Position numbers and translations under genes: made by a program. The notes under the pieces were generated by a model. It searched no databases. It saw only the letters and a list, made by a program, of their open reading frames with translations, and was not told the origin of the DNA. Below are positions 1 to 64,000 of a stretch of DNA of 64,000 bases, in pieces. Position 1 is the first letter of the stretch; every line of letters begins with the position of its first letter. The stretch comes from Luteibacter jiangsuensis (GTDB lineage: Bacteria; Pseudomonadota; Gammaproteobacteria; Xanthomonadales; Rhodanobacteraceae), in contig NZ_JAUSSK010000003.1 of the NCBI RefSeq assembly GCF_030812295.1, positions 434,001 through 498,000 on the forward strand, in the 5' to 3' direction.

Positions 1-1
1 A

Positions 2-1525
2 CTTCGCCGCAGCCACGAACAATTCCGTCTCCTGGTGCAGGGGGTGGCGGACTACGCCATCTACATGCTGGACCAGGAGGGCAACGTCTCCAGCTGGAAC
101 TCCGGCGCGGAGCGGATCAAGGGCTACATGCCCGACGAGATCGTCGGCAGGCATTACTCGGCCTTCTTCTCGCCGGAAGACGTGGCCCGTCGCGAACCCT
201 GGTCGAACTTGCAGGCCGCGAAGGACGAGGGACGGCTAGAAACGGAAGGTTGGCGTGTCCGCAAGGATGGCAGCCGTTTCTGGGCGCACGTGGTGCTCGA
301 CCGTATCGACGACGAGTCAGGCAAGTTCGTCGGCTTCGCCAAGGTCACCCGCGACGTCACCGAGCAGCGTGCTACTGCCAGAGCCCTCGAACAGGCCCGC
401 GAGGCCCTGTTCCAGTCGCAGAAGCTCGAGGCGATAGGCCAGCTCACCGGCGGCGTGGCACACGATTTCAACAACCTGCTCATGGCGATTCACGGCAATC
501 TGGAACTGCTGACCCAGCGCGAGGACCTTCCGGCGAAGGCCAGGACGCTCGTCACGAACGCCTTGAGTGGCGTGCGCCGGGGCGTCGCGCTTACCCAGCG
601 TATGCTCGCCTTCGCACGCCGGCAGCGGTTGCAGTTGGAGCCGGTGAATCTGGCCGACCTCGTCTACGGGATGTCCGATCTGATGCGCACGTCGCTCGGT
701 CCCTCCGTCATGGTCGAGGCGAGTTTTCCCTTGTCGTTGCCGGCGGTGCTTGTCGACCCGAACCAGTTCGAACTCTGCCTGTTGAACCTGGGCGTCAACG
801 CACGCGACGCGATGCCGGACGGCGGAACGGTCACGATCTCGGGGCGTGTTGAAAGCGTTCGCGAGAAGGATGTCCGAGGTCTCAATCCTGGCGAATACGT
901 CAAGCTGTCGGTGGCCGATACGGGCGAAGGCATGGACGCTGAAACGCTTGCGAGGGCGACGGAGCCATTCTTCACCACGAAGGGCGTGGGTAAGGGCACG
1001 GGCCTGGGTTTATCGATGGTGCATGGCATCGTGCAGCAATGCGGCGGTGCCTTGCTGTTGAGTAGCACGCCTTCTGGCGGCACTACGGTCGACATGTGGT
1101 TACCCGTGGCGATACACGTGGGGTCGCCGGTCGCGCAGATCGTGGTGAGTGATCCACCCGGTGTTACAGCGGCGCCATCGGGCGGCAAGACGATTCTCGT
1201 CGTCGACGACGATCCCCTTGTCCTGTCGACGACGGTCGAAATGCTTTGTTTCGCCGGTTACGACGCCGCGGGTGCGGCATCCGCAAAGCAGGCGCTGAGC
1301 CTGCTGGGTGCCTCGCCGGGAATTTCCGTCGTGGTCACCGACCATGCCATGCCGGGCATGACCGGTGTGGAGCTTGCCGCCCAACTCGCCGAAACCCACC
1401 CCGGCATGCACGTGATCCTGGCCAGTGGTTACGCCGAGCTGCCGGGTGACACGCCGGGAGTCCGGGCGCGTCTGCAGAAGCCCTACGGAAGGTCGGAGTT
1501 GCTGGCAGCCATCCGTCAGGCTTGA
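2..1525 (+). CDS. Hybrid sensor histidine kinase/response regulator (PAS-HisKA-HATPase-REC), 5' end cut by window
   Basis: This is a membrane- or cytosol-associated signalling kinase with an attached receiver. The reading frame is open to the first base of the window, so the true start lies upstream. A GTG at 35 is in frame, but conserved PAS sequence already precedes it. The order is a PAS domain (about 20-360), a HisKA domain with an AHDFNNL H-box (His codon at 461), an HATPase_c domain with GTGLGLSMV, then a C-terminal CheY-like receiver with VVDDD and the phospho-acceptor Asp at 1340 in VVTDHAMPG. The PAS-HK-REC order without an Hpt or output domain resembles kinases that control other systems through receiver competition or phospho-sinks. 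The signal and partner cannot be told from the sequence. No partner gene follows, because tRNA-Asn lies next on the opposite strand. Confidence 0.9.
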   Translation, partial: LRRSHEQFRLLVQGVADYAIYMLDQEGNVSSWNSGAERIKGYMPDEIVGRHYSAFFSPEDVARREPWSNLQAAKDEGRLETEGWRVRKDGSRFWAHVVLDRIDDESGKFVGFAKVTRDVTEQRATARALEQAREALFQSQKLEAIGQLTGGVAHDFNNLLMAIHGNLELLTQREDLPAKARTLVTNALSGVRRGVALTQRMLAFARRQRLQLEPVNLADLVYGMSDLMRTSLGPSVMVEASFPLSLPAVLVDPNQFELCLLNLGVNARDAMPDGGTVTISGRVESVREKDVRGLNPGEYVKLSVADTGEGMDAETLARATEPFFTTKGVGKGTGLGLSMVHGIVQQCGGALLLSSTPSGGTTVDMWLPVAIHVGSPVAQIVVSDPPGVTAAPSGGKTILVVDDDPLVLSTTVEMLCFAGYDAAGAASAKQALSLLGASPGISVVVTDHAMPGMTGVELAAQLAETHPGMHVILASGYAELPGDTPGVRARLQKPYGRSELLAAIRQA

Positions 1526-1561
1526 TGGCGCCACATCGGTGCGGATCGCGCAGGTGGGCAA

Positions 1562-1593
1562 AGAAAAAGGCCGTGCATCGCTGCACGGCCTTT
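1562..1593 (-). terminator. Intrinsic terminator of tRNA-Asn, possibly bidirectional
   Basis: A perfect 9-bp stem GGCCGTGCA/TGCACGGCC with a 4-nt loop (1569-1590) is flanked by AAAAA on its left, which reads as a T5 tract on the minus strand, and by TTT on its right. It sits between the kinase stop and the 3' end of tRNA-Asn, so it can end transcripts from both sides. Confidence 0.8.
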
Positions 1594-1600
1594 CAAAACC

Positions 1601-1677
1601 TGGCGCCCGAAGTTGGACTCGAACCAACGACCCCCTGATTAACAGTCAAGTGCTCTAACCGGCTGAGCTATTCGGGC
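1601..1677 (-). tRNA. tRNA-Asn (GTT)
   Basis: This is a 77-nt cloverleaf on the minus strand. It has a 7-bp acceptor stem GCCCGAA/TTCGGGC, a D-arm with AGCTCAGCCGGTTAGAGC, and an anticodon loop reading CTGTTAA with anticodon GTT. The T-arm contains GGTTCGAGTCC, and the 3' CCA is encoded. An intrinsic terminator follows immediately. Confidence 0.97.
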
Positions 1678-1724
1678 GGGGAGCCACGTATTTTGTGGAA
1701 GTGGGGAGGGGCTGTCAAGCGCTC

Positions 1725-2258
1725 TTAACGTTTTCGTGACAGCGGGGAGGCGCACGCGGCGGCGTCCTCGGGCACGGCGGTTTTGCGCCGGGCGCGGCCC
1801 GAATTGGCGACGACGATCGAGACGGCGGTGGTGGGACGGCCGCGAACGCAGAGGGTGATCGTCTGGTTGCTCGCGGAGCAGGTGCCATTCGGATCGAATG
1901 TGAAGGCCTGGCGGCCAGGGCGGCGGACGATCGATAGCTTGTCGTCGAGAGGTTCCATCGACTCGAAGACCGTGCGCGATTCCTTGTCACGGCCGATCCA
2001 ACCCCAGGTCCAGTCGGCCGAGGGCGAGCAGGCACGGCCGTCGCGACTCGCGCAGAGAACGGTGGGATGGTTCCTGCGGACGGCAGTGGCACGGGCCTGG
2101 GCCAGGGCTTCCATCAGGGCATCGGTGGTCGCACGCAGCCGGTGGCGCGCAAGGGCCTCGCCCAACGCCGGCAGCGCGATACTGGCGAGGATGCCGGTCA
2201 CGGCCAGGACCGCCAGCAGTTCGGTCCAGGTGAATCCATGGGGGCGGTAGAGGGGCAT
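1725..2258 (-). CDS. GspH/FimT-family type IV pilin-like protein
   Basis: This is a minor pseudopilin-type protein, 177 aa from the ATG at 2258. That start puts a short basic leader (MPLYRPHG) before the prepilin peptidase site. The mature N-terminus is then [15 protein letters not shown], with the usual Phe+1 and Glu+5 followed by a hydrophobic helix. Longer starts would add an unlikely Gln/Pro-rich extension. The C-terminal half contains Cys residues and a GspH-like beta-rich body ([23 protein letters not shown]). Family members prime or cap type IV pili or type II secretion pseudopili in the inner membrane and periplasm. No other pilus gene is nearby, so it is an orphan, and its assembly system cannot be named. 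Confidence 0.8.
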
Positions 2259-2383
2259 GGGCAGTGCACGGGGTGGCGCCTGAGCTTGCCTGTTGCTCCC
2301 AAAGGCCCCCATCGGTGCAGCGCGTCACGGCGTGTAGGCCCCGGCGCTTTAAACTTGGCATCCAAACCTGCATATCGTCAGCC

Positions 2384-4411
2384 ATGACCGATCGCTTCCA
2401 GCTCGTCTCCCCGTACAAACCCGCCGGCGACCAGCCCGAGGCCATCCGCCGCCTCACCGAGGGCTTCGAGTCCGGACTCGCCGCGCAGACCCTCCTGGGC
2501 GTCACCGGCTCGGGCAAGACCTTCACGATCGCCAACGTGGTCGAGAAGATCCAGAAACCGACCATCGTACTGGCGCCCAACAAGACGCTGGCCGCGCAGC
2601 TGTACGGCGAGTTCAAGGAGTTCTTCCCGCACAACGCGGTGGAGTACTTCGTCAGCTACTACGACTACTACCAGCCGGAAGCCTACGTGGTGGCCTCGGA
2701 TACCTTCATCGAGAAGGATTCGAGCATCAACGACCATATCGAACAGATGCGCCTGGCCGCGACCAAGGCCCTGTTGTCGCGGCGCGATTCGCTGATTGTC
2801 GCGACGGTGTCCGCGATCTACGGCCTGGGCGATCCCGAGGACTACATGAGCCTCCGCCTGATCCTGTCGCGCGGCGAGCACATCGAGCAGCGTGCGTTGA
2901 TCCGCCAGCTCACCGAACTGCAATACGTGCGTAACGAGATGGAACTGCGCCGCGGTACGTACCGCGTGCGCGGCGAGGTCATCGACGTGTTTCCGGCGGA
3001 ATCGGAATCCGAGGCGTTGCGCATCGAGTTGTTCGACGGCGACGTGGAAAACCTCTCCCTGTTCGATCCGCTGACCGGCGAGGTGTTGCGCAAGGTGCCG
3101 CGCTACACCGTGTATCCGAAAACGCATTACGCGAGCACGCGGCAGAGCGTGCTGAACGCGATGGAGACGATCAAGGTCGAGCTTTCCGAGCGCCTGGAGC
3201 AGCTGTACCGCGACAATAAACTGGTCGAGGCCCAGCGCCTGGAGCAGCGCACGCGATTCGACCTGGAGATGATGGCCGAGGTGGGTTTCTGCCAGGGTAT
3301 CGAGAACTACTCGCGCCACATGACCCGCCGTGGCCCGGGCGAGCCGCCACCGACGCTGTTCGATTACCTGCCGCCGGACGCGCTGATGGTGGTGGACGAA
3401 TCGCATGTGACCGTGCCCCAGCTGGGCGCGATGTACAAGGGCGACCGTTCGCGCAAGGAGACCCTGGTGGAATTCGGTTTCCGCTTGCCTTCGGCGATGG
3501 ACAACCGGCCGCTGCGTTTCGAGGAATGGGAGCGGCGCGCACCGCGCGCGATCTACGTATCCGCGACGCCGGCCAAATACGAGTTGGAACGTTCCGACGA
3601 CAACGTGGTGGAGCTGGTGGTGCGTCCGACCGGCCTGATCGATCCCGAGGTGGAGGTGCGCCCGGTCCGCACCCAGGTGGACGACCTGCTGGGCGAGATC
3701 CACAAGCGGGTCGCATTGGGCGATCGCGTGCTGGTGACGACGCTGACCAAGCGGATGGCCGAGAACCTCACGGACTACCTGTCCGAGCAGGACGTGAAGG
3801 TGCGTTATCTCCACGCCGACATCGACACCGTGGAGCGTACCGAGATCATCCGCGACCTGCGCCTGGGCGAATTCGACGTGCTGGTGGGCATCAACCTGCT
3901 GCGCGAGGGCCTGGACATGCCCGAGGTCTCGCTGGTGGCGATCCTCGACGCGGACAAGGAAGGCTTCCTGCGTTCGACCCGGTCGCTCATCCAGACGATC
4001 GGCCGCGCGGCACGCAACGTGCGTGGCAAGGCGATCCTCTACGGCGACGAGATCACCGGCTCGATGAAGGAGGCGATCGACGAGACCGCCCGCCGCCGCG
4101 AGAAACAGGTCGAATACAACGCCGCCCACGGTATCACGCCGACCACGGTCGTCCGCCGCATCGCCGACATCATGGAAGGCGCCCGTGCCGACGTGGGCTC
4201 GCGCGGCGGCAAGGGCAAGAAGGCCCGCGAGGCGGCGAAGAAGGTGGCCGAGGAAGCCGCCGACTACGCGGCGCTCAGTCCGGAGCAGGCGGGGGCCGCC
4301 ATCAAGAAGCTCGAGGCCCGCATGTACAAGCATGCCCAGAACCTGGAATTCGAGGAGGCGGGCAAGATTCGCGACGAGATCCACCGCCTGCGCGAGCGGG
4401 CACTGCGCTGA
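2384..4411 (+). CDS. uvrB: UvrABC excinuclease subunit B
   Basis: UvrB is the damage-verifying helicase-like subunit of nucleotide excision repair. It is loaded by UvrA and recruits UvrC for incision. The protein is 675 aa from the ATG at 2384, the usual length. The Walker A motif GVTGSGKT is at residues 39-46. The beta-hairpin motif [11 protein letters not shown] near residue 95 inserts between DNA strands. DESHVT and YVSATP are helicase motifs, and the C-terminal UVR domain (about 636-670) binds UvrC. Upstream in-frame codons are open to 2264 but lack family similarity. The gene stands alone between an oppositely oriented pseudopilin gene and tRNA-Val. No LexA box was recognised upstream. 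Confidence 0.98.
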
Positions 4412-4415
4412 AGTC

Positions 4416-4441
4416 CCGGCCGGGTAAAAAATCCCGGCCGG
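4416..4441 (+). other. Stem-loop downstream of uvrB
   Basis: A 9-bp inverted repeat CCGGCCGGG/CCCGGCCGG encloses a T-A6-T loop just after the uvrB stop. It lacks a following T tract, so it may stabilise or end the uvrB mRNA 3' end rather than act as a classical intrinsic terminator. Confidence 0.4.
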
Positions 4442-4445
4442 ACCC

Positions 4446-4474
4446 TTGCGAAGCCGGGCGGCGGCCGGTAAACT
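4446..4474 (+). promoter_or_regulatory. Candidate promoter of tRNA-Val
   Basis: A TTGCGA (-35-like, 4446-4451) and a TAAACT (-10-like, 4469-4474) are separated by 17 bp. They end about 12 bp before the tRNA-Val 5' end at 4487. Position and spacing fit, but each hexamer matches consensus only partly. Confidence 0.4.
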
Positions 4475-4486
4475 GCGCAGCTCTTC

Positions 4487-4561
4487 GGGCGGTTAGCTCA
4501 GCGGTAGAGCACTACCTTGACATGGTAGGGGTCACAAGTTCGATCCTTGTACCGCCCACCA
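4487..4561 (+). tRNA. tRNA-Val (GAC)
   Basis: This is a 75-nt cloverleaf with acceptor stem GGGCGGT/ACCGCCC and an anticodon stem CTACC/GGTAG around a loop TTGACAT, giving anticodon GAC. It has a T-arm containing AGTTCGATCCT and an encoded CCA. A terminator follows at 4593. Confidence 0.97.
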
Positions 4562-4592
4562 CTTTCCCTCAGGCGAGTGGCACGAAGATCGC

Positions 4593-4619
4593 AAAAAGGA
4601 GCCCTCGGCTCCTTTTTTA
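4593..4619 (+). terminator. Intrinsic terminator after tRNA-Val
   Basis: The stem GGAGCC/GGCTCC with a CTC loop is preceded by A5 and followed by T6. It ends 11 bp before the next start codon at 4631. Confidence 0.85.
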
Positions 4620-4630
4620 TTGCCTAAACT

Positions 4631-5080
4631 ATGGCCTTTCCCGACGGAGCGCTGCCGGTGCTGGCCTACCCGCTGATCAAGTCGCTGCATATCGTCTTCG
4701 TGATCGCCTGGATGGCGACGGTGTTCTACCTTCCGCGCATCCTGGTCAACATCGGCGAGGCCGGCAGCGAGCCCGCGGTGAAGGCGCGGCTCGAACTGAT
4801 GGGGCGCCGCCTGTACAAGTTCGGCCACAGCATGTTCGGGCTGGCCTTTCTCTTCGGGCTCGTCCTCTGGCTGTACTTCCATATCGCCGGCGGATGGCTG
4901 CATGCGAAGCTGGCGCTCGTCGTTGTCATGCTCGGCTATTACATCTGGTCGGGCCGGCTGCTCAAGCGCAGCATCGCTGGCGGCACGCTGCCGGCCACGA
5001 AGACGCTGCGCCTGTTCAACGAACTGCCGGTGCTGGTGTTGCTCGCGATCGTCTTCCTCGTCGTCGCCAAGCCGTTCTGA
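4631..5080 (+). CDS. HemJ/CopD-like four-helix membrane protein
   Basis: This is a 149-aa inner-membrane protein with about four hydrophobic helices. The first helix carries KSLHIVFVIAWMATVFYLPRI, closely resembling the N-terminal helix of HemJ, which oxidises protoporphyrinogen IX to protoporphyrin IX, and of CopD-like proteins. The conserved His in this helix and the LPRI segment are family hallmarks. A second conserved block is RRLYKFGHSMFGLAF, containing the His expected to help bind haem. Length matches HemJ (about 140-150 aa). The start follows a terminator closely and has no clear ribosome-binding site. Family members without a nearby haem gene are often labelled only CopD-family, so HemJ activity is likely but not certain. 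Confidence 0.75.
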   Translation: MAFPDGALPVLAYPLIKSLHIVFVIAWMATVFYLPRILVNIGEAGSEPAVKARLELMGRRLYKFGHSMFGLAFLFGLVLWLYFHIAGGWLHAKLALVVVMLGYYIWSGRLLKRSIAGGTLPATKTLRLFNELPVLVLLAIVFLVVAKPF

Positions 5081-5081
5081 A

Positions 5082-5130
5082 GTCTCGCCCGGCGAGACGT
5101 GGATCGGCGATGATCCACGCTGACGTTTTT
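5082..5130 (+). terminator. Two adjacent hairpins with T tract between the HemJ-like gene and recC
   Basis: Immediately after the stop codon lies a perfect palindromic hairpin GTCTCGCC-C-GGCGAGAC (5082-5098). It abuts a second one, CGTGGATC/GATCCACG (5098-5119). A TTTTT run follows 6 bp later (5126-5130). The set could terminate the upstream transcript. The T run also lies close to the GGAG that precedes the recC start. Confidence 0.5.
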
Positions 5131-5147
5131 CGCCCTGGAGCCGCCCG

Positions 5148-8100
5148 TTGAGCGACGTGGACGACATCGCGCCGGGCCTGATGGTCCTGCACGGCAACCG
5201 CCTGGAGGAACTGCGCGACGTCCTGGTCGCGTGGCTTCGGCGCGCGCCGCTGGCGCCGCTCGAGGACGAGTGGGTGCTGGTCCAGTCCAACGGCATCGCG
5301 CAGTGGTTCCAGATGGCGCTGGCACGCGCGGCCGACGAGGGCGGGCTGGGCATTTCGGCGGCGGTGAACGTGCAGCTTCCCGGCCGGTTCCTCTGGAAGG
5401 CTTATCGCGCGGTGCTCGGGCACGAGGCGGTGCCGCAGGAATCGCCCTTCGACAAGTCCCGGCTGGTCTGGCGCTTGATGCGCCTGTTGCCATCGCTCGC
5501 GCAGGAGCCGGATTTCGAATCGCTCGCCGCCTACCTGGGCCAGGAGGACGATCCGCGTAAATGCCACCAACTCGCCGAGCGGCTGGCCGACCTTTACGAC
5601 CAGTACCAGGTATACCGGGCCGACTGGCTGGACGACTGGGCGGCGGGACGCGACGTATTGCGCGACGCACGCGGCGGTGCGCCCGCCATGGCCGCTGGCG
5701 ACCGCTGGCAGGCGATGCTGTGGCGGCGTCTGCTGGACGATGTCGGGCCCGTGGAGGCGGAAGGTCATCGTGCGGCCGTGCACGAACGATTCCTGCGAGA
5801 GATCGCCTCGGCCGGCTCGCGGCCCGCGGGACTGGCGAGGCGGATCGTGGTGTTCGGCATGTCGTCGTTGCCACGACAGACGCTGGAAGCACTGTCCGCC
5901 ATCTCCCGCTGGTCGCAGGTGCTGCTGGTGGTGATGAATCCGTGCCGCCACTACTGGGCCGATATCGTCGACGACCGCGAATTGCTGCGTGCCGAGCGGC
6001 GGCGTCAAACACCGAAGCAGGGCATGCCCGCCTTGCCTTCCGATGCCGACATGCACCTGCACGCGAACCCGTTGCTGGCGGCCTGGGGCAAACAGGGTCG
6101 CGATTACATCCGCATGCTCGACGAGTTCGATCATCCGGAGAGTTACCGCGAACGCTTCACCGCATGGGACCAGCGTATCGACCTGTTCGCCGAGCCATCG
6201 TCCCGGCGCCTGCTCGGGCAGGTGCAGGCGGCGATCCTCGATCTGGAAGCCGTTCCGGCGATACCCGCGAGGATCGACTCCGTCGATGCCAGCATCGCCT
6301 TCCATGTCGCCCATGGTCCGCAGCGCGAGGTGGAGATTCTCCACGACCAGTTGCTGGCGCGCTTCGAAGCCTCGGCGCGCGAGGGCGATCCGATCCTGCC
6401 GCGCGACGTGATCGTGATGGTGCCGGACATCGAGACCTATGGTCCGCACATCGATGCGGTGTTCGGCCGCGTGCCGCGCGACGATCCGCGCCATATCCCT
6501 TTCAGCGTGGCCGATCGCGCCTCGCGTGGCACCGTGCCCCTGGTGATGGCGATGGACATGTTGCTGGGCATGACGGAGTCGCGCTTCGCCGCGGGTGACC
6601 TGGCCGACCTGCTCGACGTGCCGGCGATACGGAAACGGTTCGGGCTTGGCGAAGACGATCTCTCCCTCGTGCACCGCTGGATCGAGGGTGCGGGTATCCG
6701 CTGGGGGCTGGATGCCGCGCAACGGGCGTCGTTGGGATTGCCCGCGCTCGAACAGAACACGTGGCGTTTCGGCCTGCGGCGCATGCTGCTGGGCTACGCG
6801 GTCGGGCGCGGCGAAGCGTGGGGCGACATCGAGCCATATGATGAGGTCGGTGGGCTCGACGCCGAGCTGGTCGGCCCGTTGTCCGATCTGCTGGACAGCC
6901 TCGGGGCGTACTGGCGGTCGATGGCCGAGCCCGCGCCACCCGCGGCGTGGGCTGCGCGCCTGCGCGCGCTGATTCGCGAGTTCTTCGAGGCCGCTGAGCC
7001 CGACGACAGCATGCGCATCCAGCGCCTGCACGATGCCCTCGACGCCTGGGAGCTTGCGTGCGCGGAAGCGGCCTTCGACGAGGCGCTTCCCGTGGATGTC
7101 GTACGCGAAGCGTGGCTGGGACAGCTCGATGACGACGGCCTGTCGAAACGCTTCCTCGCCGGTGCCGTGAGTTTCGGCACCTTGATGCCGATGCGCGCCA
7201 TCCCGTTCCGCCTCGTATGCCTGCTGGGCATGAACGACGGCGATTATCCGCGTGCGCGTCCGCCAATGGATTTCGACCTGATGTCGCGCCCGGGTGCCTG
7301 GCGTCCGGGCGATCGCTCGCGGCGCGAGGACGACCGCTACCTGTTCCTCGAGGCGCTGCTTTCCGCGCGCGACGCGTTGCACATCGGCTGGGTGGGACGT
7401 AGCGCGCGGGACAATGCCGAGCGCGCGCCTTCGGTGCTGGTGGGCCAGCTGCGCGATTACCTCGCGGCCGGTTGGCAGGCAAACGATGGCGGGCCCTTGC
7501 TGTCGCGCATCACGGTGGAGCATCCGTTGCAGCCTTTCAGCCGTGCTTATTTCGGTACCGGCGACGAACGGCTCTTCACCTATGCCCGCGAATGGCGTCA
7601 GGCCCACGACGGCAGCGAACGGGCGGTGGACGAGGCCTTGCCGCCCGTTTCCATCGAACGGCCGCTCGGCCTGGCGGTATTGCGCCGCTTCCTGCGCCAT
7701 CCCGTGCGCGAATTCTTCCAGTCGCGCTTGGGCGTCCGCTTCGACGCCGCCGAGGTCGCCACGGATGAGCTCGAGCCTTTCGTCATCGACGGGCTCGGCC
7801 GATTCAGCATGACCGACGCGGTGTTGCGTGCCGCGATTCATGGGCAGGGCGATGCCGCCTCATCGATCGATGCCGCCGCCGCCCGCCTGCAACGCAGCGG
7901 CGTATTCCCGATGGGGGGCTTCGCCGGGCCGGTCCGCCGAGAGATCGAGGCCACCGCGACGACCGTGTTCGCGCGCTTCGTCGTCGAACGGCGTGCATGG
8001 CCGGCCGATGCCGGCAAGCGCGAGGTTCGCATCGAGGCCGCTGGCATCGTCATCGAGGATTGGCTGGCGGATCTTCGCGCCGATGGTGACGGGAAGCTCG

Positions 8101-8573
8101 CCGCCTTCCTGTTGTCGCCGTCGAACGTGCTGGATGACGAAGGGGCGGTGCGCGCGCACCGCCTGGTGATGCCCTGGGCCGATCACCTCGTGGCCCAGGC
8201 CGCCGGGCTCGCCCTGGAGACGCGCTACATAGGGCCGGACGCCACCGTGGTCCTTGCGCCCATCGACGCCGGCCATGCCACGCGCATGCTGGAGACCCTG
8301 GTGCGCGCCTGGCTCGAAGGCATGCGCGCACCCTTGCCGGTCGCCGTGCGAACGGCGCTGGCGGCGCTCGCCACCGCCTCGCCGGACGAGTCCATCGCGG
8401 CGGCGCGCCGTGCGTACGACGGCGTGCATGAGCGCTCGCGTGGTGAAGTGGACGGCGATCCCTACCTGCTCCGCGCCTATCCCGATTTCGCCGCGCTGGA
8501 GCAGGCGGGCTTCGAACACGGGTTGCAGCCGTACCGGGATTTCATCGGCAGCGTGCGCGTGGAGCCCGCATGA
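5148..8573 (+). CDS. recC: Exodeoxyribonuclease V subunit gamma (RecC)
   Basis: RecC is the Chi-recognising, strand-splitting subunit of the RecBCD helicase-nuclease that resects double-strand breaks and starts RecA-dependent repair. The protein is 1141 aa. The N-terminal block LMVLHGNRLEELRDVLVAWL followed by VQSNGIAQWFQMALA is the family signature. Later conserved elements include VMVPDIETYGPHIDAVFG, RAIPFRLVCLLGMNDGDYPR and RREDDRYLFLEALLSARDALHIGW. The start is TTG at 5148, chosen because GGAG lies 7 bp upstream; ATG at 5181 is an alternative. RecC contains a degenerate helicase fold without Walker motifs, as expected. Its stop overlaps the recB start by 4 bp. The order is recC-recB-recD, without the ptrA gene that interrupts the E. 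coli operon. Confidence 0.97.
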   Translation: MSDVDDIAPGLMVLHGNRLEELRDVLVAWLRRAPLAPLEDEWVLVQSNGIAQWFQMALARAADEGGLGISAAVNVQLPGRFLWKAYRAVLGHEAVPQESPFDKSRLVWRLMRLLPSLAQEPDFESLAAYLGQEDDPRKCHQLAERLADLYDQYQVYRADWLDDWAAGRDVLRDARGGAPAMAAGDRWQAMLWRRLLDDVGPVEAEGHRAAVHERFLREIASAGSRPAGLARRIVVFGMSSLPRQTLEALSAISRWSQVLLVVMNPCRHYWADIVDDRELLRAERRRQTPKQGMPALPSDADMHLHANPLLAAWGKQGRDYIRMLDEFDHPESYRERFTAWDQRIDLFAEPSSRRLLGQVQAAILDLEAVPAIPARIDSVDASIAFHVAHGPQREVEILHDQLLARFEASAREGDPILPRDVIVMVPDIETYGPHIDAVFGRVPRDDPRHIPFSVADRASRGTVPLVMAMDMLLGMTESRFAAGDLADLLDVPAIRKRFGLGEDDLSLVHRWIEGAGIRWGLDAAQRASLGLPALEQNTWRFGLRRMLLGYAVGRGEAWGDIEPYDEVGGLDAELVGPLSDLLDSLGAYWRSMAEPAPPAAWAARLRALIREFFEAAEPDDSMRIQRLHDALDAWELACAEAAFDEALPVDVVREAWLGQLDDDGLSKRFLAGAVSFGTLMPMRAIPFRLVCLLGMNDGDYPRARPPMDFDLMSRPGAWRPGDRSRREDDRYLFLEALLSARDALHIGWVGRSARDNAERAPSVLVGQLRDYLAAGWQANDGGPLLSRITVEHPLQPFSRAYFGTGDERLFTYAREWRQAHDGSERAVDEALPPVSIERPLGLAVLRRFLRHPVREFFQSRLGVRFDAAEVATDELEPFVIDGLGRFSMTDAVLRAAIHGQGDAASSIDAAAARLQRSGVFPMGGFAGPVRREIEATATTVFARFVVERRAWPADAGKREVRIEAAGIVIEDWLADLRADGDGKLAAFLLSPSNVLDDEGAVRAHRLVMPWADHLVAQAAGLALETRYIGPDATVVLAPIDAGHATRMLETLVRAWLEGMRAPLPVAVRTALAALATASPDESIAAARRAYDGVHERSRGEVDGDPYLLRAYPDFAALEQAGFEHGLQPYRDFIGSVRVEPA

Positions 8574-11500
8574 GCGCGAACATGCATCCGCTGCAACCCT
8601 TGTCGATGCCACTCGACGGCGTGCGCCTGATCGAAGCGAGCGCCGGCACCGGAAAGACCTGGACCATCGCCGCGCTCTACGTGCGCGCCGTGCTCGGCCA
8701 TGGCATCGCCGAACCACTGCTGCCTCCGCAGATCCTCGTCGTGACGTTCACCGAAGCGGCCACGCAGGAGCTGCGCGAGCGCATCCGCACGCGCCTCGTG
8801 GATGCGGCGCGCGCCTTCCGGGAAAATCGCGCCGACGAACCGTTCCTCGCGGGCTTGCTGGGTGCCCAGCCGGTCGAGCGCCGTGCGGCGTGCGCGCGCC
8901 GCCTGGAACTGGCCGCGCAATGGATGGACGAAGCGGCCATCTTCACCATCCATGGCTGGAGCCAGCGCATGCTGACCCAGCACGCGTTCGGCAGTGGCCA
9001 TGCGTTCGCGCAAACGCTGGAGCCCGACGAAAGCGAGTTGCTCGCCGAGTGCGTGCGCGATTACTGGCGACAGGCTTTCTATCCACTCGACGAGGCGCGG
9101 CTGGCGCCGATCATCGAGGAGTGGACCTCGCCCGACGCCTTGTTGCGTTCGCTGCGGCCACTCCTGGCGGGGGGCGAGACCACCTTGCGGGTCAACGGTG
9201 AGGTGCTGCCCGGGACGGTCGATATCGCCGCCACCCTTGCCGGGCGTGCGGCCTGGGATGAGGAAGCAGTGCGCCGGAACGCCGCGGCCGCCGAGGCGTG
9301 GGCGGCGGATGTCGACGCGATCGAGGCGACGATTTCCGCGGCCGCGCGCGACAAGGTCCTGCACAACGGTTGGTACAAGCCGGAGCGCATGCCAACCGAT
9401 CTCGCCGCGATGCGGCGCTGGTCGCTTACCGGCGACGCGGCCGGTTTCGACATCGCACGGTATGCCGCGACCCGTCTGGCCAAGGCCACCGGCAAGGGCA
9501 AGACCCCGCCGGCGCATCCAGCGTTCACGGCGCTCGATCATTGGCGGGAATGGCAGGCGGGAAAGGTGCCCGTTCGCCACGCCGTGCTCGTGGATGCCTT
9601 GCAGTGGGTGCGCGAACGGTTCGCCGCGCAGAAGCGCCGCCGGGCGCAGATCGGCTTCGACGACCTGCTGCTGCGCCTGGACCGCGCCTTGGCATCGCCG
9701 TCGGGAGCGGGCCTGGCGGCGACCCTGCGCCAGCAGTTCCCGCTGGCGTTGATCGACGAATTCCAGGACACCGACCCGCTCCAGTACCGGATCTTCCGTG
9801 CCGTGTATACCGGCGCACCGGCGGTGGGACTGCTGCTGATCGGCGATCCAAAGCAGGCGATCTACGCGTTTCGCGGCGCGGACATCCATACCTACCTCGC
9901 CGCGCGCGGCGAGGCACAGCCGCCGCATTACAGCCTCGATACGAACCATCGATCCAGCGAAGGCATGGTGGCGGCGGTGAACGCGGTCTTCGAACATGCG
10001 GAGCGTCACGCCACAGGGGCCTTCCATTTCGCCGATCGCGGGTTGCCCTTCGTCCCCGTGAAGGCGCGTGGCCGCGCGGAAACCTTCGTGATCGAGGGGC
10101 GGCCACAACCCGCCTTGCGCCTCTGGCTGCTCGACGACGAAGCGCCGGTGGGTGTCCGTGTGTATCGCGAGCAGATGGCCGGCGCGTGCGCGGCGGCCAT
10201 CGTCGACCTGTTGCAAGCGGCGGAACGTGGCGAGTGCGGGTTCCTGTCCGGGGACGGCACGTTCGTGTCGCTCAAGCCGGCGGATATCGCCATCCTCGTG
10301 CGCAGTCACAACGAGGCGGCCGAGATGCGCGCCGCGCTCGCACGGCGCAGTGTGCGCAGCGTCTTCCTGTCCGATCGCGATTCCGTGCTCGACAGCATCG
10401 AGGCGCACGACGTGCTGCTCTGGTTGCGTGCGGTGGCGGAGCCCGCGTCGGATACGGCGATGCGCGCCGCGCTCGCCACGCGCAGCCTCGACCTCGGCTA
10501 TGCCGAACTCGAACGCCTCAACGTGGACGAGCGGCACTGGGAACGGCGTGGCCAGCAGTTGTTCGAGCTGCGCGAGACCTGGCGCCGGGGCGGGGTGCTC
10601 GCGATGCTGCACCGCTTCCTCCATGTCTTCGATCTGCCGGCGCGCCTGCTCCAGTCGCCGGGCGGTGAGCGTGCGCTGACCAACCTGTTGCACCTGGCGG
10701 AACTGCTCCAGCAGGCGGCGGCCACGATCGAGGGCGAACAGGCCCTGATCCGCCACCTCGCGGAGCGCATCGTCGATACCTCCAGTCACCATGGCGATGA
10801 CCAGATCGTCCGCCTGGAAAGCGATGACGACCTGGTCAAGGTCGTGACGATCCACAAGTCGAAGGGCCTGGAATATCCGTTGGTGTTCCTGCCTTTCGCC
10901 TGTGCTTCGGGTGGCGCCCGCGCAGGCCAGGGCTACCGCTATCACGATGTCGGCGGCGCGCAGATGGAACTGCTCGCCGCCAGTCACGATGGTGCTGGCG
11001 AGGCCGTGCGCGAGGCCAAGGAAGCGGCCGACCGTGCGGCGCTGCAGGAGGACCTTCGCCTGCTTTATGTCGCGATGACGCGTGCGCGCCATGCGTGCTG
11101 GGTCGGTGTGGCGCCTGTCTGCCATAACCCGGCGAAGAAGCCGCAACTGCATCGGGGTGCCTTCGGCCACGTGCTCGGCGGCGGCCGGGAGATCGACAAC
11201 GGCGCGATCGAAGGCCTGTTGCGCGAGCTTGCCGAGGGACACCCCTCGATCGCCGTCGAGTACATGCCGGCCCCTCATGAGCGGCCTTACCTGCCGGCAA
11301 CGCAAGACGAGCGGCCCCAGCCGGCGCGCGAACCCCATGTCGCCCGCGCCGCGCCGTGGTGGATCGCCAGTTATAGCGCGTTGCGCTACAGCGATGACGC
11401 CGTGGCCGCGCCGGAGACCGCGGCGGACGACATCATCGTGGAGTACGCCACGGAGCCTGCGGCGACACCCGCCGATATCGCCACCATCCATGGTTTCGAG

Positions 11501-12223
11501 CGCGGCGCCGAAGCAGGCACCTTCCTTCACGACCTGCTCGAATGGGCCGCGGAGGAGGGCTTCGCCGAGGTCGCCGGCGATCCGGCGCGTCTTCGCGATA
11601 CCGTGGCCCGTCGCTGCGAGCGTCGTGGCTGGGAACGCGCGATCGACCCGCTCACCGACTGGTTGCTTGGCTTCCTGCGTACATCGCTGGCATTGCCGGA
11701 CGGCCGTCATCTCGTGCTGGCCGCACTCGACGATCCACGCCGTTACCGCGCCGAACTCGAGTTCATGTTCGAAGCCCGAGGCGTGGATACGCTGGCGCTG
11801 GACCGCATCGTGCGCGAGTACACGCTCGGCGGCGCGGCACGCCCCTCGCTGGCGGCGGACCGGGTCAATGGCATGCTCAAGGGCTTCATCGACCTCATCG
11901 TGGAACACGAGGGCCGTTGGTACGTGGCCGACTACAAGTCGAACTGGCTGGGTGTCGACGAGCAGGCCTATACGCCCGCCGCCATGCGCCGGTCGATTCT
12001 CGAATCGCGTTATGAACTGCAATACGCGCTCTACCTGCTCGCCCTGCATCGACAATTGCGCGCGCGCCTCGGTACGGCATACGACTACGACACGCACATC
12101 GGCGGCGCCGTCTACCTCTATCTGCGTGGCGTCGACGGCAGGGGGCATGGCGTCCACGTGGAGCGTCCGCCGAAGGCGATGATCGACGCGCTCGACGCCT
12201 TGTTCGAAGGAGTGGCCGCATGA
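8570..12223 (+). CDS. recB: Exodeoxyribonuclease V subunit beta (RecB)
   Basis: RecB is the 3'-to-5' SF1 helicase and the only nuclease of RecBCD, and it also loads RecA. The protein is 1217 aa. Walker A ASAGTGKT is at residues 23-30, followed by the SF1 motif VVTFTEAATQELRERI. Helicase motifs LIDEFQDTDPLQYRIF and LLLIGDPKQAIYAFRGAD follow, and the UvrD-like motifs VTIHKSKGLEYP and LLYVAMTRARHACW come later. The C-terminal nuclease domain carries GFIDLI near 1104 and the catalytic DYKSN at about 1121-1125. It is translationally coupled to recC (ATGA overlap) and to recD (ATGA overlap). No missing catalytic residue was seen. Confidence 0.98.
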   Translation: MSANMHPLQPLSMPLDGVRLIEASAGTGKTWTIAALYVRAVLGHGIAEPLLPPQILVVTFTEAATQELRERIRTRLVDAARAFRENRADEPFLAGLLGAQPVERRAACARRLELAAQWMDEAAIFTIHGWSQRMLTQHAFGSGHAFAQTLEPDESELLAECVRDYWRQAFYPLDEARLAPIIEEWTSPDALLRSLRPLLAGGETTLRVNGEVLPGTVDIAATLAGRAAWDEEAVRRNAAAAEAWAADVDAIEATISAAARDKVLHNGWYKPERMPTDLAAMRRWSLTGDAAGFDIARYAATRLAKATGKGKTPPAHPAFTALDHWREWQAGKVPVRHAVLVDALQWVRERFAAQKRRRAQIGFDDLLLRLDRALASPSGAGLAATLRQQFPLALIDEFQDTDPLQYRIFRAVYTGAPAVGLLLIGDPKQAIYAFRGADIHTYLAARGEAQPPHYSLDTNHRSSEGMVAAVNAVFEHAERHATGAFHFADRGLPFVPVKARGRAETFVIEGRPQPALRLWLLDDEAPVGVRVYREQMAGACAAAIVDLLQAAERGECGFLSGDGTFVSLKPADIAILVRSHNEAAEMRAALARRSVRSVFLSDRDSVLDSIEAHDVLLWLRAVAEPASDTAMRAALATRSLDLGYAELERLNVDERHWERRGQQLFELRETWRRGGVLAMLHRFLHVFDLPARLLQSPGGERALTNLLHLAELLQQAAATIEGEQALIRHLAERIVDTSSHHGDDQIVRLESDDDLVKVVTIHKSKGLEYPLVFLPFACASGGARAGQGYRYHDVGGAQMELLAASHDGAGEAVREAKEAADRAALQEDLRLLYVAMTRARHACWVGVAPVCHNPAKKPQLHRGAFGHVLGGGREIDNGAIEGLLRELAEGHPSIAVEYMPAPHERPYLPATQDERPQPAREPHVARAAPWWIASYSALRYSDDAVAAPETAADDIIVEYATEPAATPADIATIHGFERGAEAGTFLHDLLEWAAEEGFAEVAGDPARLRDTVARRCERRGWERAIDPLTDWLLGFLRTSLALPDGRHLVLAALDDPRRYRAELEFMFEARGVDTLALDRIVREYTLGGAARPSLAADRVNGMLKGFIDLIVEHEGRWYVADYKSNWLGVDEQAYTPAAMRRSILESRYELQYALYLLALHRQLRARLGTAYDYDTHIGGAVYLYLRGVDGRGHGVHVERPPKAMIDALDALFEGVAA

Positions 12224-14097
12224 TCGCCGATATCGCGCGCTGGCTCGACACGGCGGTGGCCGAAGGGCGCCTGCGTTCCATCGACCGCGCGTTCGCGCGC
12301 TTCCTCGCCGCGCTCGAACCGGGCGTGGACGCGCGCGTGCTGGCGACGGCCGCCCTGGTCAGCCGTGAACTCGGCGAGGGGCATATCTGCGTGGATGTCG
12401 GCCGCCTCGGCGAGATGGAGGCATCGTTGGGGGAACCGGAACGTTGGATCGGCACGTCGTCCCTCGTGGCCGATCCCGCAGGCGATCCAGCCGCCCCCCT
12501 GGTACTCGACGGTGGCTGGATCTACCTGCGCCGATTCTGGCGGGATGAGGCCCGTGTCGCCGACGCGGTGGTTTCCCGCTTCGGCAACCTGCCCGTGCCG
12601 GCCGAGCTCGATGTCGAACTCGACCGCCTGTTCCCGCGCGACGGCGACGGGCCCGACTGGCAGAAGATCGCCTGCGCCATCGCCATACGCGGGGCCTTCG
12701 CGGTGGTGACGGGCGGTCCGGGCACGGGCAAGACCACCACCGTGGTCCGCGTGCTGGGGCTCCTGCAGGCGTTGGCCCATCGCGAAGGCCTACCGCGCCT
12801 GCGTATCCGCCTCGCGGCACCCACGGGCAAGGCCGCGGCACGATTGAACGCCTCCATCGCCGGGCAGATCGAGCGGCTCGACGTGGAGGCCGCCGTCAAG
12901 CAGGCGATTCCCGCCGAAGTCACGACCTTGCACCGGCTCCTGGGCAGCCGGCCGGACAGCCGCGCCTTTCGTCACGACCGCGACAACCCCTTGCATGTGG
13001 ATGTCCTCGTCATCGACGAGGCGTCGATGATCGACCTGGAGATGATGGCGGCGACGCTGGACGCCTTGCCCGCCGGGGCACGCCTCATCCTGCTTGGCGA
13101 CAAGGACCAGTTGTCGTCGGTGGAAGCGGGTGCCGTCCTCGGCGACCTGTGCGCACGCGCGGAGCAGGGGTATTACGACGTCGACACGCAGGCGTGGCTG
13201 GCCACGGTATGTCACGTCGACGTCGGTCCGTGGACGATGCCCACGGAGGCACGTGCGCTCGACCAGCATGTCGCGATGCTCCGGCGCAGCCGCCGCTTCG
13301 GTGACGACAGCGGTATCGGCGCGCTGGCCGCCGCGATCAATGCCGGCGACCTGGCGGGAGTCCGTTCGGTGTTCGAACGGGGTGACACCGACCTCGCCGC
13401 GTTGCCGCCCTCTCCTGAGTCGGTCGCCGTCCTGGCGATCGAGGGGCGTGGGGAAGCTCCCGGCTATGCGCACTACCTGGATCGCATCGAAGCGGCGCGT
13501 CCGGCGGCCGATGCTTCGTTTGCCCACTTCGAGGCCTGGGGAGCGGAAGCGTTGCGGTCGTACGCCCGGTTCCAGTTGCTCTGTGCCACGCGGCACGGTG
13601 ACAACGGTGTCCTGCGGCAGAACGAGCGCATTGCACAGGGCCTGCTCGAACGCGGCCTCATCGAGACGGTGGACGGCTGGTATGAAGGCCGGCCGGTGAT
13701 GGTCACCCGCAACGATTACGCGCTGGGGCTGATGAACGGCGATGTGGGCGTCACGCTATGGGCGCCGGACGGGCAGGGCGGCATGGCCTTGCGCGTGGTG
13801 TTCGCGGTGATGGACGAGCGTGGCGGTGAACGCATCCGTTTCGTCGTCCCGAGCCGTCTCGCGGCGGTGGAAACGGTGTATGCGATGACCGTGCACAAGT
13901 CGCAGGGCTCGGAGTTCGAGCACACCGCGCTCGCGCTGCCCGCCGAACCGTCTCCCGTGCTGACACGCGAACTGGTCTATACGGGCGTGACCCGCGCAAG
14001 GCGCTGGTTCACCTTGCTGGCCGCACCGGACATCCTCGGCTATGCGGTGCAGCGGAAGACGCAGCGGGCCTCGGGTTTGCTGCGCCGGTTGCTCTGA
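12220..14097 (+). CDS. recD: Exodeoxyribonuclease V subunit alpha (RecD)
   Basis: RecD is the fast 5'-to-3' SF1B helicase of RecBCD and regulates the nuclease and its response to Chi. The protein is 625 aa. Walker A GGPGTGKTTT lies near residues 164-173, followed by LAAPTGKAAARL. Walker B is VLVIDEASMIDLEMM, then LILLGDKDQLSSVEAG, and the C-terminal UvrD_C2-like motif is AMTVHKSQGSEFEH with LVYTGVTRAR. The N-terminal region (1-150) is the RecD-specific part that contacts RecC and RecB, so this is RecD1 rather than a stand-alone RecD2. It is the last gene of the operon, overlapping recB by 4 bp. The gene that follows is on the opposite strand. Confidence 0.98.
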   Translation: MIADIARWLDTAVAEGRLRSIDRAFARFLAALEPGVDARVLATAALVSRELGEGHICVDVGRLGEMEASLGEPERWIGTSSLVADPAGDPAAPLVLDGGWIYLRRFWRDEARVADAVVSRFGNLPVPAELDVELDRLFPRDGDGPDWQKIACAIAIRGAFAVVTGGPGTGKTTTVVRVLGLLQALAHREGLPRLRIRLAAPTGKAAARLNASIAGQIERLDVEAAVKQAIPAEVTTLHRLLGSRPDSRAFRHDRDNPLHVDVLVIDEASMIDLEMMAATLDALPAGARLILLGDKDQLSSVEAGAVLGDLCARAEQGYYDVDTQAWLATVCHVDVGPWTMPTEARALDQHVAMLRRSRRFGDDSGIGALAAAINAGDLAGVRSVFERGDTDLAALPPSPESVAVLAIEGRGEAPGYAHYLDRIEAARPAADASFAHFEAWGAEALRSYARFQLLCATRHGDNGVLRQNERIAQGLLERGLIETVDGWYEGRPVMVTRNDYALGLMNGDVGVTLWAPDGQGGMALRVVFAVMDERGGERIRFVVPSRLAAVETVYAMTVHKSQGSEFEHTALALPAEPSPVLTRELVYTGVTRARRWFTLLAAPDILGYAVQRKTQRASGLLRRLL

Positions 14098-14100
14098 TTC

Positions 14101-14117
14101 GCAGGGTCGGCTCCCAC
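14101..14117 (-). repeat. Partial REP-like element
   Basis: Right after the recD stop, the plus strand reads GGGTCGGCTCCCAC. This is the reverse complement of the GTGGGAGCCGACC half of the REP family found several times in this window. The other half is eroded. Confidence 0.5.
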
Positions 14118-14130
14118 CACGGCGTCGCGA

Positions 14131-15141
14131 TCAGCCCACCTTATAAAAATCCTTGTACCAAGCGGCGAACTTCGCCAGCCCTTCGTCGACCGACGTTGCG
14201 GGCGCATAACCCACATCCCGACGCAGCGCCGACACATCCGCCCAGGTGTCGGGGACATCGCCGGGCTGCATCGGCAGCAGGCGTTTTTCCACTTCGCGCC
14301 CGAGGTGCTTCTCCAGCAGGCCGATGAAGTCCAGCAGTTGAACCGGCTCATCGTTACCGATGTTGTATACGCGGTAAGGCGCGGCCGAGCTGCCCGGATT
14401 CGGTGCCACCGGATCGTACGAAGGGTCCGGCGCGGCCGGGTGGTCGAGCGTACGGATCACGCCTTCGACGATGTCGTCGATGAAGGTGAAGTCGCGGCTG
14501 TGCTGGCCGTGGTTGTATACGTCGATCGGTTCGCCGCGGACGATGCGGTTGGCGAACAGGATGGGCGACATGTCCGGCCGGCCCCACGGGCCGTAGACGG
14601 TGAAGAAGCGCAGGCCCGTCGTCGGCAGCCCGAACAGGTGGCTGTACGTATGCGCCATCAGCTCGTTCGATTTCTTCGTGGCCGCGTAGAGGCTGACGGG
14701 GTGGTCCACGGCGTCCTCCACCGCGAAGGGCATCTTGCGATTGGCGCCATAGACGGAACTGGACGAGGCGTAGACCAGGTGCCCCACCTGGTGCCGCCGG
14801 CAGGCCTCGAGGATGTTCACGAAGCCGACCAGGTTGCTCTGCACGTAGGCGTGCGGATGGGTGAGCGAGTAACGGACGCCGGCCTGGGCGGCGAGGTTCA
14901 CCACGCGCTCCGGCTGGAAATCGGCGAATGCCTTGTCCACCGCCGTCTGCACGGCGAGGTCCGCGCGGAGGTGGGTGTATGCCGGGTGCGCGGCGAAGCG
15001 GGCGAGGCGCGCTTCCTTCAGTGACGGATCGTAGTAGTCGTTGTGGTTGTCGAAACCCAGCACGGTGTCGCCGCGCGCGAGGAGGCGCTCGGTGAGGGCC
15101 GAACCGACGAAACCGGCGCTGCCGGTGACCAGGATGCGCAT
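14131..15141 (-). CDS. NAD-dependent epimerase, UDP-glucuronate 4-epimerase-like
   Basis: This is an extended short-chain dehydrogenase/reductase of 336 aa that probably interconverts UDP-glucuronate and UDP-galacturonate for surface polysaccharide synthesis. The start is placed at 15141, directly before MRILVTGSAGFVGSALTERL, the Rossmann TGxxGxxG motif; upstream in-frame sequence is not conserved. The catalytic triad is visible as the YASSSSVYG block and the following SLYAATKKSNE (Tyr-x-x-x-Lys). The stretch LRFFTVYGPWGRPDM, with GRPDMSP typical of GAE/LspL-type UDP-GlcA 4-epimerases, supports the substrate call. No other polysaccharide gene is adjacent, so the pathway is not fixed. It is divergent from the thrS operon with a 233-bp spacer. 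Confidence 0.85.
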   Translation of the reverse strand: MRILVTGSAGFVGSALTERLLARGDTVLGFDNHNDYYDPSLKEARLARFAAHPAYTHLRADLAVQTAVDKAFADFQPERVVNLAAQAGVRYSLTHPHAYVQSNLVGFVNILEACRRHQVGHLVYASSSSVYGANRKMPFAVEDAVDHPVSLYAATKKSNELMAHTYSHLFGLPTTGLRFFTVYGPWGRPDMSPILFANRIVRGEPIDVYNHGQHSRDFTFIDDIVEGVIRTLDHPAAPDPSYDPVAPNPGSSAAPYRVYNIGNDEPVQLLDFIGLLEKHLGREVEKRLLPMQPGDVPDTWADVSALRRDVGYAPATSVDEGLAKFAAWYKDFYKVG

Positions 15142-15190
15142 GGTGGGGACCTGCGGTTTGGGCGGCCCCACAGTGTAACGGACGCCCGGA

Positions 15191-15219
15191 TTGACACGGC
15201 AGCGGCGCTGATCTAGTTT
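15191..15219 (+). promoter_or_regulatory. Candidate promoter of the thrS operon
   Basis: A perfect TTGACA (15191-15196) is followed after 17 bp by TAGTTT (15214-15219). Transcription from here would start near 15226 and give a leader of about 150 nt that carries the small ORF and terminator described next. Confidence 0.55.
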
Positions 15220-15276
15220 TTGCGCGATATCCACGAGACGAAGGTGGCCCGCGGCAACGCCGGCCGAGTGTGCGAC

Positions 15277-15303
15277 ATGCGGACTACTCGCTTCCCAACC
15301 TGA
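15277..15303 (+). CDS. Putative thrS leader peptide MRTTRFPT
   Basis: This is an eight-codon ORF with three threonine codons: ATG CGG ACT ACT CGC, then TTC CCA ACC TGA. Two are tandem ACT, expected to be a poorly used Thr codon in DNA this GC-rich. A weak GAG ribosome-binding site lies 8 bp upstream (15266-15268). The ORF sits inside the thrS leader, and its stop is 28 bp before an intrinsic terminator hairpin that precedes thrS. This is the geometry of a transcription attenuator in which ribosome stalling at Thr codons lets the operon be read. The arrangement is seen directly; the regulatory role is inference by analogy with the pheM leader of E. coli pheST. Confidence 0.6.
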
Positions 15304-15331
15304 GCCCCCGCCACGTCTTCGTCACCTTTCG

Positions 15332-15355
15332 AAGGGCGCCTGGCGCCCTTTTTGT
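15332..15355 (+). terminator. Attenuator-type intrinsic terminator in the thrS leader
   Basis: A 9-bp perfect stem AAGGGCGCC/GGCGCCCTT with a 1-nt nominal loop (15332-15350) runs into a T-rich tract and ends about 20 bp before the thrS ATG. An alternative pairing, CTTCG (15317-15321) with CGAAG (15330-15334), extended by further pairs, overlaps the left arm. It could serve as the antiterminator. Confidence 0.7.
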
Positions 15356-15374
15356 TTGTCCGGAACCACCATCC

Positions 15375-17276
15375 ATGATCCAGATCACGCTACCTGACGG
15401 CAGCCAGCGCCCGTTCGACCATCCCGTCACCGTGCAGGACGTCGCCGCCTCGATCGGTGCCGGCCTGGCCAAGGCCACGCTCGCCGGAAAGGTCGACGGC
15501 AAGCTCGTCGATGCCAGCTTCACCATCGACCACGATGCCGCCCTCGAGATCGTCACCGAGAAGAGCCCCGAGGCGCTGGACATCCTGCGCCACTCCACGG
15601 CGCACCTGCTCGGCCAGGCAGTGCAGCGCTTGTTCCCGGGCGCGCAGGTCACGATCGGTCCCGTGGTCGAGAACGGCTTCTACTACGATTTCGCCTACGA
15701 GCGGCCCTTCACCCCGGACGACCTCGACGCCATCCAGGCGGAGATGGAGAAGATCGTCAAGGAACAGATCCCGGTCACCCGTTCGGTGAAGAGCCGTGAC
15801 GAGGCGATCCGCTTCTTCCGCGACATGGGCGAGGAATACAAGGCCCAGATCATCGAAAGCATCCCGGCCAACGAGGAGCTTTCGCTCTACACGCAGGGCG
15901 AGTTCACCGATCTCTGCCGCGGCCCGCATGTGTCGAACACGGGCAAGCTGCGCGCGTTCAAGCTGATGAAGGTGGCCGGCGCCTACTGGCGCGGCGATTC
16001 CAGCAACGAGATGCTGACCCGCATCTACGGCACCGCATGGCTGAACGACAAGGATCTCAAGGCCTACCTGCTCCAGCTGGAGGAGGCCGAGAAGCGCGAC
16101 CACCGGCGCATCGGCAAGCAGCTGGGCCTCTTCCACATGCAGGAAGAGGCGCCGGGCATGGTCTTCTGGCATCCGAAGGGCTGGGCCATCTGGCAGGCGG
16201 TGGAGCAATACGTCCGCGGCGTCTACAAGAAGAGTGGCTACCGCGAAGTCCGCGGCCCACAGATCATGGACGTGAGCCTGTGGAAGAAGTCCGGTCATTG
16301 GGACAACTACCAGGAAAACATGTTCTTCACCGAGTCGGAGAAGCGCACGTATGCCCTGAAACCCATGAATTGCCCGGGCCACGTGCAGATCTTCAACACC
16401 AACCTGCACAGCTACCGCGACCTGCCGGTCCGCTATGGCGAGTTCGGCGGCTGCCATCGCAACGAGCCCTCGGGCGCGCTGCACGGCATCATGCGCGTGC
16501 GCGCCTTCACCCAGGACGACGGCCACATCTTCTGCACGCCGGCCCAGATCGAGGAGGAGGTCGCGGCCTTCCACGGCCAGGCCATGAAGGTCTACGAGGA
16601 CTTCGGCTTCAACGACATCGCGATGAAGATCGCTCTCCGCCCCGACAAGCGGATCGGTTCGGACGAGGTCTGGGACAAGGCCGAGCACGCCCTGCGCGGG
16701 GCCCTGTCGGCGGCCGGGGTGGAGTGGGAGGAGCTGCCGGGCGAGGGCGCCTTCTACGGTCCCAAGATCGAGTACCACATGAAGGATTCGATCGGCCGGG
16801 CCTGGCAGGTCGGTACCATGCAGGTCGATTTCATGATGCCCGAGCGCCTGGGCGCCGAATACGTGGACGAGAACAGCCAGCGCCAGCACCCGGTCATGCT
16901 GCACCGGGCCATCGTGGGCTCCATGGAGCGCTTCATCGGCATCCTGATCGAGCACCACGCGGGCTTGCTTCCGACCTGGCTCGCCCCCATTCAGGCAGTT
17001 GCCTTCAGCATTACCGACGCGCAGGCCGATTATGTGCGTGAAGTGACGCAAACCCTTGTCGGACAAGGGTTCAGGGTGGAAGCCGATTTGCGCAACGAAA
17101 AAGTCGGATATAAAATCCGCGAGCACACGTTGCAGAAGGTGCCCTATCTCATCGTGATCGGCGATCGCGAGAAGGAAACGGGTACCATTTCCGTACGTAC
17201 CCGCGGCGGCGAAGACCTTGGCAGCATGCCGGTGGCACAATTCGTCGAACGTTTGGAAGCCGAGACCCGCCGCTAG
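15375..17276 (+). CDS. thrS: Threonyl-tRNA synthetase
   Basis: A class II aminoacyl-tRNA synthetase that charges tRNA-Thr and edits mis-attached serine. The protein is 633 aa, close to the 642 aa of E. coli. The start at 15375 gives the TGS domain ([14 protein letters not shown], residues 1-61). It is followed by the editing domain with [11 protein letters not shown], which resembles the HxxxH editing motif. The catalytic core has motif 2 around [14 protein letters not shown], and the zinc ligands Cys333 (in MNCPGH) and His384 (in DDGHIF). The C-terminal anticodon-binding domain ends in [15 protein letters not shown]. It heads the operon with infC, rpmI, rplT, pheS and pheT, a gammaproteobacterial arrangement. 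Control by the threonine-codon leader upstream is proposed. Confidence 0.98.
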
Positions 17277-17320
17277 GCCGCGGGTCCGGTATTGGGATCA
17301 TTCTTCTGGAGGATAGCGGT

Positions 17321-17848
17321 ATCGCTACGACCGATAACAAGGGCAATCGCAAGAACAACGACATCCGCGTGCCGCGGGTGCGCGTGCTGGGCGCCGAGGG
17401 CGAGCAGTTGGGCATCATGGAGACCCGTGACGCCATTCGTGCCGCCGAGGAGCTGGGCATGGACCTCGTCGAGATCCAGCCGAACGGCGATCCGCCGGTC
17501 TGCAAGATCATGGATTACGGCAAGTTCAAGTTCGAAGCCCAGAAGAAGGCCCAGGCCGCCAAGAAGAAACAGAAGCAGGTCGAGATCAAGGAAGTGAAGT
17601 TCCGCCCCGTCACCGACGTGGGCGACTACGACATCAAGCTGCGCAAGATGCGCGAGTTCCTCGAGGAAGGCGACAAGGTCAAGGTGACGATCCGCTTCCG
17701 CGGTCGCGAGATGTCCCACCAGGACCTCGGCCAGAACCTGGCCCGCAAGATCCAGGCCGACATCGGCGAGGAAGGTGTGGTCGAGCAGTTCCCCCGCCTG
17801 GAAGGCCGCCAGATGGTCATGATGATCGGCCCGAAGAAGAAGGTCTGA
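17321..17848 (+). CDS. infC: Translation initiation factor IF-3 with an ATC start codon
   Basis: IF-3 binds the 30S subunit, prevents premature subunit joining and rejects non-standard start codons. The protein is 175 aa. No ATG, GTG or TTG is in frame at a position giving a full-length product; the first GTG (17369) would remove the conserved N-terminus. An ATC at 17321 lies 8 bp after a strong GGAGG (17308-17312) and opens the frame with [20 protein letters not shown], which aligns with IF-3 N-termini. A rare start codon is the classic self-control device of infC (ATT in E. coli). The body holds [20 protein letters not shown], the lysine-rich linker and the C-terminal [16 protein letters not shown]. 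It lies 44 bp after thrS. Confidence 0.95.
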
Positions 17849-17867
17849 TCGGAAAGGACCCCCGTGC

Positions 17868-17886
17868 GTAGGAGCCCGGCTCCTAC
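17868..17886. repeat. Palindromic GTAGGAGCC-type intergenic element
   Basis: GTAGGAGCC-C-GGCTCCTAC is a perfect 9-bp inverted repeat between infC and rpmI, with no T tract. It resembles the REP cores elsewhere in the window, with TAGGAGCC in place of TGGGAGCC. Confidence 0.5.
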
Positions 17887-18026
17887 ACACATCCTTAAGA
17901 TTCCTGTATAGTCGCCGGCTCGGCCCGTATGGATGGGCCGAACCACCGTTCCCGGCAGGAAGGAAAGCGCGTTGCCTCCCAAGGCTCGCCGCCGGATCAG
18001 TCAGCAACCGAATACGGAGCATTCCG
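17887..18026 (+). promoter_or_regulatory. Leader of rpmI-rplT
   Basis: This 140-nt stretch holds a TATAGT -10-like hexamer near 17908, a hairpin GGCCC/GGGCC near 17931-17948, and an rpmI ribosome-binding site with GGAG near 18018. In E. coli, L20 represses rpmI-rplT by binding RNA structures that mimic its 23S site. Whether this leader does so cannot be judged by eye. Confidence 0.35.
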
Positions 18027-18224
18027 ATGCCCAAGATCAAGACCAACCGGGCGGCCGCGAAGCGTTTTCGCAAGACCGCATCCGGCAAGTTCAAGGCCGG
18101 TCACGCCTTCAAGTCGCATATCCTGACCAAGAAGTCGACCAAGCGTAAGCGCGGCCTGCGCGCTCCCAACCACGTCAAAGCTTGCGACACCAAGGGTGTG
18201 GCTCGCATGTTGCCGTATCTCTAA
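18027..18224 (+). CDS. rpmI: 50S ribosomal protein L35
   Basis: L35 is a small basic protein of the large ribosomal subunit. The product is 65 aa, the usual length. It opens with [20 protein letters not shown] and ends [17 protein letters not shown], the classic L35 N- and C-terminal blocks. GGAG lies upstream. It is followed after 14 bp by rplT, so both are probably cotranslated and share L20 feedback control as in other gammaproteobacteria. No oddities. Confidence 0.98.
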
Positions 18225-18238
18225 GGGAGGGTTGAACC

Positions 18239-18598
18239 ATGGCTCGTGTTAAGCGTGGCGTTACCGCCCGTCGTCGTCACAAGAAGATCATCGGCCGTGC
18301 AAAGGGCTATTACAACGCCCGCCGCAAGGTATTCCGCGTAGCCAACCAGGCCGTCATCAAGGCCGGTCAGTACGCCTACATCGGCCGCAAGCAGCGCAAG
18401 CGTCAGTTCCGCGCCCTGTGGATCGTGCGTATCAATGCCGCCGCCCGTCAGTTCGGCCTGTCGTACAGCCGCCTGATCAATGGTCTGGCCAAGGCGCAGA
18501 TCACGGTCGACCGCAAGGTCCTCGCCGACCTCGCCGTACACGACATCAAGGCGTTTGGTGCGATCGCAGAGAAGGCCAAGGCCAGTCTGGCTGCGTAA
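18239..18598 (+). CDS. rplT: 50S ribosomal protein L20
   Basis: L20 is an early-binding 23S rRNA assembly protein. In E. coli it also represses the rpmI-rplT mRNA. The protein is 119 aa, opening [19 protein letters not shown] with the basic N-terminal extension that threads into the ribosome, and containing [25 protein letters not shown] lies upstream of the ATG (GGGAGGGTT). A strong terminator follows, at 18646, separating the ribosomal protein genes from pheST. Confidence 0.98.
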
Positions 18599-18637
18599 TC
18601 CGCTTTACCACGCGCGGTAGTCTTAATCGCGCGATGA

Positions 18638-19702
<1,065 letters not shown>

Positions 19703-19766
19703 TCCGCATCGACGCGAGGCCGGCCCTCCGGCCGGCCACGACTCCACGTTCAACGAGCTCGCTCCC

Positions 19767-22148
19767 ATGAAATTCTCTGAAAACTGGCTGCGCGAACTGG
19801 TCGCCATCGACGCGGATCGCGCGGCGCTGGTCCACGCGCTCACGATGTCCGGCCTGGAAGTGGAAGAGGTCACGCCGTTGGGCGAGGGCCTCGACGGCAT
19901 CGTCGTCGCCGAGATCGTCGAGGCGGTGAAGCATCCTGAAGCCGACCGGCTGCAAGTGTGCAAGGTGGATGCGGGGCAGGGTGAGCCGCTGCAGATCGTC
20001 TGCGGCGCGCCCAATGCCCGTGTCGGCATCCGCGTGCCGCTGGCCACCGTTGGCGCGACGCTGCCGGGCGGGATCCAGATCAAGGCGGCGAAGCTGCGTG
20101 GCGTCGAGTCGTACGGCATGCTCTGCTCGGCCAAGGAACTCGGCATCGACGCCGATGCCTCCGGGCTGCTCGAACTGCCGCCCGATGCACCGGTTGGCAA
20201 GCCGCTGGCCGAGTACATGGGCCTGCCCGATGCCAGCATCGAACTGAAGATCACCCCGAACCGCCCCGACGTGCTTGGCCTGCATGGCCTCGCCCATGAC
20301 GTGGCGGCGCTCTTCGGCAGCCAGGTGAAGGCGATCGGAACGACGGACGCGCCGGTAACCGCCAGCGCTTCCCGGCCCGTCCGGCTCGATGCGGGAGCCG
20401 ATGCGCCCCGTTACCTGGGCCGCGTGATCGAGGGCGTGGACGCGACCGCGCGGTCGCCGCTGTGGCTCGCGGAGCGCCTGCGCCGTTCCGGCATCCGTCC
20501 GATCAGCGCCATCGTCGATATCACCCAGTACGTGATGCTGGAACTCGGCCACCCCATGCATGCCTTCGACAACGACACCTTGTCCGGGTCCGTGGTGGTT
20601 CGCCATGCCGACGTCGGCGAGACCCTGAAACTGCTCGACGGCAGCGAGGCGACGCTCGATCCCTCCTTCGTCGTGATCGCGGATGAAGGGCGCCCGCTCG
20701 CCGTGGGTGGCGTGATGGGCGGCCTGGATTCGCGCGTGACCGACGCCACCCGGAATATCTTCCTGGAGGCCGCCCATTTCGCCCCCTCGGCGATCATGGG
20801 GCGCGCCCGCAAGCTTGGCCTGCACACGGATGCCTCGCACCGTTACGAGCGCGGCGTCGATCCGGGCCTTCCCAAGCGTGCGATGGAGCGGGCCACCGAA
20901 TTGATCCTGGCCATCGCGGGCGGAAAGGCCGGGCCGGTGACGGTCGCCGAGCGTCCGGAAGACTTGCGCGAGCACGCGCCGGTCCTGCTTCGTCATGCGC
21001 GCCTGCGCCGCGTGCTTGGTATCGAGGTTGCGGCCAGTGAGGTCGCCCGTATCTTCACCGCGCTCGGCATGGGCGTGGTCGAGGTCGCCGATGGCTGGCG
21101 CATCACGCCGCCGAGCAGCCGCTTCGACATCGAGCGCGAGGAAGACCTCATCGAGGAAGTCGCCCGTATCCACGGTTACGAGCGGATTCCCACCCACGTG
21201 CCCGCCGGCGAGATCGCCTTGCGCGCCGAGCCGGAGGCTCGTCTCACCGAGATGGCCTTGCGCGATCAGCTGGCCGCCCGCGGCTACTTCGAGGCCGTGA
21301 CGTTGTCCTTCGTGAGCGCCGACCTGCTGAAGACCTGGGGCGTGGACAAGGGCCAGGTCCCCCTGGCCAACCCGCTGTCGGCCGATCTCGCCGTCATGCG
21401 CACTTCGCTCCTGCCGGGCCTGGTCGAAGCGCTGAGGCACAACCGCGCGCGCCAGCAGGATCGCGTGCGACTGTTCGAGGTCGCCCGCAGCTTCCACGCG
21501 ACGGGCGGTGCGCCCGATGAAATCGGCCGCGTCGCTGTCGTCGCCTCGGGCGGCGCGCGGGCGGAGCAGTGGGGCGAGGCCTCGCGTACCGTCGACTTCT
21601 TCGACCTGAAGGGCGATCTCGATGCGCTGGTCGCCCACACGGGCGAGCCGGCGTGTTGGTCGGTGGACACCGCCGACCTGCCGTCGTGGCTGCATCCGGG
21701 GCGCGGCGCCCGCGTGCTCCGCGATGGCCGTCAGGCCGGTTTTCTGGGGGCGCTGCATCCGGCACTGGCCAAGGCGCTCGACCTTGGCCCGGACGTCCAC
21801 GTGATGGAACTGGCGCTGGAACCGATCCTGGCCCGGCGCCTGCCCAGCGCCAGCCGCGTCGCCCGTTTCCCCGCGGTTCGTCGTGATATCGCGGTGGAAT
21901 TGCCGGAAGAAGTGTCCTGGGCATCGGTGGAGGCCGCCGTGCGCGGCGTGCTGGGCGAGGTGCTCACGGAGATCCGCCTGTTCGACCGTTATGCGGGGAA
22001 GGGGATCGATGAAGGGCGAAAGAGTCTCGCTATGGGCTTGATTTTACAGGACGCTTCACGCACCCTTACCGACGACGATGCCGACGCTCGCGTGGCAGAT
22101 GCGGTGGGGGCATTGGAGAAGACATGCAAGGCAAGACTGCGAGGATAA
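19767..22148 (+). CDS. pheT: Phenylalanyl-tRNA synthetase beta subunit
   Basis: This is the structural and editing subunit of phenylalanyl-tRNA synthetase. The protein is 793 aa from [12 protein letters not shown]. The order is B1 domain, tRNA-binding (EMAP-like) domain with [20 protein letters not shown], and B3/B4 editing domain with [23 protein letters not shown]5 domain with [12 protein letters not shown], a catalytic-like B6/B7 domain and a C-terminal FDX-ACB anticodon-binding domain ([18 protein letters not shown]) follow. The stop is 1 bp before the ihfA start, indicating translational coupling, as in E. coli. Confidence 0.98.
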
Positions 22149-22149
22149 G

Positions 22150-22449
22150 ATGGCGCTGACCAAGGCGGAAATGGCCGAGCGGCTTTTCCTCGACGTGGGC
22201 CTCAACAAGCGCGAGGCCAAGGAATTCGTGGACGCGTATTTCGAGGTCGTGCGCGAGGCACTGGAGCGGGGCGAGCAGGTGAAGTTGTCGGGTTTCGGCA
22301 ATTTCGATCTCCGGCAGAAGAATCAGCGGCCCGGTCGGAATCCGAAGACCGGCGAGGAAATTCCCATCTCTGCCCGGCGGGTGGTCACCTTCCGTCCCGG
22401 CCAGAAACTCAAGGTAAGAGTCGAGGGCTATGCTGGATCCAGGGAATAA
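22150..22449 (+). CDS. ihfA: Integration host factor alpha subunit
   Basis: IHF-alpha pairs with IHF-beta to bend DNA sharply at specific sites, shaping the nucleoid and acting in transcription, replication and recombination. The protein is 99 aa from [13 protein letters not shown]. It contains [19 protein letters not shown], with the beta-arm region holding the intercalating proline and [13 protein letters not shown]. It starts 1 bp after pheT and overlaps the next gene by 20 bp, so pheST-ihfA-merR form one unit. ihfB is not in the window. Confidence 0.97.
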
Positions 22450-22786
22450 CACCGAACTTCCGGCGATCCCGGCGAAGCGCTACTTCACCATCGGTGAGGT
22501 CAGCGAGCTTTGCGGCGTCAAGCCGCACGTCCTTCGTTACTGGGAGCAGGAGTTTCCAGCCCTCAAGCCCGTCAAGCGCCGCGGCAACCGCCGCTATTAC
22601 CAGCGCCACGACGTGCTGATGATCCGCCAGATCCGCTCCCTGCTGTACGACGAGGGTTTCACCATCACCGGCGCCCGCGCCCGGCTGGAAGGCCCGCAGG
22701 CCCGCATGGAAGCCAGCATGTCGCATCAGATCGTCCGCCAGGTACGCCTGGAGCTCGAGGAAGTCCTGTCCCTCCTTCGTCGCTGA
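22430..22786 (+). CDS. MerR-family transcriptional regulator (ihfA-linked)
   Basis: A small DNA-binding protein of 118 aa. The winged-helix MerR domain covers about residues 15-85, with [30 protein letters not shown], then a second part [30 protein letters not shown]. The C-terminus is a short predicted dimerisation helix without Cys clusters, so metal sensing is unlikely. A MerR-like gene directly after ihfA is a conserved gammaproteobacterial neighbourhood. Its targets are not known to me. The ATG lies inside the 3' end of ihfA. Confidence 0.9.
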
Positions 22787-22833
22787 TCCGCCTTCCGCAG
22801 ATCGCGATGTTGCTGTTACAATCGTCCGCTCGT

Positions 22834-22910
22834 CGGGGTGTAGCGCAGCCTGGTAGCGCACTACGCTGGGGGTGTAGTGGTCGCGAGTTCGAATCTCGCC
22901 ACCCCGACCA
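22834..22910 (+). tRNA. tRNA-Pro (GGG)
   Basis: This is a 77-nt cloverleaf starting CGGGGTG and ending CACCCCG-A-CCA. It has a D-arm GCGCAGCCTGGTAGCGC, an anticodon stem CTACG/TGTAG around loop CTGGGGG (anticodon GGG), and a T-arm with GAGTTCGAATCTC. CCA is encoded. A TACAAT -10-like hexamer lies at 22817-22822. Confidence 0.96.
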
Positions 22911-22916
22911 TTATTC

Positions 22917-22946
22917 GAAAAGGCGTCCTTCGGGGCGCCTTTTTTC
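22917..22946 (+). terminator. Intrinsic terminator after tRNA-Pro
   Basis: The stem AAAAGGCGTCC/GGGGCGCCTTTT around a TTCG tetraloop, with one wobble pair, is followed by a T run. It closes the long translation-gene region. Confidence 0.85.
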
Positions 22947-23069
22947 GTTTGCGAGGCAGCACGGCACATTGGTGCGAAGCGATCATCATCGTGGTTCGCT
23001 CCACATGGCTACCCCGGCAGGTCGGCCCTGACTAGCCTGCGAGGCGTTGGTAAACCAAAGGGCACCCCC

Positions 23070-24299
23070 ATGCGTCTCACAGCTATCGCCACGGCCTGTC
23101 TGCTCGGCCTGTCCGTCGACGCCTACGCGGCCGATGTCACATCGATTTCCCGCCTCGCCGCCGGACCGGGGGACACCCTCTTCGTCGCGGACTGGAAGGC
23201 GGCGAAGGTTCATGCGCTCCAGCTGCCCCCCGCGCCACGACAGCCAGCGGGCACCGCGTTCAACATCCTCGACCTGGAGGCGCTGCTCTCAGCGCAGGTC
23301 GGTAACGCGAAGGTTACGATCGAGGATATGGTCGTCCGCCCGGGGACGGCCCAGGTGTACGTCGCCACCAGCTACGGTCCCGACAAGGCGCCCGCACTGT
23401 TCGTGGTGACCAGCGACAAGCGGGCGCGCCGTGTCGACTTGCGGTCGGCACCTTCCACGTCGGTCGCGCTGCGCGATGCGCCGACCTCGAACAGCCGGTT
23501 CTGGAAGCAGACGCCGGAGCGGAGCTTCACCGTCACCGACATGAAATGGCGTGATGGCGAACTGTTCGTGGCCGGCCTTTCGAACCAGGATTTCGCCTCG
23601 ACGCTGCGGCGGGTGCGTTATCCCTTCGACGCGAAGCAGTCGATCACGTCCATCGAAATTTTCCATGGTGGCCATAACCTCATGGAGACGCGTGCGCCCA
23701 TCCGTGCGATGAGCTTCGCCAACCTCGGTGGCAAGCCATACCTGATCGCCGCCTATACCTGCACGCCCCTGGTGATCATCCCGCTCGACGCATTGAAGGA
23801 CGGTGCGCACGTTCGTGGGAAGACCGTCGCCGAACTTGGCTACGGCAACACCCCGGCGGGCATGGTCTCGTTCACCAAGGTGGAGCAGGGCAGGACGAGC
23901 GACTTCGTGATGCTGGTGAATTTCAATCGCGTGTCCGACGTCGTTTCCGTGGCGGAACTGGACGCGGCACGCGCCCGGCCCGGTATCGAGAAACAGGTCC
24001 CGTTCGGCCAGATCACCGGCGTCAATGTGACCGAGGCACCGCTTGCCGGTGCATTGCGCATCGATAACCTCGACGACAAGTCGTTCGCCGTCGTTCGCCG
24101 TGACCTCCAGCACGATGCGCTGCAGCTGGTGTCGATCGGGAAGGACCTGAGCTTCCGCATGTCCGACCACGTTTCGGAATACGCTTTCCCTGATTTCAGC
24201 TTCAAGGGTAACGAGTTCCAGCAACGGAACATCAAGCCGAGGCAGGACATGCTGCTGAAGGATGAAGAGTTGCCCGACCTCGTCAAGGCGCCGGAGTGA
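23070..24299 (+). CDS. Exported protein of unknown function, possible beta-propeller
   Basis: I do not recognise a family. The 409-aa product has a clear signal peptide (MRLTAIATACLLGLSVDAYA, cleavage before ADV). It then has repeating blade-like segments: GPGDTLFVADWKAAKVHAL, IEDMVVRPGTAQVYVATSYG, TDMKWRDGELFVAGL and AMSFANLGGKPYLIAAYTC. Such short beta-rich repeats are typical of secreted seven-bladed propellers. Only one Cys is seen in the mature part. It starts a three-gene unit: a 3-bp gap leads to the next exported protein, which overlaps a metallo-beta-lactamase-fold gene. Propeller plus MBL pairs occur in periplasmic oxidoreductase systems, but no such role can be assigned from this sequence. 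Confidence 0.7.
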   Translation: MRLTAIATACLLGLSVDAYAADVTSISRLAAGPGDTLFVADWKAAKVHALQLPPAPRQPAGTAFNILDLEALLSAQVGNAKVTIEDMVVRPGTAQVYVATSYGPDKAPALFVVTSDKRARRVDLRSAPSTSVALRDAPTSNSRFWKQTPERSFTVTDMKWRDGELFVAGLSNQDFASTLRRVRYPFDAKQSITSIEIFHGGHNLMETRAPIRAMSFANLGGKPYLIAAYTCTPLVIIPLDALKDGAHVRGKTVAELGYGNTPAGMVSFTKVEQGRTSDFVMLVNFNRVSDVVSVAELDAARARPGIEKQVPFGQITGVNVTEAPLAGALRIDNLDDKSFAVVRRDLQHDALQLVSIGKDLSFRMSDHVSEYAFPDFSFKGNEFQQRNIKPRQDMLLKDEELPDLVKAPE

Positions 24300-24302
24300 T
24301 CC

Positions 24303-25094
24303 GTGCGCCTGCATCGACTCCTGGCTGGCACGATGTTCGTGCTGGTGCTTCCGCAGGTTCATGCCCGGTCCCCGGAGGTGCCCGTCGTGACGGTACGGCC
24401 GTCCGCCCCCGTCATCCCCGCCAACATGCTGCGGCTTTCGCTCGAGTTCGCCACGGCGCCCGAGGGTCCCGTACTGCCGGGAGTCGCGCTGTCGCATGCT
24501 GATGGAAGCGAACTACGGGAACCCTTCCTGACCCAGGAACTATGGTCGCCCGATGGACGTATCCTGACGCTTCTTCTGCATCCCGGGCGCGTGAAGAGCG
24601 GGCTGGTTGCGCGGGAATCGCTAGGACCGATCCTCGTCCCCGGGGACGATGTGGTGCTCACGCTCGACGGTCGTACGCTCAAGCAGTGGCACGTCGGGCC
24701 ACCGGACCTGCATGGCCCTGTCGCATCGGCATGGCGTATCTTCCCGGTCTCGCCCGCGTCGCGGCAGTCGCTCGTGGTGCGGCTGGACGCACCGATCGAT
24801 GGCAGGGATGCGGACTATTTGGCCGTCGCTGACGCCGACGATCGCCCCGTGGATGGACATGCCGAACTACTCGACGGCGAGTCGACCTGGGCCTTTACCC
24901 CCGACGCCCCCTGGCGCGCGGGCAGATACAGGCTGATGGTTCGCGGCACCCTCGAAGATCCCGCAGGCAACCGCCTGAACGGCCATTTCGAAACGCCGCT
25001 CGATGCACCCGATGCACCCGCCGTGGACGCCACGGTTGCTTTCGACATCAGCCCCACTCCAGACGTTTCCCCTTCCCCAAGGACTTCCCGATGA
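24303..25094 (+). CDS. Exported Ig-like-domain protein of unknown function
   Basis: The product is 263 aa from a GTG start, with a signal peptide (MRLHRLLAGTMFVLVLPQVHA, cleavage before RSP). Two beta-sandwich segments are suggested. One is around residues 25-125. The other is a bacterial Ig-like (SbsA/Big_5) segment ending WRAGRYRLMVRGTLEDPAGNRLNGHF, a typical closing motif of that fold. The C-terminal tail is Pro/Asp/Ala-rich. Its start lies 3 bp after the upstream exported gene, and its stop overlaps the downstream MBL gene by 4 bp, so the three are probably cotranslated. The function is unknown. Confidence 0.7.
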   Translation: MRLHRLLAGTMFVLVLPQVHARSPEVPVVTVRPSAPVIPANMLRLSLEFATAPEGPVLPGVALSHADGSELREPFLTQELWSPDGRILTLLLHPGRVKSGLVARESLGPILVPGDDVVLTLDGRTLKQWHVGPPDLHGPVASAWRIFPVSPASRQSLVVRLDAPIDGRDADYLAVADADDRPVDGHAELLDGESTWAFTPDAPWRAGRYRLMVRGTLEDPAGNRLNGHFETPLDAPDAPAVDATVAFDISPTPDVSPSPRTSR

Positions 25095-26083
25095 TTCGTA
25101 CTCACCGTTTCGCGCGTGCCTGCCTCACCGGCGCGTTGGCCTGTGGCATTGCCGTCGCCCTTGTCCCCGTCTCCGCATTCGCCGCGGCGCCCATGGTCCA
25201 TACGCAGGCGCCGGGCTACTACCGCCTGATGGTCGGCGATGTCGAGGTTACCGCCCTCAATGACGGCACGATCGACTTCCCGATGGAACAGCTGCTGATC
25301 GGCCTTTCGTCCGAGCAGATCGCGTCGGCGTACCGCAAGGCGTTCCAGACGCTGCCTGCCGAGTCGTCGATGAACCAATTCCTCATCAATACCGGTGGCA
25401 AGCTCGTTCTGGTGGACGCCGGCGCGGGGTCGTTCTACGGCCCGACCCTCGGCAACACGATCGACAACCTCAAGGCGGCGGGCTATTCACCCGACCAGGT
25501 CGACGAGGTCGTGATCACGCACATGCACGCCGACCATATCGGCGGCTTGCTGCGGAATGGCGAACGTGCCTTCCCGAACGCGACCATCCGTCTCGACAAG
25601 GCCGAGTACGATTTCTGGATGAACCCGGCCAATCGTGCGAAGGCACCCGAAGGCGTGCGGGTAAGCTTCGATGTCGCCCAAAAGGTATTCGCTCCGTACA
25701 TCGCCTCCGGCAAGGTGCAGGTCTTCAAGGGCGGCACGGAGATCGTGCCGGGTATACGTGCCGTCGCCGCGCCGGGACATACCCCGGGACACAGCTTCTA
25801 TATCGTGGAGAGCAAGGGCGCCACCCTGGTGCTGTGGGGTGACGTGGTGCATTCCGCGGCGGTGCAATTCCGTGATCCCTTCGTGCGGATCGCGTGGGAC
25901 AGCGACAACCATGAAGCCGAGCGCGCCCGCGAGGCGGCGTTCGCCGACGCGGCGAAGAACGGTTACATGATCGGGGCGGCACACTTGCCGTTCCCCTCGT
26001 TCGGGCATATCGCACGAGCGGAAGACGGCAAGGGCTATGTCTATGTCCCGCTGAACTACACACAGAATCGCCCCGGCATCTAA
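25091..26083 (+). CDS. Exported MBL-fold metallo-hydrolase
   Basis: This is a periplasmic zinc hydrolase of 330 aa with a signal peptide (about residues 1-36, ending SAFAAAP). The metallo-beta-lactamase motif HMHADHIGG begins at His144, with further ligands in APGHTPGHS and in LWGDVVHS (Asp). The fold is closer to lactonase or glyoxalase-type MBL enzymes (NDGTIDFPMEQLL, SSMNQFLINTGGKLVLVDAG) than to antibiotic beta-lactamases. Similar exported enzymes are annotated only as MBL-fold hydrolases, and some hydrolyse acyl-homoserine lactones. The substrate is not known here. The ATG overlaps the upstream stop (ATGA). Confidence 0.85.
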   Translation: MIRTHRFARACLTGALACGIAVALVPVSAFAAAPMVHTQAPGYYRLMVGDVEVTALNDGTIDFPMEQLLIGLSSEQIASAYRKAFQTLPAESSMNQFLINTGGKLVLVDAGAGSFYGPTLGNTIDNLKAAGYSPDQVDEVVITHMHADHIGGLLRNGERAFPNATIRLDKAEYDFWMNPANRAKAPEGVRVSFDVAQKVFAPYIASGKVQVFKGGTEIVPGIRAVAAPGHTPGHSFYIVESKGATLVLWGDVVHSAAVQFRDPFVRIAWDSDNHEAERAREAAFADAAKNGYMIGAAHLPFPSFGHIARAEDGKGYVYVPLNYTQNRPGI

Positions 26084-26150
26084 CCGCCCTCAAGCTTCCC
26101 GTCCCCCGGCCGCTAAGCTTGCAGAGCCGCAAGGCCGGTCGGGGTGCGCC

Positions 26151-27098
26151 ATGAGTATCGAAGACATCATCCGCGAGGACGACATCGGGGTTTACAAGAC
26201 CCTGCTGGAGTCCACGCGCGCCATCCCCTGGAAGATCGACTGGGAGACCCTGCGTTTTGCCTACATAGGCCCCCAGATCGAGGAATTGCTGGGTTGGGCG
26301 CCACAGTCCTGGGCCACGGTGCAGGATTGGGCCGACCGCATGCATCCGGAAGACCGGGCATGGGTCTTCGACTTCTGCGTTGCCCAGTCGCAGGCCGGGG
26401 TGGACCACGAGGCCGATTATCGTGCGCTGCGCAAGGACGGTGAGTACGTCTGGATTCGCGATGTGGTGCACGTGGTGCGCAACCCGGACGGAAGCCCGAA
26501 TGCGCTGATCGGCTTCATGTTCGACATCAGCGAGCGCAAGCGCACCGAAGAGCGCCTGCTCGACATGCAGCGCGAACTCGAGGAATTGTCGTTCAAGGAC
26601 GGCCTTACCGGCGTCGCCAATCGACGCCGTTTCGACATGATCGTGGAAAACGAATGGCGGGAGGCGGTGGCCAGCGGACAAGCCATCTCGGTCGTCGTGC
26701 TCGATATCGACTTCTTCAAGCAATACAACGATCACTACGGGCACCTGGAAGGCGACGAGTGCCTGAAACGCGTGGCGGCGGCACTCGCCGGCATCGTGCG
26801 CAGCCCGCGCGACCTGCTTTGCCGGTTCGGCGGCGAGGAATTCGTGTTGTTGTTACCGGGCACGGACGAAGCCACCGCCATGGCGTTGGCCTGGCGTTGC
26901 CTCGACCTCGTCGACAAGGCACTGATCCCCCATGCGGGCGTGGGCGCGGGAAAGCGCCTGACCCTGAGCGCGGGCGTGCACACCACCGTTCCTACGGAAC
27001 GCGACGAAGTGCTGCCGTTCATCGCGGTAGCCGACCGCCGCTTGTATCTCGCCAAGGAACGTGGCCGTGCCCGCGTCGTCGCCGACGGTGGCCTTTAA
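26151..27098 (+). CDS. PAS-GGDEF diguanylate cyclase
   Basis: A cytosolic enzyme making cyclic di-GMP from two GTP. The protein is 315 aa. The N-terminal PAS_3-type sensor (about 20-135) contains IEELLGWAPQSWATVQDWADRMHPEDRAW and ends in the PAC-like GFMFDISERKR. The GGDEF domain (about 145-310) has DGLTGVANRRRFD and the active-site RFGGEEF (GGEEF at about 227-231). The product-inhibition I-site is not canonical: five residues upstream of GGEEF the sequence is SPRD instead of RxxD. There are no membrane segments. The stop is 15 bp from the converging serA stop. Confidence 0.93.
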   Translation: MSIEDIIREDDIGVYKTLLESTRAIPWKIDWETLRFAYIGPQIEELLGWAPQSWATVQDWADRMHPEDRAWVFDFCVAQSQAGVDHEADYRALRKDGEYVWIRDVVHVVRNPDGSPNALIGFMFDISERKRTEERLLDMQRELEELSFKDGLTGVANRRRFDMIVENEWREAVASGQAISVVVLDIDFFKQYNDHYGHLEGDECLKRVAAALAGIVRSPRDLLCRFGGEEFVLLLPGTDEATAMALAWRCLDLVDKALIPHAGVGAGKRLTLSAGVHTTVPTERDEVLPFIAVADRRLYLAKERGRARVVADGGL

Positions 27099-27113
27099 GA
27101 AGCTATGGCGGGC

Positions 27114-28349
27114 TCAGTAAAGCGCGCGAGCCCGCAGCGTTCCCTCGATCGCCGCCAGTTCGTTACGCAACGCGGCGGCATGTTCTTCGGTGGTGCTGAC
27201 GTCGATCACGACGTAGCCGACCTGCGACGAGGTTTGCAGGTACTGGCCATCGATGTTCACGGCGGCACGCGAGAACACCTCGTTCACCCGCGAGAGCACG
27301 CCGGGGATATTGCGGTGGATATGCAGCAGGCGGCGGCTTGTCGGGTGCCCCGGCAGGGACACCTCGGGGAAGTTCACGGCCGATAGCGTGCTGCCGTTGT
27401 CGCTGTAGCGAACCAGCTTGGAGGCGACCTCGATACCGATGTTCTCCTGGGCCTCGGCCGTGCTCCCGCCGACGTGTGGAGTGAGGATCACGTTGTCCAT
27501 GCCGACGAGCGGGGAGACGAAGGGATCGTCGTTGCCCTTGGGCTCCACCGGAAAGACGTCGATCGCCGCGCCGGCGAGGTGCTTCGAACGCAGGGCGGCG
27601 GCCAGTGCGTCGATGTCGACGACCGTGCCGCGCGAGGCGTTCACCAGCATGGAGCCGGGCCGCATGCGTGCGAGTTCCGCCGCGCCGATGAGGTTTCTCG
27701 TCTGCGGCGTTTCGGGTACGTGCAGCGTCACCACGTCGGCGCGTTCGAGAAGGTCGTCCAGGCTCGCCGCCGGACGGGCATTGCCGAGCGAAAGCTTCGC
27801 TTCGACATCGTGGAAGATCACGCGCATGCCCAGCGATTCCGCCAGTACGCCCACCTGGGTACCGATGTGGCCGTAACCGACGATGCCCAGCACCTTGTCG
27901 CGCACCTCGAAGCTGCCCGCCGCCGACTTCGACCAGCCACCGCGATGGCATTCGGCATTTTTCTCGGGGATGCGGCGGACCAGCATGATCGTCTCGGCGA
28001 TGACCAGTTCGGCGACGCTACGGGTATTGGAGTAGGGGGCATTGAACACCGGCACGCCCAACCGCTCGGCCTCCGCCGTATCGACCTGGTTGGTACCGAT
28101 GCAGAAGCAACCCACCGCGATCAGGCGCCGTGCCTCCGCCAGGACGCCGGCGGTGAGGTGGGTGCGCGAGCGGATGCCGACGATGTGCGCGTCCGCGATG
28201 CGCTCGCGAAGTTCGTCCTCCGGCAGCGACTTCTCGTGGAACTCGATCTGTGAGTAGCCGGCCTGGCGGAAGGTATCCAGGGCGCTCCGGCTGACGCCTT
28301 CGAGCAGCAACACCTTGATGTCTTCTTTCGGGTACGACGTGCGCTTCAT
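27114..28349 (-). CDS. serA: D-3-phosphoglycerate dehydrogenase
   Basis: SerA is the first enzyme of serine biosynthesis. It oxidises 3-phosphoglycerate with NAD, and SerA homologues also reduce 2-ketoglutarate to D-2-hydroxyglutarate. The protein is 411 aa from the ATG at 28349, matching the 410 aa of E. coli. The N-terminal catalytic domain has GIRSRTHLTAGVLAEA and the NAD-binding motif GIVGYGHIGTQVGVLAES. LVNASRGTVVDIDAL and TPHVGGSTAEAQENIG (catalytic His) follow. The C-terminal ACT domain (about 335-411), with HIHRNIPGVLSRVNEVFS, is the serine-feedback site. It is divergent from a flavoprotein likely to remove D-2-hydroxyglutarate. Confidence 0.96.
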   Translation of the reverse strand: MKRTSYPKEDIKVLLLEGVSRSALDTFRQAGYSQIEFHEKSLPEDELRERIADAHIVGIRSRTHLTAGVLAEARRLIAVGCFCIGTNQVDTAEAERLGVPVFNAPYSNTRSVAELVIAETIMLVRRIPEKNAECHRGGWSKSAAGSFEVRDKVLGIVGYGHIGTQVGVLAESLGMRVIFHDVEAKLSLGNARPAASLDDLLERADVVTLHVPETPQTRNLIGAAELARMRPGSMLVNASRGTVVDIDALAAALRSKHLAGAAIDVFPVEPKGNDDPFVSPLVGMDNVILTPHVGGSTAEAQENIGIEVASKLVRYSDNGSTLSAVNFPEVSLPGHPTSRRLLHIHRNIPGVLSRVNEVFSRAAVNIDGQYLQTSSQVGYVVIDVSTTEEHAAALRNELAAIEGTLRARALY

Positions 28350-28466
28350 GGTTCGGGGCGATCCTGGGGGGAAGACCCCACTATGCCAGATACACGGGGC
28401 GGGGCGGACCATGGACGCTCGCCGCCTGTGCTGGCACGCTGGAGCCCCCGCCGAGTGAACCGCCCC

Positions 28467-29849
28467 ATGACCGACCCGCGCCTGTCCGAGCTTGCCCATC
28501 TCCTGCCGGAACTGAAGATTTCCACCGACCCGGGCGACCTGGAGCATCACGGCCGCGACTGGACCCGGCGCTGGACGCCGGAGCCACTCGCGATCGCGTG
28601 GCCGTCGTCCATCGAAGAGGTGCAGGGCGTCGTGCGCTGGGCAAATGCTCAGGGAGTCGCCGTGGTGCCTTCCGGGGGCCGTACCGGCCTGTCGGGCGGT
28701 GCCGTGGCGGCGAACGGGGAGCTGGTGCTCAGCCTCGACCGGATGAACCGCGTGCTCGGTTTCGACCCGATCGACCGCACGCTGACGGTGCAGCCGGGCA
28801 TCGCGCTGGAAGCGGTACACAACGCCGCGCGTGAGCGGGGGTTGCTGTATCCGGTGGATTTCGCCGCGCGTGGGTCATGCCAGATCGGTGGCAACATCGC
28901 CACCAATGCCGGCGGTATCCGGGTGATCCGCTATGGCAATACCCGGCAGTGGATCGCCGGGCTCAAGGTGGTGACGGGTACGGGCGACGTGCTCGACCTC
29001 AATCGAGGCCTCGTCAAGAACGCTTCCGGCTACGACCTTCGCCACCTCGTCATCGGCTCGGAAGGTACCCTCGGCATCGTGGTCGAGGCCACGTTGTCGC
29101 TCACCTCGCCGCCGCCACCCTCGCAGGTGATGCTGCTGGCGGTGCCCGCGATGGATGCGCTGATGAAGGTTTTCGCGGAGGCGCGGCACCGGCTTCGTCT
29201 GGAGGCCTTCGAGTTCTTCACCGACAGGGCGTTGCACCATGTGCTCGCGCATGGCGCGCAACGGCCGTTCGACGAGACACACCCTTTCTACGTGGTCACC
29301 GAGTTCGACGCGGCCGACGAGCGTGCCGAAGCCGATGCGCTGGCCTTCTTCGAGTTCTGCCTCGGCGAGGGGTGGGTGGTCGATGGCGCGATCAGTTCGA
29401 GCGAAGGGCAGGCCGCCGCCTTGTGGCGCCTGCGCGAGGGCATCACCGAAAGCCTCGCGCCGCACAAGCCCTACAAGAACGATGTGTCGGTGCGGATCTC
29501 CGCCGTGCCGGCGTTCATGGCGGAAATGCAGGACCTGCTGTCTGCCGAGTATCCGCATTTCGACGTCGTCTGGTTCGGCCACATCGGCGACGGAAACCTG
29601 CACATCAACGTGCTCAAGCCCGCCGACCTCGACAACGCCGTGTTCGTCGGGCAATGCGAGCACGTGACCTCGATGCTGGTGGAGACCCTGGCCCGGCACG
29701 GCGGCTCGATTTCCGCCGAACACGGCATCGGGCTGGTGAAGAAGCCCTGGCTCGGCAGCGTCCGCAGCGAGGTCGAGATCGCCCTGATGCGCGGGATAAA
29801 GGCGGTGTGGGATCCCAACGGCATCATGAACCCCGGGAAGCTCCTGTAA
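28467..29849 (+). CDS. FAD-linked D-2-hydroxyglutarate dehydrogenase-like oxidoreductase
   Basis: The product is 460 aa. It has an N-terminal FAD_binding_4 (PCMH-type) domain with VVPSGGRTGLSGGAVAANGELVLSL and QIGGNIATNAGGIRVIRYGNT. A C-terminal FAD-oxidase_C domain has VWFGHIGDGNLHINVL, ISAEHGIGLVKKPWL and DPNGIMNPGKLL. This is the architecture of GlcD, D-lactate and D-2-hydroxyglutarate dehydrogenases. The start at 28467 is chosen because upstream in-frame codons are not conserved. Head-to-head pairing with serA favours D-2-hydroxyglutarate as substrate, because in Pseudomonas that enzyme pulls the SerA reaction forward by recycling the hydroxyglutarate. No GlcE or GlcF subunits are present. 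Confidence 0.85.
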   Translation: MTDPRLSELAHLLPELKISTDPGDLEHHGRDWTRRWTPEPLAIAWPSSIEEVQGVVRWANAQGVAVVPSGGRTGLSGGAVAANGELVLSLDRMNRVLGFDPIDRTLTVQPGIALEAVHNAARERGLLYPVDFAARGSCQIGGNIATNAGGIRVIRYGNTRQWIAGLKVVTGTGDVLDLNRGLVKNASGYDLRHLVIGSEGTLGIVVEATLSLTSPPPPSQVMLLAVPAMDALMKVFAEARHRLRLEAFEFFTDRALHHVLAHGAQRPFDETHPFYVVTEFDAADERAEADALAFFEFCLGEGWVVDGAISSSEGQAAALWRLREGITESLAPHKPYKNDVSVRISAVPAFMAEMQDLLSAEYPHFDVVWFGHIGDGNLHINVLKPADLDNAVFVGQCEHVTSMLVETLARHGGSISAEHGIGLVKKPWLGSVRSEVEIALMRGIKAVWDPNGIMNPGKLL

Positions 29850-30935
<1,086 letters not shown>

Positions 30936-30963
30936 CGAAGTCAGGTATGCGGACTGCTCTACT

Positions 30964-31045
30964 GTGGGAGCCGACCCTGTCGGCGATGGGTGTTTGCCGG
31001 AACCTGGCCCGCGGCCGCGGGATCGCCGCTGAAGCGGCTCCCCCC
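30964..31045. repeat. Inverted pair of REP elements
   Basis: GTGGGAGCCGACCCTGTCGG with trailing CGAT (30964-30987) faces ATCGCCGCTGAAGCGGCTCC (31022-31041), about 34 bp apart and in opposite orientation. Such pairs (BIME or REPIN units) form long hairpins in 3' untranslated regions. This one lies between the converging pip and nuclease genes. Confidence 0.7.
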
Positions 31046-31074
31046 AGGTTGAGGTAGCTCCCGGAAGGAAGGAG

Positions 31075-31100
31075 GGCGCCCGGCGGGATCGCCGGGCGCC
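31075..31100 (-). terminator. Stem-loop ending the secreted nuclease gene
   Basis: A perfect 11-bp inverted repeat GGCGCCCGGCG/CGCCGGGCGCC with a GGAT loop begins 6 bp from the nuclease stop codon. On the minus strand it is followed by a pyrimidine-rich tract rather than pure T. Confidence 0.6.
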
Positions 31101-31106
31101 GTTCGA

Positions 31107-33845
31107 TCAGAACAAGCCGAGCGGCAGGGTCAGCAGGTCGACCACGAATCCGTCGTGGTCCGACGAGCCGATGGCCTTGTGCACGTCGGTGGCCGTCGCC
31201 GAGTCGTCCAGCGTCTGTACCGGCGCATCGAGGTTGCCGCGGCCGTACTTCATCTGCAGGAACAGGCCCTGCGCGACGGTGTTGAGCAACGCGTGGTCGA
31301 GCACCTGGTGGGTCGGCACCTGGCGCGGGCTCTGGCCCTGGATGTTGCCGAAGTTCTCGGTGAACAGGAACGAATAGCGGTCATCCGGCGGCACCGAGTT
31401 CACGGCGTTCCAGAGTGCCGGCTTCACCAGGTTCGTGCCGAGCTTCAGCAGGTTCTGGTTGTCGTCGTAACGGCCGGAGATCAGGCCGACGACATCGGTG
31501 AAGCCGTCGCTGAACTGGTAGGCGTTGAAGTCGCCGACCACCAGCAGGGGTGCTAGCCGGTTCTTGCGGTCGGTCTGGATCGCCTGCACCTGGGTCGCCA
31601 GCGACTTCGCTTGCAGGAAGCGCTTCTGGCGGTCGCGATCGGCCGTGCTGCCGGTCTTGTCCACGTTCTGGCGTGCCTTCGGATGGACCGAGATCACGTT
31701 GATGCGCATCCGGCCGACGATCGAGGGCACTTCCGCGGTCAGCAGCAGCGGCGGGTGGTCGTGGATGAACGCCGTCTGGCCCTGGTCCTGCCAGGTCTCG
31801 TCGGCGCCGAGCTGGCGGACGTCGAGCACGCGCACGCGATCCGTGCGGACGAGGAAGCCCACGTTGATGCCGCTGGGGTCGTGACCCGGCTGCAGGATCG
31901 CCTCGTACTGGACCGGGTAGTCGTCACCCAGCTGCTTGGCCAGACCCTGCAGCACCTGCAGGCTCTTCACTTCCTCCACCGAGAGGATGTCCGGCAGCTT
32001 CAGCACACCGCCGATATAGGCCGACAGGCGCTGGGTCTTCAGCTTCACCTCGTCCGCCGTCGGCTCGGTGTCGCCGCCGCTGCAGGTAAAGGTCGTGTTG
32101 AAGTCCGTGTCGCAGAAACGCTCGGTATTCAGCCCACCGACGCGCACCGCATAGAACGGACGCGAATCGACCGCACGCGGCAACGTCGCCGCCTTCTTGA
32201 TGTCGATCTTCGTCGGGATGAAGGTATACATGCCGAAGGCGTACGACATCACGCCTTCCGCCCGGAAGGTGGTGCCCGCGTTGAACGGCGTGTCGGGCGC
32301 GACGGCACCGAAGTCGGCGGTGTTCATCTTGAACACCTGCGGATTGCCCGACCAGTTCGGCAGGTTCACGCCATCCGGCACGGGAACGGTGTAGCGCACG
32401 CCCGGCTGGCGCAAGGAGCGCTTGCCATTGGCGGTTACGTACACCTCGGCGAACGGCTCGTTGCTGAAGCGCAGGTTGCCCGTGGTGATCATGCCGTTGT
32501 CGATCGTGACGCGCATGCCGACATAGCACTGGAAGTTCGTCTCGCCGCAGGACAGCGCGTTCGGGTCCGACGACGGCACGTTGTTGCCGAAGGTCACGGC
32601 CTTCGGCAGACGGGCGCCGCGCATCGTGGTGGTGACCGTGGCGTTCTTCAGTTCCGGCAGATTGAAGTAGTTGTCGACCGTCGCCTCGACGTCGACCACG
32701 TCGCCGGCCTTCACGGCGGGCGCGCTGCTGGTGAAGACGTAGATGCCGTTCGAGGTCAGGCGATCGTCGTCGGCTCGATTGTCAGGCGTCTGGATCGTGA
32801 AGCCCGCCGGGCCCACCGCGGTGACGACATTGCCATGCGTGGAAACCCGCTTGCCAACGAGCGGCGACACCTGGCCGTGGCCGGTGACCTGCCAGATTTC
32901 GGCGGCGATCGGGATCTCGTTGAGGATGGCGCCGATGGCGGAGGCCTTGGCGATCGTCACGTCGCCGCCGGAGACGTCCGACAGGTTCACGCGGAACGCC
33001 CTGTCCGGACCGGCGGCCTTGGCGCCGTGCACGGTGACCTCGACGGTGCCGCTGGTGGCACCCGCCGGAATGGTCAGCGTGGTGTTCACGGCGTCGTAGT
33101 CGCCGGCAGCGACGGTGGCGGTATCGTCGGCGGTCGCGGCGTGGACGGTGACGTCGGCCGGAGCCGGTTCGCTCAGCGATATCGTGAACGGCATCTGCTG
33201 GTCGTCGCCGTTGCGCACGCTGATCGTCGCGTCGGCGATCGACAGGCTTCGTCCCAGCACCGCGCACGGAGACGTGCTGGCGTGGGGTGCGGTCGGGGCG
33301 ACCTTCACCCAGTCGGCCGAGTTGTCGCCGGTGGATTGCGGTAAGCCGTTACCGGTGGTCTTGCGGGCGTAGCCCTGGTCGGTATTCGAGCTGCCGAGGC
33401 TGGCCAGCGGCATGCCGAGCTTGTAGGCCGAGCCGGCGCTGAGACCGACCTGGTCGATCGTCGCACCCGATCCGTCGAGCAGGGCAAGGCCACCGTCATC
33501 GGTGACGCCTGTCGAATACTTGATGTCCGGCACGACGCTGCCCGAGTAACCCGAGCTTGCGCCATTGGCCAGCAGCAGGAAACAGCCCGGCGCCACCGTG
33601 GTGCCGGCGGGAAGGGTCAGGCGCGTGCCGGTGGTGCCGCTCGCGTTCGACGCGTTGAGCTTGTAGCCAGAGACGTCCAGTGGTGCGGCGCCGGTGTTCT
33701 GCAGCTCCACGAATTCATCGTTGCCGCCGGATGGCCCGCGGACGCGAAACTGGGTGATGGATAGATCGGCCGCCTGCAACGGAAGTACGGCGGTGAGTCC
33801 TGCCAGCGCTGCCCAGATGGCGCGCCGTGACGTGGTCGAACGCAT
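31107..33845 (-). CDS. Secreted multidomain endonuclease/exonuclease/phosphatase-family nuclease (ExeM-like)
   Basis: This is probably an extracellular or surface DNase of 912 aa, started at 33845 so that the signal peptide (MRSTTSRRAIWAALAGLTAV, cleavage after LQA) is at the N-terminus. Domains in order are a lamin-tail domain (about 28-140, NDEFVELQNTGAAPLDVSGY) and a Calx-beta-like segment (about 185-300). An OB-fold stretch with GNVVTAVGPAGFTIQTPDN follows, then a C-terminal EEP nuclease domain (about 560-905) with ILSVEEVKSLQVLQ, VVGDFNAYQFSDGF and the terminal SDHDGFVVDL. This order resembles ExeM/NucH-type nucleases that degrade extracellular DNA in biofilms or for phosphate. No C-terminal sorting tail was seen. 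Confidence 0.88.
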   Translation of the reverse strand: MRSTTSRRAIWAALAGLTAVLPLQAADLSITQFRVRGPSGGNDEFVELQNTGAAPLDVSGYKLNASNASGTTGTRLTLPAGTTVAPGCFLLLANGASSGYSGSVVPDIKYSTGVTDDGGLALLDGSGATIDQVGLSAGSAYKLGMPLASLGSSNTDQGYARKTTGNGLPQSTGDNSADWVKVAPTAPHASTSPCAVLGRSLSIADATISVRNGDDQQMPFTISLSEPAPADVTVHAATADDTATVAAGDYDAVNTTLTIPAGATSGTVEVTVHGAKAAGPDRAFRVNLSDVSGGDVTIAKASAIGAILNEIPIAAEIWQVTGHGQVSPLVGKRVSTHGNVVTAVGPAGFTIQTPDNRADDDRLTSNGIYVFTSSAPAVKAGDVVDVEATVDNYFNLPELKNATVTTTMRGARLPKAVTFGNNVPSSDPNALSCGETNFQCYVGMRVTIDNGMITTGNLRFSNEPFAEVYVTANGKRSLRQPGVRYTVPVPDGVNLPNWSGNPQVFKMNTADFGAVAPDTPFNAGTTFRAEGVMSYAFGMYTFIPTKIDIKKAATLPRAVDSRPFYAVRVGGLNTERFCDTDFNTTFTCSGGDTEPTADEVKLKTQRLSAYIGGVLKLPDILSVEEVKSLQVLQGLAKQLGDDYPVQYEAILQPGHDPSGINVGFLVRTDRVRVLDVRQLGADETWQDQGQTAFIHDHPPLLLTAEVPSIVGRMRINVISVHPKARQNVDKTGSTADRDRQKRFLQAKSLATQVQAIQTDRKNRLAPLLVVGDFNAYQFSDGFTDVVGLISGRYDDNQNLLKLGTNLVKPALWNAVNSVPPDDRYSFLFTENFGNIQGQSPRQVPTHQVLDHALLNTVAQGLFLQMKYGRGNLDAPVQTLDDSATATDVHKAIGSSDHDGFVVDLLTLPLGLF

Positions 33846-33988
33846 TCGATGTCCCCTCGAGTCGTTGATGGTTGCGACCCGAAAGCACCGCGCCATCCCC
33901 TGACGTGGCGTTCCCCTGCCGGTTCGCTCGCGGAGTGTGCCTCAGTTTTATGACAGCGGGATGTGACGGAAACGGCGACTCCGTGGGC

Positions 33989-34627
33989 TCAGGACGGCTT
34001 TTGCTTGGTCCCGAAGATCTTGTCGCCGGCATCGCCGAGGCCGGGGAGGATGTAGCCCAGTTCGTTCAGGCGGTCGTCGATCGAGGCCACGTAGATCTCG
34101 ATGTCGGGATGGGCGGCCTCGATGCGCTTCAGCCCTTCGGGCGCCGCGACCAGGAACAGGCCCTTGATCTTCCGTGCGCCGGCGGCCTTCAGCATGTCGA
34201 CGGTCGCGACCAAGGTGCCCGCCGTGGCGAGCATGGGATCGACGATGATGGCGGTGCGTTCGTCCATGCCCCCGCTGAGCTTCTCGTAATAGGCGACGGG
34301 CTCCAGGGTTTCCTCGTCGCGCTGCAGGCCGACCACGCTGACCTTGGCCGCCGGGATCATTTCCAGGACCCCGGTGAGCATACCGAGGCCGGCGCGCAGG
34401 ATAGGCACGATGGTGACCTTCTTGCCCTTGATATGGGTGACCTCGACCGGGCCTGCCCAGCCTTCGATGGTCTTGCACTCCGTCTCCATGTCCGCCGTGG
34501 CCTCGTAGGTCAGCAGCGCCGCGACCTCGGAGGCGAGCTCACGGAATTCCTTCGTGCTGATCCCGGCGCGGCGCATGAGACCGAGCTTGTGCTGGATGAG
34601 GGGGTGGCGGACTTCGACGATTTTCAT
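33989..34627 (-). CDS. upp: Uracil phosphoribosyltransferase
   Basis: Upp makes UMP from uracil and PRPP in pyrimidine salvage and is cytosolic. The protein is 212 aa from the ATG at 34627 ([19 protein letters not shown]), close to the 208 aa of E. coli. The PRPP-binding loop is [20 protein letters not shown], and the uracil-binding C-terminal region contains [31 protein letters not shown] is also characteristic. There is no uraA permease next to it, unlike E. coli. Confidence 0.97.
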
Positions 34628-34694
34628 GGGGGCGCGGATTCGGCGGCGACGATGCGGGAATTGTCGCATGGACGGTGCCGGCCGCCCTCGAAGC

Positions 34695-34757
34695 ATCGCC
34701 GACAGGGTCGGCTCCCACCGAGGTGTGGCTCAGGTGGGAGCCGACCTTGTCGGCGAT
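34695..34757. repeat. Inverted pair of REP elements upstream of upp
   Basis: ATCGCCGACAGGGTCGGCTC with trailing CCAC (34695-34718) and GTGGGAGCCGACCTTGTCGG with trailing CGAT (34734-34757) are near-perfect reverse complements 15 bp apart. They form a REPIN-like unit in the space between the PsiF-repeat gene and upp. Confidence 0.75.
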
Positions 34758-34790
34758 CCCGCGGCAGCGGGCCAGTCCGCCTCGGCCTGC

Positions 34791-35105
34791 TCAGCCCTTC
34801 AGGCAGGTGCTCATGTACGCCTTGCGCTCATCACCCTTCAGGCCCTTCGCGGAGGCGTCCTTGTTGCAGGACTTCATCTTGTCCTGCTGCGTGGCCTTCG
34901 CCGGCGCCTCGCCTTTCAGGCAACTGCTCATGAACGTCTTGCGCTCGTCGCCCTTCTTGCCGGCGGCCTGCGAATTGCACGTACTCATGCGCTGCTGTTG
35001 CGGCGTGAGGTCCTTCTTGGCGGGTGCTTGCTGCGGCGCGGCGACCGCGCCGGCAGCGAAAGCGAGGAGGGAGGCAACGACAACGACACGAAGCTGCGTA
35101 CGCAT
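34791..35105 (-). CDS. PsiF-repeat exported protein
   Basis: A small exported protein of 104 aa with a signal peptide (about 1-22, ending AVAAP). Two PsiF repeats follow: QQRMSTCNSQAAGKKGDERK then FMSSCLKG, and KMKSCNKDASAKGLKGDERK then AYMSTCLKG. Each repeat has two Cys residues in a C-x(n)-C pattern, suggesting disulfides in the periplasm. PsiF was named as phosphate-starvation-inducible in E. coli, and its biochemical role is unknown. No Pho box was identified. It sits between upp and an aminotransferase gene in the same direction. Confidence 0.88.
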   Translation of the reverse strand: MRTQLRVVVVASLLAFAAGAVAAPQQAPAKKDLTPQQQRMSTCNSQAAGKKGDERKTFMSSCLKGEAPAKATQQDKMKSCNKDASAKGLKGDERKAYMSTCLKG

Positions 35106-35155
35106 GGCAAACCCCTACGTGACGCCGGCAATCCGGCCGGTGGAGCTTACGCCGG

Positions 35156-36658
35156 TCAGGCTGCCTTCGTCGACGACGCCGAGCGGCGTGGGCCTTCCTT
35201 CAATGCGTGGCGTATCTCGTCCACGATGAGGTCGACCTCGGCACTCGTGACGCGGAAGTGCGGGGTGAAGCGCAGCGAGTTCGCGCCGCCGTGGATCACG
35301 CCGATGCCGCGCTCGCGCATGTATTCCTCGGTGGAACCCTCGCCATAGCACTTGAACTCCGGCGCCAGCTCGCAGGAGAACAGCAGTCCGGTGCCTTGCA
35401 CCTTGGTGATCAGGCCGCCGAGCTCGCCCTTCAGCGCTTCGATCTTGCGGACGAACTCCTGGCCGCGTTCGACGATATTGCGCCGGACCTCGTCGGTGAG
35501 TTCCTGCAAGGTGGCCACGGCGACGTCGAGCGCGCGCGGATTCGCGGTCATCGTGTTGCCGTAGATGCCCTTTCGGTACAGCCCTGCCACGCGATCGGTC
35601 ACGGCAAGCACGGACAGCGGATACTGGCCGGCGTTGAGTGCCTTGGAGAAGGTCTCCATGTCCGGCGCTTCCAGCGACTCGAAGCCCGGGTAGTCCACGA
35701 TCGACAAGACGCCGTGCGCGCGCAAACCCGCCTGGATCGAGTCGACCAGCAGCAAGGTGCCGTGTTCGCGCGTGAGTTCGCGCGCGGCGGCGTAGAACTC
35801 CGGCGTGAGCGCGCGGCCCGGGTCGCCTTCACCCATCACTGGCTCGAGGAACATCGCTTCGATGAACCAGCCCTGGCGGTCCGCTTCGGCGAACGCCGCC
35901 TTCAACTGGGCCACGTTGTACGGCTCGACCGTGATCAGGCTGTCCTCGTTGCGGAAGCTCGCCAGGTGTTGCTGGTAGTTCCGGCGCGACGAATCCGAAT
36001 AGAGGGCGGGGCGCTCGGTGCGGCCGTGGAAGGCGCCCTTCACGGCCAGCCGCTTGATCGTGCGTGCCGCATGGCGTGCACCCGGGTCCGTCATCAGGCG
36101 AGCATTGACGTCGGCGATGCGCGCCGCCAGCGTGACCGATTCCGATCCGGAGTTGAGGTACATGAAGTGCGAATAAGGGCTGCCGCCACGCGTCCGGCCC
36201 AGTTCCTTGAACAAGGCGTTGGACAGGCGCAATTGCGAGACGTTGGCCGTCATCACGTTGGCCATCACTTGCGGACGCGACATGGCCTCGACGATGTGTT
36301 CGGGATTATGGCCGAAGCCGAGCATGCCGTAGCCGCCGTTGTCGTGCAGCACGGCTCCCTTCAGCGTCACGATCCATGGCCCGCGCGCGGCGGCCGGCAC
36401 ATAGGGATTCACACCGTCGTCGGGATAGAAGTTGACCAGGGACGACTGCACGCGCTGGATCTGTTCGGCCTCGTCCAGACGAAGCAGGTCGCCGAACTCG
36501 GCGCGCAAGGCCTGGTGATAGGCCACTGCATCTTCGATGGCGCGAACGAGGGAAGGGTCGATCGCGGCGAAACGCTCGATCGTTTCATCCGGCAGGCCAC
36601 GCGTGCGCGGCGTGCCGCCGAAGTCGCGCATCGCGCGCAGAAGATCGATGACGCCCAT
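35156..36658 (-). CDS. Class III PLP-dependent aminotransferase, substrate unknown
   Basis: The product is 500 aa, started at 36658 because GAGGAG lies upstream and the preceding in-frame codons are not conserved. The class III fold shows HDNGGYGMLGFGHNPEHIVEA, the PLP-ring contact near LNSGSESVTLAARIADVNAR, the Asp of LLLVDSIQAG, and the Schiff-base Lys in METFSKALNAGQYPLSVLAV. The family includes ornithine, GABA and lysine-6 aminotransferases. An unusually long N-terminal segment (about 90 residues before the core) and the replacement of the usual DE(V/I)QTG by DSIQAG set it apart. The neighbours give no pathway, so I do not assign a substrate. Confidence 0.8.
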   Translation of the reverse strand: MGVIDLLRAMRDFGGTPRTRGLPDETIERFAAIDPSLVRAIEDAVAYHQALRAEFGDLLRLDEAEQIQRVQSSLVNFYPDDGVNPYVPAAARGPWIVTLKGAVLHDNGGYGMLGFGHNPEHIVEAMSRPQVMANVMTANVSQLRLSNALFKELGRTRGGSPYSHFMYLNSGSESVTLAARIADVNARLMTDPGARHAARTIKRLAVKGAFHGRTERPALYSDSSRRNYQQHLASFRNEDSLITVEPYNVAQLKAAFAEADRQGWFIEAMFLEPVMGEGDPGRALTPEFYAAARELTREHGTLLLVDSIQAGLRAHGVLSIVDYPGFESLEAPDMETFSKALNAGQYPLSVLAVTDRVAGLYRKGIYGNTMTANPRALDVAVATLQELTDEVRRNIVERGQEFVRKIEALKGELGGLITKVQGTGLLFSCELAPEFKCYGEGSTEEYMRERGIGVIHGGANSLRFTPHFRVTSAEVDLIVDEIRHALKEGPRRSASSTKAA

Positions 36659-36713
36659 AACCCACTCCTCGACTGGTGACGCGGCCCGGTTTCGATTCAA
36701 TCCCTAAGGCGCC

Positions 36714-36745
36714 GCTAAGTATCTATATGTAAAGGGATTATTCGC
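36714..36745. promoter_or_regulatory. AT-rich promoter-like segment between two divergent genes
   Basis: A 30-bp stretch reading TAAGTATCTATATGTAAAGG and on to GATTATTC stands out in GC-rich surroundings between the aminotransferase and ABC exporter genes. Read on the minus strand it contains TTTACA and TATAGAT, too close together for a single sigma-70 promoter. It probably holds the start signals for one or both genes. Confidence 0.4.
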
Positions 36746-36869
36746 CCAGCATAGCATGCGGTTTTTGGCCGCGTAACCCCCGGGTGACGGTTGTCACATC
36801 CGCACAATGACGCAAGCGACTGCCGCCAAGGACTTGCGCGGGATTATGTTGCGACGCAAGGGAGGGCAC

Positions 36870-37781
36870 ATGAACAACGACACTCGCATCGCACGCCTCG
36901 AACACGTTGGAAAACGCTATGGCACGGTCGTCGCGCTCGACGGGATCGACCTGGACATCCACCGCGGCGAACTGCTGGCCCTGCTGGGCCCGAACGGCGC
37001 GGGCAAGAGCACATGCATCGGCCTGCTGCTCGGCCTGCATCGCGCCGACAGTGGCACCGCGACGCTGTTTGGCGAAGATCCGCAGGATATCGGTCCGCGC
37101 CGGCGTATCGGCGTGATGTTGCAGGCCGCGAACCTGCCGGCGACGTTGAAAGTGGGTGAACTGCTTCGCCTGACGGCGAGCTATTACCCCGACCCACGGC
37201 CGCTGGCCGAATGCGCGTCCCTTGCGGGGGTCGCCGACCTGCTCGGCCGGCGGTACGGTGCCCTCTCGGGCGGCCAGCAACGGCGCGTCCAGTTCGCCAT
37301 GGCGATGGCCGGTCGTCCGGAGATACTCTTCCTCGACGAGCCGACGGTCGGCATGGACATCACGGCGCGGCAGTCGCTATGGGCGGCCATCCGGCAACTC
37401 GTGGCCGGCGGTTGCGCGGTGGTGCTGACGACGCATTACCTAGAGGAGGCCGAGGCACTCGCGGACCGCGTCTGCGTGATCGCGAAGGGCAAGGTCGTTT
37501 CCGAGGGCAGCGTGGACGCGCTCCGTGCGCGCGTGGCGTTGCGGCGAATTCGCTGCCTGACCTCGCTCGATCCGGGCATCGTGGCGGGATGGCCGGATGT
37601 CGCCTCGGTCGAGGCGCGGCAGGACCGCCTGGCGATCGCGACCACCCAGGCGGAGGTGGTCGTGAGGCGCCTGCTGCACGCCGATCCCTCGCTGTCGGAG
37701 CTGGAAGTGCAGCGCGCCGGCCTCGCCGAGGCCTTCACCGAAATCGCCCGCGGCGCCGATGCCGCACAGGAGGCCGCATGA
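36870..37781 (+). CDS. ABC transporter ATP-binding protein
   Basis: This is the cytosolic ATPase of an ABC-2 type exporter. The protein is 303 aa from the ATG at 36870, which is preceded by GGAGGG. Walker A GPNGAGKST is at 40-48, the signature is LSGGQQRRVQFAMAM, Walker B is ILFLDEPTVGMD, and the H-loop is TTHYLEEAEALADR. The C-terminal 80 residues form the small DrrA/CcmA-like extension. Its stop overlaps the permease start by 4 bp. The unit ABC-permease-kinase-kinase-regulator resembles DesKR-linked or bacitracin-type export modules, but the cargo is unknown. Confidence 0.95.
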   Translation: MNNDTRIARLEHVGKRYGTVVALDGIDLDIHRGELLALLGPNGAGKSTCIGLLLGLHRADSGTATLFGEDPQDIGPRRRIGVMLQAANLPATLKVGELLRLTASYYPDPRPLAECASLAGVADLLGRRYGALSGGQQRRVQFAMAMAGRPEILFLDEPTVGMDITARQSLWAAIRQLVAGGCAVVLTTHYLEEAEALADRVCVIAKGKVVSEGSVDALRARVALRRIRCLTSLDPGIVAGWPDVASVEARQDRLAIATTQAEVVVRRLLHADPSLSELEVQRAGLAEAFTEIARGADAAQEAA

Positions 37782-38569
37782 CCGCCATCGACACCGCCAT
37801 CGGCCAGGGAACCGTGGTTGCCATGACGCCGGGACGTCTCCTCGACGCATACGTGCAGGAGGCGAAAGCCGAGTGCCTGCGCTATCTGCGCAACCCCGGA
37901 TTCCTGCTGCCGACCTTGCTGTTCCCATCGGTGTTCTACGTGATGTTCGGCATCTTCCTCGGCCATGCCAATAGCGCGGATGCACCGCGCTACCTGCTGG
38001 CCTCGTATGGCACCTTTGGCGTCATGGCGCCGGGCCTGTTCGGCTTCGGCGTGTCGCTGGCGCTGGAACGCGACAGCGGCTTGCTGACGCTGAAGCGCGC
38101 CTTGCCGATGCCGCCGGGCGCGTACCTGCTGGGCAAGATGTGCATGGCCTTGCTCGTGGCCGCGATCGTCGCCGCGATCCTGTTGTGCCTGGCCATTTTC
38201 GTGGCCGGTGCCGCGTTGCCGCCTTCCCGCGCCGCCGGGTTCTTCGGCGTCGAAGTGCTCGGTTCCCTGCCGTTCTCCGCGATGGGCCTGCTGCTGGGCA
38301 CGCTGGTGAAAGGGCAGGGCGCGCCCGGCGTGGTCAACCTCGTCTACCTGCCGATGGCTTTCCTCTCCGGCCTGTGGATTCCGCTGCCGGTCATGCCGCC
38401 CTTCCTTCAGTCGATCGCACCGCTATGGCCGGCATACCATCTCGACCGGCTGGCGCTTTCGGCGGTGGGTCTGGGCGACGGCGGCGACGCCGTGCACGTG
38501 GCCGTCCTGGCCGGCTTCACCATCGTCTTCGTGGCGATCGCGGCGCGTCGCTTGCGCCGTCACGGTTGA
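37778..38569 (+). CDS. ABC-2 type transporter permease
   Basis: The membrane half of the exporter, 263 aa with about six hydrophobic helices. A cytosolic N-terminus (LLDAYVQEAKAECLRYLRNP) is followed by FLLPTLLFPSVFYVMFGIFL. An ABC-2 signature region contains NLVYLPMAFLSGLWIPLPVM and FLQSIAPLWPAYHL. The start overlaps the ATPase stop (ATGA), and the next gene begins 6 bp downstream. The substrate cannot be told. Confidence 0.92.
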   Translation: MTAIDTAIGQGTVVAMTPGRLLDAYVQEAKAECLRYLRNPGFLLPTLLFPSVFYVMFGIFLGHANSADAPRYLLASYGTFGVMAPGLFGFGVSLALERDSGLLTLKRALPMPPGAYLLGKMCMALLVAAIVAAILLCLAIFVAGAALPPSRAAGFFGVEVLGSLPFSAMGLLLGTLVKGQGAPGVVNLVYLPMAFLSGLWIPLPVMPPFLQSIAPLWPAYHLDRLALSAVGLGDGGDAVHVAVLAGFTIVFVAIAARRLRRHG

Positions 38570-38575
38570 AGTAGC

Positions 38576-39805
38576 ATGGGCGCACGCCTTTCCACGGACA
38601 CTCCCATGGTTCCTTCGTGGTTCCAGCCAACGCCGGATTCGCTCTGGAACCGCTACCGCGACAAACCGAGGCTGCGGATCGGCAGCCTGTTCCACCTCGT
38701 GTGGACGGTGTACGTCTTCGGCGATCTCGTTTTCGCCGAGAAGCTCGGCCCGTACTGGATCCCGGCGACCGCCATCACTTTTCCCATGTTCCTGATGCTA
38801 TACGGCCTGAGCTACGTGCGTCCGGTACGCGAGGCGAGGTTGTACGCGATCGCCGTCGCCCTGATGGGATATGCCACGCTCAAGTTCAACACCAGCGGCG
38901 GCGCCTGCTATGTGATCTACGCCTGCGCGATGATGGGTTTCGACGGGGTGCCCAAGCGATGCTTCATAGGCATCGCGGCGGTCATCGCCGGCTTCATGGC
39001 CACGGCATGGCTCCTGCTGTCGTGGCCGTTCGCGGTCATGGCCACCCTGTCGTTCATCGCCTTGTCGGTCGGCTCGGTCAACGTCATCTATCGCTTCAAC
39101 GCGCAACGCGACGCCGAACTGAAACTGTCGCACGACGAGGTCCGCCGGCTGGCCGCAGCGGCGGAACGCGAGCGCATCGGCCGCGACCTGCACGACCTGC
39201 TTGGCCACACGCTGTCGTTGATCACGTTGAAACTGGAATTGTCGCGCCGCCTGCTCGACCGCGACGCCGCGGCGGCACGGCGTGAAATGGAGGAAGCCGA
39301 GCAGGTGGCACGCGAGGCGCTGGCGGAAGTGCGTTCGGCCGTGACGGGTATCCGTGCCTCGGGCGTCGTCGCCGAACTGGCGGCGGCGCGGCTGCTGCTC
39401 AATACCGCCATGATCGATTTCATCTACACCAGCGAGATGCCCGTGCTTCCCGCGCGCGTGGACGCGGAACTCGCACTCGTCCTGCGTGAGGCCGTGACCA
39501 ACATCCATCGCCATGCCGGCGCGTCGTGCGCGGAAGTGATGGTGGCCATGGACACGCGTGCCTGCACGATGACCGTCAAGGACAACGGGCGGGGCGTGGA
39601 TGGTGGTGAAGGCAACGGCATCTGCGGCATGCGCGAGCGTGTGCGCGCGCTGGGCGGCACGCTTGTCTTCGAGTCGAGCCGCCAGAAGGGCACCGTCCTC
39701 CGGATCGAAGTGCCGTTGACGCCGGCAGACCGTCTTTTGTCGCATGCGAGTGTCGGCGCGCCGGTGGCCTTGCCCCTGGCGGGACCGGGCAGGATGGCCT
39801 CGTGA
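38576..39805 (+). CDS. DesK-like sensor histidine kinase, first of a tandem pair
   Basis: A membrane sensor kinase of 409 aa. The N-terminal half (about 40-170) has five or six hydrophobic helices, no periplasmic domain and a short linker. The HisKA_3 domain has ERERIGRDLHDLLGHTLSLI with phospho-acceptor His206. The HATPase domain has LREAVTNIHRHAGASCAEV and GNGICGMRERVRALGG. This is the DesK/NarL-partner class, which often senses membrane state. ATG at 38606 is a possible later start; neither has a strong ribosome-binding site. The stop overlaps the second kinase gene. Confidence 0.9.
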   Translation: MGARLSTDTPMVPSWFQPTPDSLWNRYRDKPRLRIGSLFHLVWTVYVFGDLVFAEKLGPYWIPATAITFPMFLMLYGLSYVRPVREARLYAIAVALMGYATLKFNTSGGACYVIYACAMMGFDGVPKRCFIGIAAVIAGFMATAWLLLSWPFAVMATLSFIALSVGSVNVIYRFNAQRDAELKLSHDEVRRLAAAAERERIGRDLHDLLGHTLSLITLKLELSRRLLDRDAAAARREMEEAEQVAREALAEVRSAVTGIRASGVVAELAAARLLLNTAMIDFIYTSEMPVLPARVDAELALVLREAVTNIHRHAGASCAEVMVAMDTRACTMTVKDNGRGVDGGEGNGICGMRERVRALGGTLVFESSRQKGTVLRIEVPLTPADRLLSHASVGAPVALPLAGPGRMAS

Positions 39806-40938
39806 TGCGTATTCCTCCGCCGCGTCCGGATTCCCTGCTCGGCGGCCTGCGCTCGCCGGTGTACCTGCGTTGGCAGGCGGGCTTGCAGGTGTTCTGGCTT
39901 ATCGCCCTGATCCAGGCACCGCTCGCCGTGAAGGGGTTCGACTGGACCTGGTTTGGCCCGACCGTTGCCTCGATCCCGGTCTATCTCGTCTGTTACGTGG
40001 CGGTGTTCATGGCGCCCTTGTCGCGCCTGCCGTTCCATGCCGGCATCATCGCCGTGCTCGGCTTCGTCCTGTGGGCGGTGAATCCAGTATCGCTGGGCTA
40101 TGTGGTGATCGGAGTAACCCTGCTCGCCTATTCCGGACGGGCCCAGGTCTGGCTGCTTGGCGTGGCGATGGCCACGCTGCTCACGCTCGCGTGGGTATAC
40201 CTGTTCCGTGTGCCGATGGTGCACGTGCTCGTCGTGTTCGGTGGCGGCCTCGCGGCGGGCTTCGGCAACTACCTCTACGTGCGCGGTGCGCGACGTGATG
40301 CCGAACTGCGCCTTTCGCAAGCGGAAGTACGCCGGCTTGCGACTCTGGCCGAACGCGAGCGCATCGGACGCGACCTGCACGACCTGCTCGGCCATACGCT
40401 GTCGCTCATCACGTTGAAGTCGGAACTGGCCAAGCGTGTCGCCCTGGCCGATCCCGCGCGTGCCCAGCAGGAGATGGAGGAAGTGGAGCGGGTCGCCCGC
40501 CACACCCTCGCCGAGGTACGCAGCGCGGTGACCGGTCTGCGCGCCGGCGATCTCGCCAGCGAGCTCGTATCGGCGCGGCTCATGCTGGAAGCGTCGGGCA
40601 TCGCCCTGAGCGTCGAACTGCCCGACGGTATCGATTTGCCGAAACAGACCGAAGCGTCGCTGGCACTCGTGCTGCGTGAGGCCGTCACCAATATCCATCG
40701 CCATTCGCGTGCCACCGAGGCACGCGTGATCATGACCCGGAACGGACAGGAATTCTCGATGCGCATCGTGGACAACGGCTGCGGCGGTCTCGCCGCGCAT
40801 GGCAATGGCGTATCCGGCATGCGCGAACGCGTGCGCCAGATTGGCGGCCACCTCGCCATCGACTCGCCGGTGAAACAAGGGACGGCGCTCGACATCGGCA
40901 TTCCGGCGCATGCCCGGCAAGCGGGAGGTTTCGCATGA
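39802..40938 (+). CDS. DesK-like sensor histidine kinase, second of a tandem pair
   Basis: A second membrane kinase of 378 aa (GTG at 39802, with ATG at 39805 equally possible), paralogous to the one just upstream. The N-terminus has about five hydrophobic helices. HisKA_3 has ERERIGRDLHDLLGHTLSLI, identical over the H-box to its neighbour, with His at about residue 193. The HATPase domain has LREAVTNIHRHSRATEARV and GNGVSGMRERVRQIGG. The membrane regions of the two kinases differ clearly, so they may read different signals or form a heterodimer. It overlaps the regulator gene by 4 bp. Confidence 0.9.
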   Translation: MMRIPPPRPDSLLGGLRSPVYLRWQAGLQVFWLIALIQAPLAVKGFDWTWFGPTVASIPVYLVCYVAVFMAPLSRLPFHAGIIAVLGFVLWAVNPVSLGYVVIGVTLLAYSGRAQVWLLGVAMATLLTLAWVYLFRVPMVHVLVVFGGGLAAGFGNYLYVRGARRDAELRLSQAEVRRLATLAERERIGRDLHDLLGHTLSLITLKSELAKRVALADPARAQQEMEEVERVARHTLAEVRSAVTGLRAGDLASELVSARLMLEASGIALSVELPDGIDLPKQTEASLALVLREAVTNIHRHSRATEARVIMTRNGQEFSMRIVDNGCGGLAAHGNGVSGMRERVRQIGGHLAIDSPVKQGTALDIGIPAHARQAGGFA

Positions 40939-41537
40939 TCCGTGTCTTGCTGGCGGAAGACCAGGCGATGGTACGTGGCGCGCTGACGGCATTGCTGAGC
41001 CTGGAATCCGATATCGAGGTGCTTGGTTCCGCCGCCGATGGCGAATCGGCCTGGCGCGAACTCCAGCGGCTCAAGCCCGACGTGCTGGTGACGGATATCG
41101 AGATGCCGGGGCTCACCGGGCTGGAGATCGCCCAGCGGGTTCGCCGGCACGAGTTGCCGGTAAAGGTCATCATCGTCACCACCTTCGCCCGGCCCGGGTT
41201 CTTGCGCCGCGCGCTGGATGCGGGCGTGGGCGGCTACTTGTTGAAGGACGCACCCGCCGAGAACCTGGCCGAGGCGCTGCGGACCGTGCATCGCGGCGGC
41301 CGCGCCATCGACCCGCAACTGGCGCTCGAGGCATGGTCGGATGCCGATCCGCTCAACGACCGCGAGCGGCAGGTGCTCCGCCTGGCGGGTGAAGGACAGT
41401 CCGCCAGCGAGATCGGCGCCCAGTTGAACCTCTCGCACGGCACGATTCGCAACTATCTGTCCGAGGCGATCGGCAAGCTGGGCGCGGCCAACCGGATCGA
41501 GGCATATCGCCTGGCCCGGCAGAAGGGCTGGCTCTAG
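40935..41537 (+). CDS. NarL/DesR-family response regulator
   Basis: A DNA-binding regulator of 200 aa. The receiver (1-120) has acidic LLAEDQ and phospho-acceptor Asp54 in VLVTDIEMPG, with VTTFARPG and LLKDAPAENL. The C-terminal LuxR-type HTH (about 135-195) has LNDRERQVLRLAGEGQSASE and GTIRNYLSEAIGKLGAANR. Start and stop overlap with the upstream kinase show that all five genes from 36870 form one operon. It probably regulates that ABC exporter. Confidence 0.94.
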   Translation: MIRVLLAEDQAMVRGALTALLSLESDIEVLGSAADGESAWRELQRLKPDVLVTDIEMPGLTGLEIAQRVRRHELPVKVIIVTTFARPGFLRRALDAGVGGYLLKDAPAENLAEALRTVHRGGRAIDPQLALEAWSDADPLNDRERQVLRLAGEGQSASEIGAQLNLSHGTIRNYLSEAIGKLGAANRIEAYRLARQKGWL

Positions 41538-41562
41538 GGGCACCGGCGGCCACGCGATGGGC

Positions 41563-41568
41563 GATAAT
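41563..41568 (+). promoter_or_regulatory. Candidate -10 element of queA
   Basis: GATAAT (41563-41568) matches the -10 consensus at five of six positions and lies 32 bp before the queA start. No convincing -35 was seen. Confidence 0.3.
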
Positions 41569-41600
41569 CCCCCATCCGTCGCTCCGCCCCGGTTGTTTCC

Positions 41601-42635
41601 GTGAAAAAATCCGACTTCGACTTCGATCTTCCGCCCGAACTCATCGCGCAGGCCCCGCTGGTCCGGCGGTCGGGGAGCCGGTTGCTGGTGATCGACGTCG
41701 CGGCGCACACCAAGAAGGACCGCAAATTCGCCGAACTGCCGGAGATGCTCCAACCCGGCGACCTGCTGGTGTTCAACGATACCCGCGTCCTCCCGGCGCG
41801 CCTCTATGGACGAAAGGAATCCGGTGGCGCGGTCGAGATCCTCATCGAAAGGGTCACGGGGGCGCATGAGGCGAGGGCGCAACTGGGCGTCAGCAAGAAG
41901 CCTAAGGAAGGCGGGCGAATCGAGCTCGCCGACGGTAGCATGGTGACCGTGCTGGGGCGCGACGGCGAATTCTTCCTGCTGCGCTTCGAAAGCGATGAGC
42001 CGCTGGAGCGCCTTCTTTCACGCCTGGGGGAGATGCCCCTGCCGCCTTACATCGAACGCGGCGCCGACGAGGTGGACACCGAGCGCTACCAGACCGTGTT
42101 CGCGCGCGAGCCGGGCGCCGTGGCGGCACCGACCGCCGGTCTGCATTTCGACGAAGACCTGCTAGAAAAGCTGCGGGCGCGCGGCGTGGAGATGGGATAC
42201 GTCACCCTGCACGTGGGCGCGGGCACGTTCCAGCCGATGCGCGCGGAAGATGTTCGCGACCACGTGATGCATCGCGAATGGTTGAACGTGGGTGCGGGGC
42301 TCGTCGAGAAGATCCGCGCGACCCGCGCCGCGGGCCATCGCGTCGTGGCCGTGGGCACCACCGTCGTCCGCGCGCTGGAAAGCGCCACCGTCGAAGGCGT
42401 GCTGCGTCCATTCGCCGGCGAGACGCAGATCTTCATCTTCCCCGGCTACAAGATCACCAGCGTCGATGCGTTGATCACCAACTTCCACCTGCCGCAATCG
42501 ACCCTGCTGATGCTGGTATCGGCGCTGGCAGGCAAGGAAGTGATCCTGGATGCCTACCGCTACGCGGTGCTGCAGCGTTACCGTTTCTTCTCCTACGGCG
42601 ACGCCATGCTGATCATGCCGCCAAGGTCCGCCTGA
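41601..42635 (+). CDS. queA: S-adenosylmethionine:tRNA ribosyltransferase-isomerase
   Basis: QueA adds the cyclopentane ring in queuosine synthesis by transferring and isomerising the ribosyl of AdoMet onto preQ1 at position 34 of tRNA. The protein is 344 aa from a GTG start ([20 protein letters not shown]). Conserved blocks are [55 protein letters not shown], and [20 protein letters not shown] near the C-terminus. In many relatives tgt follows directly. Here a converging IclR gene ends 4 bp away, which marks the left edge of the fucose island. Confidence 0.98.
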
Positions 42636-42639
42636 CGCG

Positions 42640-43413
42640 CTACGGCTGGCCCGGCGCCCCGTGCGACAGATCCGTCGAGATATCGGCCGCGGCGGCCACC
42701 AGCAAGCGCGCGGTGGCCTTCATGTCGATCTTCGCGCCGCGGCGTTCGATGAAGGGCACGGTCAGTGCGCAGACGGCGTGGTTGCCTTCGATGATCGGGG
42801 CGGAAAGATCGGTCACGCCATCCACCACTTCGCTGGGTATGGTGGCAAGGCCGGCGCCGCGGACTTCCCTGAGGGTGTTCTCGATACGCGCGCGCTTGAG
42901 ACCGGGCTCGTGATCGAGCATGGTGCGGAACCAGCGCTCGCGGGTGTCGTCGGTCTGCCAGGCCAATAGGACGTAGCCCGAAGCGGAATGCGATATCGGA
43001 CGGCGGTGTCCCACGCGGACGACCAGACCGGTTTCCCCTGGCGGGTCGACGCGTGCGATCACCACGATCTGTTCCTGCGAGGGCACCACGAGGTGGCAGG
43101 ACTGGTCGATCTCGTCGGCGAGGCGATGCATGACCGGCATCGCCGTTTCCACCAGGTTCTTCACCGGCGGCTGCTCCATGCCGAGACGGAACAGGCGTGG
43201 TGTGAGCGAGTACGAACCTTCGCCATCGGGCCGGGAGATATAGTCCCTCTCTTCGAGCACCTGGAGCATGCGGAAAATTTCGCCACGGGAACGGCCGACG
43301 CCGTCGGAGATCTCGGCGATGGAAAGGGGCTGCGTCGCCTTGGCGAGCAACTCCAGGATGTCGAGGCCCTTGTCGAGGGCGGGGGCGCGATACTTCGGCG
43401 AATCTGTAGGCAT
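42640..43413 (-). CDS. IclR-family regulator, probable regulator of fucose genes
   Basis: A DNA-binding regulator of 257 aa. The N-terminal winged helix (about 12-72) has ALDKGLDILELLAKATQPLSI and EIFRMLQVLEERDYI. The effector-binding domain has GETGLVVRVGHRRPISHSASG and GLATIPSEVVDGVTDLSAPI. It is divergent from fucP, and its promoter region (43414-43578) holds a near-palindromic site repeated ahead of the fuc operon. An inducer from the pathway (L-fucose, fuconate or 2-keto-3-deoxyfuconate) is likely by analogy with IclR-family KdgR, but this is inference. Confidence 0.9.
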   Translation of the reverse strand: MPTDSPKYRAPALDKGLDILELLAKATQPLSIAEISDGVGRSRGEIFRMLQVLEERDYISRPDGEGSYSLTPRLFRLGMEQPPVKNLVETAMPVMHRLADEIDQSCHLVVPSQEQIVVIARVDPPGETGLVVRVGHRRPISHSASGYVLLAWQTDDTRERWFRTMLDHEPGLKRARIENTLREVRGAGLATIPSEVVDGVTDLSAPIIEGNHAVCALTVPFIERRGAKIDMKATARLLVAAAADISTDLSHGAPGQP

Positions 43414-43520
43414 GGCATTCCGTGGCGGTGACGAAGATGGCTGGACGAGTCTAGCCTGCCCGATGCGCGGAGGCGCACACGCGGCGGCTGACGGCTATGT
43501 TGCAGCGCAGCTTGTTATGC

Positions 43521-43541
43521 AGGTGAATAATAAGTTCATAT
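43521..43541. promoter_or_regulatory. Candidate fucose-regulator operator at the fucP promoter
   Basis: The core is GTGAA-N7-TTCAT, an imperfect inverted repeat with a 7-bp spacer. It covers an AATAAT -10-like hexamer (43526-43531). It agrees at 15 of 21 aligned positions with the site at 51309-51329 ahead of the fuc operon. Confidence 0.55.
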
Positions 43542-43578
43542 TTGCACACTGGGGCCGGCCACGGTAGAGGAGACACGC

Positions 43579-44877
43579 ATGCAGTTGCACACGCCGTTGG
43601 AGGTGCCCGCCACGCGCGCGCCTGCCCGGGCTCCGTGGTTTCCGCTGGCGTTGATCGTCAGCCTGTTCTTTCTCTGGGGCGTGGCGAACAATCTCAACGA
43701 CGTGCTCGTCGCGCAATTCAAGAAGGCGTTCACCCTCTCGGATTTCCAGGCCGGACTTGTCCAGAGCGCTTTCTACCTTGGATATTTCATCGTCGCCATA
43801 CCCGCGGGCGTCTTCATGCGCCGCTACGGCTACAAGGCGGCGGTGGTGTTCGGGCTGATGCTCTACGGCGCGGGCGCCTTGCTGTTCTGGCCCGCCGCGG
43901 CCACGGCGACGTATGCCACCTTCCTCGTGGGCCTGTTCGTGATCGCGGCGGGGCTCGCCTTCCTCGAGACCTCGGCCAACCCATATGTCACCTTGCTCGG
44001 ACCACGCGAGTCGGCGGCATCGCGGTTGAACCTGGCGCAGGCGTTCAATCCCCTCGGTTCGATCACCGGTGTGTTGATCGGTCAGCATTTCATCTTCACC
44101 GGGGTGGAACGCTCGCCTGCGGAACTCGCGGCGATGGACGTGGTGGCGCGCACGGCCTACATGAAGAGCGAGGCCGCGGCGGTACAGATGCCGTACCTGG
44201 TCATCGGCCTCGGCGTGATCGCCTGGGCCGTCATCATCGCCGTGACGCGCTTTCCGCGCACGGCATCGACCGAGGACGGAGGCGTGCTGGTGGAGCGGGG
44301 CGTGCTCGGCCGTCTGCTGCGCGATGGTCGGTTCATGTCGGCGGTGGCGGCGCAGTTCTTCTACGTGGGCGCCCAGGTCGCCATCTTCAGCTACATGATC
44401 CGCTATGCACAGGCGACGATGCCGGGGACGGCGGACAAGGCCGCCGCCAATTTCATCACGGCGGGACTGCTTTGTTTCATGGCCGGCCGTTTCGCCGGCG
44501 CCGCATTGATGAAGTACCTGCGGCCGGCACGCGTGCTCAGCACCTTCGCGTTGGTCAACGTCGTCCTTGCGACGACCGCGGCCTTCGTCCCCGGCAGCAT
44601 CGGCATCTATGCGCTGGTGGCTTCGAGCTTCTTCATGTCGATCATGTATCCCACCATCTTCGCCCTCGGCGTCGAAGGGCGCGGCGACACCGAGCGCAAG
44701 TTCGGTGCCTCGTTGCTGGTGATGTCGATCGTCGGCGGCGCGGTGGTCACCGCGGCGATGGGCGCGACATCCGACCGCCTCGGCATCGCCCACGCGATGC
44801 TCGTGCCGATGCTTTGCTTTGTCGCGATCTTTCTCTTCGCCTGGCGGCGATCGAGGGGCCAGGAGGCAGCCGCATGA
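43579..44877 (+). CDS. fucP: L-fucose:proton symporter
   Basis: A major-facilitator permease of 432 aa with twelve predicted helices that brings L-fucose through the inner membrane. The FucP/GluP subgroup signature is visible in LFFLWGVANNLNDVLVAQFK, FQAGLVQSAFYLGYF and ETSANPYVTLLGP, with LAQAFNPLGSITG. GAGGAG lies 9 bp upstream of the ATG. The stop overlaps the following mutarotase gene (ATGA). The facing genes convert fucose to pyruvate and lactate, supporting the substrate. Confidence 0.92.
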   Translation: MQLHTPLEVPATRAPARAPWFPLALIVSLFFLWGVANNLNDVLVAQFKKAFTLSDFQAGLVQSAFYLGYFIVAIPAGVFMRRYGYKAAVVFGLMLYGAGALLFWPAAATATYATFLVGLFVIAAGLAFLETSANPYVTLLGPRESAASRLNLAQAFNPLGSITGVLIGQHFIFTGVERSPAELAAMDVVARTAYMKSEAAAVQMPYLVIGLGVIAWAVIIAVTRFPRTASTEDGGVLVERGVLGRLLRDGRFMSAVAAQFFYVGAQVAIFSYMIRYAQATMPGTADKAAANFITAGLLCFMAGRFAGAALMKYLRPARVLSTFALVNVVLATTAAFVPGSIGIYALVASSFFMSIMYPTIFALGVEGRGDTERKFGASLLVMSIVGGAVVTAAMGATSDRLGIAHAMLVPMLCFVAIFLFAWRRSRGQEAAA

Positions 44878-45221
44878 CGTGGCAATGCCTCGCGCTCGAC
44901 CTGCGTGACGATCCCGCGTCGATCGCGGAGTACGAGCGTTGGCACCGCGCCGAATTCATCTGGCCGGAGGTCGTCCATTCGATCCGTGCGGCAGGCATCC
45001 TGGACATGCGGATCTTCCGCACCGGAAACCGGTTGACGATGCTGATGCGCGTGGGACCGGAGTTCGATGCCGGGGCCAAGGCGGCCGCCGATGCGGCGAG
45101 CGAACGGGTGCGGGCGTGGGAGGCGTTGATGTCCACCTTCCAGCAACCGCTGCCCTGGGCGGAAGCCGGGCAGAAGTGGGTGCCGATGCGGCAGATCTTC
45201 GACCTGGCGGACTGCGGCTGA
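44874..45221 (+). CDS. L-rhamnose/L-fucose mutarotase (RhaM family)
   Basis: A small cytosolic enzyme of 115 aa that interconverts the alpha and beta anomers of a 6-deoxy sugar, speeding entry into the pathway. The RhaM (DUF718) motifs are the His in YERWHRAEFIWPEVVHSIR (His24), DMRIFRTGNRLTMLM, and the C-terminal WEALMSTFQQPLP with WVPMRQIFDL. Family members were named for L-rhamnose, but cotranslation with fucP (4-bp overlap) makes L-fucose the likely substrate. Its stop abuts the stop of the converging lactate dehydrogenase gene with no gap. Confidence 0.88.
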   Translation: MTWQCLALDLRDDPASIAEYERWHRAEFIWPEVVHSIRAAGILDMRIFRTGNRLTMLMRVGPEFDAGAKAAADAASERVRAWEALMSTFQQPLPWAEAGQKWVPMRQIFDLADCG

Positions 45222-46364
45222 TTATCCGCGCCAGAGGATATCCGGCGACACCTTCGCCGCATCTAGCGTTCCCGTCAGCGCCATCGTCACGCTCAACTCC
45301 TTGCGAATCAGCTCGATCGCCTGCGTGACGCCGGCTTCGCCGCCCGCGCCGAGCCCGTAGAGGAAGGCTTTGCCGATCAGTCCGGCCCGCGCGCCCAGCG
45401 CAAGCGCCTTGAGCAGGTCCTGCCCACTCGTGATGCCACTGTCGAGCAGTACCTCCGTGCCGCCGGCGACGGCGTCCACGATGGATGGCAGGACATCGAT
45501 GCTGGCCGGCGCACCGTCCAGCTGGCGCCCGCCGTGGTTGGATACGACGATCGCATCCACGCCGTGGGCGACGGCCTGGCGCGCGTCCTCGGCGTCGAGG
45601 ATACCCTTGAGGATGAGCTTACCGGGCCAGAGCTCGCGTATCCAGCCGAGGTCGTTCCAGTTCAAGGTCGGGTCGAACTGGCTGGCGATCCACTGCGCCA
45701 GCGTGGTCAGGCTGTCCGCACCCTGGATATGCCCATCGAGGTTGCCGAACGACCGGCTCGGTGCACGCAGCACGTTCCACGCCCAGCGCGGCTTGCTCGC
45801 GATGTCGAACAGATTGCGCAGGGTGATCCTGGGCGGTACGGAGAGGCCGTTCTTGATCTCGCGGTGGCGCTGGCCCTGCACGGTCAGGTCGACCGTCAGC
45901 ATCAACGCCGAGCACTCCGCGGCGAGCGCGCGACGGATGAGTTCGCGGGTGAAGCCGCGATCGCGCATCACGTAGACCTGGAACCAGAATGGCGCTTCCG
46001 TGGCGGCACGCACCTGTTCGATGGAACAGATCGACATCGTGCTGAGGCAGAACGGTATGCCGGCCTTCGCGGCGGCGCGTGCGCCATGGATCTCGCCGCT
46101 GCCGTGTTGCAGACCGGTGAGACCGGTCGGCGCGATGGCCAGGGGCATGCTCAGCGCCTGGCCCATCACCGTGGTGGCGAGCGAGCGGTTGTCCACGTCG
46201 CGCATCACGCGCTGGCGGAAGCGCAGGCGCTCGAACGCGCCGCGGTTCTCGCGAAGCGTCGATTCGTCGTAGGCGCCGCGATCCGCGTATTCGAAGAACG
46301 CCCGGGGTACACGGCGCCTGGCGAGGTCACGCAAGTCGGCGATGTTGGTGACCGGCCTTTTCAT
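45222..46364 (-). CDS. lldD: FMN-dependent L-lactate dehydrogenase (alpha-hydroxyacid oxidising)
   Basis: An FMN enzyme of 380 aa that oxidises L-lactate to pyruvate at the membrane. Family motifs are FEYADRGAYDESTLREN, LAIAPTGLTGLQHGSGE, LTVDLTVQGQRHREI, LILKGILDAEDA and the catalytic-His block VVSNHGGRQLDG. Conserved GARAGLIGKAFLYGLGAGGE is near the end. It is the last gene of the fuc operon, 4 bp after fuconate dehydratase. The hydrolytic branch of fucose oxidation yields pyruvate and L-lactate, so this gene would recycle the lactate. A true LldD elsewhere in the genome cannot be excluded. Confidence 0.88.
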   Translation of the reverse strand: MKRPVTNIADLRDLARRRVPRAFFEYADRGAYDESTLRENRGAFERLRFRQRVMRDVDNRSLATTVMGQALSMPLAIAPTGLTGLQHGSGEIHGARAAAKAGIPFCLSTMSICSIEQVRAATEAPFWFQVYVMRDRGFTRELIRRALAAECSALMLTVDLTVQGQRHREIKNGLSVPPRITLRNLFDIASKPRWAWNVLRAPSRSFGNLDGHIQGADSLTTLAQWIASQFDPTLNWNDLGWIRELWPGKLILKGILDAEDARQAVAHGVDAIVVSNHGGRQLDGAPASIDVLPSIVDAVAGGTEVLLDSGITSGQDLLKALALGARAGLIGKAFLYGLGAGGEAGVTQAIELIRKELSVTMALTGTLDAAKVSPDILWRG

Positions 46365-46368
46365 GTAC

Positions 46369-47688
46369 TCAGTCGTCCACGGTCAGCGATAGTTCCCGCC
46401 AGACGAGTCCATCCGGAAACAGGTGGTCGCTCACCGAATCCGGATGCATCTGGGCGGAGAATCCCGGTGCGGTCGGCGCCATGTAGCGGCCGCGCACGAT
46501 CCGCACGGGGTCGACGAAGTGCTCATGCAAGTGGTCCACGTACTCGATGGCACGGTCTTCCTTCTTGCCCGTGATCGCCACGAAGTCGGCCATGGCCAGG
46601 TGCTGCACGAGTTCGCACAGGCCCACGCCGCCGGCATGCGGGAACACGCGTACGCCGAAATGCGCTGCCAACAGCAGGATCGCGAGGTTCTCGTTCACGC
46701 CGCCGACGCGTGCGGCGTCGATCTGGATGAGATCGACCGCGCCCGCTTGCAGGAACTGCTTGAACATCACGCGATTCTGCCCGTGTTCGCCGGTGGAGAT
46801 GGGCGTGGGCGCGACGGCGCGGCGGATGGCGGCGTGGCCGAGCACGTCGTCTGGGCTGGTCGGTTCCTCCACCCATGCGAGGCCCACGCTCTCCAGTGGT
46901 TTCAGCCATTCGATGGCGGTGGTCACGTCCCAGCGCTGGTTGGCGTCGACGGCGATGGCGATGTCCGGACCCACGGTGGCACGTGCCAGCCGGCAGCGGC
47001 GTATATCGTCCTCCAGGCGAAGACCGACCTTGAGCTTGATGGTGCGGAAGCCATCCTGCACGGCCTGCCGCGCAAGCCGCAGCATCTTTTCGTCGGAATA
47101 GCCGAGCCACCCGGGGGAGGTGGTGTAGGCGGGATACCCTTCGGTTTCCAGTTGCGCGATGCGCGCCTGCTTGTGCGGCTCGGCCTCACGCAGGATGGCC
47201 AGCGCCTGTGCGGGCGATAGCGCATCGGTCAGGTAACGAAAATCGATCTGCCCGACGAGTTGCTCGGGAGTCATGTCGGCGATGAAGCGCCACAGCGGCT
47301 TGCGGGCGCGGCGCGAGGCGAGATCCCAGGCGGCATTGATCACCGCCCCGATGGCCATGTGCATCACACCCTTTTCGGGGCCGAGCCAGCGCAGTTGCGA
47401 GTCGCCATTGAGTTCGCGCGCGAAGTCGCCGAGGCGATCGACGATGTCCTCGATGGGGCGGCCGACCACCATGTGTTCCAACGCAGCGAGGGCGGCCGTC
47501 TGCACGTCGTTCCCGCGTCCGATCGTGAACACGAGCCCGTAGCCGGAGAGGCCGTCCGGACTGTCGGTGCGGAGGACCACATAGGCCGCCGAGTAATCCG
47601 GGTCCGGATTCATCGCGTCTGAGCCATCGTGGTCGAGCGAGGTCGGGAAGCGGACATCGAACGTGTCCAGCGCCGTAATTTTCACCAT
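46369..47688 (-). CDS. L-fuconate dehydratase
   Basis: An enolase-superfamily enzyme that dehydrates L-fuconate to 2-keto-3-deoxy-L-fuconate. The protein is 439 aa, starting at [15 protein letters not shown]. The KxK motif is at Lys218 and Lys220 (TIKLKVG), a metal ligand Asp248 lies in [15 protein letters not shown] carries the next ligand, and His351 lies in FPHAGG. Lys220 and His351 match the catalytic pair described for the characterised Xanthomonas campestris L-fuconate dehydratase. [17 protein letters not shown] and [13 protein letters not shown] also fit that group. Third reaction of the pathway. Confidence 0.95.
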
Positions 47689-47737
47689 GTGGTCCGGCCT
47701 CCTTAGCCGGCGACGTATCGATCCGTAACGATGGAAT

Positions 47738-48595
47738 TCAGGACGGGCGGCCGGGGTGCGCCACGACATCCTGGCGCTGGCGGCCGAGTCTTTCGATGCC
47801 CAGCTCGATGACGTCGCCGGGCTTCAGGTAGGTGGGTGGCTTGAGGCCGAGTCCGACGCCGGCCGGCGTGCCCGTGCTGATGACGTCCCCGGGCATCAGG
47901 GTCATGTAGCGGCTGATGTAGCTCACCAGTCGCGCGACGCCGAACACCATCGTTCGTGTGTTGCCGTTCTGGTAACGGTGGCCGTTGACCTCGAGCCACA
48001 GCGAAAGGTTTTGCGGGTCGGGCACTTCGTCGCGTGTGACGAGCCAGGGGCCGATGGGGCCGAACGTGTCGCAACTCTTGCCCTTCACCCACTGGCCGCC
48101 ATGCTCGAGCTGGAACTCGCGTTCCGACAGGTCGTTGATGACGGCATAGCCGGCGACGTGCTTCATCGCGTCGTCGATCCGCACGTCCCGGGTCACTTCG
48201 CCGATGATGACGCCCAGCTCCACTTCCCAGTCGGTCTTCACCGAACCGCGTGGAATCACCACGGTGTCGTTGGGCCCGCCGATGGCGGAGGTCGCCTTCA
48301 TGAAGAGCACGGGCTGTTCGGGCACCGGCGCATTCGTCTCGGCGGCGTGGTCGGCATAGTTCATGCCCACGCAGATCATCTTGCCGATGCCGCCTACCGG
48401 GGTTCCCAGGCGCGGTTCGCCTTTCACGATGGGGAGCGTCGCAGGGTCGATAGCGGCAAGGCGGCGCAGTCCCGCGTTGCCGAGCACGTCGCCGGCGATG
48501 TCGGCGACCACGCCGGAGAGATCGCGCAGTTGGCCGCTGTCGTCGACGAGGCCGGGCGTTTCCTTGCCGGGTGCGCCGAAACGGACGAGTTTCAT
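47738..48595 (-). CDS. FAH-family hydrolase, probable 2,4-diketo-3-deoxy-L-fuconate hydrolase
   Basis: A fumarylacetoacetase-fold hydrolase of 285 aa that is expected to split 2,4-diketo-3-deoxy-L-fuconate into pyruvate and L-lactate. [19 protein letters not shown] is the start. The catalytic domain has [15 protein letters not shown], the metal ligands in [28 protein letters not shown], and [19 protein letters not shown] near the end. It lies between the 2-keto-3-deoxyfuconate dehydrogenase (13 bp) and fuconate dehydratase (49 bp), which fits the fifth step. The exact substrate is inferred from context. Confidence 0.88.
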
Positions 48596-48608
48596 CGGAG
48601 TGTGTTCC

Positions 48609-49355
48609 TCAGTTCGACCAGCCGCCATCCACGACGTGGACGGTGCCGGTGGTGAATGACGATTCGTCGGAGGCCAGGTAGACGGCCAGTGCCGCGATTT
48701 CGCGCGGCTCGCCCAGGCGGCCCATCGGCTGGCGATCGGTAAAGCCGCGCCATGCGGCTTCTTCGTCACCGCCAAGCGCACGCACGCGCGCCGCCAGGGA
48801 AGGCGTCTTCACGGTGCCGGGACAGATGGCGTTGCAGCGCACGCCCCGCGCCACGTAGTCGGCGGCGATGGATCGGGTGAGGCCGATGACCGCCGCCTTG
48901 GTGCTGCCATAAGCGAAACGGTTCGGCACGCCCTTGATGCTGGAGGCGACCGAGGACATGTTCACGATGCTTCCGACGCCGCGTTCCAGCATGCCGGGTA
49001 GTACGGCGCGGCAGGTGTGGAACATGCTGTCCACGTTGATCGCGAAGGAACGGCGCCATGCATCGTCGTCGGTATCGAGGAGGGTGCCTGCGTGCACGTA
49101 GCCGGCGCAGTTGAAAAGGATGTCGATCGCCCCCGCGGCGGCCACGACGGCGGCGATGGCCTCCGCGTCGGTCACATCGAGGCGCCGCGTCGTCACGTTC
49201 GGGTGCCCGGCAGCGAGGCTGGCCAGTTGCGTCGCGTCGATGTCGGTCGCCAGCACCGTCGCCCCTTCCGCGGCGAAGGCCAGGGCGGTGGCACGGCCGA
49301 TGCCCGCACCGGCCGCGGTGACCAGTGCATGCTTCCCCGCAAGGCGGCCGCTCAT
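48609..49355 (-). CDS. SDR-family 2-keto-3-deoxy-L-fuconate dehydrogenase
   Basis: A short-chain dehydrogenase of 248 aa that probably oxidises C4 of 2-keto-3-deoxy-L-fuconate with NAD. The cofactor loop is VTAAGAGIGRATA (Thr13, Gly16, Gly18, Gly20) and the Asn motif is ILFNCAGYVHAG. The catalytic Ser-Tyr-Lys are in IVNMSSVASSIKG and FAYGSTKAAV. The C-terminus GTVHVVDGGWSN is typical of classical SDRs. AGGAAG precedes the ATG. Position between lactonase and FAH hydrolase, in the order of the pathway, supports the substrate. Confidence 0.88.
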   Translation of the reverse strand: MSGRLAGKHALVTAAGAGIGRATALAFAAEGATVLATDIDATQLASLAAGHPNVTTRRLDVTDAEAIAAVVAAAGAIDILFNCAGYVHAGTLLDTDDDAWRRSFAINVDSMFHTCRAVLPGMLERGVGSIVNMSSVASSIKGVPNRFAYGSTKAAVIGLTRSIAADYVARGVRCNAICPGTVKTPSLAARVRALGGDEEAAWRGFTDRQPMGRLGEPREIAALAVYLASDESSFTTGTVHVVDGGWSN

Positions 49356-49401
49356 GCCGGCTTCCTGCGTCGAATGGGCGTGATGAACGGGAAGGGTCGC
49401 T

Positions 49402-50259
49402 TCATGCTGGTGTCCTCGATGCGTCGTGGGCCGGCAAGGGGCGGGCCGGGGAATACAGGGCTAGCGCGTTGCCGCCGAATACCGCGTCCGCCGCCCCTGG
49501 TGCGTGGCGGTGAACGAGTTCCCTGGCGCATGTCTTCCACGCGCCATAGGTCGCGTGCGTCGTGAGCACTGGCCAATCGCTGCCCCAGACCAGGCGTTCG
49601 GCGCCGAATGTCTCGAACAAGTGGGCGACGTAGGGATCCAGCGCGAGCGGATCGGCCGATGGGTCGGTGAGCGTGAGCAGGCCGGAGAGCTTGCAATACA
49701 CATCGGGCATCCGTGCGAGACGCGCGATGGCACCGGACCATTCGGTAAACCCGTTCGCGGCGATGTCCGGTTTGGCGGCGTGGTCGATCACGGTGCGCAG
49801 GCCGGGATGTTTCCCCAGCCGCTGGTGGAGCGCGCGCAGGTGCCGGTTGTCGACGAGCGCGTCGAAGACGAGGCCGCGTTCGGTGATGAGGTCGAAAGCC
49901 TGGTCGAGCGACGACGACGCCAGCCAATCCGTATCGGGGATGTCCTGCACCATGGGCCGGATGCCGCGGAGCAGGCCGCCGCCATCGGCGATCAACGGGT
50001 CGAGACGGGCTTCGACATCGGGACGTTCCAGATCGACCCATCCCACCACGCCGATGACACCGGGCATGTCGCGGGCAAGCTCGAAGAGGAAACGCGTCTC
50101 TGCTTCGTCCGGCGCGGCCTGGACGAGGATGCAGGCGTCTGCGTTTCCGGGCAGGTCATCCGGCAGGAAGGCGCGGCGCAGCGCCGCCGGCGCATGGGCC
50201 AGCCACGCATAATCGAGCCGCGAAGGGTCCCAGTAGTGGCGATGTGCGTCGACGATCAC
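49402..50259 (-). CDS. Amidohydrolase-family L-fucono-1,5-lactonase
   Basis: A TIM-barrel amidohydrolase (COG3618 type) of 285 aa that opens L-fuconolactone to L-fuconate. The GTG at 50259 opens the frame directly before VDAHRHYWDP, which carries metal-site His6 and His8. Other conserved parts are LVQAAPDEAETRFLFELA, RGIRPMVQDIPD, VIDHAAKPDI (His) and RLVWGSDWPVL (Asp). The start overlaps the stop of the fucose dehydrogenase gene by 4 bp, so the lactone is made and opened by coupled products. Length and motifs match characterised bacterial fuconolactonases. Confidence 0.9.
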   Translation of the reverse strand: MIVDAHRHYWDPSRLDYAWLAHAPAALRRAFLPDDLPGNADACILVQAAPDEAETRFLFELARDMPGVIGVVGWVDLERPDVEARLDPLIADGGGLLRGIRPMVQDIPDTDWLASSSLDQAFDLITERGLVFDALVDNRHLRALHQRLGKHPGLRTVIDHAAKPDIAANGFTEWSGAIARLARMPDVYCKLSGLLTLTDPSADPLALDPYVAHLFETFGAERLVWGSDWPVLTTHATYGAWKTCARELVHRHAPGAADAVFGGNALALYSPARPLPAHDASRTPA

Positions 50260-51281
50260 GGCGTGGGCACTCCGTCGGCAAGCAAACCTTCGTCGCGTAG
50301 CGCCTTCCATGTGGCCGGGGGGACCTCGGCACGCTGGCGGAGCAGCGCGGCATCGACTTCCGCGACGGAGCGCAGGCCGCAGACGACGCTGACGACCGCC
50401 GGATGGGCGAGGGGGAATTGCAGTGCGGCCGCACCGACATCGGCTCCAGTGCGCGCACATATGTCGTAGAACCGCTGCGCGCGTGCGAGCACGCCGGGCG
50501 TGGCGGGTGCGTAGTTGTAGGTCGCGCCGGGACCATCGGCGCCACCGAGCAGTCCTGAGTTGTATGGACCGGCGATCAGCACGGATACGCCATCGGCCTG
50601 GACCTGCGCCATCACCGCCTTGCTGTCCGCCTGCTCGAACAGCGTGTAGCGCCCGGCGAGCATGATCGTGTCGAGGGGAAAGCGCGGCATCACTTCCAGG
50701 CATACCGCTTCTTCGTTCACGCCAATGCCGATGGCACCGACAAGGCCTTCCTCGCGCATTCGTGCCATTTCAGGCAGCGCTTCGTCCAGCGCCTGGGCCA
50801 GCATCCGAGGATGGCGCTCGCCGTGCGTGAGCGCGCCGATATCGTGCAGGAAGAGGATGTCGATGCGGTCGGTGCGCAGACGGCGCAAGCTCGCTTCGAG
50901 GGCCCGGCGCACGCCGCCGCGGCTGTAGTCGAAGCGCGCGGCGAGGCCGTCCACCGCGAAGCCGTCAGCCTCTCCGCGCCGGCCCGCGGCGTCCTCGATC
51001 ACGCGGCCCACCTTCGTGGAAAGGGTGTAGCTGTCTCGTAGAACGCCAGCGAGTGCATCGCCGATCCGCGTTTCACTCAACCCGAAGCCGTAATAGGGCG
51101 CGGTGTCGAAATGGCGGATGCCGCCGGTCCAGGCGTGAAGGATCGTCTGGCGCGCGGCGACCTCGTCCACCTCGGCGTAAAGATTGCCTACCGGAGCGCC
51201 GCCGAATGCCAACCGGGACAACGGCCTTGGCCTGCGTCCTGGTGGTGGGGCGGGAGTCTGGCTCGCGTGCTGCGACGGCAT
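50256..51281 (-). CDS. Aldo/keto reductase, L-fucose dehydrogenase
   Basis: An NAD(P)-linked enzyme of 341 aa that oxidises L-fucose to L-fucono-lactone, the first pathway step. The aldo/keto reductase tetrad is Asp59 and Tyr64 (HFDTAPYYG), Lys90 (LSTKVG) and His146 (LFLHDIG). The sequence belongs with L-fucose/D-threo-aldose 1-dehydrogenases (FGGAPVGNLYAEVDEVAARQ). AAGGAG precedes the ATG at 51281. It is the promoter-proximal gene of a six-gene operon, and the candidate operator lies 28 bp upstream of its start. Confidence 0.9.
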   Translation of the reverse strand: MPSQHASQTPAPPPGRRPRPLSRLAFGGAPVGNLYAEVDEVAARQTILHAWTGGIRHFDTAPYYGFGLSETRIGDALAGVLRDSYTLSTKVGRVIEDAAGRRGEADGFAVDGLAARFDYSRGGVRRALEASLRRLRTDRIDILFLHDIGALTHGERHPRMLAQALDEALPEMARMREEGLVGAIGIGVNEEAVCLEVMPRFPLDTIMLAGRYTLFEQADSKAVMAQVQADGVSVLIAGPYNSGLLGGADGPGATYNYAPATPGVLARAQRFYDICARTGADVGAAALQFPLAHPAVVSVVCGLRSVAEVDAALLRQRAEVPPATWKALRDEGLLADGVPTP

Positions 51282-51308
51282 GAATGCTCCTTGGCGCGTA
51301 CTGCGCAG

Positions 51309-51329
51309 GTATAAATACTACGTTTATAT
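51309..51329. promoter_or_regulatory. Candidate fucose-regulator operator at the fuc operon promoter
   Basis: An inverted repeat TATAAA-N7-TTTATA (left arm from 51310, right arm to 51328) covers a minus-strand TATAAA -10-like hexamer at 51323-51328. It aligns with the fucP-side site at 15 of 21 positions. Binding here would block the fuc operon promoter. Confidence 0.55.
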
Positions 51330-51612
51330 GTGAACTTGTCTAGAGCCCTGAACGATTCCTGTCGAATGTTGCAGTGCAACTTGAATCGGTAGAAACATAT
51401 CTGAATACTGAGTTCGCCAGTGAACGGATCGCAAGAACTTCTGCGTCCGGAAAATGACAACGTTGTCGGCGTGGGGCCGGTCCGTTGCATCGCTGGATGC
51501 GGGGGGTAACGCCCGCGCCGTCGCCAACGGCGCGGTTCCATAAGACAAGCATGCGCTGCCCGGGCAGGGCGGAAGGCGTGTATCCGGAATACAGCGTTCG
51601 GGGAGATCATCC
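51330..51612 (+). promoter_or_regulatory. Upstream region of the TonB-dependent receptor gene
   Basis: This non-coding stretch completes the 331-bp gap between the divergent fuc operon and the receptor gene. Besides the operator listed separately it holds AT-rich promoter-like sequence around 51380-51410. The segment before the start codon carries CGGGGAG as ribosome-binding site. I see no small gene in it. Confidence 0.45.
51456..51467. promoter_or_regulatory. LacI-type operator palindrome upstream of the TonB receptor
   Basis: GACAACGTTGTC is a perfect 12-bp palindrome with a central CG, the hallmark of LacI-family operators, and it is preceded by AAAAT. It lies 145 bp upstream of the receptor start and does not resemble the fuc-operon site. 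No LacI-family gene occurs in the window. Confidence 0.55.
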
Positions 51613-54306
51613 ATGACCATCAGCAAGACCCTGTTGTGCGCGAGCATCCTTTGTGGACTCGCCACGGCTGCACACGCGCAGGACGCCACACCCGCCCCGG
51701 CGGACCCTCCGAAGACGGCGCAGCAGAAGGCTGCCGACAAACGGGTGGAAGAATTGCAGGCGGTGACCGTCACCGGTTATCGCGGCAGCCTGGAGAAGGC
51801 GATCGACGTCAAGCGCAACGCCAATGCGGTCGTGGACGCGATCAGCGCGACCGATATCGGCAAGTTCCCGGATACGAACGCCGCCGAATCGCTCTCGCAC
51901 CTGCCTGGCATCACGGTGGACCGCCAGTTCGGCGAAGGCGAGAAGATCAGTGTCAACGGCACCGACGCGGCGCTGAACCGCGTGCTGCTGAACGGCCAGA
52001 CCATCGCCTCGGGCGACTGGGGCGGCAACCCGACGGATACCAGCGGCCGCACGTTCAACTATTCGCTGCTCTCGCCCGAGATCATCGGCCTGATGGAGGT
52101 CTACAAGTCTCCCGAGGCCCGCATCGACGAGGGCAGCATCGGCGGCACGGTGATCATCCACACGCGCAAGCCGCTCGACCTGCCGGCGAACACGCTGCGC
52201 GGCTCGCTCGGCTACAACTACAACGACCGCTCGGCAGAGGGTAATCCGCGCGCCTCCGCGCTGTGGAGCTGGAAGAACGCCGACAGCACGTTCGGCGTCC
52301 TCACCAGTGTCACTCATGACAAGGAGAACCTGTCCCGCGCGGGCATCGAGTTCTTCGGCTATACCACCGGCGCGAACATCACGGGCAATCCGAACGTCAC
52401 GGGCGACCAGAACTACGCCAACGCGAAGATCCCCGTGGGCATCAACAGTGCGTATTTCCAGCAGACGCGCGAGCGAAACGGCTTGCAGTCCACCTTGCAG
52501 TGGCGTCCGGACGAGCACAACGAGTTCAACCTGACCGGCTTGTACGTCAAGGGCAAGTACGACAACTTCAGCGAGTCGCGCTACGTGTGCCCCGGCTGTG
52601 GCGATCTCAACAAGCTGACCGATATCAACGTCGCGAACGGCTACATCACCTCCGGCACGGTGTCCTCCACCACGGGGAACGGGCAACCGTACGCCGAACT
52701 GGATGCGAACTACCGCAAGACCGAGGTCTCGACCAAGAGCATCAACCTGCGCCACGACTTCAACGGCGACGCCTGGGTGTTCACCAGCCAGGTCGGCTAT
52801 ACCAGTGCCAGTGGCGGCAAGGATCCCGAGTACCTCATGAAGTACCTGCTCCAGAACGGCGGGTACAACTTCGGATACGACGGGCGCAACACCAGCGTGG
52901 GCTACCAGAACGGTTCGGCGGCCAACTGGGGGCTGGTCGGTTCACCGGCGGGTTCACCGCCGGGCGATACCTCGCTGCCGGGCCAGAACCAGGCCGGCGG
53001 CATCTACTACGAGACGACGACGGATCGCGAACGCTATGCGCAGTTCGATGCCTCGCGCGACCTGGAATGGGGCCCGATCAACCAGATCCAGATGGGCGTG
53101 AAGTACACCAACCACTTCAACGGCACGCAATCGCGCGGCAACCGTATCAACACCACCGATCCCATTTCGCTGACGGATTTCGATCCGGGTTCGACCCCCA
53201 GCGGCCTGTTCGATGGCCTACACGCGAGTGGCGACCTCACCGACTGGCCGACGGCCAGCCAGAGCAGCGTCGTCGACTACCTGAAGTCGCAACCGCAGGG
53301 GCCGTACACCCTGAACTACCCGTCGATGTTCGGCGTGTCCGAGGTCACCAAGGACGCGTACGTGCAGATGAACTACCAGTCCGGCAGCTGGCGCGGCAAT
53401 GTCGGCGTGCGTTACGTCGACACGAAGGACACGTCGAACTACTACGTCAACAGCGATGGCGGTACCTACAGCCGCGTGTCGACCAGCACGCATTACTACA
53501 AGCCGCTGCCGTCGGTGAACGTCGCCTATGACCTCGACGAGGACAAGGTCCTGCGCCTGTCCGTGGCGAAGGTGATCGCCCGTCCGCGTTACAGCGACCT
53601 GGCCGGCGCCACATCGCTCAACGGCGCGGCCACGGGCAACTTCACGGCCAGCGCGGGCAATCCGGACCTCAAGCCCTACCAGTCGACCAACTTCGACCTG
53701 TCGGCGGAGTGGTATTTCGCGCCGGCCAGCTTGCTGTCGGTCGAGGGTTTCGTGCGGAAGATCGACAGTTACATCGTCACCACGACGTCCGAACGCGCGT
53801 TGACCGATCCGACCACCGGCCAGACCAACGTGTATTCGGTGACCTCGCCGATCAACGCGTCCAACGCGAAGGTGTCCGGCCTTTCCCTGATCTACCAGCA
53901 GGATCTCGGTCACGGCTTCGGCATCCAGACCAACTACACGTACAGCAAGGCCACCACGCAGACCCAGACCAACGGCGACAAGCTGAACTTGCCGTACCTG
54001 TCGAAGAACACGATCAACATCATCCCGTACTACGAGCACGGTCCCTGGTCGGCGCGCATCAATTACAGCCGCCGTTCGCCGTACTTCACCCAGGTGGGAC
54101 GGCTCAACTCCAACGTGTTCGCCGACGCGTACAAGGAGCTCGACCTGAGCGCCTCGTACCAGATCACGCCCTGGGCCGGCATCACGCTCAGCGCGACGAA
54201 CCTGCTGGATTCGACGTATTACCAATACGCCGATATCAAGTACGCTCCGATCGGTGAGTACAAGAGTGGACGCACGTACTCGATGACCCTGAACTTCAAG
54301 CTTTAG
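51613..54306 (+). CDS. TonB-dependent outer-membrane receptor (Xanthomonas/Caulobacter type)
   Basis: A glycan-import receptor of 897 aa in the outer membrane. The signal peptide ends AHAQDA (about 22). A TonB-box-like ELQAVTVTGYRG is followed by KAIDVKRNANAVVDAISATD, a motif of the TIGR01782 family (TonB-Xanth-Caul). The plug has FPDTNAAESLSHLPGITVDR and the barrel ends in SGRTYSMTLNFKL. In related bacteria, receptors of this family take up plant-derived oligosaccharides. It is followed by a terminator and then two glycosidase genes. The fucosylated-glycan substrate is inferred from the neighbours. Confidence 0.94.
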   Translation: MTISKTLLCASILCGLATAAHAQDATPAPADPPKTAQQKAADKRVEELQAVTVTGYRGSLEKAIDVKRNANAVVDAISATDIGKFPDTNAAESLSHLPGITVDRQFGEGEKISVNGTDAALNRVLLNGQTIASGDWGGNPTDTSGRTFNYSLLSPEIIGLMEVYKSPEARIDEGSIGGTVIIHTRKPLDLPANTLRGSLGYNYNDRSAEGNPRASALWSWKNADSTFGVLTSVTHDKENLSRAGIEFFGYTTGANITGNPNVTGDQNYANAKIPVGINSAYFQQTRERNGLQSTLQWRPDEHNEFNLTGLYVKGKYDNFSESRYVCPGCGDLNKLTDINVANGYITSGTVSSTTGNGQPYAELDANYRKTEVSTKSINLRHDFNGDAWVFTSQVGYTSASGGKDPEYLMKYLLQNGGYNFGYDGRNTSVGYQNGSAANWGLVGSPAGSPPGDTSLPGQNQAGGIYYETTTDRERYAQFDASRDLEWGPINQIQMGVKYTNHFNGTQSRGNRINTTDPISLTDFDPGSTPSGLFDGLHASGDLTDWPTASQSSVVDYLKSQPQGPYTLNYPSMFGVSEVTKDAYVQMNYQSGSWRGNVGVRYVDTKDTSNYYVNSDGGTYSRVSTSTHYYKPLPSVNVAYDLDEDKVLRLSVAKVIARPRYSDLAGATSLNGAATGNFTASAGNPDLKPYQSTNFDLSAEWYFAPASLLSVEGFVRKIDSYIVTTTSERALTDPTTGQTNVYSVTSPINASNAKVSGLSLIYQQDLGHGFGIQTNYTYSKATTQTQTNGDKLNLPYLSKNTINIIPYYEHGPWSARINYSRRSPYFTQVGRLNSNVFADAYKELDLSASYQITPWAGITLSATNLLDSTYYQYADIKYAPIGEYKSGRTYSMTLNFKL

Positions 54307-54311
54307 CGCGC

Positions 54312-54355
54312 ACCGGCGGTGGCTGCCTCCCTGCGGCGCCGCCGGTTCTTTTTTT
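54312..54355 (+). terminator. Intrinsic terminator after the TonB receptor gene
   Basis: The stem ACCGGCGG/CCGCCGGT with a 19-nt loop is followed by TC and T7. It stands 18 bp before the fucosidase start, so downstream genes may be expressed at lower level or from read-through. Confidence 0.75.
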
Positions 54356-54373
54356 GCCGGAAGGAGTCCATGC

Positions 54374-55987
54374 ATGCGACGACGATTGGTGTTCCTCGTG
54401 GTGGCCCTGCTGGCCGGCGTTGCCCACGCCGACGGGGCGACCGCGCCCACGGCAGGCAGCGTTTCGCCTCAGGCCCAGGACCTGGCCTGGCAGAAGGCCT
54501 CGGCGAAGTTCGCGCCCGAGCGCCGGGCTATCCTGGAACGGGTCGCGAAGGGCTCCGGCCAGGGGCCGTTCCGTCCCGATTGGGCGTCGTTGCAGGCTTA
54601 CCGCTCGCCCGCCTGGTACGACGACGCCAAGTTCGGCATCTTCATCCATTGGGGTGTCTACTCGGTACCCGCGTTCGGTAGCGAGTGGTACTCGCGCAAC
54701 ATGTACAAGCAGGGCACGAAGGAATTCGCCCATCATGTGGCCACCTACGGGCCGCAGTCCCGCTTTGGCTACAAGGACTTCGTTCCGATGTTCAAGGCGG
54801 AACATTTCGATCCGGACGCATGGGCCGCGCTGTTCCGCGAGGCCGGCGCGCGTTACGTCGTGCCGGTGGCCGAGCATCACGACGGCTTCGCCATGTACGA
54901 CTCGAAGCTGTCCGACTGGACGGCGATGACGAAGGGGCCGAAACGCGACGTCATCGGCTTGCTGGCGAAAGCCGTTCGGGGGCAGGGCATGCGCTTCGGC
55001 GTATCGTCCCATCGGGCCGAGCATGACTGGTTCTTCGATGGTGGCCGCCATTTCGATTCGGATGTGAACGATCCGGCGAATGCGGAGTTGTACGGTCCGG
55101 CCGTGGACCACCTCAGCAAGCATGACGAGAACCTCGCTGATGATTGGACCTACGTCTCGCAGGCCTGGCTCGACGACTGGCTCGCGCGCACGGCTGAACT
55201 GATCGACGACTACCACCCGGACCTCATCTATTTCGACTGGTGGATCGGTCATCCGACGTTCCGCAATACGCTGCCCACGATGCTGTCGTACTACTACAAC
55301 GACGGCGCGAAACGCGACGGTGTCGTGGTGAACTACAAGCTTGGCGACTTCCCCGAGGGCGCGGGCACGCTGGATATCGAACGCGGCCAGCTCACCGGCA
55401 TCCACGCCACGCACTGGCAGACCGATACCTCGATAAGCAACGATTCCTGGGGTTACATCGAGCACGACACCTACAAGTCGTCGTCTTTCATCATCCATCT
55501 GCTCGCCGACGTGGTCAGCAAGAACGGCAACCTGATGCTCAACATCGGTCCGCGCGCGGATGGGACCATCCCGCAGGGCGCGCAGGACACCTTGCGCAGC
55601 GTCGGCCGCTGGTTGAAGGCCAACGGCGAGGCGATCTACGGCAGCAAGCCCTGGCGTGTGTTCGGGGAAGGCCCCACCGAGGTGGTGGGCGGTACGTTCC
55701 AGGACACCAAGACCAAGCCGTACACGGCCGAGGATTTTCGCTTCACCACGGGCAACGGCAAGCTCTACGCCATCGAACTGGGCTGGCCCGCCAAGGGCAA
55801 GGCCTCGGTGCGTTCGATCCAGCCCGGCGACAAGGTGACGCGCGTGGAGTTGCTCGCCGACGGTAGCGACATTCCGTTCATCCAGGATGCCGGTGGCCTG
55901 CACCTTCGTCTTCCCTCCCACCCTGTCGGCAGCGATGCGTACGTGTATCGCATCACGCTGGCCAACCCGTCCAAGGCCACCCCATGA
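54374..55987 (+). CDS. Alpha-L-fucosidase, GH29 (subfamily A-like)
   Basis: An exported fucosidase of 537 aa with a signal peptide (about 1-21). It releases L-fucose with retention of configuration. GH29 features are WYDDAKFGIFIHWGVYSVP, FDPDAWAALFREAGARYVVPVAEHHDGF, and the nucleophile segment HPDLIYFDWWIG with Asp288. The C-terminal about 120 residues form a beta-sandwich. The nucleophile context YFDWW, rather than WFDGG, is seen in a branch of GH29 that I would link to core-fucose activity with low certainty. Start at 54374 has AAGGAG upstream. It overlaps the GH18 gene by 4 bp. Confidence 0.92.
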   Translation: MRRRLVFLVVALLAGVAHADGATAPTAGSVSPQAQDLAWQKASAKFAPERRAILERVAKGSGQGPFRPDWASLQAYRSPAWYDDAKFGIFIHWGVYSVPAFGSEWYSRNMYKQGTKEFAHHVATYGPQSRFGYKDFVPMFKAEHFDPDAWAALFREAGARYVVPVAEHHDGFAMYDSKLSDWTAMTKGPKRDVIGLLAKAVRGQGMRFGVSSHRAEHDWFFDGGRHFDSDVNDPANAELYGPAVDHLSKHDENLADDWTYVSQAWLDDWLARTAELIDDYHPDLIYFDWWIGHPTFRNTLPTMLSYYYNDGAKRDGVVVNYKLGDFPEGAGTLDIERGQLTGIHATHWQTDTSISNDSWGYIEHDTYKSSSFIIHLLADVVSKNGNLMLNIGPRADGTIPQGAQDTLRSVGRWLKANGEAIYGSKPWRVFGEGPTEVVGGTFQDTKTKPYTAEDFRFTTGNGKLYAIELGWPAKGKASVRSIQPGDKVTRVELLADGSDIPFIQDAGGLHLRLPSHPVGSDAYVYRITLANPSKATP

Positions 55988-57039
55988 AACGACTGCTCAT
56001 CGCGCTACTCGCCTGCCTCCTGTGGATGCCGATCGCCGCATTCGCGAAGGCGCCCGTGGCGCTCTTCTACATGATGGAAACGCAGAAATCGATCGCTTCG
56101 TTCGAGGCCCACGTCGACAAGATCGACGTGCTGGTGCCGACCTGGTACGGCGTCGATGAGAACGGCCTGGTCTCGGGCGCACCCGATGCCTATGTGTTGA
56201 AGATCGCCAAGGCGCACAAGTTGCCCGTGATGCCGATCATCTCGGCAGGTGGTGACAGGGCGAAGTTCCACGCGCTGCTGACCAACGAGACCGCGAAGAA
56301 GGCGATGATCGGCAGCATGATCGAGCAGGCGAAGCTGCACGGTTTCAGCGGCTTCCAGTTCGACTTCGAGAACATCGCCTGGACAGACCGCGATGCGCTC
56401 ACCTTGCTGACGAAGCAGACCTACGAGGCATTGCACAAACACGGCCTCCAGTTGAGCATGGCGGTGGTGCCGAACGCGCCGGGTTATGCCGGCCGGGGCG
56501 CCTTCGGCAAGTGGATGTGGGAGTACTGGCGCGGTGCGTACGACCTGAAGGAACTGGCCAAGGTGCTCGACCTGGTCTGCCTCATGACCTACGACCAGCA
56601 CACGCGCTGGACCACGCCCGGGCCAGTGGCGGGCATGCCATGGGTGATGGAACACCTCGAGTACGCGATGAAGGTAGTGCCGAAGGAGAAACTGTCCCTG
56701 GGTATCGGCCTCTATGGTTACCACTGGTTCGCCGGGAATCCGGTGAGCGCGGATGGCAAGGAGAACTCGAACATCTCGGCGGAGTACATCGATGCCGACG
56801 CGTCGTTCCCGCTGGCCAAGCAGTTCGGCGCGACGATGCAGTGGGATCCGGTGGAACACGAGTCGTGGTTCTACTTCTATCGCGACCAGATGCGCGAGTG
56901 GGTGTTCCTTCCGGATGCGCGCGCCTTCCGCGACCGGTACGACGTGGCGAAGCAGTATGGATTGCAGGGATTCTGCGCGTGGGTGCTCGGGGCGGAGGAT
57001 CCGAAGATCTGGGATGAGTTGCCTGACGCCGTGCGGTGA
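55984..57039 (+). CDS. GH18-family glycoside hydrolase
   Basis: An exported GH18-fold protein of 351 aa with a signal peptide (about 1-21, ending AAFAKA). The barrel motif corresponding to DxxDxDxE reads SGFQFDFEN: the acid Glu and the Asp two residues before it are kept, while the first two Asp are Ser and Gln. Other GH18 elements are VDKIDVLVPTWYGVDENG and LVCLMTYDQHTRW (the conserved MTYD with Tyr), with LGIGLYGYHWF. Because it follows a fucosidase, an endo-beta-N-acetylglucosaminidase acting on N-glycan chitobiose is more likely than a chitinase. This is inference. Confidence 0.85.
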   Translation: MKRLLIALLACLLWMPIAAFAKAPVALFYMMETQKSIASFEAHVDKIDVLVPTWYGVDENGLVSGAPDAYVLKIAKAHKLPVMPIISAGGDRAKFHALLTNETAKKAMIGSMIEQAKLHGFSGFQFDFENIAWTDRDALTLLTKQTYEALHKHGLQLSMAVVPNAPGYAGRGAFGKWMWEYWRGAYDLKELAKVLDLVCLMTYDQHTRWTTPGPVAGMPWVMEHLEYAMKVVPKEKLSLGIGLYGYHWFAGNPVSADGKENSNISAEYIDADASFPLAKQFGATMQWDPVEHESWFYFYRDQMREWVFLPDARAFRDRYDVAKQYGLQGFCAWVLGAEDPKIWDELPDAVR

Positions 57040-57080
57040 GGGTGGGGCGCGCCGGTAACGGCGCGCCATCGCCGGCATAG

Positions 57081-57213
57081 CCGGCTCCCACACAAAGCCG
57101 CGATAGCGAGATATGGCAGCCGGCTCCCACACGAAGCTGAGCCGGCGAAATATGGCAACTATCTCCCACGCAAGGCTGGGCTGGTGAAATGTGGGAGCCG
57201 CTTCAGCGGCGAT
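57081..57213. repeat. Three degenerate 39-bp tandem units ending in a REP element
   Basis: Units begin at 57081, 57120 and 57159, each opening CCGGCTCCCACAC or a variant and continuing with AAGC and GAAATATGGCA-type sequence. The third is most diverged. A full REP, GTGGGAGCCGCTTCAGCGGC plus GAT (57191-57213), closes the array in the opposite orientation. It fills the gap between two converging genes. Confidence 0.7.
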
Positions 57214-57246
57214 AACGGCCCCTCACCATTCGACCGGGGGGATCGT

Positions 57247-58620
57247 TCAGTGCCCCACCTTGAACAGCTTGAACTCACGGATCCGCGCCGTCCCCACGGC
57301 CGAGAGGATGTTCAAGCGCACCCGCCGCGCGGTCACCGGTTCAAAGGCATCGATCTTCATGTGGCCGATGGCCTGTGCCTGGGCGACTGTCTTCCACCCC
57401 TTGCCATCCCACACCTGCACGGCATAGCCGTGAACGTTCTGCCCGCCATCCAGCCACTCCATGCTCATCGCGTGGTCGAAGGTCACATCGCGCCCGAGAT
57501 CCACCTCGAGCGTGGCATTCGCCGAACCGGCCGGGGCCGACCAGAACGTGGCCCGATCGTTGTCCAGCGCCGCGGCGACGTTGTCGTCGACCGCGCCATG
57601 TTTCACCGCCAGGTTGGCCTCGTCGCCATAACGCGCCTTCAGCGCCTTGCCGAACTCCGCCAGCCGCCGCACATCGGCGTCCGGTAGCAGGCCGTGCGTA
57701 TCGGGCGCGACGCCCAGCATGAACTGTCCGCCCTTGCCGACGCTGTTCTCCCAGTTGTCCATGAGCTCGTCGACCGTTTTCAACGAGGTGGCGAAATCCG
57801 GCTTCGAACTGAAGAACCAGTGATCCTTGTGCAGTGGCGTGTCCACTTCCAGTGGGCGCCAGCGCAGCTGGCCATGCCGGTCGATGACGTTCCAGTTCTC
57901 GCCCTGCACCACGCCTTGTTCGTTGCCCACCCAGCGGATGTCGCCGTAGTCGAACAAGGCCACGTCCGCGAAGACCATGGTATTTGGCTGGTAGGTGCGC
58001 AGGGTCTCCACGTACTTCGCGAAATCGTAGACGTGGCCCGCGCTACCGGCGCCGTCGAGCCACCACTCGGTCAGCGGGCCGTAATGCTGGACCAGTTCCT
58101 CCATCTGCGAGAGGTAGTACTTGTCGTAGGCCGCCGAATCCTTGTAGCGCGGATCGTGCCGGTCCCATGGCGAAAGATAGACACCGAATCCGAGGCCGTT
58201 CTTCTTCGCCGCGTCCGAGGCCATGCGCACGAGGTCGCCCTTGCCACCTTTCCAGGGGCTGGCCTTCACCGAGTAGTCGGTCTGTCCGGTGGGCCACAGC
58301 GCGAAGCCGTCGTGGTGTTTCGCGACCAGCACCATGTAACGCACTCCGGCGGCTTTCACCGCGCGAGCCCACTGGTCCGGATCGACCTTGTCGGGATGGA
58401 ATACGGAGGCGGGCGCGGTGCCATCGCCCCATTCGCGATCGAGGAACGTGTTGGTACCGAAATGGACGATCACGCCGAATTCGAGGTCTTGCCATGCGAC
58501 CTGCTGCGGCGACGGTTTCACGTCGGTGAACGATTCGGCGCGCGGCACCCCGGGCAGGGATGCCAGCAGGGCGACGGCGAGGCAGGAAGCCAGGCGGCGG
58601 AGGGAGGGATGCTTCGTCAT
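57247..58620 (-). CDS. Alpha-L-fucosidase, GH29 (subfamily B-like) with C-terminal F5/8C-type domain
   Basis: A second exported fucosidase of 457 aa, with a signal peptide (about 1-30, ending GVPRAES). The catalytic barrel has FGVIVHFGTNTFLDREWGDG, VAKHHDGFALWPTGQTDYSV, and nucleophile Asp189 in EWWLDGAG. The sequence FADVALFDYGDIRWVGNEQG fits the alpha-1,3/1,4-specific B subfamily, which acts on Lewis-type motifs. The last 130 residues are a discoidin-like (F5/8C) sandwich with ATLEVDLGRDVTFDHAM. It follows the GH35 gene by 41 bp in the minus-strand operon. Confidence 0.9.
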   Translation of the reverse strand: MTKHPSLRRLASCLAVALLASLPGVPRAESFTDVKPSPQQVAWQDLEFGVIVHFGTNTFLDREWGDGTAPASVFHPDKVDPDQWARAVKAAGVRYMVLVAKHHDGFALWPTGQTDYSVKASPWKGGKGDLVRMASDAAKKNGLGFGVYLSPWDRHDPRYKDSAAYDKYYLSQMEELVQHYGPLTEWWLDGAGSAGHVYDFAKYVETLRTYQPNTMVFADVALFDYGDIRWVGNEQGVVQGENWNVIDRHGQLRWRPLEVDTPLHKDHWFFSSKPDFATSLKTVDELMDNWENSVGKGGQFMLGVAPDTHGLLPDADVRRLAEFGKALKARYGDEANLAVKHGAVDDNVAAALDNDRATFWSAPAGSANATLEVDLGRDVTFDHAMSMEWLDGGQNVHGYAVQVWDGKGWKTVAQAQAIGHMKIDAFEPVTARRVRLNILSAVGTARIREFKLFKVGH

Positions 58621-58661
58621 CGAACGGGATCTCCTTGATGGCGGCGCGAATGGGAGAGGAT

Positions 58662-60518
58662 TCAGGGCGTCGTTTTCGGCGGGTCGGACCACAGGCGCCG
58701 GTCCACGCCACGCATGACGGGCTGGTGGCGGGTATCGAAATCGAACACCACCACCTGGTTCACGCCGTGGCGGAACCATGGCGCGGGAGCGTACAAGTCG
58801 TGTTGCGGCCCGATGGACCAGATCCGGCCGAGGTTGACACCGTTGAGCCAGGCGAAGCCCTTGCCGAAGGCGCGAACGTCGAGAAAGGTATCCGCCGGGG
58901 TGTCGACCGTGACCGTTCCACGATGGAAGGCGGGGCCCTCGACCTCGCCGGTGGTCCAGCCGCGCAATGTGTCAGGCGAAGACATCGGCAGCGGGAACAC
59001 CTGCCAGCCATGCAGGATCGTTTCGCCGAGCATCACGGGGTCGACGAGGCCGGCGCGGCCGTCTTCCAGGTGGGGTCCGTAGTTCACGCGCCCGGAGTTC
59101 TCGACCAGGATGTCGAGCGTGTGCTCGCCCGCCGCCATGTCGATGTCGACAGCCACCTGCTTCAGCCGGCGCTCCACCGTGCCACGCGGCTGGCGGTCGA
59201 GATAGACGGCCGCATAGTCGCGGACGTCGCCGAGGTAGAGCGAACCATGGAAGGGACCGCGTACCGTGGTCCGGTAAAGCGTGTAGCCGTAAGCCTGGCC
59301 GTAGGCTTCCATGGGCTTGGGCAGGTCGGAGGCCTGCGGCGCGGGCAGGTTGTCCCACAGCGAAGCGGATTCGCCCAGCGTGAAGGCGGGAAGCGCGCGC
59401 ACGGGAGCCGAGGGGGGCAGGGGTGGCGGTGTCACTCCCGTGGCCTTGGCGATGATGTCGCGGAACCGCGTGAACTTCGGTGTGGGGCGGCCGGCTTCGT
59501 CCAGTGCGGCGTCGTAGTCGTAGCTGGTGGTCTGCGGTGCGTAGTGGTCCGCGGGGCCGCCCTGGAAGTTGGCACCATTCATGAAACCGAAGCTGGTCCC
59601 GCCGTGCACGAGGTACACGTTCACCGAATAACCGTTCTTCAGCATCCAGGCCAGTTCGTCGCCCTGCTGCTTCGCATCCGTCGCGGCATGCTTGCCGCCC
59701 CATTGGTCGAACCAGCCGGCCCAGTATTCGCCCGCCATGCGCGGCGATCCGGGACGGAAGCGCTCGAGCATCTCGAAACTCTTCTTCGCCTCACCCGGCG
59801 AGAAATCGATCACCGCGGTCACGTCGGGTAACGTGCCGTGGGCGAGCAGATCGGGACCGTCGTAGGTCAACAGGAGGTCGTCGGCAAGGCCCGCGTGTTC
59901 GAGCATGGCGCGGATGTGGCCAAGATAGACCTTGTCGTCGTTGTAGGAGCCGTACTCGTTTTCCAGTTCGGTGGCGACGATGGGCCCGCCACGGCTCGCC
60001 ATCAGTGGCGCCAGCTCCTGGCCGAGGCGCCGCAGGTAACGGTCGGCGGCGGCGAGGAAGCGCGGGTCGAGCGAACGCACGCGTACGCTGGGATCGGCGA
60101 ACAGCCAGGCGGGGTAGCCGCCCGCGTCCCATTCGCCGCAGATGTATGGACCCGGTCGCAGGATCACGTTCAGGCCTTCCGCCTGGGCCGCCTTCACGAA
60201 GGCGACGACGTCGTTGCCGCCTCTGAAATCGAAACGGCCGGGCTCGGGCTCCAGCAGGTTCCAGAATACGTAGGTGGTAATGGTGTTGAGTCCCATCGCG
60301 CGCGCCTTGCGCAGGCGGTCGGTCCAGTACTCCCTTGGTACCCTCTGGAAATGCATGTCGCCCGAGATGATCTGGTACGGCTTGCCTTCTCGCATGAAGT
60401 GCGGGCCGGAGACGCTGACAGGTGGATTGGCGGACGCGGTGGAAGCCATGCCGCCGCACATCGCCAAGGCGATGGCAAGCCGCGCCAGGGTCGGATATTT
60501 CATGCGAGCCTTTTTCAT
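58662..60518 (-). CDS. Beta-galactosidase, GH35
   Basis: An exported retaining beta-galactosidase of 618 aa, with signal peptide (MKKARMKYPTLARLAIALAM, ending ASAN). The catalytic acid Glu188 lies in TELENEYGSY and the nucleophile Glu264 in MAGEYWAGWFDQWGG. SGDMHFQRVPREYWTDRLRK and VFWNLLEPEPGRFDF are typical of the family, and the C-terminal part carries two jelly-roll-like segments. GH35 enzymes often cut beta-1,3- or beta-1,4-galactose, as in Lewis-a antennae. The start overlaps the GH3 gene stop by 4 bp. Confidence 0.94.
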   Translation of the reverse strand: MKKARMKYPTLARLAIALAMCGGMASTASANPPVSVSGPHFMREGKPYQIISGDMHFQRVPREYWTDRLRKARAMGLNTITTYVFWNLLEPEPGRFDFRGGNDVVAFVKAAQAEGLNVILRPGPYICGEWDAGGYPAWLFADPSVRVRSLDPRFLAAADRYLRRLGQELAPLMASRGGPIVATELENEYGSYNDDKVYLGHIRAMLEHAGLADDLLLTYDGPDLLAHGTLPDVTAVIDFSPGEAKKSFEMLERFRPGSPRMAGEYWAGWFDQWGGKHAATDAKQQGDELAWMLKNGYSVNVYLVHGGTSFGFMNGANFQGGPADHYAPQTTSYDYDAALDEAGRPTPKFTRFRDIIAKATGVTPPPLPPSAPVRALPAFTLGESASLWDNLPAPQASDLPKPMEAYGQAYGYTLYRTTVRGPFHGSLYLGDVRDYAAVYLDRQPRGTVERRLKQVAVDIDMAAGEHTLDILVENSGRVNYGPHLEDGRAGLVDPVMLGETILHGWQVFPLPMSSPDTLRGWTTGEVEGPAFHRGTVTVDTPADTFLDVRAFGKGFAWLNGVNLGRIWSIGPQHDLYAPAPWFRHGVNQVVVFDFDTRHQPVMRGVDRRLWSDPPKTTP

Positions 60519-63121
60519 CGCGGCAGCGCCTGTCGTCCGCGTATCTTGAAACCGGTACGCCCACCGGCGGCGTCGCCCGGCTGCCCACCACCGAGGAAGA
60601 CGGTGTACTCGCCCGCCAGGACCGCGCGCTGGCCGGTGGCGTCCACCGAACTCAAGCGGCGCGGATCGAGCTCGAAGGTCACGCGGCGGCTTTCGCCGGG
60701 TGCGAGGTGCACGCGCTGGAAGCCGACCAACGACCGTTTCGGTGCGAGCGCATCGCCCTGCGGATAACCGAGATACGCCTGCACCACTTCGTCGCCCGCG
60801 CGCTGCCCACTGTTGCGCACCTCGACGCTCACCGTGACGGCCTGTCCCGCGTCGATGCCGGCAGCGGACGTGCTGGCCTTCGCGTAGGAGAAACGCGTGT
60901 AGCTGAGCCCGTGGCCGAACGGATACAGCGGCGTTCCCTCGAAGTAGCGGTAAGTGCGGCCCTTCATCTGGTAACTGGTGAAGGGGGGCAGGTCGCGCAC
61001 CGAGCGGTAGAACGTCACGGGCAGGCGCCCGCCAGGGTTGTAGTCGCCAGCCAATACCTGCGCGATGGCCGTGCCGCCGCTTTCCCCGGGGTACCACGCG
61101 GCGACGATGGCCGAAGCGTGCTCTTTCGCCCAGTCGAGCGCGACCGCGCTTCCGGACAGGAGCACGACGACCAGCGGCTTGCCACTCGCGGCGGCACGTT
61201 CCAGCAAGGCCTGTTGGGGGGCGGGAAGGCCGATGTCCGTGCGGTCGCCGCCGTCGAAGCCGGGGACATCCACGTGCAACTCCTCGCCCTCCACATCGGG
61301 CGACAAGCCGACGAAGGCCACGGTGACATCGGCCGACGCGACCGCGCGTTCGGCCTCGGCGAGTTGCGCGGCGGCGGGGGCCAACCATTGCAGCCGCACG
61401 CCCTGGTCGTCGCCGCCATGGACGAGTTCGAGGCGTACGTCGCGCGGACGGGAGTCGTCGAAGTGCAGGGTAGCCTGTGTGTGCTTGTCGTCGCCGGTAT
61501 CGTCGATCACGGGCTTGCCGTCGACGAAGAGCCGCACCGCATCATGGCCCCCGCAATCGAAGCAGCGCTCGACGTGCACGGCCAACGTGTAATCGCCAGG
61601 TCCAGGCGGCACGATAGCGCCCGTCCAGCGTACGGCGTAACGGCCCTTGGGCAGGCCGGCGGGTGCGACGTGATCCCAGTCGAAATCGACACTGCGATCC
61701 ACGCGCGTGGTGAGTGGCGTGCCATCGAAAGCGACGTTGTCGAAATAGCGGCCGGTGAGGCCAACGGCGGCATCGGCGGCAGTGCTCGTACGCAGCGCCG
61801 TTTCCGGCACGGGCACCGGGACGCCGGCCGCGACGGGCGCCCCCTGTGCGTAGCTCACGCGGTCGGCGCCGAATCGTGCGCGGAGGCCTTGCAGGGGCGT
61901 GACCGGCGCGCGTGGCGTGCCATGGTAGTTGGCTTCCAGCGTCTCCACCGTATCGGCGTTAGGGCCGATCACGGCGATGCGCGGCGTACCTTGCAAGGGC
62001 AACGTGCCGCCGTCGTTCTTCAGCAGGACCGTCGATTCCAGCGCAGCTCGCAGGGCCAGTGCCGCGTTCGCCTTCACATCGACGGTGGTGGGCCTCGCCG
62101 CCGAGGTGCCGAGGTCGCCAAGGCGGTACCGGGCCGCGAACAGCCGAACGAGCGACGCGTCGAGCACGGACTCGTCGACGTCGCCACGTTTGACCGCCGC
62201 GGTCAGCTCGGCATAGGCATAACCACAATCGAGGTCGGTGCCCGCGCGGATCGCGGCGGCCGACGAAGCGGCATTGTCCGCCTTGTAGTAGTGGAACTTC
62301 GTCATGTCGTCGACGGCGTCGCAATCGGACACGACATAACCCGTGAAGCCCCACGCCTTGCGCAAGGTATCGCCGAGCAGGCCGGCATCGGCGCATACCG
62401 GCGTGCCGTGCAGCGCGCTGTATGCACACATGACCGATCCTGCGTGGCCTTCGGTCACCGCCGCGCGGAACGCAGGCAGGAAGGTGGCTTCGAGATCGTG
62501 CGGGGAAACGTCGATGTCGAAGCCGTGGCGGCCCGCTTCGGGGCCGCTATGCACGGCGAAGTGCTTCGGCGTGGCGATGGCACGTGGGTGCGCGGGGTCA
62601 GGGCCCTGGATACCCTGCACGAATGCCACGGCGAGCCTGCCGGTGAGGTAGGGGTCCTCGCCGTAGGTCTCCTGGCCGCGCCCCCACCGTGGATCGCGGA
62701 AGATGTTGACGTTCGGCGACCAGATGGTCAGGCCTTCGTAGCGGCCGTGATCGTGCCCCGCACCGATGGCGTCGAACCGGGCGCGCGCTTCGCGCGAGAC
62801 GACCTCGCCCACCTGCCGCATCAGCTCCGGATGCCAACCCGCCGCCAAGCCGATGGCCTGGGGAAATACCGTGGCGTAACCGGCGCGCGCCGCGCCGTGG
62901 AGGCCTTCGTTCCACCACTCATAGGCGGGAATGTCGAGTCGCGGCAGTGCAGGCGCCGCGCTCTGTAGCTGGGCGACCTTTTCCTCGAGGCTCATGCGGG
63001 CGACGAGGCCGCTCGCCTTTTGTTCCGGCGTGGCCGACTCCGTCGCGTACACGGCACCGGCCAGCGCGATGGTGGCGGCGTATGCGAGCAGTCGGCGGGC
63101 GAGGCGTGCGTAGGTCATCAT
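60515..63121 (-). CDS. GH3 glycosidase with PA14 domain (probable beta-xylosidase)
   Basis: An exported GH3 enzyme of 868 aa. Signal peptide about 1-26 (ending VYA). The N-terminal barrel has IPAYEWWNEGLHGAARAGYATVF and the nucleophile Asp266 in GYVVSDCDAVDDM. The (alpha/beta)6 domain has LLKNDGGTLPL. A PA14 insert of about 150 residues starts near 450 (TGRYFDNVAFDG), and a fibronectin III-like domain ends it. The WWNEGLHG sequence and SDCDAV are typical of GH3 beta-xylosidases rather than beta-glucosidases. In Xanthomonas campestris, a GH3 enzyme of the N-glycan cluster removes beta-1,2-xylose. It overlaps both flanking genes. Confidence 0.9.
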   Translation of the reverse strand: MMTYARLARRLLAYAATIALAGAVYATESATPEQKASGLVARMSLEEKVAQLQSAAPALPRLDIPAYEWWNEGLHGAARAGYATVFPQAIGLAAGWHPELMRQVGEVVSREARARFDAIGAGHDHGRYEGLTIWSPNVNIFRDPRWGRGQETYGEDPYLTGRLAVAFVQGIQGPDPAHPRAIATPKHFAVHSGPEAGRHGFDIDVSPHDLEATFLPAFRAAVTEGHAGSVMCAYSALHGTPVCADAGLLGDTLRKAWGFTGYVVSDCDAVDDMTKFHYYKADNAASSAAAIRAGTDLDCGYAYAELTAAVKRGDVDESVLDASLVRLFAARYRLGDLGTSAARPTTVDVKANAALALRAALESTVLLKNDGGTLPLQGTPRIAVIGPNADTVETLEANYHGTPRAPVTPLQGLRARFGADRVSYAQGAPVAAGVPVPVPETALRTSTAADAAVGLTGRYFDNVAFDGTPLTTRVDRSVDFDWDHVAPAGLPKGRYAVRWTGAIVPPGPGDYTLAVHVERCFDCGGHDAVRLFVDGKPVIDDTGDDKHTQATLHFDDSRPRDVRLELVHGGDDQGVRLQWLAPAAAQLAEAERAVASADVTVAFVGLSPDVEGEELHVDVPGFDGGDRTDIGLPAPQQALLERAAASGKPLVVVLLSGSAVALDWAKEHASAIVAAWYPGESGGTAIAQVLAGDYNPGGRLPVTFYRSVRDLPPFTSYQMKGRTYRYFEGTPLYPFGHGLSYTRFSYAKASTSAAGIDAGQAVTVSVEVRNSGQRAGDEVVQAYLGYPQGDALAPKRSLVGFQRVHLAPGESRRVTFELDPRRLSSVDATGQRAVLAGEYTVFLGGGQPGDAAGGRTGFKIRGRQALPR

Positions 63122-64000
63122 GGATAGCTTCCCGTCAGCTTCACCGAACCCAGACCGTACAGCGGCCCGTCCGTCGGCGCGGTCACGCGCAGGCAGAGAT
63201 CGTGTTCCCCGTGCAACGCGGGTATGTCGCCTTGCAGCACGATCGACTCGCCGAGCGCCTTTCCGGCAGGTAGCGGAAAGCTGGCCAGCATCGGACCGGT
63301 GCAGCTGTCCTGATGGACCTCGAGTTCGCCGTTGGCGGTTCTCGCGGGATAGGACACGACCTTCGACAGCTCGTGCGCCAGGCCATAGTTGCGCGCCAGG
63401 CGCGCCGCCTCGATGCGGATGCCCTTCACCCCACCCAGTGGCGCCTTCGGATAGACCCAGCAGGCGTGGAACAGGTCGACATCGTAGACGGGCGTATCCA
63501 TCGCAGCCAGGTCCGGCAGCAGGGGCATGCGCAAGCCGAGGCTGCCGTCGGGGCACTTCATGAGCTCGCCGTTATGCCGTGTCAACAGGTTGTCGCGGTC
63601 GATCGTCCGTGCGCGCACGCCGGCCATGGGTGTTCCGTCCGGCGCGAAGGTGATGGCGCGCACCGTCGTGGGAAGAGTGACGGTGAATGGCGCGGTATAC
63701 GCTTTCGCCCCCGTTCCGGGCGTGCTGCCGTCCGTGGTGTAGCGCACCGTGCCGAAGGCCGTCTGGTTGTCGATGCGCACCGTCGCCTTTCCATCCTGGA
63801 GGATCCGGGCGATATCGCCATCGATATGGATGGCGGGAGCGAACGCGGTGTCGGATGCGGCGATATCAAGCACCGCGTAACGCCGCATCTGCGCGGGCAG
63901 GCGTTGCAGGAAACCTTGCCAGCTTCGCGTTCCGCGCGGCGACCAGGCGATCTCGGCCATCGCGTCCACGCGTGGGAAGAGGGCATGCTGTATGTGCCGC
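63118..64000 (-). CDS. GH20 beta-N-acetylhexosaminidase, C-terminal part (start outside window)
   Basis: The frame is open to the right edge of the window, so the N-terminus and catalytic residues are not seen. The visible part begins HIQHALFPRVDAMAEIAWSP, the end of a GH20 barrel. A C-terminal sandwich domain follows (VRYTTDGSTPGTGAKAYTAPF), common in bacterial hexosaminidases, then a second beta-rich region. It leads the minus-strand operon GH20-GH3-GH35-GH29. It would release terminal beta-GlcNAc from N-glycan antennae. Its stop overlaps the GH3 start (ATGA). Confidence 0.85.
   Translation of the reverse strand, partial: RHIQHALFPRVDAMAEIAWSPRGTRSWQGFLQRLPAQMRRYAVLDIAASDTAFAPAIHIDGDIARILQDGKATVRIDNQTAFGTVRYTTDGSTPGTGAKAYTAPFTVTLPTTVRAITFAPDGTPMAGVRARTIDRDNLLTRHNGELMKCPDGSLGLRMPLLPDLAAMDTPVYDVDLFHACWVYPKAPLGGVKGIRIEAARLARNYGLAHELSKVVSYPARTANGELEVHQDSCTGPMLASFPLPAGKALGESIVLQGDIPALHGEHDLCLRVTAPTDGPLYGLGSVKLTGSYP

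Follow-up and report, generated by a model that had tools for sequence, protein, structure and literature searches.

The window analysed here, a 64,000-nt stretch of the Luteibacter jiangsuensis genome, carries thrS, the gene for threonyl-tRNA synthetase (ThrRS), on the forward strand at 15375..17276 (NCBIfam thrS match, 720 bits), followed by infC, rpmI, rplT, pheS and pheT; NCBIfam matches name all of these genes except rpmI, which was recognised by eye from its ORF. The ThrRS of the closest named record, a Luteibacter MAG, is 91% identical, and records lying very near the window may be absent from this comparison. Positions 15142-15374 separate thrS from a divergent upstream neighbour that is epimerase-like by eye and whose start was taken to be the ATG at 15141. 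Further down the operon, a terminator-like palindrome (GGGGAGAAGGC..GCCTTCTCCCC, then ACACTTTTTT) lies at 18648-18682 between rplT and pheS, and a search of the window for a Phe leader ORF ahead of pheS revealed none.

All features of the region ahead of thrS that are considered below lie on the forward strand. A preliminary description of this region had pointed to a promoter-like TTGACA/TAGTTT. The letters are there, TTGACA at 15191-15196 and TAGTTT at 15214-15219 with a 17-nt spacer (15191..15219 in all), and TTGAC with TA 17-19 nt downstream was found in 23 of 23 sequences of the genus, a looser TTGAC..TA pattern being found in 84 of the 141 type-A leaders defined below. The -10 element is weak, matching TATAAT at 3 of 6 positions, and a consensus promoter scan called no promoter at this site. 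From these elements, we infer an RNA start near 15226.

Downstream lies a leader ORF of 8 codons (15277..15303) that encodes MRTTRFPT and reads ATG CGG ACT ACT CGC TTC CCA ACC TGA, with Thr at codons 3, 4 and 8, matching the mini-ORF with tandem ACT codons and a third Thr codon that had been described before. It is followed by an intrinsic terminator (15331..15358; terminator scan and fold) with a 9-bp stem of -14.8 kcal/mol and a U-rich tail, its stem-loop (15331-15351) comprising 9 bp and a 3-nt loop before TTGTTTG. The distances are 28 nt from the leader stop to the terminator and 23 nt from the terminator to the thrS ATG (15375), in agreement with the 28 and about 20 nt given earlier. In the window, an intrinsic terminator thus stands between the leader ORF and the first gene, as in a leader-peptide attenuator, and this terminator does not belong to the upstream neighbour, since that gene is divergent in the window.

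A search with ThrRS covered 149 relatives, 148 of which had a match, as well as named genomes, from which the best 80 loci were taken. This gave 190 loci (110 of them from the 148 matching relatives), or 191 upstream regions with the window, 180 of them distinct, and 20 loci from other families of the window's order were added later. The 180 distinct regions were sorted by motifs into 141 of type A, 14 of type B, 4 of type C, 5 of type D and 16 of none; the motifs were picked after inspection of the sequences and their letters are invariant by construction. The type-A set was selected by a motif preceding the leader ATG, and the invariance of the conserved AGTGTGCGAC at 15267..15276, just 5' of the start codon, is likewise by construction because this stretch is mostly the search anchor. 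Type A occurs in named Luteibacter, Dyella, Rhodanobacter, Arenimonas, Lysobacter, Luteimonas, Stenotrophomonas and Xanthomonas, among others, type B includes Dokdonella fugitiva, and all five type-D regions of this first set are from Massilia. We deduced from named relatives sharing leader types that the window's order is "Xanthomonadales", and call a second family "Burkholderiaceae-like" on the same grounds. By eye, three of the 16 regions of no type (L032, which has a 95-nt flank, L181 and L190) also have a Thr mini-ORF.

Several other features of these regions caught the eye. A core CGRACTACN (Arg-Thr-Thr; 15280-15288 in the window) is common to leaders of different types. Type-B regions (L060, L066, L152, L157, L178, L185-L187) have the order CGTAG-hairpin-CACGATCACCATGACGCGAAC, with a purine-rich stretch and a hairpin preceding the AUG. 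A tRNA-Val (GAC)-like gene adjoins thrS or the leader upstream in L059, L069, L074, L078, L088 and L189, and Rfam tRNA matches were obtained in L060 and L086. In Cupriavidus metallidurans, a start site listed for thrS bears the RNA-gene locus tag Rmet_R0015 (PMC9045368).

The threonine codons are the most strongly conserved part of the leader peptide, as judged from the type-A sequences. Codon 3 is Thr in 141 of 141 leaders (ACT in 130) and codon 4 is Thr in 117 (ACC 73, ACG 38, ACA 4, ACT 2), while 10 of the 24 leaders lacking Thr at codon 4 have it at codon 5; a single Thr codon only is found in 13 of the 141. Within the genus (n = 23), codon 4 is ACG in 17, ACC in 3, ACA in 2 and ACT in 1, its first two bases being constant. 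This pattern at codons 3 and 4 implies that Thr codons are kept beyond the peptide as such. ACT itself is rare: five genes of the window use it for 4 of their 177 Thr codons. The stop is codon 9 in 115 of the 141 leaders, and in frame 0 a stop falls within 10 codons in 138, compared with 9 in frame +2 and 54 in frame +1, 53 of the latter being the TGA made by ATG+A. In frame 0, 28.8% of the first eight codons are for Thr, whereas the other two frames give 6.6% and 3.0%. Both the coding pattern and the Thr codons are thus conserved, as expected of the short ORF with cognate codons of an attenuator, and their recurrence among relatives, which the preliminary description had proposed as a check, is what we found, with a terminator at near-fixed spacing.

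A terminator lies no more than 90 nt past the ORF in 130 of 141 type-A, 14 of 14 type-B, 4 of 4 type-C and 5 of 5 type-D regions. In 122 of the 130 type-A leaders that have one, the stop-to-stem distance is 18-31 nt, while the distance from the stem to thrS varies from 20 to 223 nt, indicating that the terminator travels with the ORF. In the window, a terminator taken alone is not above chance (1 found against 1.3 expected). Among relatives, 11 of the 141 type-A leaders fail the terminator rule, including two of Xanthomonas hortorum and one similar sequence, which have a poor U run. Three Xanthomonas-type leaders (L091, L093, L172) retain the Thr ORF together with a terminator-like hairpin whose U run is poor. 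The gap between terminator and thrS holds palindromic repeats such as CCGGCCATCCATGGCCGG in Dyella/Rhodanobacter-like relatives (L024, L025, L028, L116 and others), as seen by eye.

We then expressed the arrangement as a general rule, which misses some true cases: an ORF of 5-30 codons with three Thr codons, or two within two codons, and a terminator 5-75 nt further on. The rule picked out 118 of 141 type-A, 11 of 14 type-B, 4 of 4 type-C and 5 of 5 type-D regions, as well as 3 of the 16 regions of no type, which are outside the type counts. Since only 2 of 141 shuffled type-A regions complied, the association of ORF and terminator is beyond chance. When the rule was run with nine other residues in place of Thr, none equalled it, the best being Arg in the A regions (81) and Ser in the second family (10). 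The rule also picked out 12 of the 20 loci from other families of the window's order and 26 of 30 loci of the Burkholderiaceae-like family, and only 5 of 89 upstream regions across the class (131 genomes sampled), which is near the rate in shuffles (9 of 267). Three of these five class matches were set aside by eye, because L235 and L224 overlap a tRNA gene and L217 runs into one; the remaining two belong to the window's order (L197) and to type D (L226). These counts indicate that both the window's order and the Burkholderiaceae-like family commonly have the leader, which is not general in the class. Of 298 genomes of the order, 175 contain an exact copy of an 18-nt motif, GTGYGACATGNNNACTAC, each a single one, and none matches the reversed control; the proximity of the motif to thrS was verified only for the genomes sampled earlier. 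In the window's own genome, it occurs once without mismatch, and with up to 2 mismatches at 4 places versus 5 for the control.

From 40 genomes of the Burkholderiaceae-like family, 30 loci were obtained, 26 of type D and 4 not (L304, L311, L314, L328). Together with Massilia, type D comprises 31 distinct leaders, 30 of them with a terminator, which are ATGACACCGCGAACTAC-like, start MTPRTT.. and contain 2-7 Thr codons. A GAGCGAGAAAGGC-like stretch, ATGACACCGCGAACTAC and a GC-rich terminator recur in Massilia and relatives (L083, L086, L089, L101, L106 and 26 of L304-L333), and a search of the open-licence literature found no description of Massilia-type thrS leaders. In a further set of loci (L284, L288-L293, L295, L301), the AUG of a Thr mini-ORF stands, by eye, a few bases after a TACAAT-like -10 element, and such leaders are perhaps leaderless.

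The preliminary description had overlooked two elements of the leader RNA: a hairpin between the Shine-Dalgarno sequence and the AUG, and a pairing of the Shine-Dalgarno region with the segment behind the ORF. The hairpin (15245..15266, with a GCAA loop in the window) lies between the GGTGG segment and the AUG. Every one of the 141 type-A leaders can form it with 5 pairs or more, at a mean of -13.6 kcal/mol, and in 60 sequences 100% of its cells are paired; its loop is GCAA, GUAA or GAAA in 70 of the 141. In 136 of the 141 type-A leaders, GGT precedes the AUG by 31-34 nt, and pairing with the anti-Shine-Dalgarno is stronger for the GGT segment (-7.8 kcal/mol) than for the AUG-adjacent stretch (-5.6 kcal/mol). 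Because GAGGTGG directly precedes the AUG in all four type-C leaders, the GGTGG segment is probably the Shine-Dalgarno sequence of type A.

Two competing helices are supported by folding and comparison. Region 1 (15237..15248; GACGAAGGTGGC), which includes the Shine-Dalgarno-like AAGGTG, would form the 5' strand of a helix P1 (fold, swap test, pair counts), and region 2 (15310..15323; GCCACGTCTTCGTC) is predicted either to be its partner or to enter the antiterminator; in the window fold, 12 bp join GCCACGUCUUCGUC of region 2 to region 1. The antiterminator fold (15304..15344, about -15 kcal/mol; fold, swaps, pair counts) is mutually exclusive with the terminator, and the two are balanced in the window (-14.9 and -14.8 kcal/mol, respectively). 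CTTCG (15317-15321) and CGAAG (15330-15334), which had been suggested to form an alternative stem overlapping the terminator, are both present and turn out to be part of this larger structure, with some covariation support.

Pairs were counted in 60 of the 141 type-A leaders (ThrRS identity of at least 81%, terminator present), with slide, shuffle and swap controls that do not fully remove shared ancestry. P1 cells were paired in 78.7% versus 34-56% when slid, and antiterminator cells in 74.7% versus 34-54%, both in the 60 leaders and with shared ancestry partly retained. For P1, 47 cells had changed on both sides; shuffles gave 29.6, a single one in 500 being as high. For the antiterminator, the figures were 34 and 18.4, with 0 of 500 as high. 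The measures above shuffles were thus cells paired, cells changed on both sides and the covariation score; the counts of co-changed pairs and of pair types were reached in 403 and 387 of 500 shuffles for P1 and in 130 and 267 for the antiterminator. When segments were exchanged among genomes, 0 of 2000 permutations reached the observed P1 pairing in type A and 3 of 2000 in type B, whereas types C and D did not pass, 166 and 620 of the 2000 permutations doing as well; for the antiterminator, none of 2000 did so in each of two type-A subsets. Compared with shuffled post-ORF segments sequence by sequence, the antiterminator reached a mean z of -1.1, with 22% of 129 sequences at 5/100 or better, and in type D a mean z of -0.2, which is not significant. 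A first duplex test with a too-short arm had given no signal (mean z -0.27) and was replaced by this whole-fold version. For type A, these models predict an antiterminator that excludes the terminator and would be free to form under a stalled ribosome, with a moderate signal per sequence.

Run on the same 60 leaders, RNAalifold chose another long-range pairing rather than P1, between GAGNGUGC (15266-15273) and GCGCNCUU (15344-15351, the 3' arm of the terminator), in nearly all of them. We did not accept this pairing and take it as a coincidence, considering that both sides are likely conserved for other reasons and that it predicts the opposite response. In type D, a pairing of CGCGAAC in the ORF with GTTCGCG behind it looked good by eye, failed the swap test (538 of 2000) and has its motif in 10 of 31 leaders; a pairing between the pre-AUG and post-ORF segments of type D passes (5 of 2000).

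With the ORF, its Thr codons and the terminator conserved at near-fixed spacing, these sequences support the mechanism first suggested for the locus, and we consider it very probable that the thrS operon is controlled by ribosome-mediated transcription attenuation sensing charged tRNA-Thr. A ribosome would start on the leader ORF and, when Thr-tRNA is short, wait at Thr codons 3-4. From known ribosome footprint lengths, its leading edge would be at about 15295 when codon 3 or 4 occupies the A site and at about 15312 at the UGA, a geometry that fits with stalling. The post-ORF segment, which lies 15-21 nt downstream, would be left free by the stalled ribosome and would pair with the 5' arm of the terminator (antiterminator, 15304-15344), so that RNA polymerase would read into thrS. 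When Thr-tRNA is plentiful, a ribosome at the UGA would cover the start of the segment, the terminator would form and transcription would stop. On a leader free of ribosomes, this segment would instead pair with the Shine-Dalgarno region (P1) and leave the terminator free, a default off state. Translation of the leader, stalling, its timing and the direction of the response are what we infer from this arrangement.

Other explanations fit some of these observations. ThrRS might bind the leader as a tRNA mimic, at the pre-AUG hairpin or at GAGNGUG, much as it binds the anticodon-like domains of the E. coli thrS operator (a likeness judged by eye), the ORF only serving this site; NGU is the Thr anticodon pattern, and the ribosome-binding site does combine a strongly conserved hairpin with GAGNGUGYGAC. 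Such binding would leave the Thr codons with their free third base, the fixed stop and the terminator unexplained, types C, D and others keep Thr codons without this hairpin, and GNGU lacks the U that precedes the anticodon in a tRNA loop, which makes this explanation improbable. Equally improbable, in our view, is a terminator that only trims transcription constitutively, with a mini-ORF that aids ribosome loading or reinitiation and no amino-acid sensing: leader ORFs that raise downstream translation have been proposed (PMC4833913), but here the Thr codons are the conserved part, the gene makes Thr-tRNA, and a distance of 20-223 nt from the terminator stem to thrS is too variable for coupling.

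Two further readings appear scarcely tenable. An N-terminal extension of ThrRS could begin at the in-frame GTG at 15270, from which a frame of 668 aa is open in the window; yet the leader-thrS distance modulo 3 is 1, 0 and 2 in 71, 41 and 29 of 141 leaders, and the leader ORF uses a different frame and ends in a conserved stop, so that we give this reading almost no credence. A T-box-like RNA is suggested by letter resemblance only, that of AAGGTGGCCCGCG to the T-box element AGGGUGGNACCGCG. Since AAGGTGGCCCGCG lies only about 15 nt from the putative RNA start, there is no room for a stem I with its specifier loop, and the Rfam T-box model matched neither positions 13500-20500 of the window (E up to 10) nor ten loci (E up to 0.5), making membership of this class extremely unlikely. 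Nor did any Rfam leader family score above its gathering threshold in the same part of the window and ten loci, Thr_leader giving no match there; L306 gave, on its other strand, a Leu_leader match that remained below threshold (28.8 bits versus 50).

Leader-peptide systems in E. coli include the pheST attenuator (pheM) and the thr operon leader thrL. Like these, the attenuator proposed here combines a leader ORF with cognate codons, a terminator and a competing antiterminator; unlike them, it precedes thrS, has mostly 8 codons with 2-3 Thr, and carries a remote Shine-Dalgarno sequence, which a hairpin separates from the AUG and which can pair with region 2. E. coli thrS itself is autorepressed at the level of translation by ThrRS bound to an operator, which shares with our leaders the gene and a ribosome-binding site split by a hairpin but acts without Thr ORF or terminator. 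In Firmicutes, thrS is controlled by a T-box, which also senses Thr-tRNA charging before thrS by antitermination, as proposed here, but binds the tRNA directly and has no ORF. Among published synthetase leaders, pheST is cited as a gamma-proteobacterial attenuator in an actinobacterial survey, which reports no conserved RNA structure for threonine (PMC1262725). According to its published description, Streptomyces lividans thrL is likewise a Thr-containing leader ORF proposed before thrS with two Thr codons, but it is a leaderless 18-aa ORF followed by one hairpin without a U run, and termination was called unclear (PMC8079986). The leader peptide of Bacillus hisS*/hisZ also precedes a synthetase gene, but concerns histidine and Firmicutes; the main text of that article, by Naville and Gautheret, does not contain "thrS" and names threonyl-tRNA synthetase once, as an example of E. 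coli self-regulation (PMC2965389). The preliminary description knew of no thrS leader-peptide attenuator, which is to be amended for the S. lividans proposal (PMC8079986). In the main texts of the open-licence literature, we found no thrS leader peptide outside S. lividans, and so none for Proteobacteria.

Taken together, the leaders may reflect an old and widespread attenuation of thrS in the window's order and the Burkholderiaceae-like family, existing in several builds (A-D and near-leaderless). In its main form, a Shine-Dalgarno sequence lying 31-34 nt upstream of the AUG, beyond a conserved hairpin, would be sequestered by the antiterminator segment, coupling initiation, stalling and termination, and the near-invariant rare ACT would make one tRNA-Thr isoacceptor the sensor; we propose this joint reading tentatively, rating its chances slightly below even. 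On the evidence of the sequences, what precedes thrS is a genuine and conserved candidate for a threonine attenuator; its mechanism would be of the kind known from pheST and amino-acid operons, and its ribosome-binding site is unusual. The distant Shine-Dalgarno sequence and the fixed ACT codon are open to direct reporter tests. If true, such attenuation would be a third solution for the control of thrS besides ThrRS autorepression and the T-box, and hundreds of natural variants would be at hand to compare how one sensor is rebuilt.
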